DNA of 64,000 bases from Acetobacterium woodii (GTDB lineage Bacteria > Bacillota > Clostridia > Eubacteriales > Eubacteriaceae): the NCBI GenBank assembly GCA_016213825.1, contig JACQZP010000024.1, positions 1 to 64,000 of the forward strand, written 5' to 3'. Position numbers and translations under genes: made by a program. The notes beneath the pieces were generated by a model. The model did not search any database. It was not told the DNA's origin and saw only the letters and a list, made by a program, of their open reading frames with translations. Shown one piece after another: positions 1 to 64,000 of the stretch. Each line of letters starts with the position of its first letter. The first letter of the stretch is position 1.

Positions 1-137
1 ACGGCTTCCCCTGTTCCAAATCGCTTATTTAATACAGATGTGATTGCCGCTGTTAATGTTGTTTTACCATGATCGACGTGACCAATTGTTCCAACATTTA
101 CGTGGGGCTTATTTCTTTCAAATTTTGACTTTGCCAT
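1..137 (-). CDS. tuf: Elongation factor Tu, N-terminal fragment (runs off the window)
   Basis: The first 45 residues of EF-Tu, the GTPase that delivers aminoacyl-tRNA to the ribosome. The translation opens [20 protein letters not shown] and includes the P-loop GHVDHGKT. An AAGGAGAAG Shine-Dalgarno sequence lies just upstream of the ATG at 137. It follows fusA by 38 bp on the same strand, the usual end of the str operon. The rest of the gene lies before base 1. Confidence 0.97.
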
Positions 138-175
138 TTGTTCTTCTCCTTAAAATTTATTTTATAGCTATGCTA

Positions 176-2248
176 TTATTTACGACCTTCAATTATTTCT
201 TCTGAAATAAACTTAGGTACTGCTTCGTAATGTGAGAACTGCATGGTGTAAACGCCACGACCCTGAGTTTTACTTCTTAGAGTTGTTGCATAACCAAACA
301 TTTCAGACAGTGGCACCATACCTTTAATGATCTGTGCACCACCACGCATTTCCATTCCTTCAACCCGACCACGTCGTGAGCTGATATCGCCCATTACGTC
401 GCCCATGTATTCTTCTGGAATGACGACTTCAAGTTTGAATACTGGTTCTAAGATAACTGGATCTGCTTTTCGCATACCGTTTTTGAATGCCATCGAGCCG
501 GCAACTTTAAATGCCATTTCTGATGAATCCACGTCATGGTAAGATCCGTCATAAACGATAACCTTAAGATCCAATACTGGATATCCGGCTAACACACCAT
601 TACGCATTGCTTCTTCAATCCCTTGATTGATTGGGTTAATAAATTCTTTTGGAATCGATCCCCCAACCGTCTTGTTTTCGAAGATATATCCGGTGCCTGG
701 TTCAACTGGCTCCATCCGAATGAGACAATGACCATATTGTCCACGACCACCCGATTGACGAGCAAATTTACCCTCAGCATCGACTGCTTTGGTAATAGAT
801 TCTTTGTAGGCTACCTGAGGTGCACCAACATTGGCTTCTACTTTAAATTCTCGCAACATACGATCAACGATGATGTCAAGGTGAAGTTCACCCATTCCTG
901 AGATGATGGTTTGTCCGGTTTCTTCATCGGTACGCGTTCTGAAAGTAGGATCTTCTTCAGCAAGTTTTGCTAAAGCAGTACTCATTTTTTCCTGACCTGC
1001 TTTTGTTTTAGGTTCAATCGCAACATGGATTACCGGTTCCGGGAATTCCATGGATTCAAGAATAATGGGTGCTTTATCAGTACACAGGGTATCCCCAGTT
1101 GAAGTATCTTTCAAACCAACCGCAGCAGCAATATCACCTGTATAAACAGTGTTAATTTCTTCACGATGGTTGGCATGCATTTGCAGGATTCGACCCAGAC
1201 GTTCTCTTTTACCTTTAGATGAGTTGTAAATGTAAGAACCAGACTCAATGGTTCCAGAATAAACTCTAAAGAATGCCAGTTTCCCAACAAATGGGTCTGT
1301 CATGATTTTAAATGCCAATGCTGAGAATGGTTCATCATCGCTTGCTTTCCGACTGTCTTCCTCGCCGGTATCTGGGTTGATTCCCGTGATCGCCGGAACA
1401 TCCAGTGGGCATGGCATGTAATCAACAATTGCATCCAAAACTAATTGAACGCCTTTGTTTTTATACGAAGAACCACAAACAACCGGAATGATATCAACAT
1501 TTAATGTTGCCAAACGAATGGCAGCTTTCAGTTCATCAAGACCAACTTCTTCGCCTTCAAGGAATTTTTCCATGATGCTTTCGTCGTAATCAGAAATAGA
1601 CTCAATTAATTTTTCGCGGTATTCGTCAGCCAGCTCACGCATGTCTTCAGGAATATCGATAATTTCAATTTCTTCGCCTAAATCATCTTTATAGATCATG
1701 GCTTTCATAATCAGGAGATCAATGATCCCCACAAAGTCACTTTCTTTGCCAATAGGTAATTGAATTGGGACAGGATTCGTGCTTAAACGATCCTCCATCA
1801 TCTTCAGTACATTATAAAAATCGGCTCCGGTAATGTCCATCTTATTGATATATGCCATTCTGGGAACATGATATTTATCTGCTTGTCGCCATACTGTTTC
1901 TGATTGAGGTTCAACGCCACCTTTTGCACAAAAAACAGCTACCGCTCCATCAAGAACTCGCAATGATCGTTCTACTTCAACGGTAAAATCAACGTGGCCT
2001 GGTGTATCAATGATATTGATACGGTTGTTATTCCAAAAACACGTGGTCGCTGCCGAGGTAATGGTTATACCTCGTTCTTGTTCCTGCTCCATCCAGTCCA
2101 TTTGGGAAACCCCATCATGGGTTTCGCCAATTTTATGGATTTTTCCGGAATAAAACAGGATTCTTTCTGTGGTAGTGGTTTTTCCTGCATCAATATGTGC
2201 CATAATACCTATATTTCTTGTTTTATCTAAACTATAATCTCTTGACAC
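176..2248 (-). CDS. fusA: Elongation factor G
   Basis: The 690-residue translocation GTPase of the ribosome, full length for bacterial EF-G. The G1 motif [15 protein letters not shown] is at residues 17-31, DTPGH and NKMD follow, and the C-terminal domains IV and V are intact (GGRGQYGH, then the [12 protein letters not shown] region). It sits between rpsG (38 bp upstream) and tuf, the canonical str order, and is probably translated from the long rpoB-rpoC-rpsL-rpsG-fusA-tuf message. No internal promoter was recognised. Domain structure is typical of a housekeeping EF-G and not of a ribosome-protection resistance protein. Confidence 0.98.
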
Positions 2249-2286
2249 AGATGCTTTCCTCTCTAATTTCTAAATCTGAACAAAGA

Positions 2287-2859
<573 letters not shown>

Positions 2860-2898
2860 TTAAATAACGAGCGCTTGAATATGCAGCACTATGCACTA

Positions 2899-3273
2899 CT
2901 ACTTTTTAGGCTTTTTAGCCCCGTATTTGGATCGAGCTTGTCTACGAGCGTCAACACCAGCGGTATCAAGCGCACCACGGATAATTTTGTAACGAACCCC
3001 TGGTAAATCCTTAACACGACCACCCTTAATAAGAACAATACTATGTTCTTGTAAGTTATGGCCAACACCTGGAATATAGGCTGTTACTTCCATTCCGTTA
3101 ACGAGACGAACTCTGGCAATTTTTCTTAACGCAGAGTTTGGTTTCTTTGGTGTGGATGTTCTAACTGCTGTACATACGCCTCTTTTTTGAGGGTTTGCTT
3201 TCAACGCTGGAGTTTTTGTTTTATCTTCCATGCGTTTTCTTCCTTTTTTTACAAGCTGATTAATTGTAGGCAT
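2899..3273 (-). CDS. rpsL: 30S ribosomal protein S12
   Basis: The 124-residue decoding-centre protein of the 30S subunit. It carries the family sequences [18 protein letters not shown] and [12 protein letters not shown]. The lysines whose replacement gives streptomycin resistance in other bacteria (in KKPNSALRK and in GGRVKDLPG) are the wild-type residues, so a drug-sensitive form is expected. A GGAGGTGCAGG Shine-Dalgarno precedes the ATG. Tandem hairpins separate it from the upstream L7Ae-like gene, and rpsG follows after 141 bp. Confidence 0.97.
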
Positions 3274-3305
3274 TTAGTCCTGCACCTCCTTTTAATATTA
3301 ATATA

Positions 3306-3371
3306 TCAATAATCGAAACGATTATTAATGACTTGGTTAGAATCAGGATTGTTTAAACAACAACCCTGATT
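3306..3371 (-). promoter_or_regulatory. Two tandem hairpins between the L7Ae-like gene and rpsL
   Basis: A 9-bp stem (AGAATCAGG pairing with CCTGATTCT, 3337-3345 with 3363-3371) is followed downstream on the minus strand by a perfect 8-bp stem, AATAATCG and CGATTATT with a 3-base loop (3306-3324). Neither is followed by a T-run in the transcription direction. RNA processing, message stability or partial attenuation ahead of rpsL is more likely than full termination. Function is inferred from structure only. Confidence 0.45.
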
Positions 3372-3375
3372 CTTA

Positions 3376-3615
3376 TTATTTTACAATTGCGATGACAGCG
3401 GCTGCCCGATCAATTCCACCGGCTTTTCCAAGTCCAACCTTAGTTTCAACCCGTTCGACCGTGATCTGATGGTTATTGCAACACTCTTCAATGCTTTTTT
3501 TGATACTTTCATCGGTATCTTCTGCCAAAATTACTCTGATTGCTTTTCCTTCTTTCACAGCCTTAAGAGTTTGTTTCATTCCAATCACTTTTGAAACATC
3601 AACAAATTGATTCAT
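3376..3615 (-). CDS. rplGB: L7Ae-family RNA-binding protein (YbxF / ribosomal L7Ae-like)
   Basis: A 79-residue protein of the L7Ae/L30e/S12e/Gadd45 fold, as found between rpoC and rpsL in many Firmicutes. Homologues bind kink-turn RNA motifs and may be loosely ribosome-associated. Visible family features are the G-K-A-I-R-V-I-L-A-E-D core strand and the C-terminal KVGLGKAGGIDRAAAVIAIV. A GGAGGAACCC Shine-Dalgarno precedes the ATG. It is 80 bp downstream of rpoC, with the same strand and operon. Confidence 0.85.
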   Translation of the reverse strand: MNQFVDVSKVIGMKQTLKAVKEGKAIRVILAEDTDESIKKSIEECCNNHQITVERVETKVGLGKAGGIDRAAAVIAIVK

Positions 3616-3695
3616 GGGTTCCTCCTTCTTGCTGTTCGTGCATTTCTACAAACACACCTAATAACTATACATGTTTGAGCCTTAAATGTCAAGAA

Positions 3696-6600
3696 TTATT
3701 CTTTTGTTAAGAAATCCAAGTCGAAGATATCCAAATCAGTGATGATCGCTTCATCGGTCTCTTCCTGTTCTTCTTCCACATAGGCATTTAAAATATCATC
3801 GTCAAAAACAATATCCAGCGATTCGGTTATGACATCATCTTCGATCATATCTTCATAAGCCTCTTCTTCTTCCCGTTCATAGACCAAATCAATTTCGCCA
3901 TACATCTTCACACCGGTACCAGCTGGTACCAGTTGGCCGATGATAACATTTTCTTTGAGTCCAATCAGTGGGTCGACTTTACCTTTAATGGCAGCATCGG
4001 TTAATACCCGGGTGGTTTCCTGGAAGGATGCTGCTGACAAGAATGAGTCGGTTGCCAGCGAAGCTTTGGTGATCCCCAGAAGTTCCCGACTGGCAGTGGC
4101 TTCTTCGCCGCCGTTTTCCCGAGCAGCGCGGTTTTCTTCTTCAAAATTGAAGATATCGACTAAGCTGCCCGCCAGTAAGGCGGTATCCCCGGGATTTTCA
4201 ATCTTAACTTTTCTAAGCATTTGACGGATAATAACTTCCAAATGCTTATCGCCAATGTGTACCCCTTGCATACGGTAAACTTTTTGTACTTCCTGGAGTA
4301 AATATTGCTGAACATGATCAATTCCCTGAATTCTTAAAATATCACTTGGATTGATCGAACCTTCGGTGATTTCATCCCCGGCAATAACCTGATCACCGGT
4401 ATGGACCCGCAATCGCGAGCCGTAAGGAATGAGGTAAACCTTCATGTCCCCATCAGCCCCGGTAACAACGGCTTCGGTTTTTTTCTGAGTATCCTGGATT
4501 TCCACGCGACCGTCAATTTCTGAAATGATCGCCTGACCTTTTGGCTTTCGAGCTTCAAAAAGCTCTTCGATACGGGGAAGACCCTGGGTAATATCGTCAG
4601 CTGAAGCAACCCCACCAGTATGGAAGGTACGCATGGTCAGCTGGGTACCTGGCTCACCAATGGACTGAGCGGCAATAATACCAACGGCTTCGCCAATTTC
4701 AACTGGTCGCCAGGTGGTTAAATCCACCCCATAACATTTTTTACAAACTCCATATTTAGACTGACAATTGAAGGCCGCTCGGATTAATACTTTTTCAATA
4801 CCGGCTTTATCAATATTCTGAGCCATTTCGGTTGAGATGATTTCGTTGGCTGGTGCTAATATTTCGCCTGTTTTTGGATCGGTGATATCTTCAAAGGCAT
4901 ATCGACCCACTAATCGTTCCTGGAGGGTTTCAATAATTTCGCCATGATCGTTAATGGTTGATACTTCATAACCTCTGGTGGTGCCACAGTCATCTTCCCG
5001 AACAATAACATCCTGGCTGACATCAACCAGACGTCGGGTCAAATAACCGGAATCGGCGGTTCGCAGAGCGGTATCCGCCAGACCTTTTCGGGCCCCATGG
5101 GTAGAGGAGAAGAATTCAAGGACGTTTAACCCTTCACGGAAGTTTGACCGGATTGGTAATTCGATGATTCGACCACTTGGGTTGGCCATCAGACCACGCA
5201 TCCCAGCTAACTGACGAATCTGATTCTTACTACCACGGGCTCCAGAATCGGCCATCATGTTGATTGGATTCAAATCTTCCAGATGATCGAGCAGGGCATC
5301 GGTAACTTCATCAGTGGCTCTGTTCCAGATTTCAACAACGTTGTTATAACGTTCTTCATCACTGATGAAACCTTGACGGTAGAGGGTCAAGTTTTCAGTG
5401 ATCTTATCATCGGCACGCGCCAGAATTTCATCTTTACTCTTAGGAACTTCCATATCGCTGACCCCAACGGTAATCGCACCTTTGGTTGAGAATTTAAAAC
5501 CTAAGCGTTTGATTTCATCCAGCACTTCAGATGTTTTGGTTGGTCCATATTTTTTATAGCATCGTTCAACAATTTCAGACAATACTTTTTTATTAACCTG
5601 TCGGTCGATTTCCAGGGCGAATTTTTCTTCGATGGTGTCACGTTTTACAAAACCAAGTTCCTGCGGAATAATGGTATTGAAAATGAAGCGTCCCACGGTT
5701 CCATCAACTAAACGGGTCATTTCTTCGCCATCGATTTCTTTGGTAATCCGCACCTTAACCTGAGAATGAAGCTCAACATCTCTGTTAAAGTATGCCATTT
5801 CCATTTCGTCCAGGTCTCTGAAGACACTGCCCGTTCCTTTGCCATCTTTTTTGAAGATGGTCATGTAATAGGTACCCAAAATCATATCCTGGGTTGGGGC
5901 AACAACCGGGGTTCCATCTTGTGGCTTAAGGATATTATTTGACGCCAGCATCAAGAACCGGGCTTCGGCCTGGGCTTCGACGGATAACGGCACATGGACC
6001 GCCATCTGATCCCCATCGAAATCGGCATTGTAGGCCGTACAAACCAGCGGATGTAGTTTAATCGCTTTTCCCTCAACCAGAATCGGTTCGAAGGCCTGAA
6101 TCCCCAGGCGATGGAGGGTTGGGGCACGGTTCAACAGAACCGGATGTTCCTGAATAACATCTTCTAAAACATCCCAGATCATTGGATCCAGTTTTTCGAC
6201 CATTTTCTTGGCGCTTTTAATGTTTTGTGACAGGTTTCGTCCCACCAGTTCCCGCATTACAAATGGCTTAAATAGTTCAATCGCCATCTCTTTAGGCAGC
6301 CCGCATTGGTACATCTTCAGATCCGGTCCAACGACGATAACGGAACGGCCCGAGTAGTCAACTCGTTTTCCTAAGAGGTTCTGACGGAATCGACCCTGTT
6401 TACCCTTAAGCATGTCACTTAAGGATTTAAATGGACGGTTACCTGGTCCGGTGACGGCTCGGCCTCTTCGACCATTGTCAATCAATGCATCGACTGCTTC
6501 CTGAAGCATTCGTTTTTCATTTTGAACAATGATATCCGGGGCATCCAGTTCCAGTAGTTTTAATAATCGGTTGTTCCGGTTAATAACCCGTCGATACAGG

Positions 6601-7370
6601 TCATTTAAGTCGGAGGTGGCAAAACGTCCCCCATCTAACTGCACCATTGGTCGCAGTTCCGGTGGAATAACCGGGATGGTTTCGAGAATCATCCATTCCG
6701 GACGGTTATTGGAATTCCGAAACGCTTCAACGGCTTCAAGTCGTCGGGCAATCCGGATCTTTTTCTGACCAGAGCTGCCTTTTAGTTCTTCCTTCAGCAC
6801 GGCTGATTCCTGATCCAGGTCAACCAGCTTCAGTAATTCCTGAATCGCTTCGGCCCCGATGCTGGCAGTAAATTTATTGCCAAATTGATTTTTAGCTTCT
6901 TTATATTCTGCCTCAGTCAAAATCTGTTTATAATCAAAATTACTTTCCCCGGGATCGGTGACTACATAAGCGGCAAAATAAATAATCTTTTCCAGATTTC
7001 TCGGAGACATTTCCAGAATCAGACCCATTCGACTGGGGATTCCTTTGAAATACCAGATATGTGAAACTGGTGAGGCTAATTCAATATGCCCCATCCGTTC
7101 ACGTCTGACCTTAGCCTTGGTTACTTCAACCCCACAGTTTTCACAGACAATGCCCTTATGGCGAATACGCTTGTATTTTCCACAATTACACTCCCAGTCT
7201 TTCTGCGGTCCAAAAATTTTCTCACAAAACAACCCCTCTTTTTCTGGTTTCAGGGTTCTGTAATTAATGGTTTCTGGTTTTTTAACTTCTCCACGTGACC
7301 ACTCTCTGATTTTTTCAGGTGAGGCCAATCCGATTTGTAAGGATTTGAAGGTGAATTCCTCGTTCAACAA
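3696..7370 (-). CDS. rpoC: RNA polymerase beta' subunit (TTG start)
   Basis: The 1224-residue catalytic subunit of RNA polymerase. The N-terminal zinc-binding cysteines ([20 protein letters not shown]), the active-site NADFDGD, and the bridge-helix and trigger-loop region ([15 protein letters not shown], then RTFHTGGVA) are all present. The C-terminal tail is strongly acidic. The start is TTG at 7370, directly followed by a second TTG; GGGAG lies 9 bases upstream. The family-typical opening (…[14 protein letters not shown]) supports it. It follows rpoB with a 33-bp gap. Confidence 0.97.
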
Positions 7371-7403
7371 ATGGCTTCGCTCCCTTCTGTTATAAATTTA
7401 TTG

Positions 7404-10400
7404 TTATTGAAATAAGTCGTCTTCGTCATCATCAATGCTCTTAATCTGGAAGCTATCTTCCAATTTCACGTCATCGCCAGCTTCGGAAATTTCGGTGCTG
7501 CCAATTTCAATGGCCAATTCTTCCAAAGGATCCCGTTCATCCATTTCATCATCAAGAAGCTTAATCATTTCCTGATCATTAAGGATGTTGACATCCAGAC
7601 CTAAACTCTGAAATTCTTTCATCAGTACCTTGAAAGACTCGGGAATACCTGGTTTGGGAATGTTTTCGCCTTTGACAATGGCTTCATAGGCTTTAACACG
7701 GCCGACAACATCATCTGACTTGATCGTCAAAATTTCCTGCAAAGTATGGGCAGCGCCGTATGCTTCTAGGGCCCAAACTTCCATTTCTCCGAAACGTTGT
7801 CCACCAAATTGAGCTTTACCACCCAAAGGCTGCTGTGTTACTAAGGAGTATGGTCCGGTTGACCGGGCATGCATTTTATCATCAACCAAATGGTGAAGTT
7901 TAAGAATATACATATAACCGACGGTTACCTTATTATCAAAGGGTTCGCCGCTACGTCCGTCATAAAGCTGAATTTTACCATCTTCTGGTAAACCAGCCTG
8001 ATTCAACAGATCCATGATGTCCTGTTCATCAGCCGGGTCAAAAACCGGTGTAGCAATATGCCAGCCGATGGTCCGCATGGCCAGTCCTAAATGGACTTCC
8101 AATACCTGACCAATGTTCATTCGCGAAGGAACCCCCAGTGGATTAAGAACAATCTCAAGGGCTGTTCCATCCGGCATAAATGGCATATCTTCTTCCGGCA
8201 GGATTCGGGAAATAACCCCTTTGTTACCATGACGACCCGCCATTTTATCCCCAACGGAGATTTTACGTTTAACCGCGATGAGGACTCGTACCAGCGTATT
8301 AACCCCTGGTTTTAAATCTTCATCTTTGTTTTCTCGAGAGAAAACTTTAACATCCAGGACAATCCCCGATTCTCCATGCGGAACCTTTAATGAGGTATCG
8401 CGGATTTCCCGAGCTTTTTCCCCAAAGATGGCGCGCAGCAGTTTTTCTTCGGCTGATAGATCAGTTTCACCCTTTGGTGTTACTTTTCCAACCAGGATAT
8501 CGTCGGATTTAACTTCGGCACCGACAAAGATAATCCCACGTTCGTCCAAGTTCTTCAGCGCATCTTCACTGACGTTGGGAATATCTCGGGTAATTTCTTC
8601 AGGCCCCAGTTTAGTTTCCCGGGCTTCGGCTTCAAATTCTTCAATATGGATTGATGTAAAGACATCTTCTTTTAACAGTTTTTCATTAATGAGGATCGCA
8701 TCCTCGTAGTTGTAACCTTCCCAGGTCATAAAGCCCATGAGAATGTTTCGACCCAGAGCCAGTTCGCCCATTTCGGTGGAAGGACCATCAGCGATGATTT
8801 CGCCGGCCTGAACATACTGACCAGTGTTAACCAAAGGTTTGTGGTTCATACAGGTACCCTGGTTGGAGCGTTTAAATTTGAGTAAGGTATATTTGTCCAG
8901 TTCCCCATTATCAGTTCGAATATGGATCGCTGATGCTTCAACCCGTTCAATGGTGCCGGCATTTTTGGCAATCACGCAGACGCCGGAATCCTTGGCGGCC
9001 TTGTGTTCCATTCCGGTACCAATAACTGGCGCTTTCGGAATCAACAATGGCACGGCCTGACGTTGCATGTTGGCACCCATCAGGGCCCGGTTGGCATCAT
9101 CATTTTCAAGGAAAGGAATCAATGATGTCGCGACCGAAACAATCTGTTTTGGTGAGATATCCATGTAATCGACACGATCCGGTGGAATCAGCACGAAATC
9201 TCGTTTGCTGCCGGCACGACCGGTTACCTGTTTACGGGCAAAATGATTGGACTCATCCAATGGTTCATTGGCCTGGGCAATGGTGTAACGGCCTTCTTCA
9301 TCAGCTGCCAGGTAGTGAATTTCTTCTGAAACCACCCCATTATGTACTTTTCGATAAGGTGCTTCAATAAAGCCATATTCATTGACGCGGGCATAGGTAC
9401 TGAGGGAACCGATCAAACCGATGTTAGGACCTTCAGGGGTTTCAATTGGACACATCCGGCCGTAATGGCTATGGTGAACATCTCGAACTTCAAATCCGGC
9501 TCGTTCACGGCTTAGACCACCAGGTCCCAGCGCTGATAAACGTCGCTTATGAGTCAGTTCAGCCAGTGGGTTGGTCTGATCCATAAACTGGGACAGCTGG
9601 GAGCTTCCGAAGAATTCTTTTAAGGCGGCGTTAACCGGACGGGTATTGATTAATCCCTGGGGAGTTAAAATTTCATCGTCCTGGACTGACATTCTTTCCC
9701 GAACCACTCGTTCCATTCGGGATAAACCGATCCGGAACTGGTTCTGTAGCAGCTCGCCAACTGAACGCAGACGTCGATTGCCCAAATGGTCAATATCATC
9801 AATGGCGCCGATGTCATAATCTAAACCGATAATATAAGAAATGGATGCATGGAGATCCGAAATCAATACATGCTTGGGTACCAATTCATCCATTCGTTTT
9901 TTAATTGATTTTTTCTTTTCTTCGTCGGTCGCATCAGCTTCTAAAATTTCTTTTAGTACTTCATAACAGACAAATTCTTTGATATCCATGTCACTAATAT
10001 CAAAAGGAAGATCCTGGGCATTAATATCGACAAAGCCATTTCCGATAACGCGAACGTTTTTGTCATCCACCCGGACATCAATGACATTGATCCCGGCATT
10101 TTGAATGTCGATGGCGACGTCAATCGAAATGATTTCGCCCTCTTCGACATAAACTTCGCCGGTTTCCGGATTGACAACCGTATTAGCGGCACGTTGGCCG
10201 GCGATTCGTGTTGCCAGGGATAGCTTCTTATTATATTTATGACGGCCGACCTTGGCTAAGTCATATCGACGATCGTCAAAAAACATCGAATTAAGCAGGG
10301 ATTGGGCGCTTTCCACAGTTGGTGGCTCGCCGGGTCGCAATCTTTTGTAAATTTCAATCAGACCATCCCGGGTTGATTTCATATTGTTGTTTTCATCTTT

Positions 10401-11069
10401 TTTTATGGTTTCGATGAGTCGGTAATCGTCGCCGTAGAAATCAAGAATCTCCTGATTTGTTCCCAAACCCAGCGCTCGAATCAGTGCGGTGATTGGTAAT
10501 TTACGGGTCCGGTCAATCTTAACGTACATAATATCGTTAGAATCTGTTTCGTATTCCAACCATGCTCCACGGTTAGGAATAACCTGGGCTGAAAATAATT
10601 TCTTACCCAGTTTATCACGGCTCAAGGAAAAATATGCCCCTGGTGATCGCACCAGCTGGCTGACGATAACCCGTTCGGCTCCATTAACAATGAAGGTTCC
10701 GGTATCGGTCATTTTATGCAAGTCAGCCATGTAGACCTTTTGCTCTTTTACTTCGTTCTTTTCCTTATTTATTAAACGAACTGTTACTTTTAATGGTATA
10801 AAGTAGGTTTGATCCCTCTCTTTACACTCCTCCACTGAATACTTCGGCTTTCCTTCTATGGAATAATCCACAAATTCTAAAACCAGATTCCCAGTGTAAT
10901 CTTCAATTTTATCGATATCGTCAAAAACCTCTTGGAGTCCTTTTTCGATAAACCAATTGTAAGAATCTTTTTGAACCTCGATTAGGTTCGGCATTTCAAT
11001 AACTTCTTTGATTTTAGAAAAGCTTTGGCGTGTTCTTAAACCATCTTTTTCAGGATGCAACATTACCAT
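7404..11069 (-). CDS. rpoB: RNA polymerase beta subunit
   Basis: A 1221-residue subunit forming one side of the RNA polymerase cleft and the rifampicin pocket. The region around [20 protein letters not shown] and [14 protein letters not shown] is the wild-type rifampicin-binding segment, so sensitivity is expected. The C-terminal [19 protein letters not shown] interaction region is intact. An ATG with a GAGGGGTG Shine-Dalgarno 7 bases upstream gives the start. Unusually, the upstream neighbour is an amino-acid ABC transporter and not rplJ-rplL. Confidence 0.97.
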
Positions 11070-11339
11070 CCAATATCACCCCTCGCAAAAATACTTAGCA
11101 ACGGACTACCCCCTCACCGACGCGTGTTCGGCCTGTGGGTATCCCAAATTTGCCTGTTGTGTTTCGTCCCACCTTGTGTTATTATTAGACCGTAATCAAT
11201 TTCATATCTACTGGCTCTGACATGTTTCCCCTTTGATCAGTTGTTCATGACCGAGTCGCAAATGCTTCATTGATCGCCTTAAAATTGACGACAAGGATGC
11301 ATTCTAACTTTATTTTAAAAGATACCAATGCAATTTAAT
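11070..11339 (-). promoter_or_regulatory. Long 5' leader of the rpoBC-str operon
   Basis: About 260 bases between the predicted rpoB transcription start and its ATG contain no supported gene. Short G-rich and C-rich patches (GGTGAGGGGGTAGTCC near 11107-11122 on the minus strand) could fold, but no clear terminator or known ribosomal-protein binding site was recognised. The length leaves room for autogenous control, a guess only. Confidence 0.35.
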
Positions 11340-11368
11340 ATGCTATCATACATTTCTCCATTTGTCAA
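11340..11368 (-). promoter_or_regulatory. Sigma-70 type promoter for rpoB
   Basis: On the minus strand, TTGACA (11363-11368) is separated by 17 bp from TAGCAT (11340-11345). The -35 is perfect and the -10 matches at four positions. It lies just beyond the terminator of the preceding transporter operon and points to rpoB. Confidence 0.7.
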
Positions 11369-11380
11369 ATTTTTATATTA

Positions 11381-11418
11381 AGAAAGCCTTCCCGATTTTT
11401 TACCGGGAAGGCTTTCTT
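11381..11418 (-). terminator. Rho-independent terminator after the amino-acid transporter operon
   Basis: A stem of about 14 bp, AGAAAGCCTTCCCG pairing with CGGGAAGGCTTTCT, with an A/T loop. It lies 20 bp past the ATPase stop codon and separates this operon from the rpoB promoter. Confidence 0.85.
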
Positions 11419-11439
11419 TCATATCTATTTTCTTTTTAA

Positions 11440-12234
11440 TTAACAATACTTCTTGAGGCGGTATTGTTTCTTTGTTTTTTTACGCTGCTCTCTTAAAATG
11501 CTGCTGAGAAACTCCTGGGTTCTTTTTTCCTTGGGGTGTTTAAAAATATCTTCTGGCGTCCCTTCTTCCAGGATCGTACCCGAATCCATAAAGACCACTT
11601 TATTGGCAACTTCCCGGGCAAAACTCATTTCATGGGTGACCACCACCATAGTCATGTGCTCATTGGCCAGACTTTGCATAACACTCAGTACTTCGCCGGT
11701 CAGTTCTGGATCCAGCGCCGATGTGGGTTCGTCAAACAATAAGATATCGGGATTCATCATCAGCGCCCGAGCAATCGCCACCCGTTGTTTTTCTCCGCCG
11801 GACAGGGTAGACGGCATGGCATCAATCCGTTCCAGTAGTCCGACCTTATCCAGATAGGCTTCGCAACGCTGGTTCATCACGCCGGTTTCTTCTTTTTTGA
11901 CGACCTTGGGGGCCAGTTCCAGATTCTGACGGACCGTCAGGTGCGGAAAAAGATTGAAGTGCTGAAACACCATTCCCATTTTCATAATAATCGACCGGAT
12001 CTCCGGGGCACTGGGATAGACGCCATCTTTAAGCAGCGGGTTTCCCTCCATAATAATGTCGCCGCTGTCAGCTTTTTCCAGATCGATCAGGCAACGCAGC
12101 AGGGTCGATTTTCCCGATCCTGATGATCCGATGATCGCCATCACATCGCCCTTATTGACATTGAACGAAATGTTTTTTAAGACATGATTGTCGCCAAAGC
12201 TTTTATTAAGTTGATTGACTTTTATAATTTCCAT
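11440..12234 (-). CDS. Polar amino-acid ABC transporter ATP-binding protein
   Basis: A 264-residue ABC ATPase energising an amino-acid importer at the inner face of the membrane. Walker [10 protein letters not shown] is near residues 36-44; the signature [15 protein letters not shown] and Walker [15 protein letters not shown] follow, then the H-loop VVTHEM. It has the length and motifs of GlnQ/ArtM/TcyN-type proteins. It ends a three-gene set with the permease (9 bp upstream) and binding protein. The lysine-rich tail [12 protein letters not shown] is unusual but uninformative. Substrate cannot be fixed from sequence; glutamine, arginine/lysine or cystine are all possible. Confidence 0.9.
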
Positions 12235-12243
12235 ATTTTTCCT

Positions 12244-12906
12244 CTAGAACTCGTATTTCGTTTCAAGTTTCTTAAATACCATGGTAATCACAAAATTGAT
12301 CAACAGGTATAACGCCGCCGCCACCAGAAAGGCAAAGGTATCGCCGTCCCGATTCACCGCTGTTTTGGCATAATGCAGAATTTCGGCCACCGCAATCACC
12401 GAGACCAGTGCCGTATCTTTGACCAGCGTAATGGTTTCATTACTGATGGCCGGCAAACAGACGCGGATCATCTGGGGGATCACGACCCGAGTCATGGTTT
12501 CAAATTTTGTCAGTCCCAATACTTTGGCGGCCTCATATTGACCCTTATCTATAGCCAACAGTCCGCCCCGGAAGATCTCGGCAAAATAGGCGGCGTAGTT
12601 CATGCCAAAAGCAACACAAGCAGCAGTAAAGCGACTGAAAATAAGAAACTGGCCCACAAAAGGTATGAGCGGCAAGCCAAAATAAACAAACATCAATTGG
12701 AGCAATAAAGGCGTTCCCCGCATGACATAAATATAAGCGTTGGCAAAGGAACTAATGGGTTTATATTTACTACGAACCATCATGGTAAAAGCAAAACCCA
12801 GTGGAATCGATAAAACAATTGTCACAGCGAAAACACTGAGGGTGATGACCATCCCATTTAACATCGGTAAGGTAATATTGGATAAATAAGTGAAATAATC
12901 TGACAT
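12244..12906 (-). CDS. Polar amino-acid ABC transporter permease
   Basis: A 220-residue integral membrane subunit of the HisM/GlnP family. Hydrophobic segments are visible near residues 15-40, 55-78, 85-105, 150-170 and 190-212. The EAA cytoplasmic loop that docks on the ATPase is present as QYEAAKVLGLTKFETMTRVVIPQ. The opening FTYLSNITLPMLNGMVITL is typical of the family. It lies between the ATPase gene and the binding-protein gene, separated from the latter by a terminator-like hairpin that should make the permease less abundant than the binding protein. Confidence 0.9.
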   Translation of the reverse strand: MSDYFTYLSNITLPMLNGMVITLSVFAVTIVLSIPLGFAFTMMVRSKYKPISSFANAYIYVMRGTPLLLQLMFVYFGLPLIPFVGQFLIFSRFTAACVAFGMNYAAYFAEIFRGGLLAIDKGQYEAAKVLGLTKFETMTRVVIPQMIRVCLPAISNETITLVKDTALVSVIAVAEILHYAKTAVNRDGDTFAFLVAAALYLLINFVITMVFKKLETKYEF

Positions 12907-12956
12907 ACTATTCTCCTGAGGAATGAAATAATTTAAATTGGATAACAGTCATAAAA

Positions 12957-12980
12957 AAATCGGATAGAAACTATCCGATT
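12957..12980 (-). terminator. Leaky terminator between binding-protein and permease genes
   Basis: A perfect 10-bp stem, AATCGGATAG and CTATCCGATT with a 3-base loop, is followed on the minus strand by TTTTT. Inside a three-gene transporter operon this arrangement usually lets the substrate-binding protein be made in excess over the membrane subunits. Confidence 0.75.
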
Positions 12981-13005
12981 TCTAAGAGCTGGTTGTTTTT
13001 TTTAG

Positions 13006-13806
13006 TTATGGTTTGTAAATGATGTCTTCGCCAAACCATTTGGTTGAAATGGTAGCCGCTGTTCCATCAGCAATCATCGCATCCAGGGCATCCTGAATCT
13101 TTGTTTGCAGTTCAGTGTTTCCTTTTTTGATCCCAACGCCATATAATTCTGGTGATAAGCTTTCGCTCAGCACAACATAATCGGCTTTTTCCGAAGTAAT
13201 ATAGTAACGGGCAACAATCGAGTCAACAATAACAGCATCGATTCGGCCAATGCCCAGATCACTCAGGGCCGAAACATTTTCCGGATATTCATTTAATGAT
13301 GCCGTTTGCTGGCTGATTGGATCAGCGGTAAAGGCATCATAAGCTGACGATCCTTTTTGAACGCCAATATTTTTTCCGGCCAGATCAGCTTTTGTTTTAA
13401 TCGGGGAGTCTTTTTTGACAACAATTACTTGATCATTTTGCAGGTAAGGTTTTGTAAAATCCATGGCTGTTTTTCGTTCATCAGTAATGGTTAAACCATT
13501 CCAGATAACATCGATGTTGCCGGAATCCAGTTCCAGTTCCTTGGTATCCCAGTTAATCGGTTGAAGCACAACTTCCATGCCCATCCGTTTACCAACTTCT
13601 TTAGCCAGATCCACGTCAAAGCCAACGATTTCGTTTTTATCATCTCTGAAACCCATTGGTGGGAAGGAGTCATCCAAACCAACAACAAAGGTCTTATCAT
13701 CATTGTTGGCGTTGGTTTCTTTTTTTGCAGTGCTACTACACCCTGCAAACAAACCGGCGACCAGAACAACAACAAGCATTAAACCAAATATACTTCTTTT
13801 TTTCAT
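13006..13806 (-). CDS. Amino-acid ABC transporter substrate-binding lipoprotein
   Basis: A 266-residue solute-binding protein of family 3 (SBP_bac_3). The start at 13806 (MKKRS) is chosen because it begins a proper signal peptide ending in the lipobox LFAGC; the longer frame adds 18 residues ahead of the charged n-region. Family signatures are GFDVDLAKEVGKRMG, LDSGNIDVIWNGLTITDERK and the DFTKPYL strand. It is the first gene of the transporter operon. The protein should be lipid-anchored on the outer face of the membrane. Ligand unknown. Confidence 0.9.
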   Translation of the reverse strand: MKKRSIFGLMLVVVLVAGLFAGCSSTAKKETNANNDDKTFVVGLDDSFPPMGFRDDKNEIVGFDVDLAKEVGKRMGMEVVLQPINWDTKELELDSGNIDVIWNGLTITDERKTAMDFTKPYLQNDQVIVVKKDSPIKTKADLAGKNIGVQKGSSAYDAFTADPISQQTASLNEYPENVSALSDLGIGRIDAVIVDSIVARYYITSEKADYVVLSESLSPELYGVGIKKGNTELQTKIQDALDAMIADGTAATISTKWFGEDIIYKP

Positions 13807-13978
13807 TCCTTTTTGTCCTCTTTTCCTAATATAATCTGAGGCTATTATACACTTTATCACTGTGCTTTGCTAGTCCTTTACATCAAAATTTTTGTGATAT
13901 AAATTCCCACGTATTTTTAATCGTTTATAACTTTACAGCCTATAAAGCGAAATTTATTTGAGAAAAATTGACGCTCTG

Positions 13979-16492
13979 CTATTTTTTTCGTCGTAACCAT
14001 TTAAGTAGTTTTACCCCTTCATACCAGAAGACTGATAAAAAGGCGATCCCAACAGCTAATAGGAATTGTTCCGCCGTTAATGGATACAGCTTTAAGAAGT
14101 TACATAAGGGCGTATATAAAATGATCAAAATTCCCACAATGGTACCAATATTAATGGCCCACATGACCTTGTCTTTAATCAGACGTTTTAGTGATTGGAT
14201 GGCGAAGTCTGTGTCGGAACTATTCACTTGAACGAGTACTAAGTTTGAAATCATAACTACCACCAACCCCATGGTTCTTGCCAGTGCTGCATTGCCTTGT
14301 CCCAGGAAGTAAAAATAGGTACCAAAAGATGCGCCAAAGATGATTAATCCCTGCATCACGCTTTTTGTCAGCATCTTGGCTGTCACAATGTTCTCATTGG
14401 GATTTCGGGGCTTTCGCTCCATAATATCATGCTCGGCCGGCTGCCGTTCCAAAACAATTGAACAGGTCGGATCGATAATCAGTTCCAACAAGACGACATG
14501 CAGAGGCAGTAAAAACAAGCTGGCTGGAGCAATTCCCAGTAGCGGCGCTAATAATGATGACGCTGCAATCGGGATATGAATGGTAAACACATAACCCACG
14601 GCTTTGCGGATATTATCATAAATCCGACGGCCGTCCTTGATGGTATCGATAATGGTTGAAAAATTATCATCCATCAGGATCAGATCCGCTGCTTCTCGGG
14701 ATACTTCTGATCCACGTTTACCCATAGCGATGCCGATATCGGCAGATTTTAGGGCTGGTGCATCATTGACCCCATCACCAGTCATGGCGACCACTTCACC
14801 ATTATCTTTGAAGGCTTTGACAATCCGCATTTTATGCTCCGGAACAACCCGGGAGAAAATACTGACATCTTTGACTTTTTCGCGGAGCAGCTCATCCGAC
14901 ATATTGTTTAATTCATCGCCGGTAATAATATGGTCACTGTTGGGCATCCCGATTTGCATGGCGATGCTGCTGGCGGTGATGCCGTTGTCACCGGTGATCA
15001 TTACCACCCGGACCCCGGCTTTGGTACAGTTTTTAATATCTTCTTTAACCGATTCTCGGGGCGGATCAGCCAAGCCAACCAGCCCCAGAAAGGTTAACCG
15101 GGCCTGGGTGATGGTTTTAGGGATCTCAGTTTCCGTCTTCGGTCTCATTTCACCGACAGCAATGACCCGCAGTCCCTGCTTTGACATCGCCATAATTTTT
15201 GTGTCAATCGCTGCTTTTTCATCGCTAGTCAGATTGCAAATGGTTAACAATCGTTCTGGCGATCCTTTGGCGGCAATAATAATTTCGCCATCATGATGCC
15301 AGACATGCCCCATCATTTTCAATTCATTGGTAAAGGCATATTCGGTGATCAATTGACCACCAAAAAGATGGGACTTTTTGATCCCTTGCTCTTCACAATA
15401 CCGCAACATTGCCTTTTCCATCGGGTCATAGGCCTCAGTTTCACAACCAAGACCCATCATTTCACAGAGATTTTCGGTATCCCCCTGCCAGGCCCAGGTT
15501 TCCCGCACGGTCATTTGATTCATGGTGATAGTGCCGGTTTTATCAACACAGAGGACCGAAACGGCTCCCAGGGTTTCTACGGCTGGCAGTTTTCGTACCA
15601 GGGAGTTTTTCTTGGCTAATCGCCAGGCTCCCATGGATAAAAAGACCGTCAAGATGACCGGGAATTCTTCCGGGATCATCGCCATTGCCAGAGTAATTCC
15701 CGACAGGATGCTTTCAATAATCCGTTCATTTAGTGGATGATCGGGAATGTTAAAATAAGTAATGGTGCTGACTAAAGCAAACAACACCGCCGCAATACCA
15801 GCGCAGAGCTTCACCAGGCCACCGGTCTGTTTTTGTAACGGCGTCGGTGATTCAACTACCGCGGCCACGTTGGTTCCAATTTTTCCGTATTCGGTTAAGG
15901 CACCGATTTTATCAACCAGGATCGTGGCATTGCCCTGGGTAACCAGAGTGCCGGCATAACAATAATCCCGGCGCCAGTAATCGTCGGATGCTTCAGCATT
16001 TTCAACAGTAACCTTCCAAACGCCTTCGGCTTCACCAGTGAGGGACGATTCATCGACACAAAGGTCATTGGCTTTAATGATTTCGCCATCTGCCGGTATT
16101 TTAACCCCTTCGGCAATCAGCATTAAATCACCTGGAACTAAATCCATACTGGCAATCGTAATTTCCTGACCATCCCGAATAACGGTCACATGGGGTGCCG
16201 ATAATTCTTTTAATGCATTGAGCGTCTGATCGGTTTTCCATTCCTGGATCACATCAATGCTGATGATCCCGATGACAAAAACCAGCATCACGGCGCCATC
16301 TCGTGGTTCCCCTAAAACAAAGTAAATCACCGCTGCCACAATCAGCAGCAAAAACATCGGCTCGCAAATAATATGGAATGTTTTGACAAAAAAATTCTCT
16401 TTTTTCTCAGCTGTCAGTTCATTTTTCCCATATTCTTCTTGCCGCTTTCGGGCTTCGGTTGTGGTTAATCCCGCGGTTTTGTTTTCAGTCAT
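13979..16492 (-). CDS. P2-type cation-transporting ATPase under NiCo riboswitch control
   Basis: An 837-residue P-type ATPase with the phosphorylated aspartate at residue 317 (DKTGTIT), the TGE loop (LTGEAEG, about 151-157) and hinge TGDGVNDAPALKSADIGIAMG. Helix M4 carries PEEFP (274-278) where SERCA-type calcium pumps have PEGLP, and M6 reads ELIIDPT and lacks the SERCA N-x-x-T-D pattern. Typical annotation would be calcium ATPase. The upstream NiCo-class riboswitch instead suggests export of a transition metal such as cobalt, nickel or ferrous iron. An AGGTGATC Shine-Dalgarno precedes the ATG. The family call is certain; ion specificity is inference. Confidence 0.9.
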   Translation of the reverse strand: MTENKTAGLTTTEARKRQEEYGKNELTAEKKENFFVKTFHIICEPMFLLLIVAAVIYFVLGEPRDGAVMLVFVIGIISIDVIQEWKTDQTLNALKELSAPHVTVIRDGQEITIASMDLVPGDLMLIAEGVKIPADGEIIKANDLCVDESSLTGEAEGVWKVTVENAEASDDYWRRDYCYAGTLVTQGNATILVDKIGALTEYGKIGTNVAAVVESPTPLQKQTGGLVKLCAGIAAVLFALVSTITYFNIPDHPLNERIIESILSGITLAMAMIPEEFPVILTVFLSMGAWRLAKKNSLVRKLPAVETLGAVSVLCVDKTGTITMNQMTVRETWAWQGDTENLCEMMGLGCETEAYDPMEKAMLRYCEEQGIKKSHLFGGQLITEYAFTNELKMMGHVWHHDGEIIIAAKGSPERLLTICNLTSDEKAAIDTKIMAMSKQGLRVIAVGEMRPKTETEIPKTITQARLTFLGLVGLADPPRESVKEDIKNCTKAGVRVVMITGDNGITASSIAMQIGMPNSDHIITGDELNNMSDELLREKVKDVSIFSRVVPEHKMRIVKAFKDNGEVVAMTGDGVNDAPALKSADIGIAMGKRGSEVSREAADLILMDDNFSTIIDTIKDGRRIYDNIRKAVGYVFTIHIPIAASSLLAPLLGIAPASLFLLPLHVVLLELIIDPTCSIVLERQPAEHDIMERKPRNPNENIVTAKMLTKSVMQGLIIFGASFGTYFYFLGQGNAALARTMGLVVVMISNLVLVQVNSSDTDFAIQSLKRLIKDKVMWAINIGTIVGILIILYTPLCNFLKLYPLTAEQFLLAVGIAFLSVFWYEGVKLLKWLRRKK

Positions 16493-16653
16493 ATGATCAC
16501 CTCCATTTTTTGCTGATGTTTTTTTGACTTTTATTTCACTTTATCGATTCATAAATCAACTAATTCTAAACAGTTTTAGTTTATGTTCCCAATATCTGCT
16601 GGCGTAATCGCGATCCTCGAAAAAAGGCCTTAATCCATAACTTCCGTTAATAA
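16493..16653 (-). other. Leader between the riboswitch terminator and the ATPase start
   Basis: About 160 A/T-rich bases after the terminator. It holds the Shine-Dalgarno of the ATPase gene and nothing else recognisable. Confidence 0.5.
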
Positions 16654-16699
16654 TAAAAAAGCACACCTACGGAACATTTTACTGTCCCGCAGATGTGCG
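16654..16699 (-). terminator. Riboswitch-controlled terminator upstream of the cation ATPase
   Basis: On the minus strand a long stem (GCACATCTGCGGGAC with GTTCCGTAGGTGTGC) is followed by TTTTTT. Its 5' half is also the 3' half of the last aptamer helix, so aptamer and terminator are mutually exclusive. Metal binding should prevent termination and switch the ATPase gene on. Confidence 0.85.
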
Positions 16700-16785
16700 C
16701 ATAATCATCTGCTGCCACTGGTGTGGCCCGGCCCTATGAACCTTCTGAAGGTTCATCGCCTGCTCAGTTTGTACTGTAATCACTG
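16681..16785 (-). ncRNA. NiCo (czcD) riboswitch aptamer
   Basis: Read on the minus strand, the RNA shows the NiCo architecture. ACTGAGCAGGC opens, then come a GATGAACC/GGTTCAT hairpin, the GGGCCGGGC junction sequence, a GCCAC/GTGGC hairpin, GCAGCAGATGATTA with its partner CACATCTGC, and the closing GGGACAGT. The conserved CCGGGC, GCAGCAGATGATTA and GGGACAG segments match my memory of this class. It was described as sensing cobalt and nickel, with later work proposing ferrous iron. It sits between glpK and the P-type ATPase, in the leader of the latter. Confidence 0.87.
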
Positions 16786-16807
16786 CAGTGCAAAGAGATT
16801 TTCTTAT

Positions 16808-16836
16808 ATTTTAGTCTTTTTCAAGGCGATTGTCAA
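16808..16836 (-). promoter_or_regulatory. Promoter of the riboswitch/ATPase transcript
   Basis: TTGACA (16831-16836) and TAAAAT (16808-16813) on the minus strand, spaced 17 bp. It begins only a few bases past the glpK stop codon and points to the riboswitch, showing that the ATPase has its own transcript and is not part of the glycerol operon. Confidence 0.8.
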
Positions 16837-16840
16837 GATT

Positions 16841-18328
16841 TTATTTCAACCAACCAGCTGAACGATTGACGGCTTTATCCCAGAAACCACACAATTCCTG
16901 TCGTTTTTCTTCACTGATTTGCGGTTCAAAACGCTTTTCAATTTTCCAGAATTCACCAATTTCTGCAAAGCTGTCCCAGTAACCGACAGCCAGACCGGCT
17001 GCATAAACCGCTCCCAAGGTGGTGGTTTCGGTAATCACCGGACGCTCGACCGGGATTCCTAAAATATCGGCCTGGAACTGCAGCATGAAATCACTTTTTG
17101 CGCCCCCGCCGTCAGCCCGCAGTTTGGTCAATTGAAAGCCTGATTTCTTTTCCATCACATTAAAAGCATCTTTCACCTGGAAAGCCATCGATTCCAGGGC
17201 CGCCCGGGCAATGTGATGTTTGGTGGTTCCCCGGGAAATGCCAATAATCGTGCCTCTGGCATAGGAATCAAAATAAGGAGCCCCCAAGCCTACAAAAGCT
17301 GGCACAAAATAGACCCCGAGACTGTCTTCCACTTGCAGCGCCAGTTCTTCGGCTTCTTTGGCATCGTTGATAATTCCCAGACCATCGCGCAGCCATTGGA
17401 TGACGGCGCCTGAAACATCGGCCATGCCTTCCAGTCCATAATCGGTTCGTCCTTTGGCACTCCATAAAACCGGTGAAAACAGACCATCTGAAGGTGGCAC
17501 ATATTTGTCGCCGGTATTCATTACCATAAATGAACCTGTACCGTAGGTGTTTTTAGCCATCCCTTTTTCCAGACACCCCTGTCCAAATGCGGCGGACTGC
17601 TGATCGCCTAAAATACCGGCAACCGGAATTTCGGCTCCAAAGAAAACCGCTGGATCAGTCATGCCATAAACCTCGCTGGAGGTTCTCAGTTCGGGCAGAA
17701 TTTCTTTAGGTATCTGTAATTCATTGAGGATCCATTCATCATAGGCCAGCGTTCTGGCGTTTTGCAGCAGGGTAACTGAGGCGTTGGAGTAATCGGTCAC
17801 ATGGGCGCGGCCGCCGGTGAGCTTCCAAACCAGCCAGGTATCAATGGTGCCATAAAGCAATTCGCCATTATCGACGCCGGCCTTCACCTTGGGGTCATTG
17901 TCCAGTAGCCAGCGAATTTTTGTGGCGGCATCATTTGGGACAATGATCATCCCGGTGCGATCGACAATAGCGGCCCCATCTTTGGCTTCCAGTGCTTCAC
18001 AAATATCCAGACTGCGGCGATCCTGCCAGACAATCGCCCGACACACTGGCTGGCTGGTTTTTTTATCCCAAAACACCGTGGTTTCCCGTTGATTGGTAAT
18101 GCCGATGGCTTCAATGGCTTCGGGTTTGACATTACCATTTTTTAGCGCCGCGGCCACCATTTTCAGGGTCACTTCCCAAATTTCGTTGGCATCGTGCTCC
18201 ACCCATCCGGATTGGGGAAAATATTGAGTAAATTCCGAATAAGCCTGGGAAATAATGTTTACAGCCTTATCAAAAATCATGACCTTGACGCCAGTGGTGC
18301 CTTCATCAATTCCTAAAATATACTTCAT
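16841..18328 (-). CDS. glpK: Glycerol kinase
   Basis: A 495-residue FGGY-family kinase that phosphorylates glycerol to sn-glycerol 3-phosphate in the cytoplasm. It has the N-terminal phosphate-binding loop (GIDEGTTGVKV), ITNQRETTVFWD, the YGTIDTWLVWKLTGG segment and the C-terminal LRADGGGAKSDFMLQFQADILG. An AAAGGAGAAGTGCG Shine-Dalgarno precedes the ATG. It is the last gene of a four-gene operon led by glpP, 12 bp after the amidohydrolase. The opening GIDEGTTG differs from the common LDQGTTSS, so another polyol substrate cannot be fully excluded, but context favours glycerol. Confidence 0.88.
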   Translation of the reverse strand: MKYILGIDEGTTGVKVMIFDKAVNIISQAYSEFTQYFPQSGWVEHDANEIWEVTLKMVAAALKNGNVKPEAIEAIGITNQRETTVFWDKKTSQPVCRAIVWQDRRSLDICEALEAKDGAAIVDRTGMIIVPNDAATKIRWLLDNDPKVKAGVDNGELLYGTIDTWLVWKLTGGRAHVTDYSNASVTLLQNARTLAYDEWILNELQIPKEILPELRTSSEVYGMTDPAVFFGAEIPVAGILGDQQSAAFGQGCLEKGMAKNTYGTGSFMVMNTGDKYVPPSDGLFSPVLWSAKGRTDYGLEGMADVSGAVIQWLRDGLGIINDAKEAEELALQVEDSLGVYFVPAFVGLGAPYFDSYARGTIIGISRGTTKHHIARAALESMAFQVKDAFNVMEKKSGFQLTKLRADGGGAKSDFMLQFQADILGIPVERPVITETTTLGAVYAAGLAVGYWDSFAEIGEFWKIEKRFEPQISEEKRQELCGFWDKAVNRSAGWLK

Positions 18329-18340
18329 CGCACTTCTCCT

Positions 18341-19879
18341 TTATTTTTTATAAACAATTTTGCCTTGGTAAATTGTCATTGCTATCCCAATATTTTTGAT
18401 GCTTTCCGGCGATACCACCAGCGGGTTTTGATCCAGAACGGTGATATCGCCTGCTTTACCCGGGATTAAGCTGCCGCGGATTTTTTCTTCTTTGGCAGTA
18501 AAAGCCCCATCAATGGTAAACAACCGCAGGGCCTCGTCGGGAGTGATGGCATTCTGCATGTAAGGCGGATTGACTGCCGCATGAATCCCCAGTAGTGGAT
18601 TGATGGGAGTCACATTGGAATCCGAGCCGCCATTGACAATAATCCCGGCATCGATAAAATCACGAATCGGATAGGCCCGGCGATTTCGCTCTGCTCCCAC
18701 CCGTTCTTCATAAACGCTATCCGGGCCGCCACGTAAATAGGTAAATGCCGGTTGGGTCGAAATTACCGCTCCCAGAGTAGCCGCCCGTTTGATATCCCGG
18801 TCATCCGCAAAACCAAAATGTTCAATCCGAAACCGATGGTCATTAACCGGATATTGCTTGAGGGCCTGCTCCAAACAGTTTAAAACCTGGGTGATGGCTC
18901 GCTGACCAATGGCATGAAAACCGGTTTGCAGTCCCGCCCGATGAGCATCTTCGATGTAATTGGTGATCCACGCATCGGAATAGTAAAGTTCTCCCTGTGA
19001 TTCAGGATCATCCGCATAGGGTTCTGTAAAGGCGGCGGTTCGGGAACCGATAGAACCATCTAGAAGAATATCAGTGCCGATGATCTTTAGTCCCTTGGCC
19101 ACCACCTCCGGCACCGCGGTACTGCACCAGTGTAGCACCACATGGACCGGCAAGGTTTCCATGATTTCTAAAAATACCGGGATATCTTCATCCGAAGACA
19201 GATCACCGCCTTCCATGGCATGAATGGTGGTGACCCCCATTGCCACCGCTATTTTGGCGGTATAACGAATGGCCGCTTCCCGCTGTTCCCAGGTCATTTT
19301 GTCAAAAAAATATTTTCGGGCGTGACTGTTGGCCCGACTATGCAGTCTTCCAGTTAAATTTCCTTCATGATCTCGGCCCAGACCTTCTTCACTTTCCAGA
19401 AATCCCATCCATTCCATGGCAATGGTATTGACCTGGGTATAATGCAGACCCCGATCTACCAGATAAACGGGTCGGTTTCTAAAATGATGATCCAATTCGC
19501 TGGCATTGGGGGGTCTTTTCTCCTGCAACCGGGATTCATCCAGTCCATAGCCAAAGATCCACTCTTTTTCATTGGCACTTTTTTCGGCAGCCAGCTTTTC
19601 CAATACCGCTGCGATGGATTGGCACCCGTACAAATTGATTCCGATGGCTGAAAGGCCGGTGCTCATCATATGAACGTGGCAATCATGAAGGCCGGGCAAA
19701 AAGGTTTTGCCTTTGAGATCAATAATCGCTGCTTTTTCCAACTCGCCCAGTTTTTTTATCTCCTGGCTGGTGCCGATTTTTTCAACGACACCATTTTTTA
19801 TATATATTCCCTGGCAAGCCGGATGATTTTCATCCATGGTGATGCCAATTCCGTTAATGAGGGCCAGTTTGTTTTCCAT
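18341..19879 (-). CDS. YtcJ-like amidohydrolase
   Basis: A 512-residue metal-dependent hydrolase of the amidohydrolase superfamily (YtcJ/AepA branch). The metal-binding HDCHVHMMSTG is at about residues 65-75, followed by IHAMEGGD, a GIGSR-like LLDGSIGSRTAAF segment, GFHAIGQRA, RIEHFGFA and the final metal ligand in NGGSDSNVTP. The start at 19879 is taken because an AAGGAGGCAGCA Shine-Dalgarno fits it; the longer frame encodes that site. Substrate unknown. It sits in the glycerol operon between an SGNH esterase and glpK, which suggests, but does not show, supply of a glycerol-containing substrate. Confidence 0.8.
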   Translation of the reverse strand: MENKLALINGIGITMDENHPACQGIYIKNGVVEKIGTSQEIKKLGELEKAAIIDLKGKTFLPGLHDCHVHMMSTGLSAIGINLYGCQSIAAVLEKLAAEKSANEKEWIFGYGLDESRLQEKRPPNASELDHHFRNRPVYLVDRGLHYTQVNTIAMEWMGFLESEEGLGRDHEGNLTGRLHSRANSHARKYFFDKMTWEQREAAIRYTAKIAVAMGVTTIHAMEGGDLSSDEDIPVFLEIMETLPVHVVLHWCSTAVPEVVAKGLKIIGTDILLDGSIGSRTAAFTEPYADDPESQGELYYSDAWITNYIEDAHRAGLQTGFHAIGQRAITQVLNCLEQALKQYPVNDHRFRIEHFGFADDRDIKRAATLGAVISTQPAFTYLRGGPDSVYEERVGAERNRRAYPIRDFIDAGIIVNGGSDSNVTPINPLLGIHAAVNPPYMQNAITPDEALRLFTIDGAFTAKEEKIRGSLIPGKAGDITVLDQNPLVVSPESIKNIGIAMTIYQGKIVYKK

Positions 19880-19953
19880 TGCTGCCTCCTTCCTCATTTT
19901 GATCTGGATACTTATCAATGTTACTGGCGGCTGACGCCGCTTGGGTTTTTCGC

Positions 19954-20601
19954 TTATCCTAATATCTTTTTAACTTCAGCAGCGACAGCTTTACCTAAAG
20001 CGGCATGGCTGTCCGCATCTAAATGGAGTCCGTCAATCGCACTAGCTTTGGTAACCAAACCCGCATCAAAGAACGGTACGCCCCGACTTTCGGCGACCCC
20101 TTGATAGAATTCTGCCATCTGGATCGATTTTTCCTGATTACCTTCAAACATAAATTTAAAGATGCCATTCTCAATATGACCAATTGGCGGTGGGGCAATA
20201 AACAACACCTTTGGTCCAGCTGGGCCAAAAGCACCAACCTGAGCCATCGTTTTATCCAAAATGAGGCTGGCACCGTTAGCAATATCCTGAGCCGTAACGG
20301 TATAGCGACATTTTAAATCATTGGTGCCAATCATGATAATAACTAGATCCAGAGGCGCATGGGTATCCAGTAAGGGAATGATGTGTTGTTTGCCACAACG
20401 GTATTCTTCAATGGGATCATCCCAAACCGTGGTGCGTCCGTTCAAACCTTCCGGGATAACCTTATAATCATTGCCTAATTCGGTCTGGAGAACACCGGCC
20501 CAACGGACCTCATCTGGCCATCGTTTGATCACGGATACTAAATCATTGGATGGGTCCCAGCCCCAAGTGTTTGAATCGCCAAAAATCATCACATTTTTCA
20601 T
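19954..20601 (-). CDS. SGNH/GDSL-family esterase
   Basis: A 215-residue hydrolase with block I MIFGDSNTWGWDP (catalytic Ser in GDSN), block III IGTNDLK and the C-terminal D-x-x-H (IDGLHLDADSH). These are the four SGNH marks of an arylesterase/lysophospholipase-like enzyme. No signal peptide, so cytoplasmic. The start at 20601 has GGAGGAAA eight bases upstream; the frame's earlier ATG contains that site. Second gene of the glpP operon; it could deacylate glycerol esters, an inference from context only. Confidence 0.85.
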   Translation of the reverse strand: MKNVMIFGDSNTWGWDPSNDLVSVIKRWPDEVRWAGVLQTELGNDYKVIPEGLNGRTTVWDDPIEEYRCGKQHIIPLLDTHAPLDLVIIMIGTNDLKCRYTVTAQDIANGASLILDKTMAQVGAFGPAGPKVLFIAPPPIGHIENGIFKFMFEGNQEKSIQMAEFYQGVAESRGVPFFDAGLVTKASAIDGLHLDADSHAALGKAVAAEVKKILG

Positions 20602-20649
20602 GAATTTTTCCTCCATTTATATAATTTTTTGTTACCAATAATAAATGAG

Positions 20650-21261
20650 TTAGTACTTTAGATCCCAGAGTTCTACTTGACTGGTGGCTACGGCGGCAAC
20701 CCCAATTTTTATAGCATTAGTGATCTGTTCGCTGGTTGTCATTAAGCCCCCAAGGATGATGGGTGCCCTGGTTTCACCTTTGATCTCCTGGATAATCTGC
20801 TTGGGAATGGTACCCGGCATCAGAATAACCACATCTGGTTGATGTTCTTTGATATTGATCAGGCCAGTTCGACAGGCATCCGAATCGATGACGAAAAATC
20901 CAAACGCCGAAATCATACCGACTTCTTTAATATATTTCACGCAGAGGGATTTCATGGTAATGACACAATCTACCCCACAATTAGCCATATATTGAATGCC
21001 CATTTTATCCCGGGCTATTCCTCTAATTGAATCCTGATGAACCATCACCTTTTTTCCCGAACGATGAATATGTCCTACCAATTGCGGCAGAGTGTTGACA
21101 TCTCCTAATTTAAGCATAATCCAGTCGACCTCAGTTTTTTCCATGGCATAAAGCAATTCTTTGCGTTGATGGACGGACGGAATAACGGCATTAAATTTTA
21201 ATGCTTCACAAGCATTCTGACTATCTGAGTTTTTCTTATTCAAGTTTTTTGTTTGCAACAT
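20650..21261 (-). CDS. glpP: Glycerol-3-phosphate responsive antiterminator
   Basis: A 203-residue GlpP-family protein (TIM-barrel-like). In Bacillus subtilis GlpP binds leader RNA in the presence of glycerol 3-phosphate and prevents termination in glp operons. Recognisable segments are PSVHQRKELLYAMEKTEVDW, MLKLGDVNTLPQL, KKVMVHQDSIRGIARDKMG and GVDCVITMKS, with the C-terminal PIILGGLMTTSEQ. Start at 21261 with GGAAGGAAAT upstream. It heads the operon with SGNH hydrolase, amidohydrolase and glpK and has a structured leader RNA of its own, suggesting autoregulation by antitermination. Confidence 0.88.
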   Translation of the reverse strand: MLQTKNLNKKNSDSQNACEALKFNAVIPSVHQRKELLYAMEKTEVDWIMLKLGDVNTLPQLVGHIHRSGKKVMVHQDSIRGIARDKMGIQYMANCGVDCVITMKSLCVKYIKEVGMISAFGFFVIDSDACRTGLINIKEHQPDVVILMPGTIPKQIIQEIKGETRAPIILGGLMTTSEQITNAIKIGVAAVATSQVELWDLKY

Positions 21262-21271
21262 ATTTCCTTCC

Positions 21272-21394
21272 TGAGACACGAACCGTGTCTTTTCAAACAT
21301 GAAAAAAGCCCGCATCATACAAAAGGGCAACTCCCGGAAATCCCGGTGTGACGCACCCACAGTATCATACGGACATCTCTAAAACTCTTGCCCT
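21272..21394 (-). ncRNA. Structured leader RNA of the glpP-glpK operon (class unassigned)
   Basis: On the minus strand, AGGGCAA (21388-21394) can pair with TTGCCCT (21324-21330), enclosing CCGG-GATTT-CCGG and GTG/CAC hairpins. Directly after comes GCCC…GCGGGC followed by TTTTTT (about 21302-21327), a short terminator-like alternative fold using the same TTGCCC strand. A third hairpin, AGACACG/CGTGTCT (21273-21289), ends near the ribosome-binding site. A GTATGAT motif is repeated. I do not recognise a known riboswitch; a GlpP target is the simplest idea. Confidence 0.55.
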
Positions 21395-21454
21395 GTTTTT
21401 ATTCTATTGTATTTATTCTTATATTCATTTTATTGTAATGGTTTACTTACTCTA

Positions 21455-21483
21455 ATTCTATTATTATTTTATCTCGCTGTCAA
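21455..21483 (-). promoter_or_regulatory. Promoter of the glpP-glpK operon
   Basis: TTGACA (21478-21483) and TAGAAT (21455-21460) on the minus strand with 17-bp spacing, about 185 bases upstream of glpP. It drives the structured leader and the glycerol operon. Confidence 0.75.
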
Positions 21484-21497
21484 GGTTTGTCTTAAAC

Positions 21498-22436
21498 TTA
21501 TAAAAAGTTACCTTGTTTTAGCACTGCAATCCAGATAAAGATGGTAACAATGGAAGCAAATGAACTGATCACCACCAATTGCCCGGCTAGTTCACCATCC
21601 CCTTCCATTTGTTGGGCCATAACAAAGCTTGATACTGCAGTGGGACTGGCCAGTAATGCCAACAATGCCCCCAGGGCTTCATTGCGAAAGCCTAAACTAA
21701 TGGCAATGGACAAAAAAACGACTGGGATCACGATCAGTCGCCCGCTGACGCCAATCAGAATCGGTTTGATGTTATTCATAATCCGGGAGAATTTAAATGA
21801 TCCACCTAAAATAATAAATGCCAACGGTGTCGCCACCTTGGCGATGTCAGCCGTCGTCGTTTCAATAATGACCGGTAATCTGATCCCGGTGAGGACAAAG
21901 AAAAAGGCAATTACTGATGCCAGTATCAACGGATTGGTGACAATACCGATCCAGATTTTCTTGTGATTGACCTGCCCGGCGCTGAATACTTCCAGGGCGA
22001 TCACCGAGAGGATATTAAAAATCGGAATCACAAAGGCAATCAGTACTGCCGTGGTGCCGACATAATCATGGCCGTAAAGCGAAATGGTCATGGTAATGCC
22101 GAACAGAATAAAATTACTTCTGAAAATACCCTGAATCAAAACGCCGCGCTTGTTATTTTCTTTTTCTAAAAATGGCACGCTGACAAAAACAAGCAGATAC
22201 GAGGCAACCACACTGACTACCGCAAAAATCACGAGTTGAGGCTGAAACACATCTACGGCATCTGACTGATAAACATTAATAAACAGCAGGATCGGTAAAA
22301 AAACCTTAAAACACAAACTATTTAACTCATTTAATAAACGCTCATTAAAAAAATCCAGTTTTCTAAGCAAATAACCCAATGCCATCATTAAAAATAGCGG
22401 GCATACCACTGAAAAGGCCAGATAAAAACTATTCAT
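21498..22436 (-). CDS. AEC-family (auxin efflux carrier) transporter
   Basis: A 312-residue membrane protein of the auxin efflux carrier/malonate-lactate transporter family. About ten hydrophobic segments are visible in two halves (residues 5-150 and 165-312) joined by a charged linker near residues 152-162 (SAGQVNHKKIW). Characteristic pieces are ALGYLLRKLDFFNERLLNELN near the start and ASPTAVSSFVMAQQM near the end. The ATG has GGAG eight bases upstream. It is separate from the glp operon. Substrate unknown; organic acids are typical for bacterial members. Confidence 0.8.
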   Translation of the reverse strand: MNSFYLAFSVVCPLFLMMALGYLLRKLDFFNERLLNELNSLCFKVFLPILLFINVYQSDAVDVFQPQLVIFAVVSVVASYLLVFVSVPFLEKENNKRGVLIQGIFRSNFILFGITMTISLYGHDYVGTTAVLIAFVIPIFNILSVIALEVFSAGQVNHKKIWIGIVTNPLILASVIAFFFVLTGIRLPVIIETTTADIAKVATPLAFIILGGSFKFSRIMNNIKPILIGVSGRLIVIPVVFLSIAISLGFRNEALGALLALLASPTAVSSFVMAQQMEGDGELAGQLVVISSFASIVTIFIWIAVLKQGNFL

Positions 22437-22704
22437 TCACACAACTCCAAATTTTACTTCGATTATTCACCGATTTTCAATCGATAACCTGGCTCATTCT
22501 ATCATAATCATTCATATATGAAAACTAAATTTTGATATTGATAACAATTATTCGACTTTTAATACTTTTTTCCCTTTAGATCCTACAGGTCTTCATCAAA
22601 AAAAGAGCTGTTGCAAAAGCAGCATGAAAAAATATTTCTACTGCAATTGCAATAACTCCTGTTTAAAACACTCGATTAATCACCTAATTTATCAACATCT
22701 ATTT

Positions 22705-23346
22705 TTAAGGCATTTGTTTATAAAAAACTTCCAGAATTGCCGCACTAGAAGCAGATCCCGGATCCCGATGACCGATGGCACGTTCTCCAAGACGCATTGC
22801 CCGGCCTTTTTTTGCGATGATCGGAATGGTTGAATCTGATCCGGCTTCACCAACTTCAACAGCCTTTTTCATCGCTTCCTTAGGTGCTAGCCCTTCCTCC
22901 GTATAAGCAGCTTTCAAGGCATCCAACGCTGGCCTCAAAGTATCGACCATGGTTTTATCGCCTACCACAGCTTTCCCTCGTTTTTCAATAATTGCAACCC
23001 CCGACTCCATCATAAGAATGAATTCATCAAAATCAACTTCTTCTTTGCCTTTTACCGGCAAACCAAATTTCATAAAAAATCCCCCATAGAGTGGTCCTGC
23101 TGCCCCCCCTACTTTGTCTAATAAAGCTGTCCCTGCATTTTTGAAAATCGTATTTATGTCTTCTGACTTCCATGTTTCCAAGTTTTTATTCACTTCACGA
23201 AAACCAATGCTTAAATTCATACCATGGTCTCCATCACCAATAGCTGAGTCTAACTCAATAAAATAGTCTTTTTTCTCTTCTACCAAAACCACAAGGTCTT
23301 CAATTACCGCAATAAAATAGTCTTTAGTCAAGATATAATCGCTCAT
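22705..23346 (-). CDS. dhaL: Dihydroxyacetone kinase ADP-binding subunit DhaL
   Basis: A 213-residue nucleotide-binding subunit of the PTS-dependent dihydroxyacetone kinase. It keeps ADP bound as a cofactor and passes phosphate from DhaM to the substrate on DhaK. The magnesium-binding aspartates lie in SAIGDGDHGMNL (about 30-41), followed by GTALLDKVGGAAGPLYGGFF and the C-terminal HRDPGSASSA. Last gene of dhaM-dhaK-dhaL; a hairpin lies in the 174-bp gap after dhaK. With a TIM-like and RpiB-like pair next door, the kinase may act on a tetrulose. Confidence 0.92.
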   Translation of the reverse strand: MSDYILTKDYFIAVIEDLVVLVEEKKDYFIELDSAIGDGDHGMNLSIGFREVNKNLETWKSEDINTIFKNAGTALLDKVGGAAGPLYGGFFMKFGLPVKGKEEVDFDEFILMMESGVAIIEKRGKAVVGDKTMVDTLRPALDALKAAYTEEGLAPKEAMKKAVEVGEAGSDSTIPIIAKKGRAMRLGERAIGHRDPGSASSAAILEVFYKQMP

Positions 23347-23442
23347 ATTTTTTCTCCTGATAATAGATTAAAGGACAAATAATCCAATTGTTGCAAAAGG
23401 AATAATCCCATCGATTCTTTTTTTACTTATCAACTGTTCGCT

Positions 23443-23479
23443 AACCACGGAAAACCCATTTGATGGGCTGTCCGCGGTT
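23443..23479. repeat. Intercistronic hairpin between dhaK and dhaL
   Basis: Interrupted stem AACC-CGGA…ACCCAT with ATGGG…TCCG-GGTT. No T-run follows in the transcription direction (minus), so RNA stabilisation or processing between dhaK and dhaL is more likely than termination. Confidence 0.5.
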
Positions 23480-23520
23480 TTTCATTTATTACATGAATTT
23501 TTTATTAATTGTTGATGTTA

Positions 23521-24528
23521 TTATAACTGGGTAAAATATGGTGCATCACAAGGATAGTCAAGTAATTCTTTTAATTCATCATCCAGTTTAACCAATGTTA
23601 TCGACATTCCGGCCATATCCATAGAAGATGCCATGCAACCAACAATTGATTTGTAGATGGTAATTCCTTTAGCTTCCAAAATTTGAGCAACCCGACGGAA
23701 ACAAATATGCAAATCCTGAAGTGGTGTCGCACCCAAACTATTAACCATTACATAGACTTCATCGCCTTCGACATAAGGAAGGTCCGCTAGAATTGGTTCC
23801 ATAATTTGATCAACTACCTTATCCGCTGGTTCAATTTTTCCACGTCGTACTCCCGGTTCTCCATGGAGCCCCATGCCGATTTCCATATCGCCTTCTTCCA
23901 TTTCAAAGATTGGACCACCTTTTGACGGCAAGGTTGGCGATGACATTGCTACTCCCATGGTTCTCATTGCACCATTACATTTTTGCGCAGCTGCGACAAC
24001 TTCATCTAAATCTCCGCCCATATCAGCTTTGGCGCTGGTGGCTTTAAAGACAAAGAACATCCCCGCAATACCACGTCGGTCCTCGATATTTTCCGAAGAA
24101 ATGACATCATCCGTAGTCAGCACTGTTTCTACTCGGATGCCATCTTCTTCATCTGCCTTTTCTGCACCCATATCAAAATTCATTACATCGCCGGCATAGT
24201 TTCCATACAGATAGACGCAGCCCTTTCCAGTATCGACTGCTTTTGCCGCAGCATAACAAGGATCTGGAGAGGGTGAAGTGTTGATATTGCCAATAACTGC
24301 AGCATCAACAAATCCCGGCCCCACGTAACCTAAAAATAATGGTTCATGTCCTGACCCACCACCGATGATAACACCTACTTTGTCTTTTTTCTTTGCGGCT
24401 TTACTTAAAACAACTCTTCCCTGGGCTTCCCCTTCTGTGAGTAATTCCACATAATCTTTGTGAGCCAGAACATAACCTTCCAACATCTCTTCAACTACAT
24501 CATAGGGATCATTAATAAATCGTTTCAT
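23521..24528 (-). CDS. dhaK: Dihydroxyacetone kinase substrate-binding subunit DhaK
   Basis: A 335-residue subunit that holds the ketose as a hemiaminal on a histidine. The loop GGGSGHEPLFLGYVG is at about residues 56-70 and the covalent-binding histidine lies in GMGLHGEPGVRRG (about 218-230). Full family length. An AGGAGGATGAA Shine-Dalgarno precedes the ATG. It lies between dhaM and dhaL on the same strand. DhaK homologues elsewhere phosphorylate dihydroxyacetone or, in C4 polyol pathways, erythrulose; the sequence alone does not decide. Confidence 0.93.
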   Translation of the reverse strand: MKRFINDPYDVVEEMLEGYVLAHKDYVELLTEGEAQGRVVLSKAAKKKDKVGVIIGGGSGHEPLFLGYVGPGFVDAAVIGNINTSPSPDPCYAAAKAVDTGKGCVYLYGNYAGDVMNFDMGAEKADEEDGIRVETVLTTDDVISSENIEDRRGIAGMFFVFKATSAKADMGGDLDEVVAAAQKCNGAMRTMGVAMSSPTLPSKGGPIFEMEEGDMEIGMGLHGEPGVRRGKIEPADKVVDQIMEPILADLPYVEGDEVYVMVNSLGATPLQDLHICFRRVAQILEAKGITIYKSIVGCMASSMDMAGMSITLVKLDDELKELLDYPCDAPYFTQL

Positions 24529-24652
24529 TTCATCCTCCTGAAAAAAATTGTATACGTTTACTGTATTGCAAGAACCATGCCAGAATAAAACCCTTTAAAC
24601 AAGGGCACTCCACAAGGTCTAATTGCCTCGAACCGGGGATATATTGCCCATT

Positions 24653-24669
24653 TGGGGATATTATCCCCA
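24653..24669. repeat. Small perfect palindrome between dhaM and dhaK
   Basis: TGGGGATA-T-TATCCCCA lies one base past the dhaM stop codon, with a second GGGGATAT about 20 bases away. It could be a weak message hairpin or a protein site; no function can be assigned. Confidence 0.35.
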
Positions 24670-24670
24670 G

Positions 24671-25066
24671 TTAACAAATTTTCCTTAAATTTGCCCCTTC
24701 CTTAGCTGTTGCAATAATTTGTTCTAAATCATTGCAAATGGTCGCTTGAATAACCCCTCCAACAACCCCTTCAACCAATGGTGCATCGACGATATGAACC
24801 TTTTTCTGGATGTTTTCATCCAACATTTCTATTGCCGTTTCGCTGCATAGCACCGCACTTCCCAGATCAACAAAAATCAAAATATGATCGCGTTCCGCTA
24901 ACGCTTCGACCGCTGCTTTAATTTTTAAGGTATTCGTCCCGATGCGGCCACCATCAGCGCCGCCAGCCGCAATAATTTCAACACTTCCATCATTCATTTC
25001 CATAACAATATCTCTTAGACCTTCTGCCAATTTTTCACTATGTGATACGATAATTACTCCTGTCAT
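24671..25066 (-). CDS. dhaM: PTS EIIA component DhaM
   Basis: A 131-residue mannose-type EIIA domain that carries phosphate from the PTS phosphocarrier HPr to DhaL. The phosphorylated histidine is H9 in GVIIVSHSEKLAEGL, and the family's AAGGADGGRIGTN and FVDLGSAVLCSE are present. It is a single-domain DhaM, as in Lactococcus, unlike the EIIA-HPr-EI fusion of E. coli. First gene of the operon, downstream of a sigma-54 promoter and convergent with nothing; the activator gene lies immediately upstream on the same strand. Confidence 0.92.
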   Translation of the reverse strand: MTGVIIVSHSEKLAEGLRDIVMEMNDGSVEIIAAGGADGGRIGTNTLKIKAAVEALAERDHILIFVDLGSAVLCSETAIEMLDENIQKKVHIVDAPLVEGVVGGVIQATICNDLEQIIATAKEGANLRKIC

Positions 25067-25217
25067 TATTTTCCCTCCTTTCTTCTAATTTTCCCTCAGT
25101 ATTGCAAAATTTATTAATCTCTTAAGCTGGTTCATTCATCATTCTATTATACTTATCTTGATTTACTTTTTTGCAATCTACTTTAAGAATTAAAATGTGT
25201 TCTATTATCATAACGAC

Positions 25218-25233
25218 AGCAATATTTATGCCA
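25218..25233 (-). promoter_or_regulatory. Sigma-54 (-24/-12) promoter of dhaMKL
   Basis: On the minus strand TGGCAT-5 bp-TTGCT, with GG and GC separated by exactly 10 bases as in the -24/-12 consensus. It lies in the gap between the sigma-54 activator gene and dhaM, about 150 bp upstream of the dhaM start. Confidence 0.82.
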
Positions 25234-25238
25234 ACCTG

Positions 25239-27263
25239 TTATTTAAGCTGATATTTTTTGACTTTGTTCGCAATTGTTTTATGGTCTAAACCCAATGCCT
25301 GACCGGCTTTTCGAAAACTTCCATGTCTTATTATCGCTTTCTCAATCAATGCGCGCTCCATTTCCTCAAAAGTGGGGAGATTATCCCCATCCAATGAAAA
25401 CGTATTCTCTATTGTTCTTAAATTATCAATTTCGTCCCATAAATAGCTTGGTAAATCATCAAGTGTAATCCATTCGGTGTTAGACAACGTCATCCCACCT
25501 TCGATCATATTCTCTAATTCTCTAACATTTCCCGGGAAATGATAGTGTTCCAATGCTGTTAACGCATTTTTTTTAATTGCACACTTTGGCAAATCATACT
25601 TTTTGCTTATTTTCTCTGTGAAATGCTCTACTAATAAGGGAATATCGCCCTTTCGCTGACGTAAAGGAGGAAGTAAAACAGTGATTACATTAAGACGGTA
25701 ATAGAGATCCCGACGGAAGGTTCCCTCTTTCATCATTTCTTCAAGCGGACTGTTCGTTGCTGCAATCACCCGTACATCTATTTTTATCGGTTTAACACCA
25801 CCGATTCGTTCAATTTCCTGTTCCTGCAAGACCCTTAAAAGTTTTGCCTGCATCGCTTTATCCATATCACCGATTTCATCCAGAAAAATGGTCCCACCGC
25901 TGGCTATTTCAAATTTTCCTCGTTTTTCCTTGTATGCACCCGTAAAAGCACCCTTTTCGTACCCAAACAATTCACTCTCTAACAAATTTGATGGAATAGC
26001 AGCGCAGTTCATTCCGACAAACGGTTTGCTATTTCGAGAACCAGCCAGATGGATGGATCTTGCCACCATTTCTTTTCCGGTACCGCTCTCTCCCCGAATC
26101 AGAACCGCAGCATCCGTTCGTGATGCCTTCGAAGCGACCGTCAAACTTTCGATTAAAGCGCCACTTTTACCGACTATATTGTTGAAAGACTGATTAAGTC
26201 CCTCTTTTTTGGCAAGCTCTTCCTGTAAGAACTGGGTTTTTTGAGCCAATAATTCGATCCGATCGGCAAGCTTTGCAATTTCTGTCAGTTCCTTTGCCAC
26301 AACAACATTTCCTCGAAATTTTGACTCAATAATAATCGGACGGGCATTCAAAATGAATTCCCGACCATCCTTTGTTGTGATAATGTTCTCATCTTTTCCT
26401 AAAAAAAAGGCTTCTCCAAATTTTTCCTTTGGAAAAAGTTCATGTATTTTTCGTGTTAATACTTGTGTCCCTTCCTTTTTAAACATTTTAACAAAAGGAT
26501 GATTGACATAAGTAACTTCCTGACACCGGTTAATCATACAGATTCCATCATCAACTGTTTCAAGAATATTATTTAGCTTTTCTTTCAACTCTTTAACACT
26601 GTGAAGTTCCCAAGATAATTCTTCTATTTGGGAAATATCCTGAAATACAACAACGCCACCAACTACCTCTTCATCAACAAGGATGGGGCTCTTATTTGTT
26701 ATTACCCATTTTTCGCCGATTTTTTGCTTAAAACCAAGATTTTCTCTTTTTGAATAAAGCAAATCCGTTAAATTAAAATTCGGTACCCACTCATCACCCT
26801 TTTTTCCGATAATATCTTTTGCATTAATTCCGGTGATTTCTTCTGCCGCGCGATTAAAAATATTGATGATGCCATTGCTGTCCATTGCTATGAGACCATT
26901 ATTGATACTTTCAAAAATTTTTTCACTGGCTAAGGTATTTTCCTGTAAAATACTGTCAATCACCTCATTTTCTGGCACTTCCAGCTCTGCTGTTTGCCCT
27001 AAAAAAGAAGCCAGTTTATAAACTGCTTCAGCACTTCCTGAATCATGACTATAAACCTCCACCAGTTCACCGTTCTTTACTTTTAACGAGACCAAAGGCA
27101 AAACACTGTTACAGGGTACCCCTTCTTGAGAATCAATTCTGCGTAGATAAAGTTGGCAATCCCATATTTCTTCAATCTTTTGTGATTGCCTGGCAACCAT
27201 TGCCGCCACTCGTGTATGAAGACCATTTTTATTCTTAATGATAATCCGTTGAGCCTTTTCCAT
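25239..27263 (-). CDS. Sigma-54-dependent activator with N-terminal HPr-like domain (DhaR-like)
   Basis: A 674-residue enhancer-binding regulator. Residues 1-90 resemble the PTS protein HPr, with [10 protein letters not shown] placing a histidine at 16 in the phospho-site position. Two PAS domains follow (about 105-210 and 225-330), then an AAA+ domain with GESGTGKE (Walker A), GAFTGA (sigma-54 contact) and FLDEIGDMD, and a C-terminal Fis-type helix-turn-helix ([21 protein letters not shown]). Start at 27263 with GGAGG upstream. The adjacent -24/-12 promoter makes dhaMKL the likely target, with HPr-like phosphorylation or competition reporting PTS state. Confidence 0.88.
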
Positions 27264-27342
27264 CAAAGCCTCCTTCTTCTTGTTTTATGAATATTACATA
27301 ATATCTATTTCCTCAAATTACTTTTACTTAATTTCCATTCCA

Positions 27343-27356
27343 TGAAAACGATTATA
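27343..27356 (+). promoter_or_regulatory. Possible CcpA cre site upstream of the isomerase genes
   Basis: TGAAAACGATTATA matches the cre consensus TGWAANCGNTNWCA at 13 of 14 positions. It sits just upstream of the proposed promoter of the RpiB-like gene and would fit catabolite repression. Single-site match only. Confidence 0.4.
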
Positions 27357-27359
27357 TCC

Positions 27360-27388
27360 TTTACATTCCCCATAATCTATGTAATAAT
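27360..27388 (+). promoter_or_regulatory. Probable promoter of the rpiB-like/tpiA-like operon
   Basis: TTTACA (27360-27365), 17 bp, AATAAT (27383-27388). A short hairpin, AAAAATAC…GTATTTTT (about 27403-27431), lies between this promoter and the gene. Confidence 0.45.
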
Positions 27389-27463
27389 GATATCGTAGGA
27401 TTAAGAAAAATACCTTAAAAAAAAAGTATTTTTACACAATACAAAATGTGCAGGAGGTTTGTA

Positions 27464-27913
27464 ATGAAAATTGTTGTTGACTGTGACGATGCCGCCATCG
27501 AATTTAAAAATGAGATTTTTAATTATTTAAAAAAGGCTGGTTATGATATCACCGATTTGGAGTATTCTGCAACCCACGATTGCGATTATCCTGAAATTGC
27601 CTTTAATCTTGCCGAAACCATCAGGAATAAAGAATATGATCGCGGTTTTATCTTTTGTGGAACCGGGCTCGGAGTTGCTATGATGGCCAATAAGGTTCCC
27701 GGTGTTTTTGCTGGCACCTGTCATGATGTATATTCCGCTGAACGACTTGCTAAAAGCAACGACGCTAATGTCTTAACCATGGGGGCTCGGGTGATTGGCA
27801 CTGAACTGGCAAAAATAATTGCCGAGGCATGGTTGAAAAGTGATTTTCAGGGCGGTGGTTCAACCAAAAAAGTTGAAAAAATGCGAAGCCTCGAAAAAAC
27901 ATATTTGAAGTAG
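27464..27913 (+). CDS. RpiB/LacAB-family sugar-phosphate isomerase (EryI/DerI-like candidate)
   Basis: A 149-residue aldose-ketose isomerase of the ribose-5-phosphate isomerase B fold. The catalytic cysteine lies in FCGTGLGVAMMANKVPG (about residues 65-81), with HDVYSAERLAKSNDANVLTMG and the conserved W-x-x-x-x-F-x-G-G tail. An AGGAGGTTTGTA Shine-Dalgarno fixes the ATG at 27464. It is 7 bp upstream of a TIM-like gene. RpiB paralogues paired with TIM paralogues and Dha-type kinases convert erythrulose 4-phosphate to erythrose 4-phosphate in erythritol pathways (EryI, DerI); that role is inferred here. Confidence 0.85.
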   Translation: MKIVVDCDDAAIEFKNEIFNYLKKAGYDITDLEYSATHDCDYPEIAFNLAETIRNKEYDRGFIFCGTGLGVAMMANKVPGVFAGTCHDVYSAERLAKSNDANVLTMGARVIGTELAKIIAEAWLKSDFQGGGSTKKVEKMRSLEKTYLK

Positions 27914-27920
27914 GTTAATT

Positions 27921-28694
27921 ATGAAAAAGTTTTTACTAGGCACTAATTGGAAGATGAACAAAACCTTGGCTGAGGCAACTAAATATACCGATGAACTGAT
28001 CACGGTTATTGAAAAACATGCACAGTTAGAAATTTTTATCATCCCTTCCTATACGCATCTTTGGAAAATAAAAGAATTGATTGATACAAAAAAAAGTGCT
28101 CTTAAACTGGGCGCTCAAAATATGCATTATGAAGATGCCGGTCAGTTTACTGGCGAGATATCCCCAGTAATGCTCAAAGAAATTGGTCTGGATATTATTG
28201 AACTCGGCCATTGTGAGCGCCGTCAATATTTTAATGAAACTGACGAAACTGTCAATCTTAAAACATTAGCGGCTTTGAAACATGGTTTTATTCCGTTGAT
28301 TTGCATTGGCGAAAAGGCTGAAGACAAAAGCTATAATGTCTCAAAAGAAATGCTGGCCAAACAACTCAAAATTGCTTTGACGAATGTTTCTCGCGATGCC
28401 ATCGGCAAGTTCTGGATCGCCTACGAACCAGTCTGGGCAATTGGCGTCAATGGCATTCCCGCAGAAACGCCTTATGTCAAGGAAATCCATGACTTTTTAA
28501 GAAGTGTTCTCGTTGATCTTTACGGAACTGCAGGTAAAGATGTTCCCCTTCTTTTTGGAGGCAGCGTCAATATTAATAATGCCAGTGACTATGCCCAGTT
28601 GGAAAATGTCGATGGCTTGTTCATCGGCCGCAGTGCCTGGGAACCAGATCTGTTTGATGAGATTATGGTTGCAGTCGGGAAAGTGGTAAAGTAA
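27921..28694 (+). CDS. Triosephosphate-isomerase-family protein (EryH/LerI-like candidate)
   Basis: A 257-residue TIM-barrel isomerase. Catalytic residues are present: GTNWKMN (Asn/Lys, residues 7-13), ELGHCERR (His) and AYEPVWAIG (Glu), plus LFGGSVN and DGLFIGRSAW for phosphate. GTNWKMN in place of GNWKMN, the LGAQNMH…TGEISPVMLKE stretch, AIGVNGIPA and GRSAWEPDLF look more like the EryH/LerI tetrulose-phosphate isomerases than glycolytic TpiA, from memory of those proteins. It shares an operon with the RpiB-like gene and neighbours dhaMKL. A glycolytic or glycerol role remains possible. Confidence 0.8.
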   Translation: MKKFLLGTNWKMNKTLAEATKYTDELITVIEKHAQLEIFIIPSYTHLWKIKELIDTKKSALKLGAQNMHYEDAGQFTGEISPVMLKEIGLDIIELGHCERRQYFNETDETVNLKTLAALKHGFIPLICIGEKAEDKSYNVSKEMLAKQLKIALTNVSRDAIGKFWIAYEPVWAIGVNGIPAETPYVKEIHDFLRSVLVDLYGTAGKDVPLLFGGSVNINNASDYAQLENVDGLFIGRSAWEPDLFDEIMVAVGKVVK

Positions 28695-28770
28695 GTTTTT
28701 ATTTTAATAATAGACTAAAGCAAATCTAATTCGTAATTTTCCGGCAACGTTTGACGTCCAGTCCGGGATC

Positions 28771-28797
28771 AGAGCCGGGATAATCCCGGCTCTTTTT
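28771..28797 (+). terminator. Terminator after the isomerase operon
   Basis: Perfect 10-bp stem AGAGCCGGGA / TCCCGGCTCT with a TAA loop, followed by TTTT on the plus strand. Confidence 0.93.
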
Positions 28798-28919
28798 GTT
28801 TGTTTTTGAATAAGTTATGTGTTCCTGACACCATCAGTTCAGTCAGAATCATCCGGTAAATTTGATAAGGCACCAACCCAAAATACAACGCTGTCCTTTT
28901 CGTTCAACAACCTCAGGCT

Positions 28920-29303
28920 TTAGTCTTCTTTTCCTAAATTAATGTGCTTTTCAAAAAAAGCTTTTTCAAGAACTGCATATTCCTGATCGGTACACTTTTC
29001 TTGACAAATTAATTTGAATTCTCTGGATTTTTTCAGCATCCTTTCAATTTTCTGACAAGGGTATTCAAAACACGAACGGCAATGTTTTACTTCATGTTCC
29101 CAGGTACAATCGATCAGATTATAGGAACATTGCTTATTGGGATTGCAGCCAGGACATTTTATATCATCTTCTGAAACAATTGTATCCCGCCATCCCAGGC
29201 GGTACCACAATTTGGCAACCTGTTGTAATTCTTCCTTCATATGGGCATTAAAACGGGGACAATAGGTACAATTATCTCCGCATAAACTAATTCTATCCTG
29301 CAT
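28920..29303 (-). CDS. DUF3795 cysteine-rich protein
   Basis: A 127-residue protein with the DUF3795 cysteine pattern: CGDNCTYC near the N-terminus, CPGCNPNKQC in the middle, then C-x8-HCRSCFEYPCQK and a late C. It may bind zinc or an iron-sulfur cluster; no function is known to me. The start at 29303 is preferred, with AAAGGA seven bases upstream; an earlier in-frame ATG at 29321 has a poorly spaced site. Stands alone, convergent with the isomerase operon. Confidence 0.72.
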   Translation of the reverse strand: MQDRISLCGDNCTYCPRFNAHMKEELQQVAKLWYRLGWRDTIVSEDDIKCPGCNPNKQCSYNLIDCTWEHEVKHCRSCFEYPCQKIERMLKKSREFKLICQEKCTDQEYAVLEKAFFEKHINLGKED

Positions 29304-29437
29304 GGTTGTTCCTTTCTTCATGTTCTCCATTTTTTAAAACCGCAGTTAATTTGGGACTGTCAACTAGGATCAGGGGACAATTCTTCTGAGCGTGATGTGC
29401 TTAGATAATGTGTTTGATTCTATCCACAAATTCTCTT

Positions 29438-30058
29438 TTACATCATCGCAATCATCAATGCCAATACCACCCCAATCATCGGTAAAAAGTATCGGTACAC
29501 CGTTACAAAATATTTGCCCTTCAGTAAAAGGTAAACCCCGTACCCCACAAGCAACCCAATCATGTTGTGGAAAATATCGTCCCACTCAAATAATCCTGTT
29601 CTGGTAAATAGTTGCAGACACTCCACCGAAACCGAAACAATCAATCCGAACAGGATCACCGTATTCCGCTTTTTCACTTCATCTTCATGTAAAATACTTT
29701 CATATGCCCAAGGCATTAAAATCCCCACCGGGATAAACATCAAACAATTCCCCAGCACTTCCAATACAATTCTAAAGTCATGGGTCGAAAAAATATATTG
29801 ATAAGACCAAAATGGCATCAAGTTATAATCAATTTGACTTTTTCCGGTTCTTGACAGAAACGTGTATAAAAATATCAAATAGAAATAAAACCAGATCGCA
29901 GTTTTAAACCATTTTTCCTGGGCTGTCCATTTTTCTTTATTAAGAACTACCATCGTTATTAATAGTAAGACAACCAGCATTGTTATAATGATCATCTTGC
30001 GGCTGGAAAAGGGACCATTAATCAATAAATAATTAGCATAAAACAGTAAGTCATTCAT
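29438..30058 (-). CDS. VanZ-family membrane protein
   Basis: A 206-residue protein with about five hydrophobic segments. The VanZ-like core is visible as DYNLMPFWSY, EVLGNCLMFIPVGILMPW, VSVECLQLFTRTGLFEWDDIFHNMIG. VanZ proteins can give low-level teicoplanin tolerance, but most family members in Firmicutes are of unknown function. There is no vanHAX nearby. Divergent from the MerR/ABC operon. Confidence 0.82.
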   Translation of the reverse strand: MNDLLFYANYLLINGPFSSRKMIIITMLVVLLLITMVVLNKEKWTAQEKWFKTAIWFYFYLIFLYTFLSRTGKSQIDYNLMPFWSYQYIFSTHDFRIVLEVLGNCLMFIPVGILMPWAYESILHEDEVKKRNTVILFGLIVSVSVECLQLFTRTGLFEWDDIFHNMIGLLVGYGVYLLLKGKYFVTVYRYFLPMIGVVLALMIAMM

Positions 30059-30266
30059 TTTTATCCTTTTTCATCGAAAATCACTTGACTTCAATCTTTT
30101 CTTCTTTTTATAAAAGAAGTTGTAAAATAGGATCGCTACGTCCATCATTATGGCCCTTACCGCCTAATTTATTCTAATTGAAATGACCGAAACAACGCTT
30201 TGAACTTATTATACTACTTAAGCAACTGATACTAACAACATTACTTAAAACTTTTTTTATTTTTCC

Positions 30267-30297
30267 TTGTTCGTGACGTAAGGTCATAAGTTATACT
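30267..30297 (+). promoter_or_regulatory. MerR-type promoter with 19-bp spacer and internal dyad
   Basis: TTGTTC (30267-30272), 19 bp, TATACT (30292-30297). The spacer contains the dyad TGAC-GTAAG-GTCA. A long spacer with a dyad between -35 and -10 is the classical target of MerR activators, here directly upstream of a merR gene. Confidence 0.75.
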
Positions 30298-30316
30298 ATT
30301 TTCAGGAGGTAAGCCT

Positions 30317-31117
30317 ATGGAAAATAAAACTTTACTCACAGTTGGCGAACTGGCCAAACAAATGGACGTAACAGTGCGAACTCTACAATATTATGATCAA
30401 CAAAATTTACTCAAACCCAGTCACAAAAGTGAAGGTGGACGACGACTTTATTCAAAAAAGGATATGGTCAAACTCCATCAGATTTTATCTTTAAAACACT
30501 TGGGGTTTTCGCTGGAAGAAATTAAAACTAAATTATTTGCGCTGGAGACCCCAAAAGAAGTCTGCCAAATACTTCTGGAACAACGCACAGTGATTGAAAA
30601 CCAGATTCAAGATCTGCAAAATTCTCTAGCGGCCATCGATGCCCTTCGAGACGAGGTTATTGCCATTGATAAAGTGGACTTTTCAAAATATGCGGATATT
30701 ATTTATCTGCTAAAAAATCAGGACAAAAATTATTGGGTATTAAAAAACTTCAGCCCACGTCTTGAGGATCATGTCCGCGAGCGCTTTGGCAATGCTCCTG
30801 CAAATCAAACCAATAATCTTTATGATCTCTATCTCTCTATTTTGGATGAAGCTGTTGTTTTATATCAACAAAATAGATCACCCGAATCGGAGCAGAGTTT
30901 GGCTCTGGCTAAGAAGTGGTGGCAATTGATTCAAGATTTTACTGGTGGCGATATGACCTTGCTTCCCGATCTGATGGCTTTTAATGAATCCCGGGATAGT
31001 GGCTGGGATTCTGAAATATCGCAAAAACAAAATCTGGTTAATGATTATATTGGCATGATCCTATCCGTTTATTTTGAAAAAACCGGACTGTCTTTTCCAG
31101 TCCCAGAGGAGGTATAG
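30317..31117 (+). CDS. MerR-family transcriptional regulator
   Basis: A 266-residue regulator. The N-terminal winged helix (LTVGELAKQMDVTVRTLQYYDQ, residues 8-29, and GGRRLYSKKDM wing, 41-51) is followed by the coiled-coil dimer helix to about residue 120 and a 140-residue helical effector domain of the size seen in TipA-like drug sensors. A CAGGAGGTAAGCCT Shine-Dalgarno precedes the ATG. It starts an operon with an ABC ATPase and permease, probably activated by this protein through the MerR-type promoter upstream. Effector unknown. Confidence 0.88.
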   Translation: MENKTLLTVGELAKQMDVTVRTLQYYDQQNLLKPSHKSEGGRRLYSKKDMVKLHQILSLKHLGFSLEEIKTKLFALETPKEVCQILLEQRTVIENQIQDLQNSLAAIDALRDEVIAIDKVDFSKYADIIYLLKNQDKNYWVLKNFSPRLEDHVRERFGNAPANQTNNLYDLYLSILDEAVVLYQQNRSPESEQSLALAKKWWQLIQDFTGGDMTLLPDLMAFNESRDSGWDSEISQKQNLVNDYIGMILSVYFEKTGLSFPVPEEV

Positions 31118-31123
31118 AACGAT

Positions 31124-31993
31124 ATGATGAAAAATATTATTGAAATTAATGGATTAACCAAATCCTATGGCGACAAAACCGTTTTAAACGGATTGGATTT
31201 CGTCGTGGAAAAAGGCGAAACGTTTGCCCTGCTTGGCATAAACGGCGCAGGCAAGACAACAACCCTGGAATGCCTGGAAGGACTGCGTTCCTATGATGAT
31301 GGGACGATCACAATTAATGGGAAAATGGGTATCCAACTCCAATCGTCTACCCTTCCCGAAAACATAAGACCCTGGGAAGCCATTAACCTTTTTTCCAAAT
31401 GGAATTCTGACAAGACTAGCCCGTCATCCTGGAAAGCCCTTGGTTTGGATGCTTTTGAAAAAAAACAATATCGCGAATTATCAACCGGACAAAAAAGACG
31501 ACTCCATCTGGCCATTGCGCTAATCGGCAACCCCGATATCATCGTTCTGGATGAGCCCACCGCTGGACTGGACGTTGAAGGCCGAGTTGAGCTTCATGAG
31601 ATTATCCGTGAACTGAAACAGCAGGGTAAGACAATCCTCATGTCCAGTCATGATATGACTGAAGTTGAGATGCTCTGTGATCGCGTTGCAATTCTTAAAG
31701 AAGGAAACATCGAATTCATCGGTCACTTATCCGAACTGACACAAAATGAACATACCTCGGTTCAGATAACAATCAAATCGCAAAAACCGCTGTCACAAAA
31801 TAATTTTAAAAATTGTTGTTGTCTTGAGATTGGTCAAGAACAAGCCCGCTTTGAAACTGCGAACCTCAATACCGGGTTGATGGAAATTATTGGTGCTTAT
31901 AATGAAGAAGCGGTTACGATTCTGGATCTGATTATTCACAAAAACACATTGGAGGAACGATTTATGGAAATTGCCCGGGAGGAAAGAATATGA
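31124..31993 (+). CDS. ABC exporter ATP-binding protein
   Basis: A 289-residue ATPase of a drug/lipid-type exporter. Walker A GINGAGKTT (about residues 38-46), a shortened region before the signature, LSTGQKRRLHLAIAL, Walker B IIVLDEPTAGLD and H-loop SSHDMTEVE are present. The C-terminal 70 residues resemble the DUF4162-type tail common in such ATPases. It starts 6 bp after merR and overlaps the permease by 4 bp, so the three are translationally linked. Confidence 0.9.
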   Translation: MMKNIIEINGLTKSYGDKTVLNGLDFVVEKGETFALLGINGAGKTTTLECLEGLRSYDDGTITINGKMGIQLQSSTLPENIRPWEAINLFSKWNSDKTSPSSWKALGLDAFEKKQYRELSTGQKRRLHLAIALIGNPDIIVLDEPTAGLDVEGRVELHEIIRELKQQGKTILMSSHDMTEVEMLCDRVAILKEGNIEFIGHLSELTQNEHTSVQITIKSQKPLSQNNFKNCCCLEIGQEQARFETANLNTGLMEIIGAYNEEAVTILDLIIHKNTLEERFMEIAREERI

Positions 31994-32706
31994 AAGCTTT
32001 TATCTATCAATTCAGGTTACAATGGGTTTTGGATCTGAGAAATCGAGGGGTTCTTTTAACTTATTATATCATCCCTTTGGTTTTCTTTGCTTTTATGGGA
32101 GGTATCTTCACAACAATTAACCCCCTCGCCAAGGAAACAATTATTCCCTCGATGATTGTTTTCGGTGTGACCATGGGTGCCGTATTAGGTACCCCAACCC
32201 AAATTGTGGGACTTTATGGCAGTGAGATCAAAAAATCTTACCTGGCTGGTGACATTCCACTTTGGACCGGCGTTATGATCTTTTGTTTGTCGGCGCTTGG
32301 CCATTTATTTTTAATGTCGATGATCATTCTAATGGTTGCACCCCTAATTTTTAACGCGACTCTCCCCACTCATTTGCCCAGTTTTATGCTCAGTCTGATT
32401 CTTTTTATTCTGGCTACCCTGGGGGTCGGTTCGGCCTTAGGGCTATTTGTCAAAAACAGTACCCGATTAACCATGATCTCCCAGCTTGTTTTTCTGCCTT
32501 CCGTTATGTTGACCGGGATCATGTTTCCCGTCACAATGCTGCCCAACGCACTTGCTCAGATCGGAAAAATTCTACCTGCGACCTGGGGCTTTTATAACCT
32601 ATGTTTAAATACACCGACATTTCAAAGTATTCTTCCTTTGTTAATCATTATTGGCGTCACCAGTCTCATTATTATCGATCAGTTAAGGCGGTCAGAAATT
32701 AATTAA
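31990..32706 (+). CDS. ABC-2 type exporter permease
   Basis: A 238-residue membrane protein with six hydrophobic segments, of the ABC-2 permease type (a FLPSVMLTGIMFPVTMLP loop is visible before the last helices). It overlaps the ATPase stop codon by ATGA. With the ATPase it probably exports a drug or peptide sensed by the MerR protein. Substrate unknown. Confidence 0.85.
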   Translation: MKAFIYQFRLQWVLDLRNRGVLLTYYIIPLVFFAFMGGIFTTINPLAKETIIPSMIVFGVTMGAVLGTPTQIVGLYGSEIKKSYLAGDIPLWTGVMIFCLSALGHLFLMSMIILMVAPLIFNATLPTHLPSFMLSLILFILATLGVGSALGLFVKNSTRLTMISQLVFLPSVMLTGIMFPVTMLPNALAQIGKILPATWGFYNLCLNTPTFQSILPLLIIIGVTSLIIIDQLRRSEIN

Positions 32707-32713
32707 TTTGCAT

Positions 32714-32748
32714 AAAAAGGTATGGCATTTGATGTGCCATACCTTTTT
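32714..32748 (+). terminator. Terminator after the MerR/ABC operon
   Basis: Perfect 14-bp stem AAAAAGGTATGGCA / TGCCATACCTTTTT with a 7-base loop. The GC part of the stem (AGGTATGGC) recurs in the terminator after larA. Confidence 0.92.
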
Positions 32749-32799
32749 ACTACCCTATTCGATTAAACGAAACCTCCCCATGTATCCCCCTTTTTGCGA

Positions 32800-34185
32800 T
32801 TAGTCAAAATAGATGCTACCACCAATAAATTCACGCAAGATTGAATTAAAAGGGACTTTCTCCGTATTCATTGGCTCACAGAAGGATAGAATATTAAGCA
32901 AACGGTCCCTGGTTTTTGCATAGGGGCTGTGGTCCTCGATTTTAGTTAAGGATGCTTCGGCAAACGTTCGCATAGCATTTAATTCGTAAAGCAGGCTCGA
33001 ATTGAACATCACATCCGATTCTTCCTGAAATTTAAATACATTTTGATACTCACCGCGCCGGACATTTTCCCACTGATCCAAGGTATCCTCGGGATGGGTC
33101 CCGCGGAATTGGTCGCCTCTGACGATGCGTCTAATCAGCCGCACTTCTGAACTTGGCACACGGTTTTCCAAGTTGAAATTCAATTGAAAAAGCGAGCTAA
33201 GGTAGACTTTAAAGAGCATGTTTCGGTTGATCCCTAAAAACAATACCGGATTCAATGCATGGATCCCTTCAACCACCAGAATTTCATCATGGCCAACTTT
33301 CAGTCGCCTTGTTTGGGTGGAACGATGGCCAGTTTTAAAATCAAAGATCGGTGTTTCAATCGTTTTTCCATCAATCAGTTCTTTAAGTTGCTGCTGTAAA
33401 TAGGGGAGATCCAACGCTTCCAGACAGTCGAAATCTGGCTTTCCGTCCTCAGTAAGGGGCGTTTCTTCCCGATTTACAAAATAATCATCCATCGAAAGCG
33501 TAACCGGCTTTAATCCGTTCACACTCAACTGGGTTGATAATCGTTGTGCAAAGGTCGTCTTCCCCGAGGAAGATGGTCCGGAAATCAGCAAGACCCGCAG
33601 GGCCCGCTGCTGCTGCAAAATCATCACGGCAATATCGGATATCTCCTTTTCATGCAGGGCTTCAGCCATCCCCAGCAGCTTCAGGCTGGCGCTGCTGACG
33701 ACAAAGTCGTTCACATCATTAAGCAACTCGATATTAATATTTTTAAGCCATTGCTGGGTCTTATTATACATGGCCGAGAGTTTATCTGGCGGAATTAACG
33801 AAATGTTGCAATCACGGTCAATGTCGCCAAAATCGACAATAAAACCGTCGGCATAAGGAATAACACAAAAAGGATCCATATTTTTAACGTTTGTTTCGCA
33901 GGGATAAATCATTTTTACAACATAGCCCTCTACCTGATAAAAGTAGTAGCCGCCCTGATGCTTCAAAAAGTTAATCTCCGGATTGCTCAAAATCCATTCT
34001 TTTAGTTTCTTTTCAATCTGATAGACTTCTCTGATTGAAATTGCGGAATCGGCAAACCGACAAAACACGCCTTCCATAATTGAATAAGCGGTTTTAAGCG
34101 ATTCTTGAGGAAAAAGCTGCCGAATGACAATGATCAATCCAAGTTTACACGTTTGCCGGCTTTTAATCAGATGCGTTTCTCGCAT
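32800..34185 (-). CDS. Uridine kinase-like nucleoside kinase
   Basis: A 461-residue protein whose C-terminal half is a phosphoribulokinase/uridine kinase domain: P-loop GPSSSGKTT (about residue 200), MDDYFVNREETP, and VVEGIHALNP. The N-terminal ~190 residues are the variable domain found in long clostridial members of this family. No full TGS or threonyl-tRNA-synthetase-like domain is evident. The second ATG (34185) is preferred because AGAAGG lies 7 bases upstream; the ATG at 34191 is too close. Substrate is likely uridine/cytidine but not proven. Monocistronic. Confidence 0.82.
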   Translation of the reverse strand: MRETHLIKSRQTCKLGLIIVIRQLFPQESLKTAYSIMEGVFCRFADSAISIREVYQIEKKLKEWILSNPEINFLKHQGGYYFYQVEGYVVKMIYPCETNVKNMDPFCVIPYADGFIVDFGDIDRDCNISLIPPDKLSAMYNKTQQWLKNINIELLNDVNDFVVSSASLKLLGMAEALHEKEISDIAVMILQQQRALRVLLISGPSSSGKTTFAQRLSTQLSVNGLKPVTLSMDDYFVNREETPLTEDGKPDFDCLEALDLPYLQQQLKELIDGKTIETPIFDFKTGHRSTQTRRLKVGHDEILVVEGIHALNPVLFLGINRNMLFKVYLSSLFQLNFNLENRVPSSEVRLIRRIVRGDQFRGTHPEDTLDQWENVRRGEYQNVFKFQEESDVMFNSSLLYELNAMRTFAEASLTKIEDHSPYAKTRDRLLNILSFCEPMNTEKVPFNSILREFIGGSIYFD

Positions 34186-34271
34186 AGCCATACCTTCTTT
34201 CGATGTAATTTATTTAAATAATTATTTCGGATCTTAGTTTTTGACACTGGTTTGATTGTTTGTTCGCTTGT

Positions 34272-34829
34272 TCATATCCTCGCTAAGGCGTATTTACCGA
34301 TTTCGTGGTCAAGCAACTTCATAATTGTCAACTCATCGATCGCATCAGTCAGGGCGTTGTGCAACTCGCAGTATTCCAACTCCTCACTTAACATCCGGTA
34401 GATGCGCTCCACACCGTAGCCGCGCTTCAGTCTACCAGTGCCGCAGCATTCGGCGCAAGGAGGAATGCAGGGATTGTGCTGTCGATAGGCCGCAACCTTC
34501 ATAATATCATACCAGGACAAATGTCGTAATTCTGGCAGATGCCGGAAGTCAAACGCGGCGTTGTAAGCAAATATCGCCGTGGCTCCATGATCTGAAAGAA
34601 AATGTTGTAACGCGGCCATTACCTTATCCCGTGAACACTCAAGGTCCGGCTTGATGCCGTTAACATATAGAGCGTGTGTATACATCCCGCCATGATCCTT
34701 AAACGGCGTGAGGATATAATAGCGTTTGTCAACCAACTCGAAGGTTTCCGAATCGGCGATAGCAATCCCAATCGACATCACCGCATCATCCCAGGTGGTT
34801 TCTGTGTCAATTACGGCAAATTTATTCAT
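34272..34829 (-). CDS. DEDDh-family 3'-5' exonuclease
   Basis: A 185-residue exonuclease-fold protein. ExoI is AVIDTETT (residues 5-12), ExoII is AYNAAFDFRHL (about 93-103) and ExoIII is HNALTDAIDE (about 157-166), giving the D-E-D-H-D metal and catalytic set of the DnaQ superfamily. A cysteine pair CIPPCAECCGTG lies between ExoII and ExoIII and may bind zinc. It stands alone, so its role (repair, RNA turnover) is not indicated by context. Confidence 0.82.
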   Translation of the reverse strand: MNKFAVIDTETTWDDAVMSIGIAIADSETFELVDKRYYILTPFKDHGGMYTHALYVNGIKPDLECSRDKVMAALQHFLSDHGATAIFAYNAAFDFRHLPELRHLSWYDIMKVAAYRQHNPCIPPCAECCGTGRLKRGYGVERIYRMLSEELEYCELHNALTDAIDELTIMKLLDHEIGKYALARI

Positions 34830-35050
34830 TGTTTTCTCCTTTTTTTTATTAGGTGCTGCGTCTTACCTCACATTGGTCATCGTCATTATCACCTACTACA
34901 ACCAGTCCGTTTGATTTTAGACCAACCGTATGTCGACATCCTGCCGCTATTTGGGGGAATTGTGATTCGTTTGATAGCACTATTATTTTTCATTACAAAC
35001 ACTGCTTTCAACATTATTTCACAATCATTAACCTCAAAATTCTGTCTTGC
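34830..35050. other. Gap without recognised features
   Basis: About 220 A/T-rich bases between DUF3810 and the exonuclease gene. The Shine-Dalgarno of the exonuclease gene is here; I see no hairpin, repeat or gene. Confidence 0.4.
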
Positions 35051-36154
35051 CTAATTTTTTTCACTCAAACTTAGGGATGTTTTCAACAATTTATGGCGCT
35101 GCTCCGCCAACAACAGCGTTACCATTTTATTATAGCTATTCACACCATCTGTCTGGTTATTCGCCTTCAGATAGACATCATTGACACGCGTTGAAACATT
35201 TGCAATAACGCCTTGATACTTGTTCCAATACTGCTCACTCTGCATCCGGTCATGCTGGACCTGCTGTGACAGACTGGACTTTATCTCCAATGCCTTATCC
35301 GGATCAACTTTCTGCAGTGCTGATATGGAATAATCAAACGCCAGAAAAAGTCCGCTATAACGCAACATTGGTTCATCCTGCTGCGTGCATGCCAGATAGG
35401 ATATAAAACCCGCCTCATCCTCTTGCATAAAACCGCACTGATGCGCCAGTTCATGGGTCATTGCGACAGGTATCATGAAATTTGGCATGTCAACATTGAT
35501 ATTCGATTCCAAAGTAAAAGGGAAAAAAATACCTTCGATACCTGCCCAAGACATCAGTTTTGACATCACCACTGGTTTTGGTGTGGAATATAAAGACCGC
35601 TCCAAAACAGGATACTGCTTTGACAACATTTGCAGCGACAGCACTGCGTGTTGTGCATAATAATCAAAATCATCTGGAGCTTGAACTAAAAGGTCCGTAT
35701 CTTCTCCCAGTTCAGCTCTTACCAGTCCCATGTCATCGGCAAGTGACTGACACAATTCCGCCAGTTCATCCACACTGTATTTTTCCTCATGATATTCGGT
35801 ATATGATAAGAAAGAATCCCGATGATAGTTTAATCCACCCAAAACAGTAAAACAAAAATATGTCATACTAACCATCGCGACAATGCCTATCACACCTTGA
35901 TAAACTTCCATCCGACGGGTCCCTTTACTGATGATCACCTTATGAACATAATAAACAATATATAACAGCAAAAACAATAAAGCCAATACCACCAGCCATT
36001 CACCAACAGAAATTTTTACCAGTGAAGGTAAAAATCCCACGGCATTCGATAACACTGGGTATACTGACCGACTGTATTGTTCCGCCCAATCCGGATGACT
36101 CTGTGCATATTTATTAAGTATATATGCCACAATTCCAGGTATGATGAATAGCAA
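35051..36154 (-). CDS. DUF3810 membrane protein with HELAH motif
   Basis: A 367-residue protein with three N-terminal hydrophobic segments and a soluble part carrying HELAHQCGFMQEDEA, a metal-binding motif like that of zinc peptidases. The family is DUF3810. The TTG at 36154 has no Shine-Dalgarno. The frame is open further up to an ATT at 36178 that has AAGGAGAG six bases upstream and would add IKKLLSKR, a typical charged n-region, so an ATT start is possible. Peptidase activity is inference. Confidence 0.78.
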   Translation of the reverse strand: MLFIIPGIVAYILNKYAQSHPDWAEQYSRSVYPVLSNAVGFLPSLVKISVGEWLVVLALLFLLLYIVYYVHKVIISKGTRRMEVYQGVIGIVAMVSMTYFCFTVLGGLNYHRDSFLSYTEYHEEKYSVDELAELCQSLADDMGLVRAELGEDTDLLVQAPDDFDYYAQHAVLSLQMLSKQYPVLERSLYSTPKPVVMSKLMSWAGIEGIFFPFTLESNINVDMPNFMIPVAMTHELAHQCGFMQEDEAGFISYLACTQQDEPMLRYSGLFLAFDYSISALQKVDPDKALEIKSSLSQQVQHDRMQSEQYWNKYQGVIANVSTRVNDVYLKANNQTDGVNSYNKMVTLLLAEQRHKLLKTSLSLSEKN

Positions 36155-36386
36155 TCGCTTAGATAATAACTTTTTAATAATGCTCTCCTTTCTGTTAAAC
36201 TACTCACCGATTAAATAGACTGATCATTTGGTCAGACGTTTGGTTCGTTCGACTAGTCGTTTTCGCACCTTTAATCAAGCGATCAATTCAGCAATCGCTT
36301 GGCGACGGACATGGTGATAACTTTTGCACAGGCGCCTTCGTTTTTCAGAGGTTTTACAGGTACCGTCGCTACACGTGTTCCCCCCA

Positions 36387-36665
36387 TTAACGATTAGCTT
36401 CGTAAAAAGATTTCAGTTCTTTTTTCAGATTGTCATCTAAATAATGCCAGCGAATTCCCTGAATTGCGCCCTCTAACCCGCACAGTCGATTATAGCAAGC
36501 CGATGAATCAATATCTCTGATCCTTAACCAGGCTTCCCGACTTCCTGTTGCTACCAGGTCTTCGGGCGTATTGATCCCAATTGCATTAAGCTGCTTTTTT
36601 AGTTCTTTGCCAATGTTTGGCAGGCTTGTCAGTTCAGCATTTTCAACCGGATTATTTTTATTCAT
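36387..36665 (-). CDS. TfoX C-terminal domain protein
   Basis: A 92-residue helix-hairpin-helix-like domain (LTSLPNIGKELKKQLNAIGI, then CYNRLCGLEGAIQGIRW) matching the C-terminal half of TfoX/Sxy competence regulators, present here as a free-standing protein. AAGGAG seven bases upstream fixes the ATG at 36665; the longer frame covers this site. Alone on its transcript, just downstream in map order from the hsd locus but with its own leader. Function unclear. Confidence 0.75.
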   Translation of the reverse strand: MNKNNPVENAELTSLPNIGKELKKQLNAIGINTPEDLVATGSREAWLRIRDIDSSACYNRLCGLEGAIQGIRWHYLDDNLKKELKSFYEANR

Positions 36666-36869
36666 TCTCATTCTCCTTTCAAATTGGGAATCACTAAAAA
36701 ACATAAATCATGCAGTTTTCGCCCCCAATTTCCTCCGTTCAATGATGCGGTTACTCTCACTAATAGGAATTCAAATCTAAAGAGACCATTATAAAGACTT
36801 GAAATGTCCGATATATCTCAACAAGTCAAGCTTATCGGCTAAGTGACAGGTCTCACTAACGCTCACACC

Positions 36870-38471
36870 CTAAACTTCCACCCCTAAAAGCTTAAGCTGA
36901 GCATTGATTTCTTCTTCCAGCGCCGCTATTTCGGCATTATCCTGAGCCAGCAACCGATTTACTTCATTGAGATCAATTGGTGCTTCTTCTTCGAAGGTAT
37001 CAACGTAGCGAGGAATATTCAAGTTAAAACCATTGGCCCGGATTTCTTCAATCGTGGCCAGATGGGCGTATTTCTCAATATCCTGACGGGTTTTGAAGGT
37101 TTCGATGATTTTGTCAATATGGTCATCACTCAGGTTATTCTGATTTTTACCTTTTTCGAAATCATTGCTGGCATCAATAAAGAGAATATCCTTAGTCTGG
37201 CGGTTTTTCTTAAAGACCAGAATCGTCGTCGGGATGCTGGTGCCATAGAATAAATTAGCCGGCAAACCGATTACAGTATCCAGGACATTCTTTTCAATCA
37301 GGGTTTGGCGGATTTTACCTTCAGCCGCCCCCCGGAACAATACCCCATGGGGTAAGACAATGGCCATCGTGCCGGTGCTGTTTAAGTGATAAAGACTGTG
37401 TAGGATAAAGGCAAAATCGGCTTTGGAGGCTGGGGCCAGTTTACCATATTCGCCAAAGCGGGGATCTTTTAGTTTACTTTCAGGATTATCCCATTTAGCC
37501 GAGTAAGGTGGATTAGCAACCACCGCATCAAAACTCCGGGGCTGATCAACACCCTTGGCATCCAGCCCATCGGGCCAGTCACTTTCTAATGTATCGGCAT
37601 TGTGCAGGGTCATGTTGTTAAAAGAAACCCCATGCATCATCAGGTTCATCCGGGCCAGATTGTAGGTGGTGGTGTTTAGTTCCTGACCGTAAAATTTAAT
37701 CGCCCCAGTGTGATCGCCGCCGGGTAATTCACTCCGGACGGTTAACAAGAGTGATCCCGATCCCATAGTCGGGTCATACAAAGTGAAGGCCGTATCGGAC
37801 ACCGTCACGCCAGCCGTCACCAGTTTCGCCAAAATCTGGCTGACCTGATGGGGGGTGTAGAATTCGCCCCCTTTTTTCCCGGCCGAGGCGGCAAACTGAC
37901 CGATTAAATATTCGTAGATTTCCCCCAGCACATCTTTACCGTCAGTGCCATGATAGTCAATCTCATCAACCAGCTTGACAATATTGTTCAGTGATTTGGC
38001 TCGGGCGGTGGTGGATGCCCCTAACCGGGAATCGCCGAGGTTAATATCATTGAAGACACCAGAAAAATCCTGGGTCGCTTCTTTATTCAACTCGGCATTG
38101 CGGTTGAAGTTGTCAAAAATCGTCTGATAATCGCTGGGGATCACCTGGCTGTTAGCAATTTTTTCGGTCAACGAGACCCAGGTGTCCGCCGGGGCAATGG
38201 CATAGCCCAGGCTGGCCGAGATATCATCGAGGTAATCCACCAGATCCTCCCCGCTGGCCTGTTCTTTATAGGCATCGTTAACAGTTTGCCCAGCTGCGAC
38301 ATCAATGACGTGATTGGAAACCAGATAGTCTTCCTGGTGTTCAGATAAATAATGGTAGAACATAAAGGCCAGAATGTAGTTTTTAAATTCGCCAGCGTCC
38401 ATATTGCCCCGAAGTTCGTTGGCCATGGCCCAAAGTTTGCTGGTGATGGATTGTAAATTATTGTTTGACAT
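36870..38471 (-). CDS. hsdM: Type I restriction-modification methyltransferase subunit
   Basis: A 533-residue N6-adenine methyltransferase of a type I system. The N-terminal HsdM helical domain is followed by the S-adenosylmethionine motif DPTMGSGSLLLT (about 234-245) and catalytic ANPPYSAKW (about 318-326). An AAAGGATC Shine-Dalgarno fits the ATG. It follows hsdS with a 24-bp gap on the same strand and is the last gene of the locus. With S it marks host DNA, and with S and R forms the restriction complex. Confidence 0.95.
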   Translation of the reverse strand: MSNNNLQSITSKLWAMANELRGNMDAGEFKNYILAFMFYHYLSEHQEDYLVSNHVIDVAAGQTVNDAYKEQASGEDLVDYLDDISASLGYAIAPADTWVSLTEKIANSQVIPSDYQTIFDNFNRNAELNKEATQDFSGVFNDINLGDSRLGASTTARAKSLNNIVKLVDEIDYHGTDGKDVLGEIYEYLIGQFAASAGKKGGEFYTPHQVSQILAKLVTAGVTVSDTAFTLYDPTMGSGSLLLTVRSELPGGDHTGAIKFYGQELNTTTYNLARMNLMMHGVSFNNMTLHNADTLESDWPDGLDAKGVDQPRSFDAVVANPPYSAKWDNPESKLKDPRFGEYGKLAPASKADFAFILHSLYHLNSTGTMAIVLPHGVLFRGAAEGKIRQTLIEKNVLDTVIGLPANLFYGTSIPTTILVFKKNRQTKDILFIDASNDFEKGKNQNNLSDDHIDKIIETFKTRQDIEKYAHLATIEEIRANGFNLNIPRYVDTFEEEAPIDLNEVNRLLAQDNAEIAALEEEINAQLKLLGVEV

Positions 38472-38495
38472 GGTGTGATCCTTTCGTTTTTCAGT

Positions 38496-39713
38496 TTAGA
38501 CAAACATTTGTTGCAATAAGGCTTTTTTGCGGTCTTGGAGGTGTTCCAGTTTGCGTTGGTGGAGGGTGATGAGGGTGTTAAATTTTTTAAAATAGTCACC
38601 AATAACCTTTTGTTCTTCATAACTCGGCACGTTGAATTTTAATGTTGAGAAGTCTGAAAAACTAATACTACGCCCATCACGAATACCATACGTAACTGTT
38701 TCAAGTCGTTTGATAAAGTTTTTACTTGTTAAAACTTCACGCCAAAACAATGGATAGTATTTTTCTTTCTTTTTGAAGTCCAAAACCGTGTATGCCGGTG
38801 AAGTTATCCCTTCAATGTTAGCGTAAGCAAATCCACCTTGAAATGAACGGAGATGAATAATGAATTGTCCGGGAACAACCCGTTTGTACGTATTCGTACT
38901 CTTTTCATCATATTTAATATCAATCCCAATTTCGTCACGTCTAACCATTCCATGTTCTTGAGACGCTGAAAGCACTGGTAATTCTATATGATTTTTATCT
39001 GTAACTGAATAAAAGATTTCTTCTGACTTACGCACTTCCCAAGCATCTGTAAATCCCGGGAAGCGTAGCTCTGGAAATAGCTCGCCATCTTTGGGGAACA
39101 TCTTTTGCAGCAGCCCTTTTTTCCGGGTTTGCAAATGGGTAAGCTTACACTGGTGGAGGGCGGTCAGGTGGTCGAATTTATTAAAGAATTTGCTAATTTT
39201 CAGCTGTTCTTCAATACTTGGATATTTCAAAAGCACTTCTTTTAAATCGGAATTATGCAAATGAACAATTGATTTTCCTTGTGCTCGTTTCATCATTTCT
39301 TTCTGTTGACTGCCATTTGAAATGTTCAAGGCTAAAAACGTTTGGTCAATTCCTGACTTAGGTCTAATAATATTTAAATCACCACCTAAGACAATTCCCT
39401 TTTTATCAACCACGGCTGCTCGTGCAATATCTCCCGCAGTTTCACCAGAGGCCGGTACAATTACTTCATTCCCCTCGCTTAATACAGCGCCGGAGTTATC
39501 ACTCACAAAGGTGTCAACTTCAGAAATAACCGTTTCATATTTTGTGTAGAGTCGTCCATATAAAATAATTGGCTTGCCAATTTCTACCAAATCACCTTTT
39601 GTGTAACCACTTCCTTTTGAGAATGTTGCCAGTTCCGAAAGCTTCAGCTCTTCCCACTCCCCACAAAACTCCGGGAACCGCAACTGCGGCACCTTCTTCC
39701 TTTTTTCACTCAT
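38496..39713 (-). CDS. hsdS: Type I specificity subunit, two target-recognition domains
   Basis: A 405-residue DNA-recognition subunit. Two target-recognition domains are each introduced by a RFPEF/RFPGF motif (near residues 10 and 215) and each closed by the coiled-coil spacer pattern QRKLEHLQDRKKALLQQMF / QCKLTHLQTRKKGLLQKMF. The two spacer helices are near-repeats, normal for HsdS and a hot spot for domain exchange. The second of two adjacent ATG codons (39713) has better spacing to GGGAG. The target sequence cannot be predicted. Confidence 0.92.
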   Translation of the reverse strand: MSEKRKKVPQLRFPEFCGEWEELKLSELATFSKGSGYTKGDLVEIGKPIILYGRLYTKYETVISEVDTFVSDNSGAVLSEGNEVIVPASGETAGDIARAAVVDKKGIVLGGDLNIIRPKSGIDQTFLALNISNGSQQKEMMKRAQGKSIVHLHNSDLKEVLLKYPSIEEQLKISKFFNKFDHLTALHQCKLTHLQTRKKGLLQKMFPKDGELFPELRFPGFTDAWEVRKSEEIFYSVTDKNHIELPVLSASQEHGMVRRDEIGIDIKYDEKSTNTYKRVVPGQFIIHLRSFQGGFAYANIEGITSPAYTVLDFKKKEKYYPLFWREVLTSKNFIKRLETVTYGIRDGRSISFSDFSTLKFNVPSYEEQKVIGDYFKKFNTLITLHQRKLEHLQDRKKALLQQMFV

Positions 39714-39716
39714 CAT

Positions 39717-40010
39717 TGCTCCCTGCCATTCTTTTGACTAATTTTGTGTTGCTTGCTTTTAAAAAGGCTGGCTACTTGTTCGTCTGTCAACTCATGCCAT
39801 ATCTGCACGCCTTCAGACGGAGCCATTCACCGACCGAGTATAAGTACCTGATGGCTTTCTTAAATGGCCATGATGTGATTCTCCACAATCTTTGGGTGCT
39901 CATTGCTGATTTTTTCAGGATACCTGCTTTCGTTTTTTTTACCAAACTGATTGAATGCGACCAGTTTAAACTTTTCAATATTCTATTACATCCCTTTATT
40001 TAATTGCATT
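39717..40010 (-). pseudogene. Decayed coding remnant inside the hsd locus
   Basis: Between hsdS and hsdR lie 500 bases without an intact gene. On the minus strand short in-frame pieces with protein-like composition can be read in different frames: one near 39930-40000 containing FNQFGKKNESRYPEKISNEH and one near 39717-39810 containing VQIWHELTDEQVASLF. They are separated by stops and frame changes. I do not recognise the parent family. The rest of the gap (40011-40213) is A/T-rich. Confidence 0.35.
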
Positions 40011-40030
40011 TTTCTGGATCGTTCAGCTCA

Positions 40031-40055
40031 AGTTATCCGAAAATTCTGGATAACT
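40031..40055. repeat. Inverted repeat in the hsdS-hsdR gap
   Basis: AGTTATCC and GGATAACT separated by 9 bases. No T-run follows; a hairpin in the hsd message or an old junction are both possible. Confidence 0.4.
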
Positions 40056-40213
40056 GACTTTCCTCACTCTATTCTAAGTGGTCTTTTCCAAAATGGAAAT
40101 ACCCACTTCTTCAGTCCATTCGTCAGGCTCATTGGCCTTTCTTGGTTTTTTATTCAATCGCACCGGGTTAAGTGATCAGTGCATTTTTTGTACGTACCAC
40201 CGATCCCCTTTTC

Positions 40214-43200
40214 CTATTCTTCTACCAGTTCATCCGCTAATTCATAAAGGGCTTCCCGCAAGCCATTACGGTACTTGATCTTAGACAAACCCTGGACTTT
40301 TTGATCGTGGGCCAGGGTCTGATAATCGTCGCTTGCTTTGGCAATGATATCACGAATCTGACCATGATCATCGAGATCCTGCTGGTCATAGCGATGGCGG
40401 CTGAACAGCTCCCGCATCTGGGCGCTGGTAATCACGTCAATAATGCCCCACTTAATTCGAAAATCCTGAAACTGCCGATCAAGACTGACGGCATTGGCAG
40501 CCTGAATGACGGGGTCACTCTCACTTAATCGGGCCGGGTATTTTTCAACGACATAATGACCGTTAAGAATTGTTTTGGCGGCATTCTTAATCTTGCCAGC
40601 ATAATTTCGGTCATCCAGACCATTGGCAAACTGATCGATTTTTGCTTTGGTATCAACCGCTGCCTGATGCTCTTTATCATGGACCTGGTTGAGTAATTTT
40701 TCTAACAGTTCGGTCAGATAATCATAGTCGATCTTAACATCCTTGACATGGGTCATCCGCAGTTCGATCTGATAGAAGGGCACTTTTTTCTCCTTTGCGA
40801 TTTGTTGCCGCAACTCATTGCTTAACACCGTGGTCAACATCGTTTCTTCGGCCGGTGTCATCCCCAGGGCTTCGATTAAATCATCTGGCGCATCATAATT
40901 AAAGCCGATTTTTTCTCCGTCTACGGTTTCCGGATCATATTGTTTCAGCTTGGACATGCCAACATTATACTGTCTTAACAGCTCCAACATTTTCTCTTTT
41001 TGCTTTTCGCTGGGCGGCACCGCCTGAAAGGCGTCGGTCAGCTCGTCTAATTGTTTCACCACTGCTTTGACTTCTGTAAACACGGTTTCAAAGGGCTTCG
41101 CGATGATCCCGTCATCTTGGTTATTTATTTTTCGTTCGTCCTCGGACAAATTGGCTGAGTCTTTATTAGCATAAATGGCCAGGGCCTTGTTCATCAATTG
41201 CTCATTCTGGGCTGGCCAGCGGTAATTGACTATCCGTCCCCAGGGTTTTTCCTGCATATCGGCAATTCGGTTGGTCCGTGAATAGGCTTGAATTAAGGCA
41301 GCCCCTCTTAAGGTCCGGTCAATATAGAGAGTATTTAACTCTGGCGCATCAAAGCCCGTCAGCAGCTGATCCACCACAATCACCAGATCAAGAAAGTTTT
41401 TATCAGTGGCGGTGCGGTTTAAGCGACTGATAATATCCTGGGTATAACCGGCCACATCATCCATCCCGAAGCTGGTGCCAAATTCCTGATTATAGGCCTG
41501 AATCGCATCACATAAGCCTTTGTTGGTGACCAGTTGGGTATCGTTATTGGTCGTGTTCTGGCTGAAGGTCACGGCGACTTTAAGGGTTTGTTTGCCACTT
41601 TCCTTATTTTGGGCATTGACCCGCTGGAACTCATGAAAATAAAGCATCGCCATCGGAGTGCTGGCTTTGCCGCCACCGACATGGGTGGTAAAGATGGCGT
41701 TGTATTTGCCTTTATTGGAGCGGTTACGCCAGTTTTTAAAAATATCCTCAACCACTAAAGCAATGTGCTCGGGATTCTCATCATAAAAGCTGGGTTCGAT
41801 GGTATCATCAATATCTTCATCCGTCAGATTGTCAATTTTTTCCTTAATCTGGGCATCGGTCCACTTTGGATAGCGACTTTGAAAAAATGCCGGTAAATAC
41901 TCCATCTTCATTTGTTCCTCATTGATGGTCGTTTCGAAATCGACTTTAAAGCCCAGTACGTTGCGATCGGCAATCGCTTCCCGGATGGTGTAGGCATGCA
42001 GCAGCGGCCCGAAAATATCCTCGGACCTGAGACCGGTCGTGGTTTCATCAAACATTGGTGTCCCGGTATAACCGACCCAGGCGGATCGCTTAAAGGCTTT
42101 TTGAATCGTCGCAAAATTATCGCCCCCAGTGCTGCGGTGAGCTTCGTCAACAATAAAGACAATGTTTTTATCCGGTGCCTTAAAGGTCTTGCGATTAACC
42201 AGGGTTCCCAGTTTTTGAACCGAGGTGATAATAATATGATTGTCTTTGCTCTTTAATTTGCGGCTAAGATCGGTGGTGTTCTCGGTGCCCTGAACTGTTC
42301 CGGATCGGATGGCATCACTGACATCGCCATCAGGGTCATAGGCCTGATAGTTCTCATCGGTTTGTTTTGTCAATGCAATCCGATCTACCACAAAGACGAC
42401 TTTATCGACCTTCGGCATCCGGCTGGCCAGCCAGGCGGTCTTGAAACTGGTGATTGTTTTGCCGGAGCCAGTGGTATGCCAAATGTAACCCACTTTATTA
42501 TCACCCGCATCAAAATCAATCTGCTTGATGCCATCAATTACCTTTTGGGTGGCATAAACTTGGTAGGGACGCATCACTTTTAGCGTCTGCTTATTCTTGG
42601 TGCCATCTAAGATCATGTAGTTGGTGGCCATCTGATGGGCCATCGGGATGCTCAGCATCGCATCGACGAACTCTTTCCAGTTACGGACAATGGTATTATC
42701 TTCTTTCCGCTGCCAGTTAAAAGCAAAATCCTTATTAAATTTGTCGGCTGTGGTATTGGCCATATACTTGACGTTGTTGGGGGTAATCGCCACCAAAATC
42801 TGCAAGGTAGAGAAGATATCACGAAACTGATTTTCGTCGGCATATTGATGCATCTGGTTTAAGGCTTCGTTGACATCATGGGTATCACATTTTTCTTCAA
42901 TTTGAATAATCGGTAGCCCATTGATCAGCAGGGTGGTATCAAAGCGCCGCTTTTGCTTGCCAGTGATAATAGCTGGACGTTCGATCTGATTGACGACCTG
43001 ATAAACAGTATCCCCGGCACCGATTTGCTTTTGATCAAAAACCGTCAGGAAAGCATGGCGACCATCATCTAAATCAATCTCAATTTGGGAAACCCCATTC
43101 AGACCATATAGAAATTGACCGGCTTCATAGGGGGTACGAAGATCCGCGATAATTTTTTTAACCTGCCCGAATTCCACCGCACTGAGCGGGTGTTCCAGTG

Positions 43201-43420
43201 TGTTCTGATTATGTTGCTCGAGGATTTTTTTGAAATTATCCCACAGGGCAGCGGTGGTTTTAATCGATGGTTCGTATTTCCACAACTTCGTTTTGACCAC
43301 ATAATGTGCCGACTTTTCCTGCACTCCGGTCACCTCGGTAGGGCCGCCGTTGTCAGGATTCGCAATCGTCCCACTGGTGAGATACTCGATTAATTCTGTT
43401 TCAAATTGATTCTCAGTCAT
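40214..43420 (-). CDS. hsdR: Type I restriction endonuclease subunit
   Basis: A 1068-residue ATP-driven translocase/nuclease. An N-terminal nuclease domain (the E-x-K of IQIEEKCDTHDVNEA, about residue 182) is followed by the helicase motor with HTTGSGKTI (motif I, about 316), VDEAHRS (motif II, about 422), YTGTPMF (III) and YSRTNRI (VI), and a helical C-terminus. It is intact. Its ATG overlaps the end of the upstream half-size S-like gene by 8 bp; hsdS and hsdM follow after a 500-bp decayed gap. Confidence 0.95.
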   Translation of the reverse strand: MTENQFETELIEYLTSGTIANPDNGGPTEVTGVQEKSAHYVVKTKLWKYEPSIKTTAALWDNFKKILEQHNQNTLEHPLSAVEFGQVKKIIADLRTPYEAGQFLYGLNGVSQIEIDLDDGRHAFLTVFDQKQIGAGDTVYQVVNQIERPAIITGKQKRRFDTTLLINGLPIIQIEEKCDTHDVNEALNQMHQYADENQFRDIFSTLQILVAITPNNVKYMANTTADKFNKDFAFNWQRKEDNTIVRNWKEFVDAMLSIPMAHQMATNYMILDGTKNKQTLKVMRPYQVYATQKVIDGIKQIDFDAGDNKVGYIWHTTGSGKTITSFKTAWLASRMPKVDKVVFVVDRIALTKQTDENYQAYDPDGDVSDAIRSGTVQGTENTTDLSRKLKSKDNHIIITSVQKLGTLVNRKTFKAPDKNIVFIVDEAHRSTGGDNFATIQKAFKRSAWVGYTGTPMFDETTTGLRSEDIFGPLLHAYTIREAIADRNVLGFKVDFETTINEEQMKMEYLPAFFQSRYPKWTDAQIKEKIDNLTDEDIDDTIEPSFYDENPEHIALVVEDIFKNWRNRSNKGKYNAIFTTHVGGGKASTPMAMLYFHEFQRVNAQNKESGKQTLKVAVTFSQNTTNNDTQLVTNKGLCDAIQAYNQEFGTSFGMDDVAGYTQDIISRLNRTATDKNFLDLVIVVDQLLTGFDAPELNTLYIDRTLRGAALIQAYSRTNRIADMQEKPWGRIVNYRWPAQNEQLMNKALAIYANKDSANLSEDERKINNQDDGIIAKPFETVFTEVKAVVKQLDELTDAFQAVPPSEKQKEKMLELLRQYNVGMSKLKQYDPETVDGEKIGFNYDAPDDLIEALGMTPAEETMLTTVLSNELRQQIAKEKKVPFYQIELRMTHVKDVKIDYDYLTELLEKLLNQVHDKEHQAAVDTKAKIDQFANGLDDRNYAGKIKNAAKTILNGHYVVEKYPARLSESDPVIQAANAVSLDRQFQDFRIKWGIIDVITSAQMRELFSRHRYDQQDLDDHGQIRDIIAKASDDYQTLAHDQKVQGLSKIKYRNGLREALYELADELVEE

Positions 43421-43991
43421 ACTTCGTTTCCTCCTCCAGTTTGTGCAATCGCATTATCGTTTCCAGATTGGCAACCCTATTTTTTAAGGCCTGCAATCGC
43501 AATTGGTTAAAATATATTTCACCAATTATTTTTTGCTTTTCAAAAGGTGGCAAAGTCGGAATTTCGAGATCTTTTATTTGCCTAAGAGAATATTTCAAAA
43601 CCTGCGACCCTTGCAGACCGATTAGCAATTGCTTTTTGATGGCGCTATTTTCATTGAGCAAATAAACCAGAAATTTGCGATCGATTTGTTCGCCTGGTAA
43701 CAGCTTGACGTAGTTTTGAGTGTAGAGATAGCCTTGATGGGCTTCTCTGACCATCGTACCCGTCCCCGAGATCAGACTGAAGACCGCATCACCGGACGCG
43801 AGGGTATTGACCTGATCCCTGGTCCAAATGCGCTTATTATCAGCCGCTTCACTCAGGATGCCCACCAGATCATCAGCTAAATCGGTTTGACTATATAATA
43901 AATAGCTCGGTGTCGGCTCGGCTCTGGTCTCGGTAATTCTAAATTGCGGGGTACCACTGACTAACGCGACAATCTCGTTTAATTTAACCAT
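43413..43991 (-). CDS. Half-size HsdS-like protein (single target-recognition domain)
   Basis: A 192-residue protein resembling one half of a type I specificity subunit: a recognition-domain body and the closing IPTLPPFEKQKIIGEIYFNQLRLQALKNRVANLE, which is the P-x-x-x-Q-x-x-I…L-x-x-x-x-x-x-L spacer helix of HsdS. It is the first gene of the hsd operon and overlaps hsdR by 8 bp, so the two are co-translated. It could dimerise into an alternative specificity subunit, or be a leftover from domain shuffling. HsdS identity is fairly sure; role is inferred. Confidence 0.72.
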   Translation of the reverse strand: MVKLNEIVALVSGTPQFRITETRAEPTPSYLLYSQTDLADDLVGILSEAADNKRIWTRDQVNTLASGDAVFSLISGTGTMVREAHQGYLYTQNYVKLLPGEQIDRKFLVYLLNENSAIKKQLLIGLQGSQVLKYSLRQIKDLEIPTLPPFEKQKIIGEIYFNQLRLQALKNRVANLETIMRLHKLEEETKYD

Positions 43992-44032
43992 TTTTATTGC
44001 CCTTCTGAAATTACTTTTAACTTTATAGTGGC

Positions 44033-44061
44033 ATTGTATCAGAAACTGATTGATTACGCAA
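44033..44061 (-). promoter_or_regulatory. Probable promoter of the hsd operon
   Basis: On the minus strand TTGCGT (44056-44061), 17 bp, TACAAT (44033-44038), 42 bp upstream of the half-size S gene. The -35 hexamer touches a 15-bp inverted repeat. Confidence 0.55.
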
Positions 44062-44101
44062 GTTAATAATTGTGATTTTTAAAAACCACAATTATTAACT
44101 T
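44060..44101. repeat. Perfect 15-bp inverted repeat at the hsd promoter
   Basis: AAGTTAATAATTGTG (44060-44074) and its exact complement CACAATTATTAACTT (44087-44101) flank a 12-base A/T spacer. It abuts the -35 box of the hsd promoter, so it is placed like an operator; no T-run suggests termination. Confidence 0.6.
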
Positions 44102-44302
44102 CAATTTAACTCAAATTTGATAATAACCTTTTATTTCTTAATCATAAAATCAACCTTCGAAGTTCCCGAAGACCAGTAACATTTCATATGATAACGTTCT
44201 AAGGACTTGATATAATTTAAGTCAGCAGGAAATTACCTGAAAACGAAATAACCTCAAAATGACATCTCATTTCCGACGGAACATCATCAAGCGCATTTCT
44301 TC

Positions 44303-44331
44303 TTGACAGGTGCGCTATTATGTATTACCAT
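44303..44331 (+). promoter_or_regulatory. Promoter of the padR operon
   Basis: TTGACA (44303-44308), 17 bp, TACCAT (44326-44331). The -10 lies inside the left arm of a 23-bp inverted repeat, so binding there would block transcription. Confidence 0.6.
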
Positions 44332-44365
44332 GTAGACAACATTCTACATGGTAATACATAATAGC
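44314..44365. promoter_or_regulatory. Perfect 23-bp inverted repeat, likely PadR operator
   Basis: Two exactly complementary 23-base arms (44314-44336 and 44343-44365) with a 6-base spacer. Each arm carries TACCATGTAGA. PadR regulators bind dyads built on ATGT/ACAT, and the padR gene starts 145 bases downstream. The overlap with the -10 box fits autorepression. Confidence 0.7.
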
Positions 44366-44475
44366 AATTGCGAAACGTATAAACATCGAATAATGGCTGC
44401 TTTGCGTTGAGTTTCCAAAACCATTTTTGTAACGTGCGAAACTGGATGCAAAGCTCATGGTACTGTCGCAATTAC
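44366..44475. repeat. Dispersed hairpin element, copy A (short form)
   Basis: Starts AATTGCGAAA and ends with the inverted TCGCAATTAC. Between the ends it holds TGCTTTGCGTT, AGTTTCC, TTTTGTAACGTGCGAAACTG and GCAAAGCTCATGG, all shared with copies B and C. The central ~50 bases present in B and C are missing. It lies in the padR leader, between the palindromic operator and the gene. Confidence 0.75.
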
Positions 44476-44510
44476 TAATACATCATAAACTTGAAAGGGG
44501 ACAACCCGAT

Positions 44511-44846
44511 ATGATCCCGTCTCAAATGTTGAAGGGCACCCTTGAAGGTTGCATTCTCAAAGTGATCAGTTCTAACGAAACCTATGGCTACGAGATTTCT
44601 CAAGCCCTCCAAAAATATGGCTTTCAGGATATTTCAGAAGGTACGATTTATCCCCTCTTATTAAGACTGGAAAAAAACGGGCTGGTGACAACCAAGTACC
44701 GGGCCTCCCCCCTGGGTCCAAAACGAAAGTATTTTCAAATTTCTTCCGAAGGAATAATCGCTCTGGAATCTTTTTTTTCAAATTGGAAGGAGCTTGAAAA
44801 CGCAGTCAATCAACTTTTTCAAAGTAGAGGTCAAAAACATGAATAA
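44511..44846 (+). CDS. PadR-family transcriptional regulator
   Basis: A 111-residue winged-helix repressor of the PadR-s1 subgroup: MLKGTLEGCILKVIS, YGYEISQALQKYGF, SEGTIYPLLLRLEKNGLV and the wing PLGPKRKYFQIS are typical. The start at 44511 follows AAAGGGG; the longer frame's extra 18 residues are not PadR-like and run into the dispersed repeat. It overlaps the HAAS-domain gene by 8 bp, the usual PadR/HAAS pair in Firmicutes. Autorepression through the upstream palindrome is likely. Confidence 0.88.
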   Translation: MIPSQMLKGTLEGCILKVISSNETYGYEISQALQKYGFQDISEGTIYPLLLRLEKNGLVTTKYRASPLGPKRKYFQISSEGIIALESFFSNWKELENAVNQLFQSRGQKHE

Positions 44847-45510
44847 AAAAACACGCGAACTGAATCAAATTAACAACAACTTGGATAAACTGCTTTATTC
44901 AGAAAATATTTCTGCAATGACTGATATCGTCTGTTATCTGCGTGGTGCCAAAATCTCGAACTACAATCAAGAAATAATACGACAGGATCTGCTCGAAATG
45001 GTCTTGTCGGCTCAGGAACGGAACGAAAATATTCAGACTGTCATCGGAACGGATTATAAAACCTTCTGCGATGAGATCATCGCTAGCTTTCCACTTAAAA
45101 GCTTAAAGGAAAAAATGATCGACTTTTTTGATGCGGTATCTCTTGGACTCTCCGTTTTTTGTGCCGTCAATATTGTTATGTCAAATGAAACCCTCGTTTT
45201 GATCCACAATCTCATCGTTGGCAAACCGCTCAATTTTGAAATTGCCATTACGGCTGGCTTAATTGTTTCGTTACTGATTGTTTTTGTTGCCGCCTTCGGC
45301 ATTGTCAACTTTATTATGAAAAACTCTTTTGAAATCGGAAGCTTTTTCCAAAACAATACCTGGACAATTTTAATTGTCCTAGGGTCGATCCCCATATTTT
45401 TGGTGATTGCCTGGTTGGGCCGAAATACGATTTTTACTGTCAATATCTTTGGTGCATTATTCTTTTCATTTGCCCTTTATTTAACGCACCGGCTCTTGTC
45501 TCGCATTTGA
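44839..45510 (+). CDS. HAAS-domain membrane protein (DUF1700-like)
   Basis: A 223-residue protein. The N-terminal ~90 residues form the helical HAAS-type region, followed by four hydrophobic segments (about 110-130, 140-165, 180-200, 203-220). The ATG lies inside the end of padR. Such pairs usually control membrane or envelope stress functions, but no target gene sits in the operon here. Confidence 0.7.
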   Translation: MNKKTRELNQINNNLDKLLYSENISAMTDIVCYLRGAKISNYNQEIIRQDLLEMVLSAQERNENIQTVIGTDYKTFCDEIIASFPLKSLKEKMIDFFDAVSLGLSVFCAVNIVMSNETLVLIHNLIVGKPLNFEIAITAGLIVSLLIVFVAAFGIVNFIMKNSFEIGSFFQNNTWTILIVLGSIPIFLVIAWLGRNTIFTVNIFGALFFSFALYLTHRLLSRI

Positions 45511-45580
45511 TCGGCTTCATAGAAAGTCGATCTTAATCTTGAAGTTTCTTCGTTTTTTTATCAGAAATACCTTTTTACGC

Positions 45581-45613
45581 AGAAAAAAGGTATGGCATCA
45601 AGACGCCATACCT
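45581..45613 (-). terminator. Terminator after larA
   Basis: Stem AGGTATGGC / GCCATACCT with an 8-base loop, then TTTTTT on the minus strand. The stem matches the GC part of the terminator at 32714-32748. Confidence 0.9.
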
Positions 45614-45620
45614 CTCGCTA

Positions 45621-46892
45621 TTATTCCACAATCACCGCCACCCCATCCGGGATAACAGTAACGGTAGCCTGCTCATTATTTAGATAATTTCTTGCCAATG
45701 CCAAAGCTTCCTGCACATCTTTGGCCGGCGTCATCTGGAATTCTTGAATCATCTCATCTGGTGCTGCCGAAATATAAATCACCTTGGCCTTTAACAAGAT
45801 CCGTGCCAGAATCTGGGCTTCCCACTGATCGGGGATGGTTTCGTCCCGGGGGGTATTGACGAAACCGGCTAGCATCTTTTCCAGATTTTTTTCATCTCTA
45901 AAGGTGTTAAAGAAAGCTGCGCCGCCATGGCCATCGTTGGATTTTGCCAGCATGATGATCACGCCGTCTTGTTTAACAGCGGCTTCAGCGGCAGTCATCC
46001 CTTTGACGGCCTGATAAATGTTCTGATCCAGCGGGTAACCGCCATTGGTGGTGATGACGATATCGCTGGGGGTAGCCTGAACCTTGCAGAGCTTTTCGAG
46101 AAACTTCCGGCCGTTAATATGAGCGGCATCACAATCCCCGGCCACCGCATGGATGACTTCTTTTTCGGAATTGATGACCACATTGACCACAAAGGCCAGC
46201 TTGGCGGTCCGGGCGGCATAGAGCATATCAATATGGAGGGGGTTGCCCTCAATCACGCCGGTGCGGGCCTTGGGGTGGGCAATGAATTCGCCGCAATGAT
46301 TGGCCAGTACACTAACCCGGCTGGCAATTCCCGGCAGTACGCTTTTGCGCCCGCCCGAAAAGCCGGCAAAGAAATGGGGCTCGATAAAGCCTTCGGAAAC
46401 CAGCAGATCGGCTTCGGCGGCCAACCGGTTGATGATCAGCGCACCGCCGGAGGGCAGCGTGCCAATTTTAACCAAACTGTTGTCATCGCCAGAATCATGG
46501 ACGACAATCGTTTCGGTATCAACAATTGTTTCACCAAATTTCCCCACCAATTCCTCCCGGGTGGTCAGGCGATGAAAACCGGTGGCAATCAGAATGGTGA
46601 TTTCGGCTTCGGGATTGCCCTGGCGGATTTCTGCTAGCATCAACGGCATAATAATTTTGCTCGGTACCGGTCTGGTATGATCGCTGGCGATGATGACAAT
46701 CTTCTGCTTGCCCACCGCCAACTGGGATAGTTTTTCCGAAGCAAAAGGGGTTTGGATCGCTTCACTGACCAGTTCGGTCTGGGATTTGCCCGGGTGATAG
46801 TCTTCGATCTGTGAAACGAGCAGGCCATTGAGAATGGCTTCATCAACATTAAGAACCTGTTTTTCTTTTCCATAGGGTAAATTGATTTGCAT
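45621..46892 (-). CDS. larA: Nickel-pincer lactate racemase LarA
   Basis: A 423-residue LarA-family enzyme interconverting D- and L-lactate with a nickel-pincer nucleotide cofactor. Expected residues are visible: DHTRPVP near 70, GFHRLTT, HDSGDD, the cofactor-lysine segment FSGGRKSVLPG, NHCGEFIAHP and KSNDGHGG. Start at 46892 with AAAGGAAAAT upstream. It ends the lct cluster (lctF position in A. woodii), letting the D-specific dehydrogenase route use both lactate isomers. The cofactor genes larB, larC and larE are not in the window and must be elsewhere. Confidence 0.9.
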   Translation of the reverse strand: MQINLPYGKEKQVLNVDEAILNGLLVSQIEDYHPGKSQTELVSEAIQTPFASEKLSQLAVGKQKIVIIASDHTRPVPSKIIMPLMLAEIRQGNPEAEITILIATGFHRLTTREELVGKFGETIVDTETIVVHDSGDDNSLVKIGTLPSGGALIINRLAAEADLLVSEGFIEPHFFAGFSGGRKSVLPGIASRVSVLANHCGEFIAHPKARTGVIEGNPLHIDMLYAARTAKLAFVVNVVINSEKEVIHAVAGDCDAAHINGRKFLEKLCKVQATPSDIVITTNGGYPLDQNIYQAVKGMTAAEAAVKQDGVIIMLAKSNDGHGGAAFFNTFRDEKNLEKMLAGFVNTPRDETIPDQWEAQILARILLKAKVIYISAAPDEMIQEFQMTPAKDVQEALALARNYLNNEQATVTVIPDGVAVIVE

Positions 46893-46917
46893 AATATTTT
46901 CCTTTCTGATTAGACGA

Positions 46918-46954
46918 AAGACATTAGCAGAATTCTGCATTCCGCTAATGTCTT
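46918..46954 (-). terminator. Intercistronic hairpin between lactate permease and larA
   Basis: Perfect 11-bp arms AAGACATTAGC / GCTAATGTCTT enclosing a nested GCAGAATTCTGC palindrome. Only TTT follows on the minus strand, so partial termination or message processing that lowers larA is likelier than a full stop. Confidence 0.5.
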
Positions 46955-47046
46955 AACTTTTTTGGATAATTTCACTTATTTAATTTTCGTTTATTTAAAT
47001 GCACTAATTTCAATGCGTAATTGAAATGCGTTAATTGACCGGCAGT

Positions 47047-48588
47047 TTAGCCAAAGGTGCTTAACAGACTTTCAAAGAGCGGTGCTCCAAAATATACCAC
47101 CAGACCAATAACAATGACATAGATGGCACAGACCTTCAGGGTGGCCTGTAAGATCTTGCCCTCGCTGCCAATAATACCGGTGGCGGCAGTAGCGACGGCG
47201 ATACTCTGAGGTGAGATCATCTTACCAGCGGTGGCGCCAGCGGTGTTGGCGGCGGCCAGCCAATACGGGCTCATGCCGATAGCGTTGGCGGCTTCAACTT
47301 GCAACCCACCAAACAGGACGTTGGCTGAGGTATCGCTGCCGGTAACAAAGGTTCCCAGAGCCCCGATCAGCGGAGCAATCAGTGGATAAAAATCGCCGGT
47401 AATCAGCACCAGAATCGTGGCAATGACACCAATCATCCCGCTGTAACCCATGACCTTAGCCAGGGCGACAATGGCGACAATCGTGATCGCTGACTTGCTC
47501 ATTTGTTTCATGGTGTTTCCCAGCACTTTGGAAATCTGACCAAATTTAACGCCCTGAATCAATCCCGCCAAATAGGTGGCAATGATAATCAGCGTTCCCG
47601 GAGTGGCCAGCCATAAGAAGGTCATCGGTTTCCCGTGGGGCCCGGTATAGATCTGAATCGTGGTACTCACCTGTTTCAATGCCCCATTAATCATCGGGAA
47701 CAATGACGAACATAAAATGATGATCACAAACACCAGAATAAACGGCAACCAGGCCATGACGGCGGTTTTGAAGGGGATTTTTTCAGCATCTTTGGCGGCG
47801 GTATCCTTATAGAATATCTTGGCCATGGCAATCACGACGGCCATACAAACCACCGATCCGACAATCGCCGGCAGTTCGGCACCCAGATACTTGGCCACAA
47901 AAATCTGCGGCAGCGCAAAGGACAGACCAGCCATCAGGGTAATAATTACGACGCCTTTGAGACTTTTAAAACCTTTACCCGTCAGCATGACTAAAATGAA
48001 AGGCACGACAATAATCATGATAAAAAGTTGCAGGGCGACGGTAAATGATAAATCGTTTACATTTAGATTGGTAACCGAAGCCAGGGTACTGACAGGCAAA
48101 CCAATCGCGCCAAAAGCGGTGGGCGTGGTATTGGCAATTAAACAGATAATAGCGGCAAACACCGGGTTAAAACCCAGCGCGGCCAGGATGCTGGCAGGAA
48201 TCGCCACCGCGGTTCCAAAACCGGCAATGGCTTCTAAAAATCCACCAAAACCCCAGGCTAGGATCAGCACCAGAATCCGTTGATCGGTGGAGATGCTGGT
48301 CATCATTTTCTTGATGACTTCCATACCACCGGTAAAGGTCGCCAGATTATAGGTAAACACCGCTGCCACAATGACCAGCATAATTGGCCAGATCGCCATC
48401 GCACCGCCTTCCAGGGCAGCCGTGAGACTGTCGATCACTGGCATTTTCCAGACCAGGATACTTAATAGAATTGTGATCGCCAGGGCAATCGGACAGGCTT
48501 TGTAGCCGGGGATCTTTAAGACCCCCAGAGAGACAATCAGCCACAAAACCGGGATCAGGGCGATAAAAAAGAGCAACAAGTTATCCAT
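47047..48588 (-). CDS. lctE: L-lactate permease (LctP family)
   Basis: A 513-residue lactate:proton symporter with about twelve hydrophobic segments. LctP-type pieces include GGFLEAIAGFGTAVAIPASILAALG, IANTTPTAFGAIGLPV and the C-terminal GALGTFVTGSDTSANVLFGGLQ and AANTAGATAGKMISPQSIAVA. It starts 9 bp after lctD, in the order known for A. woodii. Confidence 0.95.
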   Translation of the reverse strand: MDNLLLFFIALIPVLWLIVSLGVLKIPGYKACPIALAITILLSILVWKMPVIDSLTAALEGGAMAIWPIMLVIVAAVFTYNLATFTGGMEVIKKMMTSISTDQRILVLILAWGFGGFLEAIAGFGTAVAIPASILAALGFNPVFAAIICLIANTTPTAFGAIGLPVSTLASVTNLNVNDLSFTVALQLFIMIIVVPFILVMLTGKGFKSLKGVVIITLMAGLSFALPQIFVAKYLGAELPAIVGSVVCMAVVIAMAKIFYKDTAAKDAEKIPFKTAVMAWLPFILVFVIIILCSSLFPMINGALKQVSTTIQIYTGPHGKPMTFLWLATPGTLIIIATYLAGLIQGVKFGQISKVLGNTMKQMSKSAITIVAIVALAKVMGYSGMIGVIATILVLITGDFYPLIAPLIGALGTFVTGSDTSANVLFGGLQVEAANAIGMSPYWLAAANTAGATAGKMISPQSIAVATAATGIIGSEGKILQATLKVCAIYVIVIGLVVYFGAPLFESLLSTFG

Positions 48589-48597
48589 ATTTCCCCC

Positions 48598-49998
48598 CTA
48601 CATCTGACAGACTTTTTTAGGATTCAGCAGATTCTTGGGATCAAAGGTTTGTTTAATGCCCGCCATTAAGGCGAGATGCTCGGTGCCAAAATCGTTGAGC
48701 AGATATTTCCGTTTGGCATAACCAATGCCGTGTTCACCAGAAACCAGTCCCTCGTAGGTCAGGGCCTTGGCATACATCCGATCCATGGCTTCTTCCAGCT
48801 TGGCTTCCCATTCTTGTTGTTCAAGCTTATCCCGGCAGACATAAATATGCAAGTTGCCATCACCAGCATGGCCAAAACTGGGGATCCGGACATCCATTTC
48901 GGCAGCCAGCTGATGGGTAAATTCGATGAACTCGGCAATCCGGTTACGGGGCACGACGACGTCGCATTCATCCATTTCGGTGGTGGAGGCCTTAATGGCT
49001 TCCAGGAAGGCCCCCCGGGCTGACCAGACCGATTCTTTTCGCTCGGCTGTATCGACGATATAGACATCTTTAGCACCTTCGGCCAGACAGAGGTTGGCAA
49101 CGACTTCGTACTCCGCTTCCACCTGTTCTTTGGAGTTGCCGTCAAAGGTCAATAAAATATAGGCATTGCTGCTGGAATCCGGGAATTTTTTGCCCAGGAA
49201 ATCTTCAGCAAAAAGGATCGTTTGTCGTTCCATAAATTCGATGGCGGTGGGAATGGCCTTTGATTTGATGATTTTTGGCACAATTCCGGCGGCGTCGCTG
49301 ATATTATCAAAGGGAATCAGCAGACTTAAAGTCATCTTGGGCAATGGCAACAGCTTTAAGATCGCTTTGGTAATCACACAGAGGGTGCCTTCGGAGCCGA
49401 TAACCAGATCTTTAAGGCTATAGCCAGAGCTGTTTTTAACGATTTTGCCGCCCAACTCGATGATTTCACCGTTGGATAACACGACCGTCAGACCGCGGAC
49501 ATAGTCCCGGGTGACGCCATATTTCACGGCCCGCATGCCACCGGCGTTGGTGCTGATATTGCCGGCAATCGTGGCTGATTTTTCACCGGGATCAGGGGGA
49601 TAAAACAGATCGTTTTCTTCGACAAATTTAGACAGTTCCATCAATAGGACGCCGGGTTCCACAGTAACGGTCAGGTTTTCAGTATCCAGTTCGAGAATAT
49701 TGTTCATCAGCGTGGTTTCCAGCATAATCCCACCGAATAAGGGGACGCAGGCACCAACCAGGCCGGTTCCTGAACCACGGACGACGACCGGGATATTATG
49801 GTCATAGGAGTATTTCATAATCTTGGACACTTCTTCGGTAGAGGTTACCTTGATCAGGACCTCGGGATAAGAATGGATGCTGCCCAATTCATCATGGCTG
49901 AAATCTTCACCGATTTCGGCGCCAACAAAAATCCGTTCGGCGGGAACCAGGCTTTTTAAATAGGCAATATCATTTGCTTCCACTTTTTTATAATTCAT
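48598..49998 (-). CDS. lctD: FAD-linked lactate dehydrogenase subunit LctD
   Basis: A 466-residue FAD-binding oxidoreductase (GlcD family). The FAD-binding region contains [41 protein letters not shown] and [10 protein letters not shown]; the C-terminal part has HAGDGNLH and [13 protein letters not shown]. The start at 49998 matches the family; a 28-residue extension from 50082 overlaps lctC and is not conserved-looking. One base separates it from the lctC stop codon. In A. woodii the LctBCD complex oxidises lactate with NAD+ by bifurcating electrons with reduced ferredoxin. Confidence 0.93.
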
Positions 49999-49999
49999 C

Positions 50000-51256
50000 T
50001 TAGACAACCATCCTTTCTGGTGTTTCAGTAGCCTGCGGCATTTCAATGGTTTCAGCCGCTGCCAGCACTTCCGGTTCGCCAATCATCGCCAGCAGTTCTG
50101 GTAATATTTCATATAAATCCCCGACCATTCCGCAATGGGCGACATTGAAAATCGGTGCCTTGGGATCATTGTTGATGGCGATAATATATTCTGAATTCTG
50201 CATTCCGGCAGCAAACTGAACGGCACCGGAAATCCCCAGGGCGATAATCAGTTTCGGTTTAACGGTTCGGCCGCTTAAGCCAATTTGCAAACGGGCATCA
50301 AACCAGCCGGCTTCAATCCCGGGACGGGTACAGGCCACAGTAGCACCGATTTTTTCGGCGAACTCATAAATCATTTCTAGGTCTTTTTCGGATTTCACCC
50401 CGCGACCGACGGCCACAATGGTTTCGGCTTCGGATAAATCCAAGCCTTTTTCTTTTTTAATGACTTCCAACACCTCAATGGCAGAAACCAGTTTTTCTTT
50501 GGCGATTTCCATAATCTCAACACTACCCCAGGGATCTTTAACCAGTTCCGGCGCGTTGAATACTTTATAACGGACGGTACAGAACTGCGGTCTCGTGTTT
50601 TCGGTGACGATCTGAGCCATAATATTACCGCCAAAGGCCGGACGAATCTGCACCAGATCGGTATTATCTTTCATTTCCAGAATCGTACAATCGGCGGTGA
50701 GGCCGGTGCGGTAGCGGGCCGCTACTCTTGGTGCCAAAGATCGGCCGACATTGGTCGCGCCAACCAGGATCGAAGACGGTTTCACTTTTTCAATAAAGTC
50801 TTCCAGCACATTGGCATAGGGTTCAATCACAAAATGTTTGAGTTCCGGTTGATCATAAACAAACACCTTGTCGACGCCGTAGTTTAACAGTTCGCTGGCT
50901 TCTTCTGTGATATTGGTGCCCATAAACAATGCGTAGACCGGATGTCCGATGACGGCGGCCAGTTCCCGGGCCTTGCCAATCAGTTCCAGAGTAACCGGAT
51001 GAATCTTGCCTTCGATGTGATCGACGTAAACGGCAATTCCTTTGTATAAGCTTTTATCAATGGCGATCTTCTCATCTTCTTCCAGAATGAGAACGCCAGC
51101 GGGGCCATTTTTTAGACACATCTTGCACATTTTACAGGCAGCGGTCACTTCCAGTCTTGCATTTTCATAAGCGAAGGCATCAAAAGGACAAATCTCTGCC
51201 AGTGCCTCAAAGGTTTTTTGATCGACGTTTTCCTTGATTATTTTAATTCCTGCCAT
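50000..51256 (-). CDS. lctC: Electron-transfer flavoprotein alpha subunit LctC, with N-terminal Fe-S domain
   Basis: A 418-residue EtfA. Residues 1-65 are a ferredoxin-like extension with cysteines in AEICPFDAF and [14 protein letters not shown] that can hold one [4Fe-4S] cluster, as in bifurcating lactate dehydrogenase. The Etf body follows, and the C-terminal FAD domain has [52 protein letters not shown] and [18 protein letters not shown]. It is 13 bp downstream of lctB. Confidence 0.95.
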
Positions 51257-51269
51257 GATTTTTTCCTTT

Positions 51270-52064
51270 CTATCCTAAATATTTTTTTTCTGATAAGATG
51301 CCATATAAAGCTTGGGCCAGCACCTTGCTGTCACCTTCAAAGCTGGTTTTTTCAACATTGCTTTCAGGAGGGAAGATTCGTTCCACCTGGGTGGGCGAGC
51401 CACTCAATCCATATTTTTTTTCATCAGTATCGTACATATCTTTTAAGGTTAATACTTTAATTTCGGGGTTTTCAGAAATTTCCAGTTTTCGTTTATAGGA
51501 AGGTAACCGCGGAGTATAAATGTCCTTATCCACCGTAATCAGACAGGGATATGGCACCCGCTGAATTTCTAGCGATTCTTCCATATTCATCTGCAAGGTC
51601 AGTCCCTTTTCATCAGCCACCAGAATTTTGATCACGTTGGTGACATGGGGAATGCCTAAAAACTCGGCCATTTCCGGGCCAACCTGGGCCGTATCGCCAT
51701 CGGTGGTTTGCTTACCGCAAATGATCAGATCAAAATCACCCAGTTTTTTGGCACCTTGGGCCAAAGTATAACTGGTGGCGACCACATCAGCGCCGCCGAA
51801 TTTCCGGTCGGATAATAAACAGCCCGCATCAGCGCCCATGTAAAAGGATTCCAGTAAAACTTCTTTACTTTGCATCGGCCCCATCGACAAGGTGGTAATG
51901 GTGCCTCCCAACTCTTCTTTTAAACGAAATGCGGTTTCCAAACCAAATAAATCATAAGGATTGAGTTTCGATTCAACCCCATCTCGAATCAGGACACCTG
52001 TTTCCGGATCCACTTCGACGTTGGATGTTCCGGGAACCTGTTTGATACATACCAGTATTTTCAT
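51270..52064 (-). CDS. lctB: Electron-transfer flavoprotein beta subunit LctB
   Basis: A 264-residue EtfB, the subunit carrying the bifurcating FAD and the NAD-binding side of the complex. Family segments are [67 protein letters not shown] split around an AMP/FAD site, and [27 protein letters not shown] precedes the ATG. First gene of the lct operon, transcribed from the consensus promoter about 360 bases upstream. Confidence 0.95.
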
Positions 52065-52118
52065 ACTCGCCCTCCATTAAATTAATTTAGTAAAATAATA
52101 ATTAAATTCTTGTCATCG

Positions 52119-52309
52119 CATTGCGAAAAGTGTTGCTGTCTGGCTGATGCACAGACAGCAGGTGAGCTGTTATTTTATGTGAGGTTGTCCACAAACGCTC
52201 TCGCTACTTCATTATTAGTCTTTTGTTGGCGGACAATTAACTAACACTGTTCAGCTGTCACATTTGTTTGTCGACAACCTGACATACCCTCAGGCCTTTC
52301 GCAATTCAC
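52119..52309. repeat. Possible distant copy D of the dispersed hairpin element, in the lct leader
   Basis: Ends CATTGCGAAAAG and CTTTCGCAATTC resemble the ends of copies A-C. Inside are a TGCTGTCTG/CAGACAGCA hairpin (52133-52159) and a 15-base inverted repeat with one mismatch (52182-52196 and 52266-52280). The core sequence differs from A-C, so membership is uncertain. It occupies the 5' untranslated region of the lct message. Confidence 0.45.
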
Positions 52310-52403
52310 TGATTCTTGCTCAGCTCGTCATAACTGATTAACCCTCTTAAACCCATTCAAAGTCAAAGCAATTCTTTTTTGATAAAATTCTACTACTGGT
52401 CCA

Positions 52404-52416
52404 GTGGTCAGACCAC
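52404..52416. promoter_or_regulatory. FadR-type operator in the lct promoter region
   Basis: GTGGTCAGACCAC is a perfect 13-bp dyad of the TGGT-N3-ACCA type bound by FadR/LldR/PdhR regulators. It begins about 6 bases downstream of the predicted lctB transcription start and lies next to the divergent FadR-family gene. A lactate-released repressor block is the obvious reading. Confidence 0.78.
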
Positions 52417-52428
52417 CAACCTGTGACC

Positions 52429-52457
52429 ATTATATTTGTTTCGTAAATTTTTGTCAA
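52429..52457 (-). promoter_or_regulatory. Consensus promoter of the lctBCDE-larA operon
   Basis: TTGACA (52452-52457), 17 bp, TATAAT (52429-52434) on the minus strand, a perfect match at both hexamers. Such a strong promoter needs repression, supplied by the operator just downstream. Confidence 0.9.
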
Positions 52458-52499
52458 GCATTAAAATAACGTTTTCATGTTTTTTTTATTTTTATGTTT

Positions 52500-52528
52500 T
52501 TGAATTTTAAATTCGACTGTGATACAAT
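52500..52528 (+). promoter_or_regulatory. Promoter of the FadR-family regulator gene
   Basis: TTGAAT (52500-52505), 17 bp, TACAAT (52523-52528) on the plus strand, 54 bases before the gene. It is divergent from the lct promoter. Confidence 0.65.
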
Positions 52529-52582
52529 GTTCAATTATTAGGAATTTATAAAAAATAAAATGAAATGAAGTGAAATATTTAT

Positions 52583-53293
52583 ATGTTTAAAGAAATTGCG
52601 CAAAAAAAAATATATTTGCAGATCCTCGAGCAGATTAAAGAAAATATCATCAATGGTAATCTAAAAAGCGGGGACCGCCTGCCCTCGGAACGGCAATGGG
52701 CGGAACAGCTGGGAGTTTCCCGGGCGACCATCCGGGAAGCGATCCGGGCGCTGGAGATGATCGGTCTGGTGGTCTGTCAGCAGGGCGAAGGTAATTTTAT
52801 TGCCGAAAATTTTGAAGATACTTTAACCCAGCCACTGACCATTATGTTTTGGTTGAGTAAGGGAGAATTACGAGAGGTTCAGGAACTCCGTCGGGCGCTG
52901 GAAACCGAGGCGGCCAAGCTGGCAGCCAAAAAAATGACACCGGAACGCTATGCCAGTCTTGAAAAAATCTGTGATGCCATTGAAACCGAAACCGATGAAG
53001 CCGTCCGGGCCGAACTGGATAAGCGCTTCCACTACGAGATTGCCATGGCCTCCGAGAATAAAATGATTCACAACGTCCTGCTGTCTTCGGCAAGCCTGAT
53101 TGAAGCGCTGATCAAGGATATCCGGATTGCCATTCTCGATGATACCGAACGGGGCCCGATTATCGATCAACAGCATCGCAAAATCTTGAATGCCCTCGGC
53201 AACAAAGAACAGTTAAATGCGGCCTGGGCGATGTCCCAGCATATGGATCTGATTGACGGCTTTGTGGCCGGACTGGAGATTGATGAACCGTGA
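52583..53293 (+). CDS. lctA: FadR/GntR-family regulator of the lct operon
   Basis: A 236-residue repressor. The GntR winged helix (residues 5-73) contains SGDRLPSERQWAEQLGVSRATIREAIRALEMIGLV; the C-terminal helical FCD domain follows (ELRRALETEAAKLAA, then metal/ligand histidines in RFHYEIAMASENKMIHNVL and QQHRKIL, and QHMDLIDGF). Divergent from lctB and placed as lctA in A. woodii. The Shine-Dalgarno is weak. Lactate is the expected ligand. Confidence 0.88.
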   Translation: MFKEIAQKKIYLQILEQIKENIINGNLKSGDRLPSERQWAEQLGVSRATIREAIRALEMIGLVVCQQGEGNFIAENFEDTLTQPLTIMFWLSKGELREVQELRRALETEAAKLAAKKMTPERYASLEKICDAIETETDEAVRAELDKRFHYEIAMASENKMIHNVLLSSASLIEALIKDIRIAILDDTERGPIIDQQHRKILNALGNKEQLNAAWAMSQHMDLIDGFVAGLEIDEP

Positions 53294-53310
53294 TTTATAA
53301 ATTTTAACGA

Positions 53311-53346
53311 AAAAAAGCAGGATGGTTTTGGACATCCTGCTTTTTT
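53311..53346. terminator. Bidirectional terminator between lctA and the phosphohexomutase gene
   Basis: A stem of about 14 bp, AAAAAAGCAGGATG / CATCCTGCTTTTTT. The A- and T-runs on both sides serve the two convergent genes. Confidence 0.92.
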
Positions 53347-53356
53347 ATTTGCATTT

Positions 53357-54853
53357 TTAAACTAACGCTTCATGTTTTTCCAGAAATTCTTTTAGAACTG
53401 TCTCGATGATTGCGCAGCCGCCGATGCTATCGGATTCGATATTCAGGGGCATAATTGGATCGTGAAGAGACATTCTCAGCAGGCACCAGCCATTTCCGGC
53501 GGTGCTGTCACAGCTCACCCGAACGCCTTCATGATTTGGCTGCACCACTGTCCAGCCGGGCTGGCTGGCGGCAAAGTTATCAAACTCAGCCAAAACTTTT
53601 TCGCCATATGCTTTAAAATCCGGGGCGGTGATCTTGAGCCGGATTTCTTTGGCCTCGGCCGGTTCCTTTAAGCCTTCCAGAAACGAACTGATCGGCTGAC
53701 CGGCCTGGTGCAGTTCGGCAAATTTGATCAGCGCCATGGTGACCAGGTAGGCACCGTCATCGAGAAAATAGTTTTCTTTAATGGCACCGTGACCGCTGGT
53801 TTCCATGGCCAGATGGGTTTCAATACCCGCGTTATTTAAGCGGATGGCCTCGTTGATGACATTTTTATAGCCCCGCTTAAAGCGATGATGTTTCCCGCCA
53901 AGACTTTCAATATACTCGGTTAACCCGGTGGACGTAATCGAATCGGTAACGATGGTTGACCCCGGATAGTCAGCGAGCAGCATGCTGGCGATAAAGGCGA
54001 TAAAACCATTACGATTAATGGCATTGCCTTTTTCGTCGATAATCGCCGCCCGATCCACATCGGTATCAAAGATGATCCCCAGATCGGCCTGGTTATCCCG
54101 CACCGCTTTGGTGATATGGTCAATCGCCACCACATCTTCCGGGTTGGGTACGTGATTGGGGAAATTGCCGTCGGGATCCAGATACTGGCTGCCCCTGGTG
54201 TCAGCGCCCAGCGGCTTCAACACCTGGTCAACAAAAAATCCGCCGGCGCCGTTACCGGCATCAACGACAATCTTTGCCCCGGCCAGAGGCTGTTCGGCCC
54301 CGGTTTTTTCGCGAATCAGCGTGACGATGTTTTTGGAATAAGAAGGCAGGAAATCATAATCGACGGCCTGTCCGCCGGGGGTAAAGCCTGTTTCAATGGT
54401 CTCGGCCATTTCCAGAATTGCGGTAATATCCTCTTTATTAAGGCCGCCGTCGCGGGTAAAAAACTTCAAGCCGTTGCGGTTAAAGGGCAGATGACTGGCA
54501 GTGACCATTACGGCGCCGTCAGCATCAATAACCGGATCAAGGGTGGTCATAAACATTGCCGGGGTGGTGGCAATGCCGCACTGATAGACATTATTCCCCT
54601 TGCTGACCAGACCCAGGGCGACCGCCTGGGCCAGGTATTCGCCGGATAGCCGGCTGTCCCGGCCAATGGCAAAGGTCAGCGGCGTTTTCTCGATTCTATT
54701 ACCGATTTTCTTTTCCAACCATGTGGCAAAAGAAAAGGCAATTTTCATCGCCATATCCTGGGTGAAATTGACGTCTTCACCGGCCACGCCCTCAAGGGCA
54801 ACCCCCCGGACATCGGAACCATTCTGTAATTTTCTGATATCTTTAATTTCCAT
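53357..54853 (-). CDS. Phosphomannomutase/phosphoglucomutase
   Basis: A 498-residue alpha-D-phosphohexomutase. The phosphoserine loop is VMVTASHLPFNRNGLKFF (Ser about 120), the metal-binding loop is DTDVDRAAIID, the sugar-binding loop is AMETSGHGA and the C-terminal phosphate site is GVRVSCDSTAGNGW. It interconverts hexose 1- and 6-phosphates for polysaccharide or glycogen precursors. Substrate preference between glucose and mannose cannot be read off. It stands alone. Confidence 0.88.
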   Translation of the reverse strand: MEIKDIRKLQNGSDVRGVALEGVAGEDVNFTQDMAMKIAFSFATWLEKKIGNRIEKTPLTFAIGRDSRLSGEYLAQAVALGLVSKGNNVYQCGIATTPAMFMTTLDPVIDADGAVMVTASHLPFNRNGLKFFTRDGGLNKEDITAILEMAETIETGFTPGGQAVDYDFLPSYSKNIVTLIREKTGAEQPLAGAKIVVDAGNGAGGFFVDQVLKPLGADTRGSQYLDPDGNFPNHVPNPEDVVAIDHITKAVRDNQADLGIIFDTDVDRAAIIDEKGNAINRNGFIAFIASMLLADYPGSTIVTDSITSTGLTEYIESLGGKHHRFKRGYKNVINEAIRLNNAGIETHLAMETSGHGAIKENYFLDDGAYLVTMALIKFAELHQAGQPISSFLEGLKEPAEAKEIRLKITAPDFKAYGEKVLAEFDNFAASQPGWTVVQPNHEGVRVSCDSTAGNGWCLLRMSLHDPIMPLNIESDSIGGCAIIETVLKEFLEKHEALV

Positions 54854-54950
54854 TTATTTTTAATCTCCTGAGTGTAAACCTAGTTAGTAGTCTTTTTCTA
54901 TTTAACCCTCTACTTTGTTCTGGTTGAGCGAAAATGTTCGAGTACTTGGC

Positions 54951-55012
54951 GGATTAATTTATTCAAGGCCGCCGCGTATCAATAATACGCAAGGATTTGA
55001 ATAAATTGATCC
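54951..55012. repeat. Imperfect palindrome downstream of the ornithine carbamoyltransferase gene
   Basis: 16-base arms GGATTAATTTATTCAA and TTGAATAAATTGATCC (one mismatch) enclose an inner GCGTAT/ATACGC hairpin. It lies 20 bp past the arcB stop codon without a T-run, so it may be a message-end hairpin or a small intergenic element. Confidence 0.5.
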
Positions 55013-55031
55013 AACGACGTAATCGGGCATT

Positions 55032-56015
55032 TTAGTCAACCAGTGATGAGCACATTACGGCTTTGATAGTATGCATCCGATTCTCGGCTTCGTCAAAAAC
55101 AACTGAATGTTTACTGCGGAAAACCTCATCGGTAACTTCCATTTCATCCAGGCCGAATTTCTCTTTGACGTCCTGGGCAACGGTGGTTTCCAGATCGTGG
55201 AAGGCTGGTAAACAATGCAAGAAGATCACATCATCATTGCCGGTGGCTTTGATCATCTCCATATTCACCTGGTAGGGCGACAACAATTTGATACGGTCAG
55301 CCATCTGGGCTTCTTCACCCATAGACACCCAGACATCGGTGTAGATTACGTCAGCATCCTTAACCCCGGCCTTAATATCGGCACTGAGGGTAATCGAGCC
55401 ACCGGTGGTTTCACAGAGGGCTTTCATTTCGGCCACTAAGCTTTCTTCCGGGAACAGCGATTCTGGAGCTACCGCCACAAAATGCATCCCTAGTTTGGCA
55501 CAGCCGATCATTAATGCGTTACCCATGTTGTTGCGGGCATCACCGACAAAAACCAGTCGTTTTCCTTTAACACTGCCAAAATTTTCCTGGATCGTCAGCA
55601 TATCGGCTAGCACCTGGGTGGGATGATCCTCGTCGGTCAAACCATTCCAGACTGGTACCCCAGAACATTCGGCCAGAATTTCCACGGTCTTTTGTTCAAA
55701 GCCCCGGAATTCAATGCCATCATAAAAACGCCCTAAAACAATGGCGGTATCTTCAATGGATTCTTTTTTGCCCATTTGGCTGTTGGTCAAAAAGGTGACG
55801 TTGGCACCCTCATCAAAAGCGGCCACTTCAAAGGCACAGCGGGTTCGGGTAGAGGTCTTTTCAAAAAGAAGCACAATGTTTTTGCCCTTGAGAAGCGTCC
55901 CCACCTCCCCTGATTTTTTCTTGGCTTTTAATGCTGCGGCATAATCAATTAGATACTGTATTTCTTCTGGTGTAAAATCCTTCAGGGTCAATAAATGACG
56001 TCCTTTTAAGTCCAT
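55032..56015 (-). CDS. arcB: Ornithine carbamoyltransferase
   Basis: A 327-residue enzyme interconverting citrulline plus phosphate and ornithine plus carbamoyl phosphate. The carbamoyl-phosphate site STRTRCAF (about residues 55-62), [14 protein letters not shown], the ornithine-binding SMGEE loop and HCLPAF are all present. GGAGG precedes the ATG. It follows an arginine deiminase gene, so a catabolic (arcB) role is preferred over biosynthetic argF, although the 278-bp gap holds a repeat element and the two may be separate transcripts. No arcC or arcD lies in the window. Confidence 0.9.
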
Positions 56016-56116
56016 AGTGCTTCCTCCGTTTATCTCTTCTTTTAAGCTTATTTTAACTGATAGTAAGTCTCTTTAACAAGGTAAATATTACGCTTTTATA
56101 TAAATACAAATCGTTG

Positions 56117-56278
56117 TTTGAAAACTCTTAAACATCGAACAATTTTTGCTTTGCGTTCAGTTTCCACAAACAATTTTGTAACATGTAGGCGAACAGTTCG
56201 TTAGAATTGTACGACGTACAGTGTAAAAATTGTTTCGTGCGAAACTGATCGTAAAGCTCACGGCACTTTCGCAATTAC
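56117..56278. repeat. Dispersed hairpin element, copy B
   Basis: Shares with copy C TAAACATCGAACAA/AATCGAACAA, GCTTTG, CAGTTTCCACAAACAATTT, GTAGGCGAACAGTTC, AAATTGTTTCGTGCGAAA, AAAGCT and GGCACTTTCGCAATTAC. The two halves are mutually complementary, so the whole unit can fold into one long hairpin. It lies between arcA and arcB. Confidence 0.8.
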
Positions 56279-56293
56279 TGCATTAGATTCTAA

Positions 56294-57526
56294 CTAAAAC
56301 GAATCCCGATATAGGGGCATGGTCATACAGCGGGGGCCGCCGCGGCCACGAACCAGTTCCGAGGCTTCAATCCCGATTACTTCGATGCCGTTTTCCTGGA
56401 GCACCTCATTGGAGCGTTCGTTCCGTGCATAGGCGACGATGACGCCGGGACCAATGGCCAGGGTATTGGTACTGTCGTTCCATTGTTCCCGGGCAGCGGC
56501 CACCGGGTTGCCGCCGCCGCTCTGAATCAGGCTGATAGCCGGTAAATTGAGCACTGATTTAAGAGCTTCTTTAAGGCTGTCTTTGCGTTCATAATGTAGA
56601 TAATCCTTCTTGCCGGGAGTCATAATCACGGTTTCCACCTGTTCGAGAATCCCCGGGTAGACAATGAACTTATCATAGTCCACCATTGTAAAAACGGTGT
56701 CCAGATGCATGAACGCCCGGTTGCTGGGGATCTTTACCGCCAGCACCTTTTCAATGCCCAGATCGGCATTAAAGAGGTTTTTAGCCAGCTCCTCCACCCC
56801 CTGAACCTCGGTGCGCTCGCTGCAGCCCACTGCTACTACAGTGGGACTCAAAATCAAGACATCGCCCCCCTCCACCGAAAAGAAATTGGTATCCTGGTAA
56901 AAGGTTTTATTCGTACAGCTGGCAAACATCGGGTGATGTTCATAAATCGCTGACATGTAGCGGCTTTCCCGTTTTCTGGTGCGGGTCGCCATGGCCGAAA
57001 TACTCATCCCATCGTGAATGGTTACCGCTGGATCCCGCATGAAATATAAATTAGGCAGCGGGTTTAAGTAAAAGGCGTAGGGTTCCGGCCCTTTCAGATA
57101 ATCGGTCAGCACCCGGTGCCGTTCCAGATGATCCAGCTCTTTTTGCAAAACCCCGGCAATCAGGGCGTCGCCCAAGGCATCACTGTCCAGCGACATTAAA
57201 TACTCATTTAAAAAGCCGTCAATGTAGTTGCCCGAAGAAGGATTCTTATCGATGACTTCAGCAATCAAGTTTTCCCGGATAGCGGTGTTTTTCAAAATAT
57301 CTTTTAATAAGACTTCCACATAAAAGACTTCAGCCCCTCGCTTTCTAAGAATGTCGGCAAATGAATCGTGTTCTTCCTGCATCCGTTTGAGCCAGGGAAT
57401 ATCTTCAAATAATAATTCTTTAAGAGAATCTGGAACAATGCGTTCCAGCTCTTTCCCCGGTCGGTGGATCAGCACCTTTTTCAATTTTCCTATTTCTGAT
57501 TCTATTTTTAAGTTCTTATCATTCAT
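56294..57526 (-). CDS. arcA: Arginine deiminase
   Basis: A 410-residue enzyme hydrolysing arginine to citrulline and ammonia, first step of the arginine deiminase pathway. Key segments are NLYFMRDPAVTIHDG, FFSVEGGDVLILSP, NRAFMHLDTVFTMVD and the catalytic cysteine in RGRGGPRCMTMPL near the C-terminus (about 400). GGAGATAAGAA precedes the ATG and an extended -10 (TGGTATAAT) lies at 57558-57566 on the minus strand. Confidence 0.95.
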   Translation of the reverse strand: MNDKNLKIESEIGKLKKVLIHRPGKELERIVPDSLKELLFEDIPWLKRMQEEHDSFADILRKRGAEVFYVEVLLKDILKNTAIRENLIAEVIDKNPSSGNYIDGFLNEYLMSLDSDALGDALIAGVLQKELDHLERHRVLTDYLKGPEPYAFYLNPLPNLYFMRDPAVTIHDGMSISAMATRTRKRESRYMSAIYEHHPMFASCTNKTFYQDTNFFSVEGGDVLILSPTVVAVGCSERTEVQGVEELAKNLFNADLGIEKVLAVKIPSNRAFMHLDTVFTMVDYDKFIVYPGILEQVETVIMTPGKKDYLHYERKDSLKEALKSVLNLPAISLIQSGGGNPVAAAREQWNDSTNTLAIGPGVIVAYARNERSNEVLQENGIEVIGIEASELVRGRGGPRCMTMPLYRDSF

Positions 57527-57557
57527 TTCTTATCTCCAATTTTTTCAATACCCGGTT

Positions 57558-57566
57558 ATTATACCA
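57558..57566 (-). promoter_or_regulatory. Extended -10 promoter of arcA
   Basis: TGGTATAAT on the minus strand, a TGn-extended -10 about 30 bases upstream of arcA. No good -35 is visible. Confidence 0.55.
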
Positions 57567-57618
57567 TCGGTTCAATAAAAAGCCTACTATTTAAGACAAC
57601 AAATTAAGCCAACAAAAA

Positions 57619-57639
57619 AAGAAGAACCTAAGTTCTTCT
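57619..57639 (-). terminator. Terminator after the Veg-like gene
   Basis: Stem AGAAGAAC / GTTCTTCT with a 4-base loop; TTTTTTT follows on the minus strand. Confidence 0.85.
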
Positions 57640-57667
57640 CCTAATGTGGAACTTTTTTATGTTGTCA

Positions 57668-57940
57668 TTATGAAACTAACAGTGCGCCATCAGTTTCATC
57701 CTCATCTAGTAATACAATTTTTACACTTTGAGTTAAAAGATCGGAATAACTGAAAGACAATTTCTGTTCTTTTCTTTTATCCTCTTGAACTCTTACGGTA
57801 AAAATACTGGGATAAGTGCTTTCAATTACCCCTTCTTTTTGGTAGAGTTTTTTCTTGCTTTTATGCGCTTCAAGTTTGACTCGTCTGCCAAGATAATTTT
57901 CCACCTCGCGTCTAATGTCCATAATGGTTGCTTTTGGCAT
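57668..57940 (-). CDS. veg: Veg-family protein (DUF1021)
   Basis: A 90-residue protein matching Veg, widespread in Firmicutes: IMDIRREVENYLGRRVKLEAHKSKKKL, then GVIESTYPSIFTVRV and LSFSYSDLLTQ. In Bacillus subtilis Veg affects biofilm gene expression. The ATG at 57940 has GAGGTG six bases upstream; an in-frame GTG three codons earlier overlaps that site. It has its own promoter and terminator. Confidence 0.88.
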   Translation of the reverse strand: MPKATIMDIRREVENYLGRRVKLEAHKSKKKLYQKEGVIESTYPSIFTVRVQEDKRKEQKLSFSYSDLLTQSVKIVLLDEDETDGALLVS

Positions 57941-57972
57941 GAACTTCACCTCTCTGTGGTTTTCTCTAAATT

Positions 57973-58001
57973 AGTATAACACAGATATGGTGAAAAGTAA
58001 A
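57973..58001 (-). promoter_or_regulatory. Promoter of the Veg-like gene
   Basis: TTTACT (57996-58001), 17 bp, TATACT (57973-57978) on the minus strand. Confidence 0.7.
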
Positions 58002-58127
58002 ATTTTTTATTATAACAATACCTGGTTTTTTTGTCAACATGTAATTTTGATTTTCGTTTACATTTTGTTTATCGTTTACATTTCTTAAGTTTTTATCTAC
58101 ATAAAATTCTTTTTCAATCTGTTTTTA

Positions 58128-58859
58128 TCATGGTTGTCTCTTATATGCATTCGGATCTGGATCTGGAGTTTCATTAAACACCGAATACATTTCCATCCCA
58201 TATCTCAGGGCATCCACAATCCGCATCGGGTTATGAAGCCAGATAGCATCATCAAACTGAGTTATCACTTCAAACGACTCAAATCCCCAGGTGCATAAAA
58301 CCGGCAGCATTCCGGCGTTAACGGCGGTTTCGTAGTCAACGGTAGAATCGCCGACATAGAGACATTCTTCGGGTTTTACGCCCATTTTTTCAGCCAAGGC
58401 CAGGGTCGTGGCTGGATTTGGTTTTCTGAGATCCTCTTTAGTAAAACCCACCACATCGACAAAATGATAATCTTTAAACAGCCCCCTGACCAAAGCTTTT
58501 GCCTCCCGATCAGGTTTGTTGGTACAAACCCCAAAAGGAATCTCATTTGCTGTCAAGTAATCCAACAGTTTCGTTATTCCTGGATAAGGCTTAGTTTTTT
58601 TTAAATAATTGCTGGCATACTCCGCCCGCACCATGTCTGTCAGTTCATTCACAAATCCTTCAGAATCTCGATGTTCTTCCGGCATGGCATCTCTTGTTAA
58701 ATTTCTGATGCCACGTCCAATCAGTTTTTTCCCGTCTTCATAGGAATGAGTTGGGAATTGATGAAATTTCATGATCGCATTAGTGGAATCAATTAGATCT
58801 TCAAGGGAATTAACCAGTGTCCCGTCTAAGTCAAATACAATACCTTTATACTTATGCAT
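58128..58859 (-). CDS. HAD-family phosphatase (phosphoglycolate phosphatase-like)
   Basis: A 243-residue HAD hydrolase. Motif I is VFDLDGTLVNS (nucleophile Asp about 9), motif II lies in GVCTNKPDREAK, the lysine motif in TKEDLRKPNPAT and motif III in LYVGDSTVDYETAVNAG. The C1-cap pattern fits Gph-type enzymes that remove 2-phosphoglycolate or similar small phosphates. The ATG at 58859 has AAGGAGGATGAC upstream; a longer frame runs into repeat copy C and was rejected. Confidence 0.85.
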   Translation of the reverse strand: MHKYKGIVFDLDGTLVNSLEDLIDSTNAIMKFHQFPTHSYEDGKKLIGRGIRNLTRDAMPEEHRDSEGFVNELTDMVRAEYASNYLKKTKPYPGITKLLDYLTANEIPFGVCTNKPDREAKALVRGLFKDYHFVDVVGFTKEDLRKPNPATTLALAEKMGVKPEECLYVGDSTVDYETAVNAGMLPVLCTWGFESFEVITQFDDAIWLHNPMRIVDALRYGMEMYSVFNETPDPDPNAYKRQP

Positions 58860-58893
58860 GTCATCCTCCTTATTATCTATTGCATGTTTAGGC

Positions 58894-59056
58894 GTTTGCG
58901 AAATTAAAAAAATCGAACAACGGTTGCTTTGAGTGCAGTTTCCACAAACAATTTCGTAACGTGTAGGCGAACAGTTCATCGAATTTTCTGCCGAACAGTA
59001 TCGAAATTGTTTCGTGCGAAATTGCGCACAAAGCTAACGGCACTTTCGCAATTACC
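58894..59056. repeat. Dispersed hairpin element, copy C
   Basis: Opens TTTGCGAAATT and closes CACTTTCGCAATTAC. The left half (CAGTTTCCACAAACAATTTCG) pairs with the right half (CGAAATTGTTTCGTGCGAAATTG), and GCTTTG pairs with CAAAGC. It lies between the divergent HAD phosphatase and LUD genes and is about as similar to copy B as an old transposed copy would be. Confidence 0.8.
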
Positions 59057-59103
59057 TATATTGCAGGTTTGTTATTATTATACCCTAATTTTTTTATTTA
59101 ATT

Positions 59104-59132
59104 TTGTTTTTTTAATTGCTTTGGATTATAAT
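59104..59132 (+). promoter_or_regulatory. Promoter of the LUD/pheA operon
   Basis: TTGTTT (59104-59109), 17 bp, perfect TATAAT (59127-59132), 30 bases before the LUD gene start. Confidence 0.7.
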
Positions 59133-59162
59133 AAGATTATTCTTTTCTCTGGAGGTTATATT

Positions 59163-59798
59163 TTGGGTTACAAGGAAGATAATTATCTGAATCTCAGTAA
59201 ATCTTTAATTAAAAAAATGAACAAACGAAATTTTGAGGGCTATTTTTGTCAATCGGCCGATGAGGCTCTGGAACTCGCTTTGTCATTCATTCCTAAGGGT
59301 GTCACCGTCACCCATGGTGGTTCCGAATCGATTAAGGAACTTGGCCTGCTTGATGCCGTTAAGAACGGCGATTATCAATATATCGACCGCAGTCTTGCTA
59401 AAACACATCAGGAAAAAAGAGAAGTCGTTGCTCAGGGAGTTTTAGCTCATACCTTTATTACTGGAACCAATGCCATCACCATGGATGGAGAACTGGTTAA
59501 TGTCGATGGTTTCAGCAATCGGGTGGCACTGATGTGCTTTGGTCCCGAACAAGTGATCGTTATCGCCGGTATCAATAAGGTGGTCGCCAATGTGGCTGCT
59601 GGCGTTTATCGGGCCCAGAATATTGCCGCTCCCGTCAATGCGATTCGCATCAATGCCAAAACACCCTGTTATGATACCGGAAATTGCGCCCAATGTCACT
59701 CGGATGACTGTATGTGTGCAAACATTGTCGTAACCAGGCACAGCCGTGCTCCTGGCCGGATTAAGATTATTCTGGTCGGGGAAAATATTGGTTACTGA
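59163..59798 (+). CDS. LUD-domain protein with cysteine-rich C-terminus (TTG start)
   Basis: A 211-residue LUD-family (DUF162, lactate-utilisation-type) protein. GVTVTHGGSESIKELGL, TGTNAITMDGELVNVDGFSNRVALMCFGPEQVIVIAG split across the core and a C-terminal cluster CYDTGNCAQCHSDDCMC mark the family. The start is TTG at 59163 with GGAGG eight bases upstream; a longer frame runs through repeat copy C. It ends one base before the pheA ATG, so the two are linked. The cysteines suggest a metal site. Function unknown. Confidence 0.82.
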   Translation: MGYKEDNYLNLSKSLIKKMNKRNFEGYFCQSADEALELALSFIPKGVTVTHGGSESIKELGLLDAVKNGDYQYIDRSLAKTHQEKREVVAQGVLAHTFITGTNAITMDGELVNVDGFSNRVALMCFGPEQVIVIAGINKVVANVAAGVYRAQNIAAPVNAIRINAKTPCYDTGNCAQCHSDDCMCANIVVTRHSRAPGRIKIILVGENIGY

Positions 59799-59799
59799 G

Positions 59800-60714
59800 A
59801 TGACGAATCAATCTAATCCCTTGAATGCTTCGATTCCACTAAATGCTTTAAAACAAGCATTTTCTGCCTATCCTCAAACAATCAAAAAAGAACCTCGGGT
59901 GGCTTATGCCGGCACCCGGGGTTCTTATGGCGAAGAAGCCAGTCTGGCGTTTTTTAAAAATACCGGTGAATTATTTCCCTTTAAAACCTTTGAGGATGTT
60001 TTTACAGCCCTTAATCAAGGAACTGTTGACTATGGAGTGCTTCCCATCGAAAACTCATCGACTGGCTCCATTGCCGCTGTTTATGATCTGCTTTCCCGTT
60101 ATCAGTATTATATTGTGGGGGAAGAAGAAATTCGCGTTCATCATTGTCTGTTAGCTCCCAAAGGAGCCAGTTTTGAGACTATCGAAGCTGTATACTCCCA
60201 TCCCCAGGGATTTTCCCAATCTCAGGAATTTCTCGACAATTACCCCCATTGGCAGTGTATCCCCTATTACAATACAGCCATTGGAGCTGCTCATGTGGCC
60301 GAGCAAAACGATCCCGGAATGGCCGCCATTGCCAGCCGACGGGCCGGGGAAATCTATGACCTGGAAATTTTAGCGGAAAACATCAATTTTTCCCAAACCA
60401 ATGTCACCCGATTTGTGGTCATTTCCCGGGAGATTGAACTTTTCGAAAATCCCAGCCGGGTCAGCATTGCTTTTCGTCTGCCCCATCGTCCCGGAGCACT
60501 TTATGAAATCATTGGGATTTTTTCAGTGTTTTCTCTGAATTTATGTAAGATCGAATCCCGGCCACTGTTAAAAGAGAACTGGGAATACCTGTTCTTTATT
60601 GATTTTACCGGCAATATTTCCCAGAACACCCTGGTCAATCTGCTGCCGATTATTCAGGAAAAGGTCGAGTACTTTCAGTTTCTAGGGTATTATCCGCAGT
60701 TTCAAGAAAAATAA
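59800..60714 (+). CDS. pheA: Prephenate dehydratase
   Basis: A 304-residue enzyme converting prephenate to phenylpyruvate in phenylalanine synthesis. The PDT domain (VAYAGTRGSYGEEASLAFF, then DYGVLPIENSSTGSI and NVTRFVVI with the conserved TRF) is followed by an ACT domain with PGALYEI and ESRP for phenylalanine feedback. About 45 residues precede the PDT domain; no chorismate mutase domain is present. ATG at 59800 is used; a TTG at 59788 with better Shine-Dalgarno spacing is an alternative. Confidence 0.92.
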   Translation: MTNQSNPLNASIPLNALKQAFSAYPQTIKKEPRVAYAGTRGSYGEEASLAFFKNTGELFPFKTFEDVFTALNQGTVDYGVLPIENSSTGSIAAVYDLLSRYQYYIVGEEEIRVHHCLLAPKGASFETIEAVYSHPQGFSQSQEFLDNYPHWQCIPYYNTAIGAAHVAEQNDPGMAAIASRRAGEIYDLEILAENINFSQTNVTRFVVISREIELFENPSRVSIAFRLPHRPGALYEIIGIFSVFSLNLCKIESRPLLKENWEYLFFIDFTGNISQNTLVNLLPIIQEKVEYFQFLGYYPQFQEK

Positions 60715-60752
60715 TCGTACTAAAAATAATTTAATTAATCGCTGATCACAAC

Positions 60753-60802
60753 AAAACCCCAGGTTTTTTCGACCTTTCCTCGTCGTTAAACCTGGGGTTT
60801 TT
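60753..60802. terminator. Terminator after pheA, probably shared with the convergent gene
   Basis: Arms AAAACCCCAGGTTT and AAACCTGGGGTTTTT around a 21-base loop between two convergent genes. Confidence 0.8.
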
Positions 60803-60815
60803 ATTATGTTTTTGC

Positions 60816-61145
60816 CTAATCATAAAAAGTCATTCGAACCTGGCCATTGGCATCAACCGCCGGGCTGTAATCGTCGGAGTGACACTTGGGGCATCGGGCT
60901 TTGGCACTAAATCGATAATACCCGTTCTCACAGGCTCCGGCGATGGCTTCAATCGTTTCAATCTTTTCCGATTTCGCAAGAGCGGGATTCTGATCATTAA
61001 TTTTTGCTTTAATTTCTTCCGATCCAATCACTTTTTCTTCACCGCAGGTATCGCAGTGGAGTAGATAAAAACTAAATCCGCCGCCTTCCCGGACGTCAAA
61101 CTCGGTCTGACACTGGTTACATCGCGCTTTAAACTGTCTGCCCAA
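60816..61145 (-). CDS. Zinc-ribbon protein of unknown function (TTG start)
   Basis: A 109-residue protein with three cysteine pairs: CNQCQTEF, CDTCGEEK and CPKCHSDD, a treble zinc-ribbon layout. The start is TTG at 61145 with GGAGGCGATAAAA upstream. It lies just downstream of the flagellin gene, about 50 bp away on the same strand. I do not recognise the family. Confidence 0.7.
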   Translation of the reverse strand: MGRQFKARCNQCQTEFDVREGGGFSFYLLHCDTCGEEKVIGSEEIKAKINDQNPALAKSEKIETIEAIAGACENGYYRFSAKARCPKCHSDDYSPAVDANGQVRMTFYD

Positions 61146-61195
61146 TTTTATCGCCTCCTAATTTAAGTTAACTATTGCTTTGCGCCAAAAATTAC

Positions 61196-62902
61196 TTAAG
61201 CCAGTAACTTCAAGATATTCTGGGGTTGCTGATTGGCCTGAGCCAACATCGACTGGGCCGCCTGAGACAGGATGTTGGTTTTGGTGAATTGCATCATTTC
61301 CTTGGCCATATCCACATCCCGGATACGGGATTCCGAAGAGGTCAAATTCTCGGATGCCGTTTCCAGGTTCTTGATGGAGTGTTCCAACCGGTTCTGATAG
61401 GCTCCCAGCCGGGAACGTTCAGCAGAGACCTGACCAATGGCCGTATCACAGGTACTAATGGCGGCATCGGCAGCGGTCCGACTATCTACCTTTAAACCGG
61501 AAAGCCCCAGAGCGGAAGCCCGCATATCACTGGTCTGAATATCCATGGTCTGGCCGGTATTGGCCCCCACCTGAATTGAGAAAGACTGGGCTGCTGAAGC
61601 AGAAAGATCCGGCCAAATGATATTAAAGTGCGACATTGGCTGATCCATCTCTGGAGCCCCTGGACCGGCGGATTCTGGCATGATGTCTTCGGCATTTTTA
61701 GCAGCACCACCATTTGCATCCAAGCCGATGGCAGCACCGGTATCTGTTTCAGCTCCGGCATCGAGTAGTATATTTGTCAGACCGCCATAAGAGGCATCAT
61801 TTACAGCTAGGCTAAAATGCGTAGCAAACTGAGCTGCATCAAGAAAAATTGCAAACGTATTAACACTACCGAGTGCATCATCCAAAGTCGAGCCCGCATG
61901 TGTCGCCAAGTATTGAAGCACGTCTTGAACACCAGCTCCACCTGCACCTTTAATCTGTCGATCCATATACCGCACCGCTAGATAAGCCGAACCGTAATCA
62001 TCACTGCTGCCATCCCAATCAGATGCCACCCCGGTTCCAAAATTGGCAACTACCCCAGTAATTGAACCAAGGGATGCCATTGCCGACTCCAACCGTTCAT
62101 CGCCACCATGGGTAAACTCGGCCACCCCTTCAATAAACCAGGTGGGCAGCGCACTCATATTCGTGGTAGCCATCATCACCGCATGGGTCATCTCATGGGC
62201 GATTACCCGATCCACATATTGAGGAGCTGTTCCTCCATCTTGAGTATCAGTCGGTTGGGCATAAGCCAAATTGATTCTCAGGGTCATATCCGTTGCAGTC
62301 CCACCAACTGAAGCCGCTGTCTGATCACTGGCGTCGTTAAAAAACTCCACCGTTAAATCAACCTTCGGTGTAGCCCCCCATAAATCACCATAGCTTGCTG
62401 AAACCAGATTTTCAGCCTCATCCAACCACCATTTTTTAAGACTGGACATTAGATTCTGCTGATCGGCTGCATTGACCGAGGCATTCCCCTGATTAAGCAG
62501 TTTTTTGGTATTAAACTCGGTGTTGTTACCAATCCGATCCACTTCCGCAACCAGTTGATCTATTTCCTTTTGAATCTCACCCCGATCATCGGTTGTGTTG
62601 GTATCATTAGCAGCCTGTACGGATAATTCCCGCATGCGCTGGACCAGAGAATGGGTCTCCCCTAATGCGCCTTCAGCTGTTTGAATCAGGGAAATAGCAT
62701 CTTTGGCATTGGCGCCAGCTTGATCAAGCCCCCGGATTTGGCCCCGCATCTTCTCCGAAATAGCCAGTCCGGCGGCATTATCCCCAGCCCGGTTGATACT
62801 TTGACCTGAAGACAATTTTTCCAGCGCCTTGCTGGCCAGGCCATTATTCTGATTTAACTTTTGGTAGGTATTGAGAGCTGCAATGTTATGATTAATTCGC
62901 AT
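61196..62902 (-). CDS. Flagellin with inserted metallopeptidase domain (flagellinolysin type)
   Basis: A 568-residue flagellin. Residues 1-150 (MRINHNIAALNTYQKLNQNN…ISEKMRGQIRGLDQA) and 430-568 (…SRIRDVDMAKEMMQFTKTNIL) are normal D0/D1 filament domains. The surface-exposed centre, about 150-430, holds a gluzincin-like peptidase: HEMTH at 236-240, then 17 residues, then E258 in WFIEGVAEF as likely third zinc ligand. This is the layout of the proteolytic flagellins described in 2017, which assemble enzymatically active filaments. AGGGAGGTGAAACA precedes the ATG at 62902. Two flagellin genes, or one, cannot be told from this window; a standard flagellin probably lies elsewhere. Confidence 0.93.
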   Translation of the reverse strand: MRINHNIAALNTYQKLNQNNGLASKALEKLSSGQSINRAGDNAAGLAISEKMRGQIRGLDQAGANAKDAISLIQTAEGALGETHSLVQRMRELSVQAANDTNTTDDRGEIQKEIDQLVAEVDRIGNNTEFNTKKLLNQGNASVNAADQQNLMSSLKKWWLDEAENLVSASYGDLWGATPKVDLTVEFFNDASDQTAASVGGTATDMTLRINLAYAQPTDTQDGGTAPQYVDRVIAHEMTHAVMMATTNMSALPTWFIEGVAEFTHGGDERLESAMASLGSITGVVANFGTGVASDWDGSSDDYGSAYLAVRYMDRQIKGAGGAGVQDVLQYLATHAGSTLDDALGSVNTFAIFLDAAQFATHFSLAVNDASYGGLTNILLDAGAETDTGAAIGLDANGGAAKNAEDIMPESAGPGAPEMDQPMSHFNIIWPDLSASAAQSFSIQVGANTGQTMDIQTSDMRASALGLSGLKVDSRTAADAAISTCDTAIGQVSAERSRLGAYQNRLEHSIKNLETASENLTSSESRIRDVDMAKEMMQFTKTNILSQAAQSMLAQANQQPQNILKLLA

Positions 62903-62983
62903 TGTTTCACCTCCCTTCAAAAATTTTTTGTGCTCTGTCCTTAACCAATATTTTTAGACTTACTTAACAAGCGTTCTAATAAT

Positions 62984-63010
62984 TTATCGGACCAAGTTTA
63001 AAAAAACTAA
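62984..63010 (-). promoter_or_regulatory. Weak sigma-28-like promoter of the flagellin gene
   Basis: TCCGATAA (62984-62991) is close to the sigma-28 -10 GCCGATAA. Fifteen bases upstream is TTAG instead of TAAA. Placement 80 bases before the flagellin start is sensible, but the -35 is poor. Confidence 0.4.
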
Positions 63011-63055
63011 GCAATTTCTTAGAAAAATTATTTTTTTGCCATTTATTATCAAAAA

Positions 63056-63092
63056 AAATACAACCCTGATGTTTCTGATTTCATCAGGGTTG
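63056..63092 (-). terminator. Terminator after ileS
   Basis: Stem CAACCCTGATG / CATCAGGGTTG followed by TATTTTTTTT on the minus strand. Confidence 0.88.
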
Positions 63093-63127
63093 CCTGTCTC
63101 TTTTTTTACTTAATCACGTATTTGGTG

Positions 63128-64000
63128 TTATTTTTTTTGAAGCTGAATCGCTGTTTCATGACCATTTAAATTAAACACTTCCCCCACACCGGCTTTAATC
63201 GTAATCGTATCAGCCAGGGTTTCCGTTTTAATGAAATCGCTATAAATGTCGATCGCCCGATCCATTGCTTCGTCACTGCCATAGGTGATGTCAATCCGAT
63301 CCATGACTTCATAACCATTGGATTTTCGCAGCTGCTGAATCCGTGAAACAAATTCCCGGGCACAGCCCTCATCCAACAAATCCTGGTTTAAGCTAGTATC
63401 CAAGATAATAAACTTGTTATTAAACATCTGCACGTTAAAGCCTTCTTTGGCGGAAATCCGGATGTCGATAAAATCTTTGCGGAGTTCAAGGCTTTCGCCT
63501 TCCAACTCGATGACAAAGCTGCCATTGGCTTCCAGCTTGGCTACCACTTCGCTGGCTTCCACCGAGGCCAGAGCCTTGCCCAGCAGTTTGACGTTTTTGC
63601 CAAGAATCGGGCCAGCCACCTTGAAGTCTGGTTTTAGGGCATAATTCATAAAGTCACCGAGATTATCTTCAAAAACGACTTTTTTAATATTCAATTCCTC
63701 TTCAATCAGGACACAGAGATCACCCAAGGTTTCCCGGTATTTGCCATCGACAATAATCTTGGACAGCGGTTGCCGTACCTTGATCTGCGCCTCTTCCCGG
63801 GCGCCTCGGCCGAGGCTGACCAGTTCTCTGACCAAATCCATCGGTTCTTCAATGGCATCCTGAATCAGCGCTTCATTGGCAGTCGGGTAATCGGCCAGAT
63901 GGACGGAAACACTGTCGGTCAGCTTTTGATACAGTTCTTCAGTGATATAAGGGGCAAAGGGAGCGCACAGACGGACTACTCCTTCCAGGACTTCCCAGGT
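63128..64000 (-). CDS. ileS: Isoleucyl-tRNA synthetase, C-terminal fragment
   Basis: The frame is open from 64000 and continues beyond the window; 290 residues are visible. VVRLCAPFAPYITEELYQ is the anticodon-domain segment of IleRS, and EEAQIKVRQPLSKIIVD, ELNIKKVVFEDN and the long C-terminal domain (DEGCAREFVSRIQQLRKSNGYEV) are of the longer, eukaryote-like IleRS type found in many clostridia. That clade often has natural mupirocin resistance; the residues that decide it are outside the window. Confidence 0.93.
   Translation of the reverse strand, partial: TWEVLEGVVRLCAPFAPYITEELYQKLTDSVSVHLADYPTANEALIQDAIEEPMDLVRELVSLGRGAREEAQIKVRQPLSKIIVDGKYRETLGDLCVLIEEELNIKKVVFEDNLGDFMNYALKPDFKVAGPILGKNVKLLGKALASVEASEVVAKLEANGSFVIELEGESLELRKDFIDIRISAKEGFNVQMFNNKFIILDTSLNQDLLDEGCAREFVSRIQQLRKSNGYEVMDRIDITYGSDEAMDRAIDIYSDFIKTETLADTITIKAGVGEVFNLNGHETAIQLQKK

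Follow-up and report, generated by a model that had tools for sequence, protein, structure and literature searches.

A flagellinolysin gene in Acetobacterium woodii, predicted to encode a second flagellin with a gluzincin-like zinc-peptidase insert

In the window, that is, the whole 64,000-nt stretch of Acetobacterium woodii DNA analysed here (assembly GCA_016213825.1, contig JACQZP010000024.1, positions 1 to 64,000), a gene designated flaMP was located at 61196..62902 on the minus strand. Its product is very probably a flagellinolysin, a second flagellin in which a gluzincin zinc endopeptidase forms the hypervariable surface region and which would be co-polymerised into the filament as a minority subunit. 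Judged by its sequence, FlaMP is a member of the flagellinolysin family already described. By analogy to the two flagellinolysins shown to be proteolytic, those of Clostridium haemolyticum (PMC5595980) and Hylemonella gracilis (PMC7643111), it is probably active as a protease.

Flagellin domains and peptidase insert of FlaMP

The flaMP ORF runs from an ATG at 62902, with a GGAGG ribosome site upstream, to a stop at 61196 and encodes 568 residues; the coordinates and motif residue numbers given in the original prediction agreed with this translation. The filament domains D0/D1, described there as intact, were recovered far over the Pfam cut-offs at both ends of the protein: Flagellin_N (PF00669; residues 3-140, 150.9 bits, cut-off 26.6) within the N-terminal filament core of residues 1-140 (62483..62902, minus strand), and Flagellin_C (PF00700; residues 484-567, 103.2 bits, cut-off 23) at 61202..61453 on the same strand. 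A model of the whole protein (mean pLDDT 64) aligned with solved flagellin structures, which made up the 50 matches listed (Z 16.7-20.9). Approximately 343 residues separate the two domains, and not the 280 first reported for the insert. Against the NCBIfam equivalog model NF033876 'flagellinolysin', FlaMP scored 380.6 bits (cut-off 205, E = 1.1e-113), in a match that spans residues 110-499 and so includes some flagellin sequence.

As read in the ORF translation, the surface insert contains HEMTH at residues 236-240 (62183..62197; all insert features lie on the minus strand), with H236 and H240 as predicted zinc ligands and E237 as the predicted general base. The active-site alignment comprised 23 domains, 19 from flagellins and 4 from non-flagellin proteins. 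The flagellin rows had been chosen by HExxH, so the conservation of H236, E237 and H240 in 23/23 domains is partly by construction, and the other columns are the independent result. E258 (62129..62131), in the context FIEGVAE, is the best candidate for the third zinc ligand, as originally proposed, with Glu in 22 of the 23 domains and Ala in one. A261 (62120..62122), kept in all 23, is the probable counterpart of the 'basement' Ala265 of the C. haemolyticum protein FliA(H), whose role is taken from the available part of PMC5595980; E258 and A261 were both invariant across 7 aligned sequences. The combination used as a criterion for flagellinolysins, namely HExxH, a distal Glu and a basement Ala, was found in H236, E237, H240, E258 and A261. 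Y303 (61994..61996), an invariant Tyr (23/23), may serve as transition-state stabiliser. The column of N211 (62270..62272) holds Asn or Asp in all 23 domains and Asn in all seven Acetobacterium copies; it probably corresponds to Asp206, a calcium ligand in FliA(H), a pairing made by position alone, FliA(H) lying outside the alignment. Outside the genus, identity to the FlaMP insert was only 21-34%, yet the active-site residues were kept.

Modelled alone, the insert gave a structure of modest confidence (pTM 0.67, mean pLDDT 59) with a predicted gluzincin-like zinc-peptidase core at approximately residues 145-370 (61793..62470). The order of its elements, a helix, strands, the HExxH helix (model residues 93-109) and the glutamate helix (117-127), is that of gluzincins. 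VIA-align matched the model to lugdulysin (M30; Z 11.0, with 211 residues aligned at rmsd 3.7), to collagenase G (Z 10.9, with 228 residues) and to collagenase H (Z 10.3, with 233), which count as ties, being less than 1 apart in Z; many M1 aminopeptidases and LTA4H were also among the structure matches. All 50 matches listed, of 303 with Z ≥ 2, were gluzincin-fold by title (M1, M9 and M30, and one TFIID), with Z from 9.4 to 11.0; the TFIID entry contains TAF2, which is M1-like. Foldseek alone returned nothing for the insert model at E < 0.001, the best being 3.9e-3 for M61 and M30 peptidases. Scores of FlaMP against Peptidase_M9 (PF01752, 16.7 bits, gathering cut-off 26) and the Peptidase MA superfamily (PF13485, 24.2 bits, gathering cut-off 32.4) were below the cut-offs, and the protein is placed in neither. 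Family model, model fold and conserved residues agree with the original prediction of a gluzincin-like protease in the flagellin surface domain; the lack of a zinc-peptidase core, which would have spoken against that prediction, was not observed in the insert model. A chance HExxH motif was also considered and was ruled out because of the NF033876 match and the gluzincin-like fold of the insert alone.

FliA(H) and HgrFlaMP of H. gracilis were compared with FlaMP by description, not by alignment, from the available parts of the two papers. FliA(H) (PMC5595980) likewise has flagellin N- and C-terminal domains around an HExxH...E gluzincin in the hypervariable region, and it shares with FlaMP the basement Ala and a coexisting structural flagellin. 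It differs in the calcium-site residue (Asp206, where FlaMP has Asn), in the ligand spacing (24 residues between His237 and Glu262 in PMC5595980 numbering, against 17 between H240 and E258 in FlaMP) and in the location of its gene, which is in a flagellar cluster whereas the Acetobacterium gene is not. HgrFlaMP (PMC7643111) has the same architecture and is likewise encoded away from flagellar genes, but in a Gram-negative host and beside other neighbours. The 17-residue spacing of Acetobacterium FlaMP was found again in the two copies of genome G716 (L163 and L170, family f135), whose flagellin core was placed apart from the Acetobacterium flagellins. Clostridial collagenases (M9) and lugdulysin (M30), which resemble the insert model in their gluzincin fold (Z 10-11), are not flagellins. 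As for other papers, the available part of PMC12153261 touches on proteolytic flagellins only in naming that of P. tunicata, and PMC11499241 was set aside, as its available part concerns an M60-like enhancin and not flagellins. The name Acetobacterium has 0 occurrences in the main texts of PMC5595980 and PMC7643111 (supplements aside), and no report of a flagellinolysin in this genus was found in the literature searched, mostly judged from listings, although its absence from print is not thereby established.

Genome context, distribution and the neighbouring gene znr

The original prediction had proposed looking for a second, ordinary flagellin gene, and one is present. Three Flagellin_N matches were found in the window's genome: flaMP, an ordinary flagellin at G000:C35:93307, on a contig other than that of flaMP, and FlgL at C35:91214. 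The ordinary flagellin matched NF009446 (flagellin Hag; 379.6 bits, cut-off 352) and lies beside flagellar genes, with FlgK and FlgL exceeding their cut-offs and with matches below the cut-offs to FlgF, CheD and a FliA-like sigma factor (partial, cut by the stretch edge). By comparison, flaMP sits between ileS and pheA, far from the flagellar genes. A terminator-like hairpin with a T run (63050..63105, minus strand; MFE -22.1 kcal/mol, z -5.95) lies between ileS and flaMP; therefore, flaMP probably has its own promoter. A degenerate sigma-D-like promoter element, TTAGT-N15-CCGATAA (62984..63010, minus strand), is suggestive only, being one of two matches in the window to a loose pattern fitted after the site had been seen. 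Scored with a sigma-D consensus, none of the seven FlaMP genes was significant, since between 27 and 163 of 200 shuffles did at least as well. The 14 regions upstream of structural flagellins, by contrast, reached 10-11 of 11, and at most 0-5 of 200 shuffles equalled them. The string CCGATAT, preceded by letters similar to TAATG or TTATG, was observed upstream of 5 of the 7 FlaMP genes; the upstream region in genome G018 has no such element. A general promoter scan found no more promoters than in shuffles and listed no terminators (loops ≤8). The distance from the flagellar cluster and the degenerate promoter weaken the case for co-expression of flaMP with the filament. Near flaMP, the segment 48598-53293 of the window contains genes that resemble, by their translations alone, those for a lactate dehydrogenase, two subunits of an electron-transfer flavoprotein and a regulator of the GntR type.

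NF033876 was over its cut-off in 7 of 19 Acetobacterium genomes, and these seven were the only ones among the 40 genomes of the family; in a class sample, 4 of 391 genomes were positive, three of them from Acetobacterium. An orthologue (L035) is present in the record of A. wieringae DSM 1911. With a profile built from the peptidase part, matches at E ≤ 1e-5 were obtained in 9 of the 398 genomes of a phylum sample, including a weak one of 26.4 bits. The original description of proteolytic flagellins as rare holds for the class sample and fails for the genus. In all seven carriers, flaMP has the same position between ileS and pheA. In 11 of the 12 non-carriers, pheA follows within 70-284 bases of the ileS end and flaMP is absent; in the twelfth, G009, the contig ends inside ileS. 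Genome G010, whose IleS score is the highest after that of the window's own genome (98%), has an empty site nevertheless. The presence of flaMP in the genus is patchy, and therefore the trait is dispensable. An ordinary flagellin was present in 7/7 carriers and 7/12 non-carriers, numbers judged too few to weigh. A viral or prophage origin was rejected, as the scan of viral_contigs for flaMP relatives yielded 3 pattern stretches, 0 of which were confirmed.

Downstream of flaMP, after a 50-base gap, lies znr (60816..61145, minus strand), which has a TTG start and encodes a zinc-ribbon-like protein of 109 residues. It adjoins flaMP in all seven carriers, with 63-79% identity in the other six. Its Pfam matches, to zinc ribbons and to HypA, were all below cut-off, HypA being the best (25.5 bits, cut-off 28.9). 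Among the 12 non-carriers, a match to znr was found in G012 alone, over 47 residues with 45% identity, at the ileS-pheA site and without flaMP; three of those lacking a match are 81-87% complete genomes. The 47-residue stretch in the ileS-pheA gap of G012 (locus L143) resembles the end of znr and looks like a deletion leftover. In the class sample, 3 of 381 genomes had a match, all of them Acetobacterium. The co-occurrence of flaMP and znr is an association that appears compatible with joint loss through one deletion; it does not prove a joint function, because the genes are adjacent and one deletion would give the same pattern. Neither a zinc-ribbon partner nor non-flagellin relatives were found in the available main-text parts of PMC5595980 and PMC7643111, supplements aside.

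Histories of the flagellin core and the peptidase domain

On the IleS tree of 19 genomes, the presence of flaMP needs 6 changes, at least 2 of them imposed by well-supported branches. The tree of 12 full-length sequences united the seven Acetobacterium FlaMP proteins in one clade (98/98), which the two G716 copies joined (100/100). A grouping of six Acetobacterium copies excluding that of G013 was not decisive (p 0.183). Genome G017 is paired with G006 in the FlaMP tree and with G016 in the IleS tree, and this conflict suggests that flaMP was exchanged within the genus.

For the flagellin core, an earlier selection had reduced 143 sequences to 82 by leaving out incomplete cores and duplicates; the core test used 70 of the 82 rows, 12 on long branches or stems being dropped by choice and the long L158 and L072 being kept. 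The idea that all flagellinolysins are one flagellin lineage was discarded, the flagellin-core tree rejecting such a clade (AU p 0.00265). One clade of Acetobacterium FlaMP with the structural flagellins of the genus was not rejected (p-AU 0.86). The first core tree placed FlaMP with the genus's own flagellins (SH-aLRT 89, unstarred); in the second, the free search missed that grouping, and the constrained tree had the higher likelihood. Derivation of the FlaMP core from the genus's own flagellins is favoured on these trees, though not proven.

In the peptidase-domain tree, a branch with the seven Acetobacterium copies alone on one side appeared in only 42% of bootstraps, and they were not separated from G716. 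Related peptidase domains were found on non-flagellin scaffolds as well (L090, L091 and L157): the RTX proteins of L090 and L091 fell in a clade with the family f114 flagellinolysins (99/98), the 875-residue protein of L157 paired with the flagellinolysin of another family (L159; 100/100), and well-supported branches require no fewer than 3 switches between flagellin and non-flagellin. The five non-flagellin rows of this tree include L156, which has a very long branch and is uninformative. By phylogeny, the peptidase domain is thus separate in history from the flagellin core; the domain has probably moved between scaffolds, in either direction. Whole-gene and domain-only transfer have both been described for flagellinolysins in the available part of PMC5595980, according to which the source of the peptidase insert is undetermined.

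The genes of L090 (2230-7875 and 8063-12574) and L091 (2179-7758) encode very large proteins of uncultured Selenomonadales with the peptidase domain and without flagellin. Those of L090, the second of which runs off the locus, are two such genes in a row; RTX calcium-binding repeats were observed in L090 2230-7875 and in L091, the two that were scanned whole. Stretches of L090 and L091 scored 105.9 and 99.1 bits against NF033876, below the cut-off of 205 of a model that counts flagellin parts too, and L157 (L094) scored 112.8 bits. The protein of L157 (1764-4388) has a signal-like start, as seen by eye, and a peptidase domain close to that of the L159 flagellin. In L156 (4783-10506) of A. wieringae (G016), a protein of 1908 residues has a signal-like start, again by eye, and HEFQH; its similarity to NF033876 is only distant (33.3 bits). 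Genome G450 has tandem flagellinolysin genes, L173 (586-2478) and L167 (1066-2838). L173 has Ala for the third-ligand Glu and is possibly an inactive copy.

Proposed function and alternative explanations

D0/D1 would most likely allow export of FlaMP and its co-polymerisation, as a minority subunit, with the cell's ordinary flagellin; the filament would thus display many protease domains. Such co-assembly is expected by analogy to the described family, the C. haemolyticum flagellinolysin having been found in the filament (PMC5595980). Zinc would be held by H236, H240 and E258, and E237 would activate the water that attacks the peptide bond. The same analogy suggests that the enzyme would depend on calcium and would cleave broadly in front of large hydrophobic residues. 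As for ecological use, the simplest guess is that FlaMP would release peptides from proteins near the cell. Peptide feeding and the cutting of a partner or host matrix, both raised in the original prediction, are among the possibilities discussed in the available parts of PMC5595980 and PMC7643111, and damage to the flagella of other bacteria has been suggested as a role in the latter.

An improbable alternative is that FlaMP is mainly a soluble protease, which leaves the cell through the flagellar export channel or is shed, an option raised in the available part of PMC7643111. The location of flaMP beside ileS, away from flagellar genes, would fit it, and the occurrence of the peptidase domain in non-flagellin proteins implies that filament tethering is not essential to the domain; however, D0/D1 are more conserved than the insert (median dN 0.11 vs 0.24 in the seven carriers, with dS saturated), a degree of constraint beyond what an export signal alone would call for. 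It seems very unlikely that the insert is a surface domain without catalytic activity, retained for a role in structure, adhesion or antigenic variation: the zinc ligands and the general base are kept in all seven Acetobacterium copies, although only 121 of the 331 positions at residues 140-470 are invariant, and dN/dS of the peptidase part is ≤0.18 in all 17 pairs, of 21, for which it is finite, which is low but obtained with saturated dS. The Ala at the third ligand of L173, in which the rest of the motif is kept, indicates on the other hand that dead copies may exist. It is also quite improbable that flaMP is a recent foreign arrival and not a settled part of the genus. Such an arrival would account for the patchy occurrence in 7 of 19 genomes, with changes on the IleS tree no fewer than for shuffled labels (equally low in 361 of 500), and for the empty site in the close relative G010; but the constant ileS-flaMP-znr-pheA order in the carriers, the single FlaMP clade and the znr remnant in G012 point instead to an old gene that was lost repeatedly, or exchanged inside the genus. 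A flagellinolysin co-polymerised as a minority subunit is therefore retained as the best explanation.

A broader reading, which we regard as tentative and on the unlikely side, joins the two genes: flaMP and znr would be a module gained and lost together at the ileS-pheA site, with znr as a dedicated partner and the peptidase as a mobile cartridge. On that reading, the znr product might be, for example, a cytosolic factor that keeps the peptidase from folding or from acting before it is exported, or might link peptidase synthesis to zinc, and the cartridge would have moved more than once among flagellins, RTX proteins and other secreted scaffolds.

Acetogens are mostly known for gas fermentation. 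The present finding, mostly an expected one, places enzyme-bearing flagella in this group. Acetobacterium offers both carriers and natural non-carriers with a clean empty site, and it is not known as a pathogen, so that the purpose of proteolytic flagella could be addressed by deletion in a non-pathogenic organism. The RTX and secreted-looking non-flagellin relatives bear on the origin of the peptidase insert, and greater novelty lies in the zinc-ribbon companion znr and in the apparent swapping of the peptidase domain between scaffolds.
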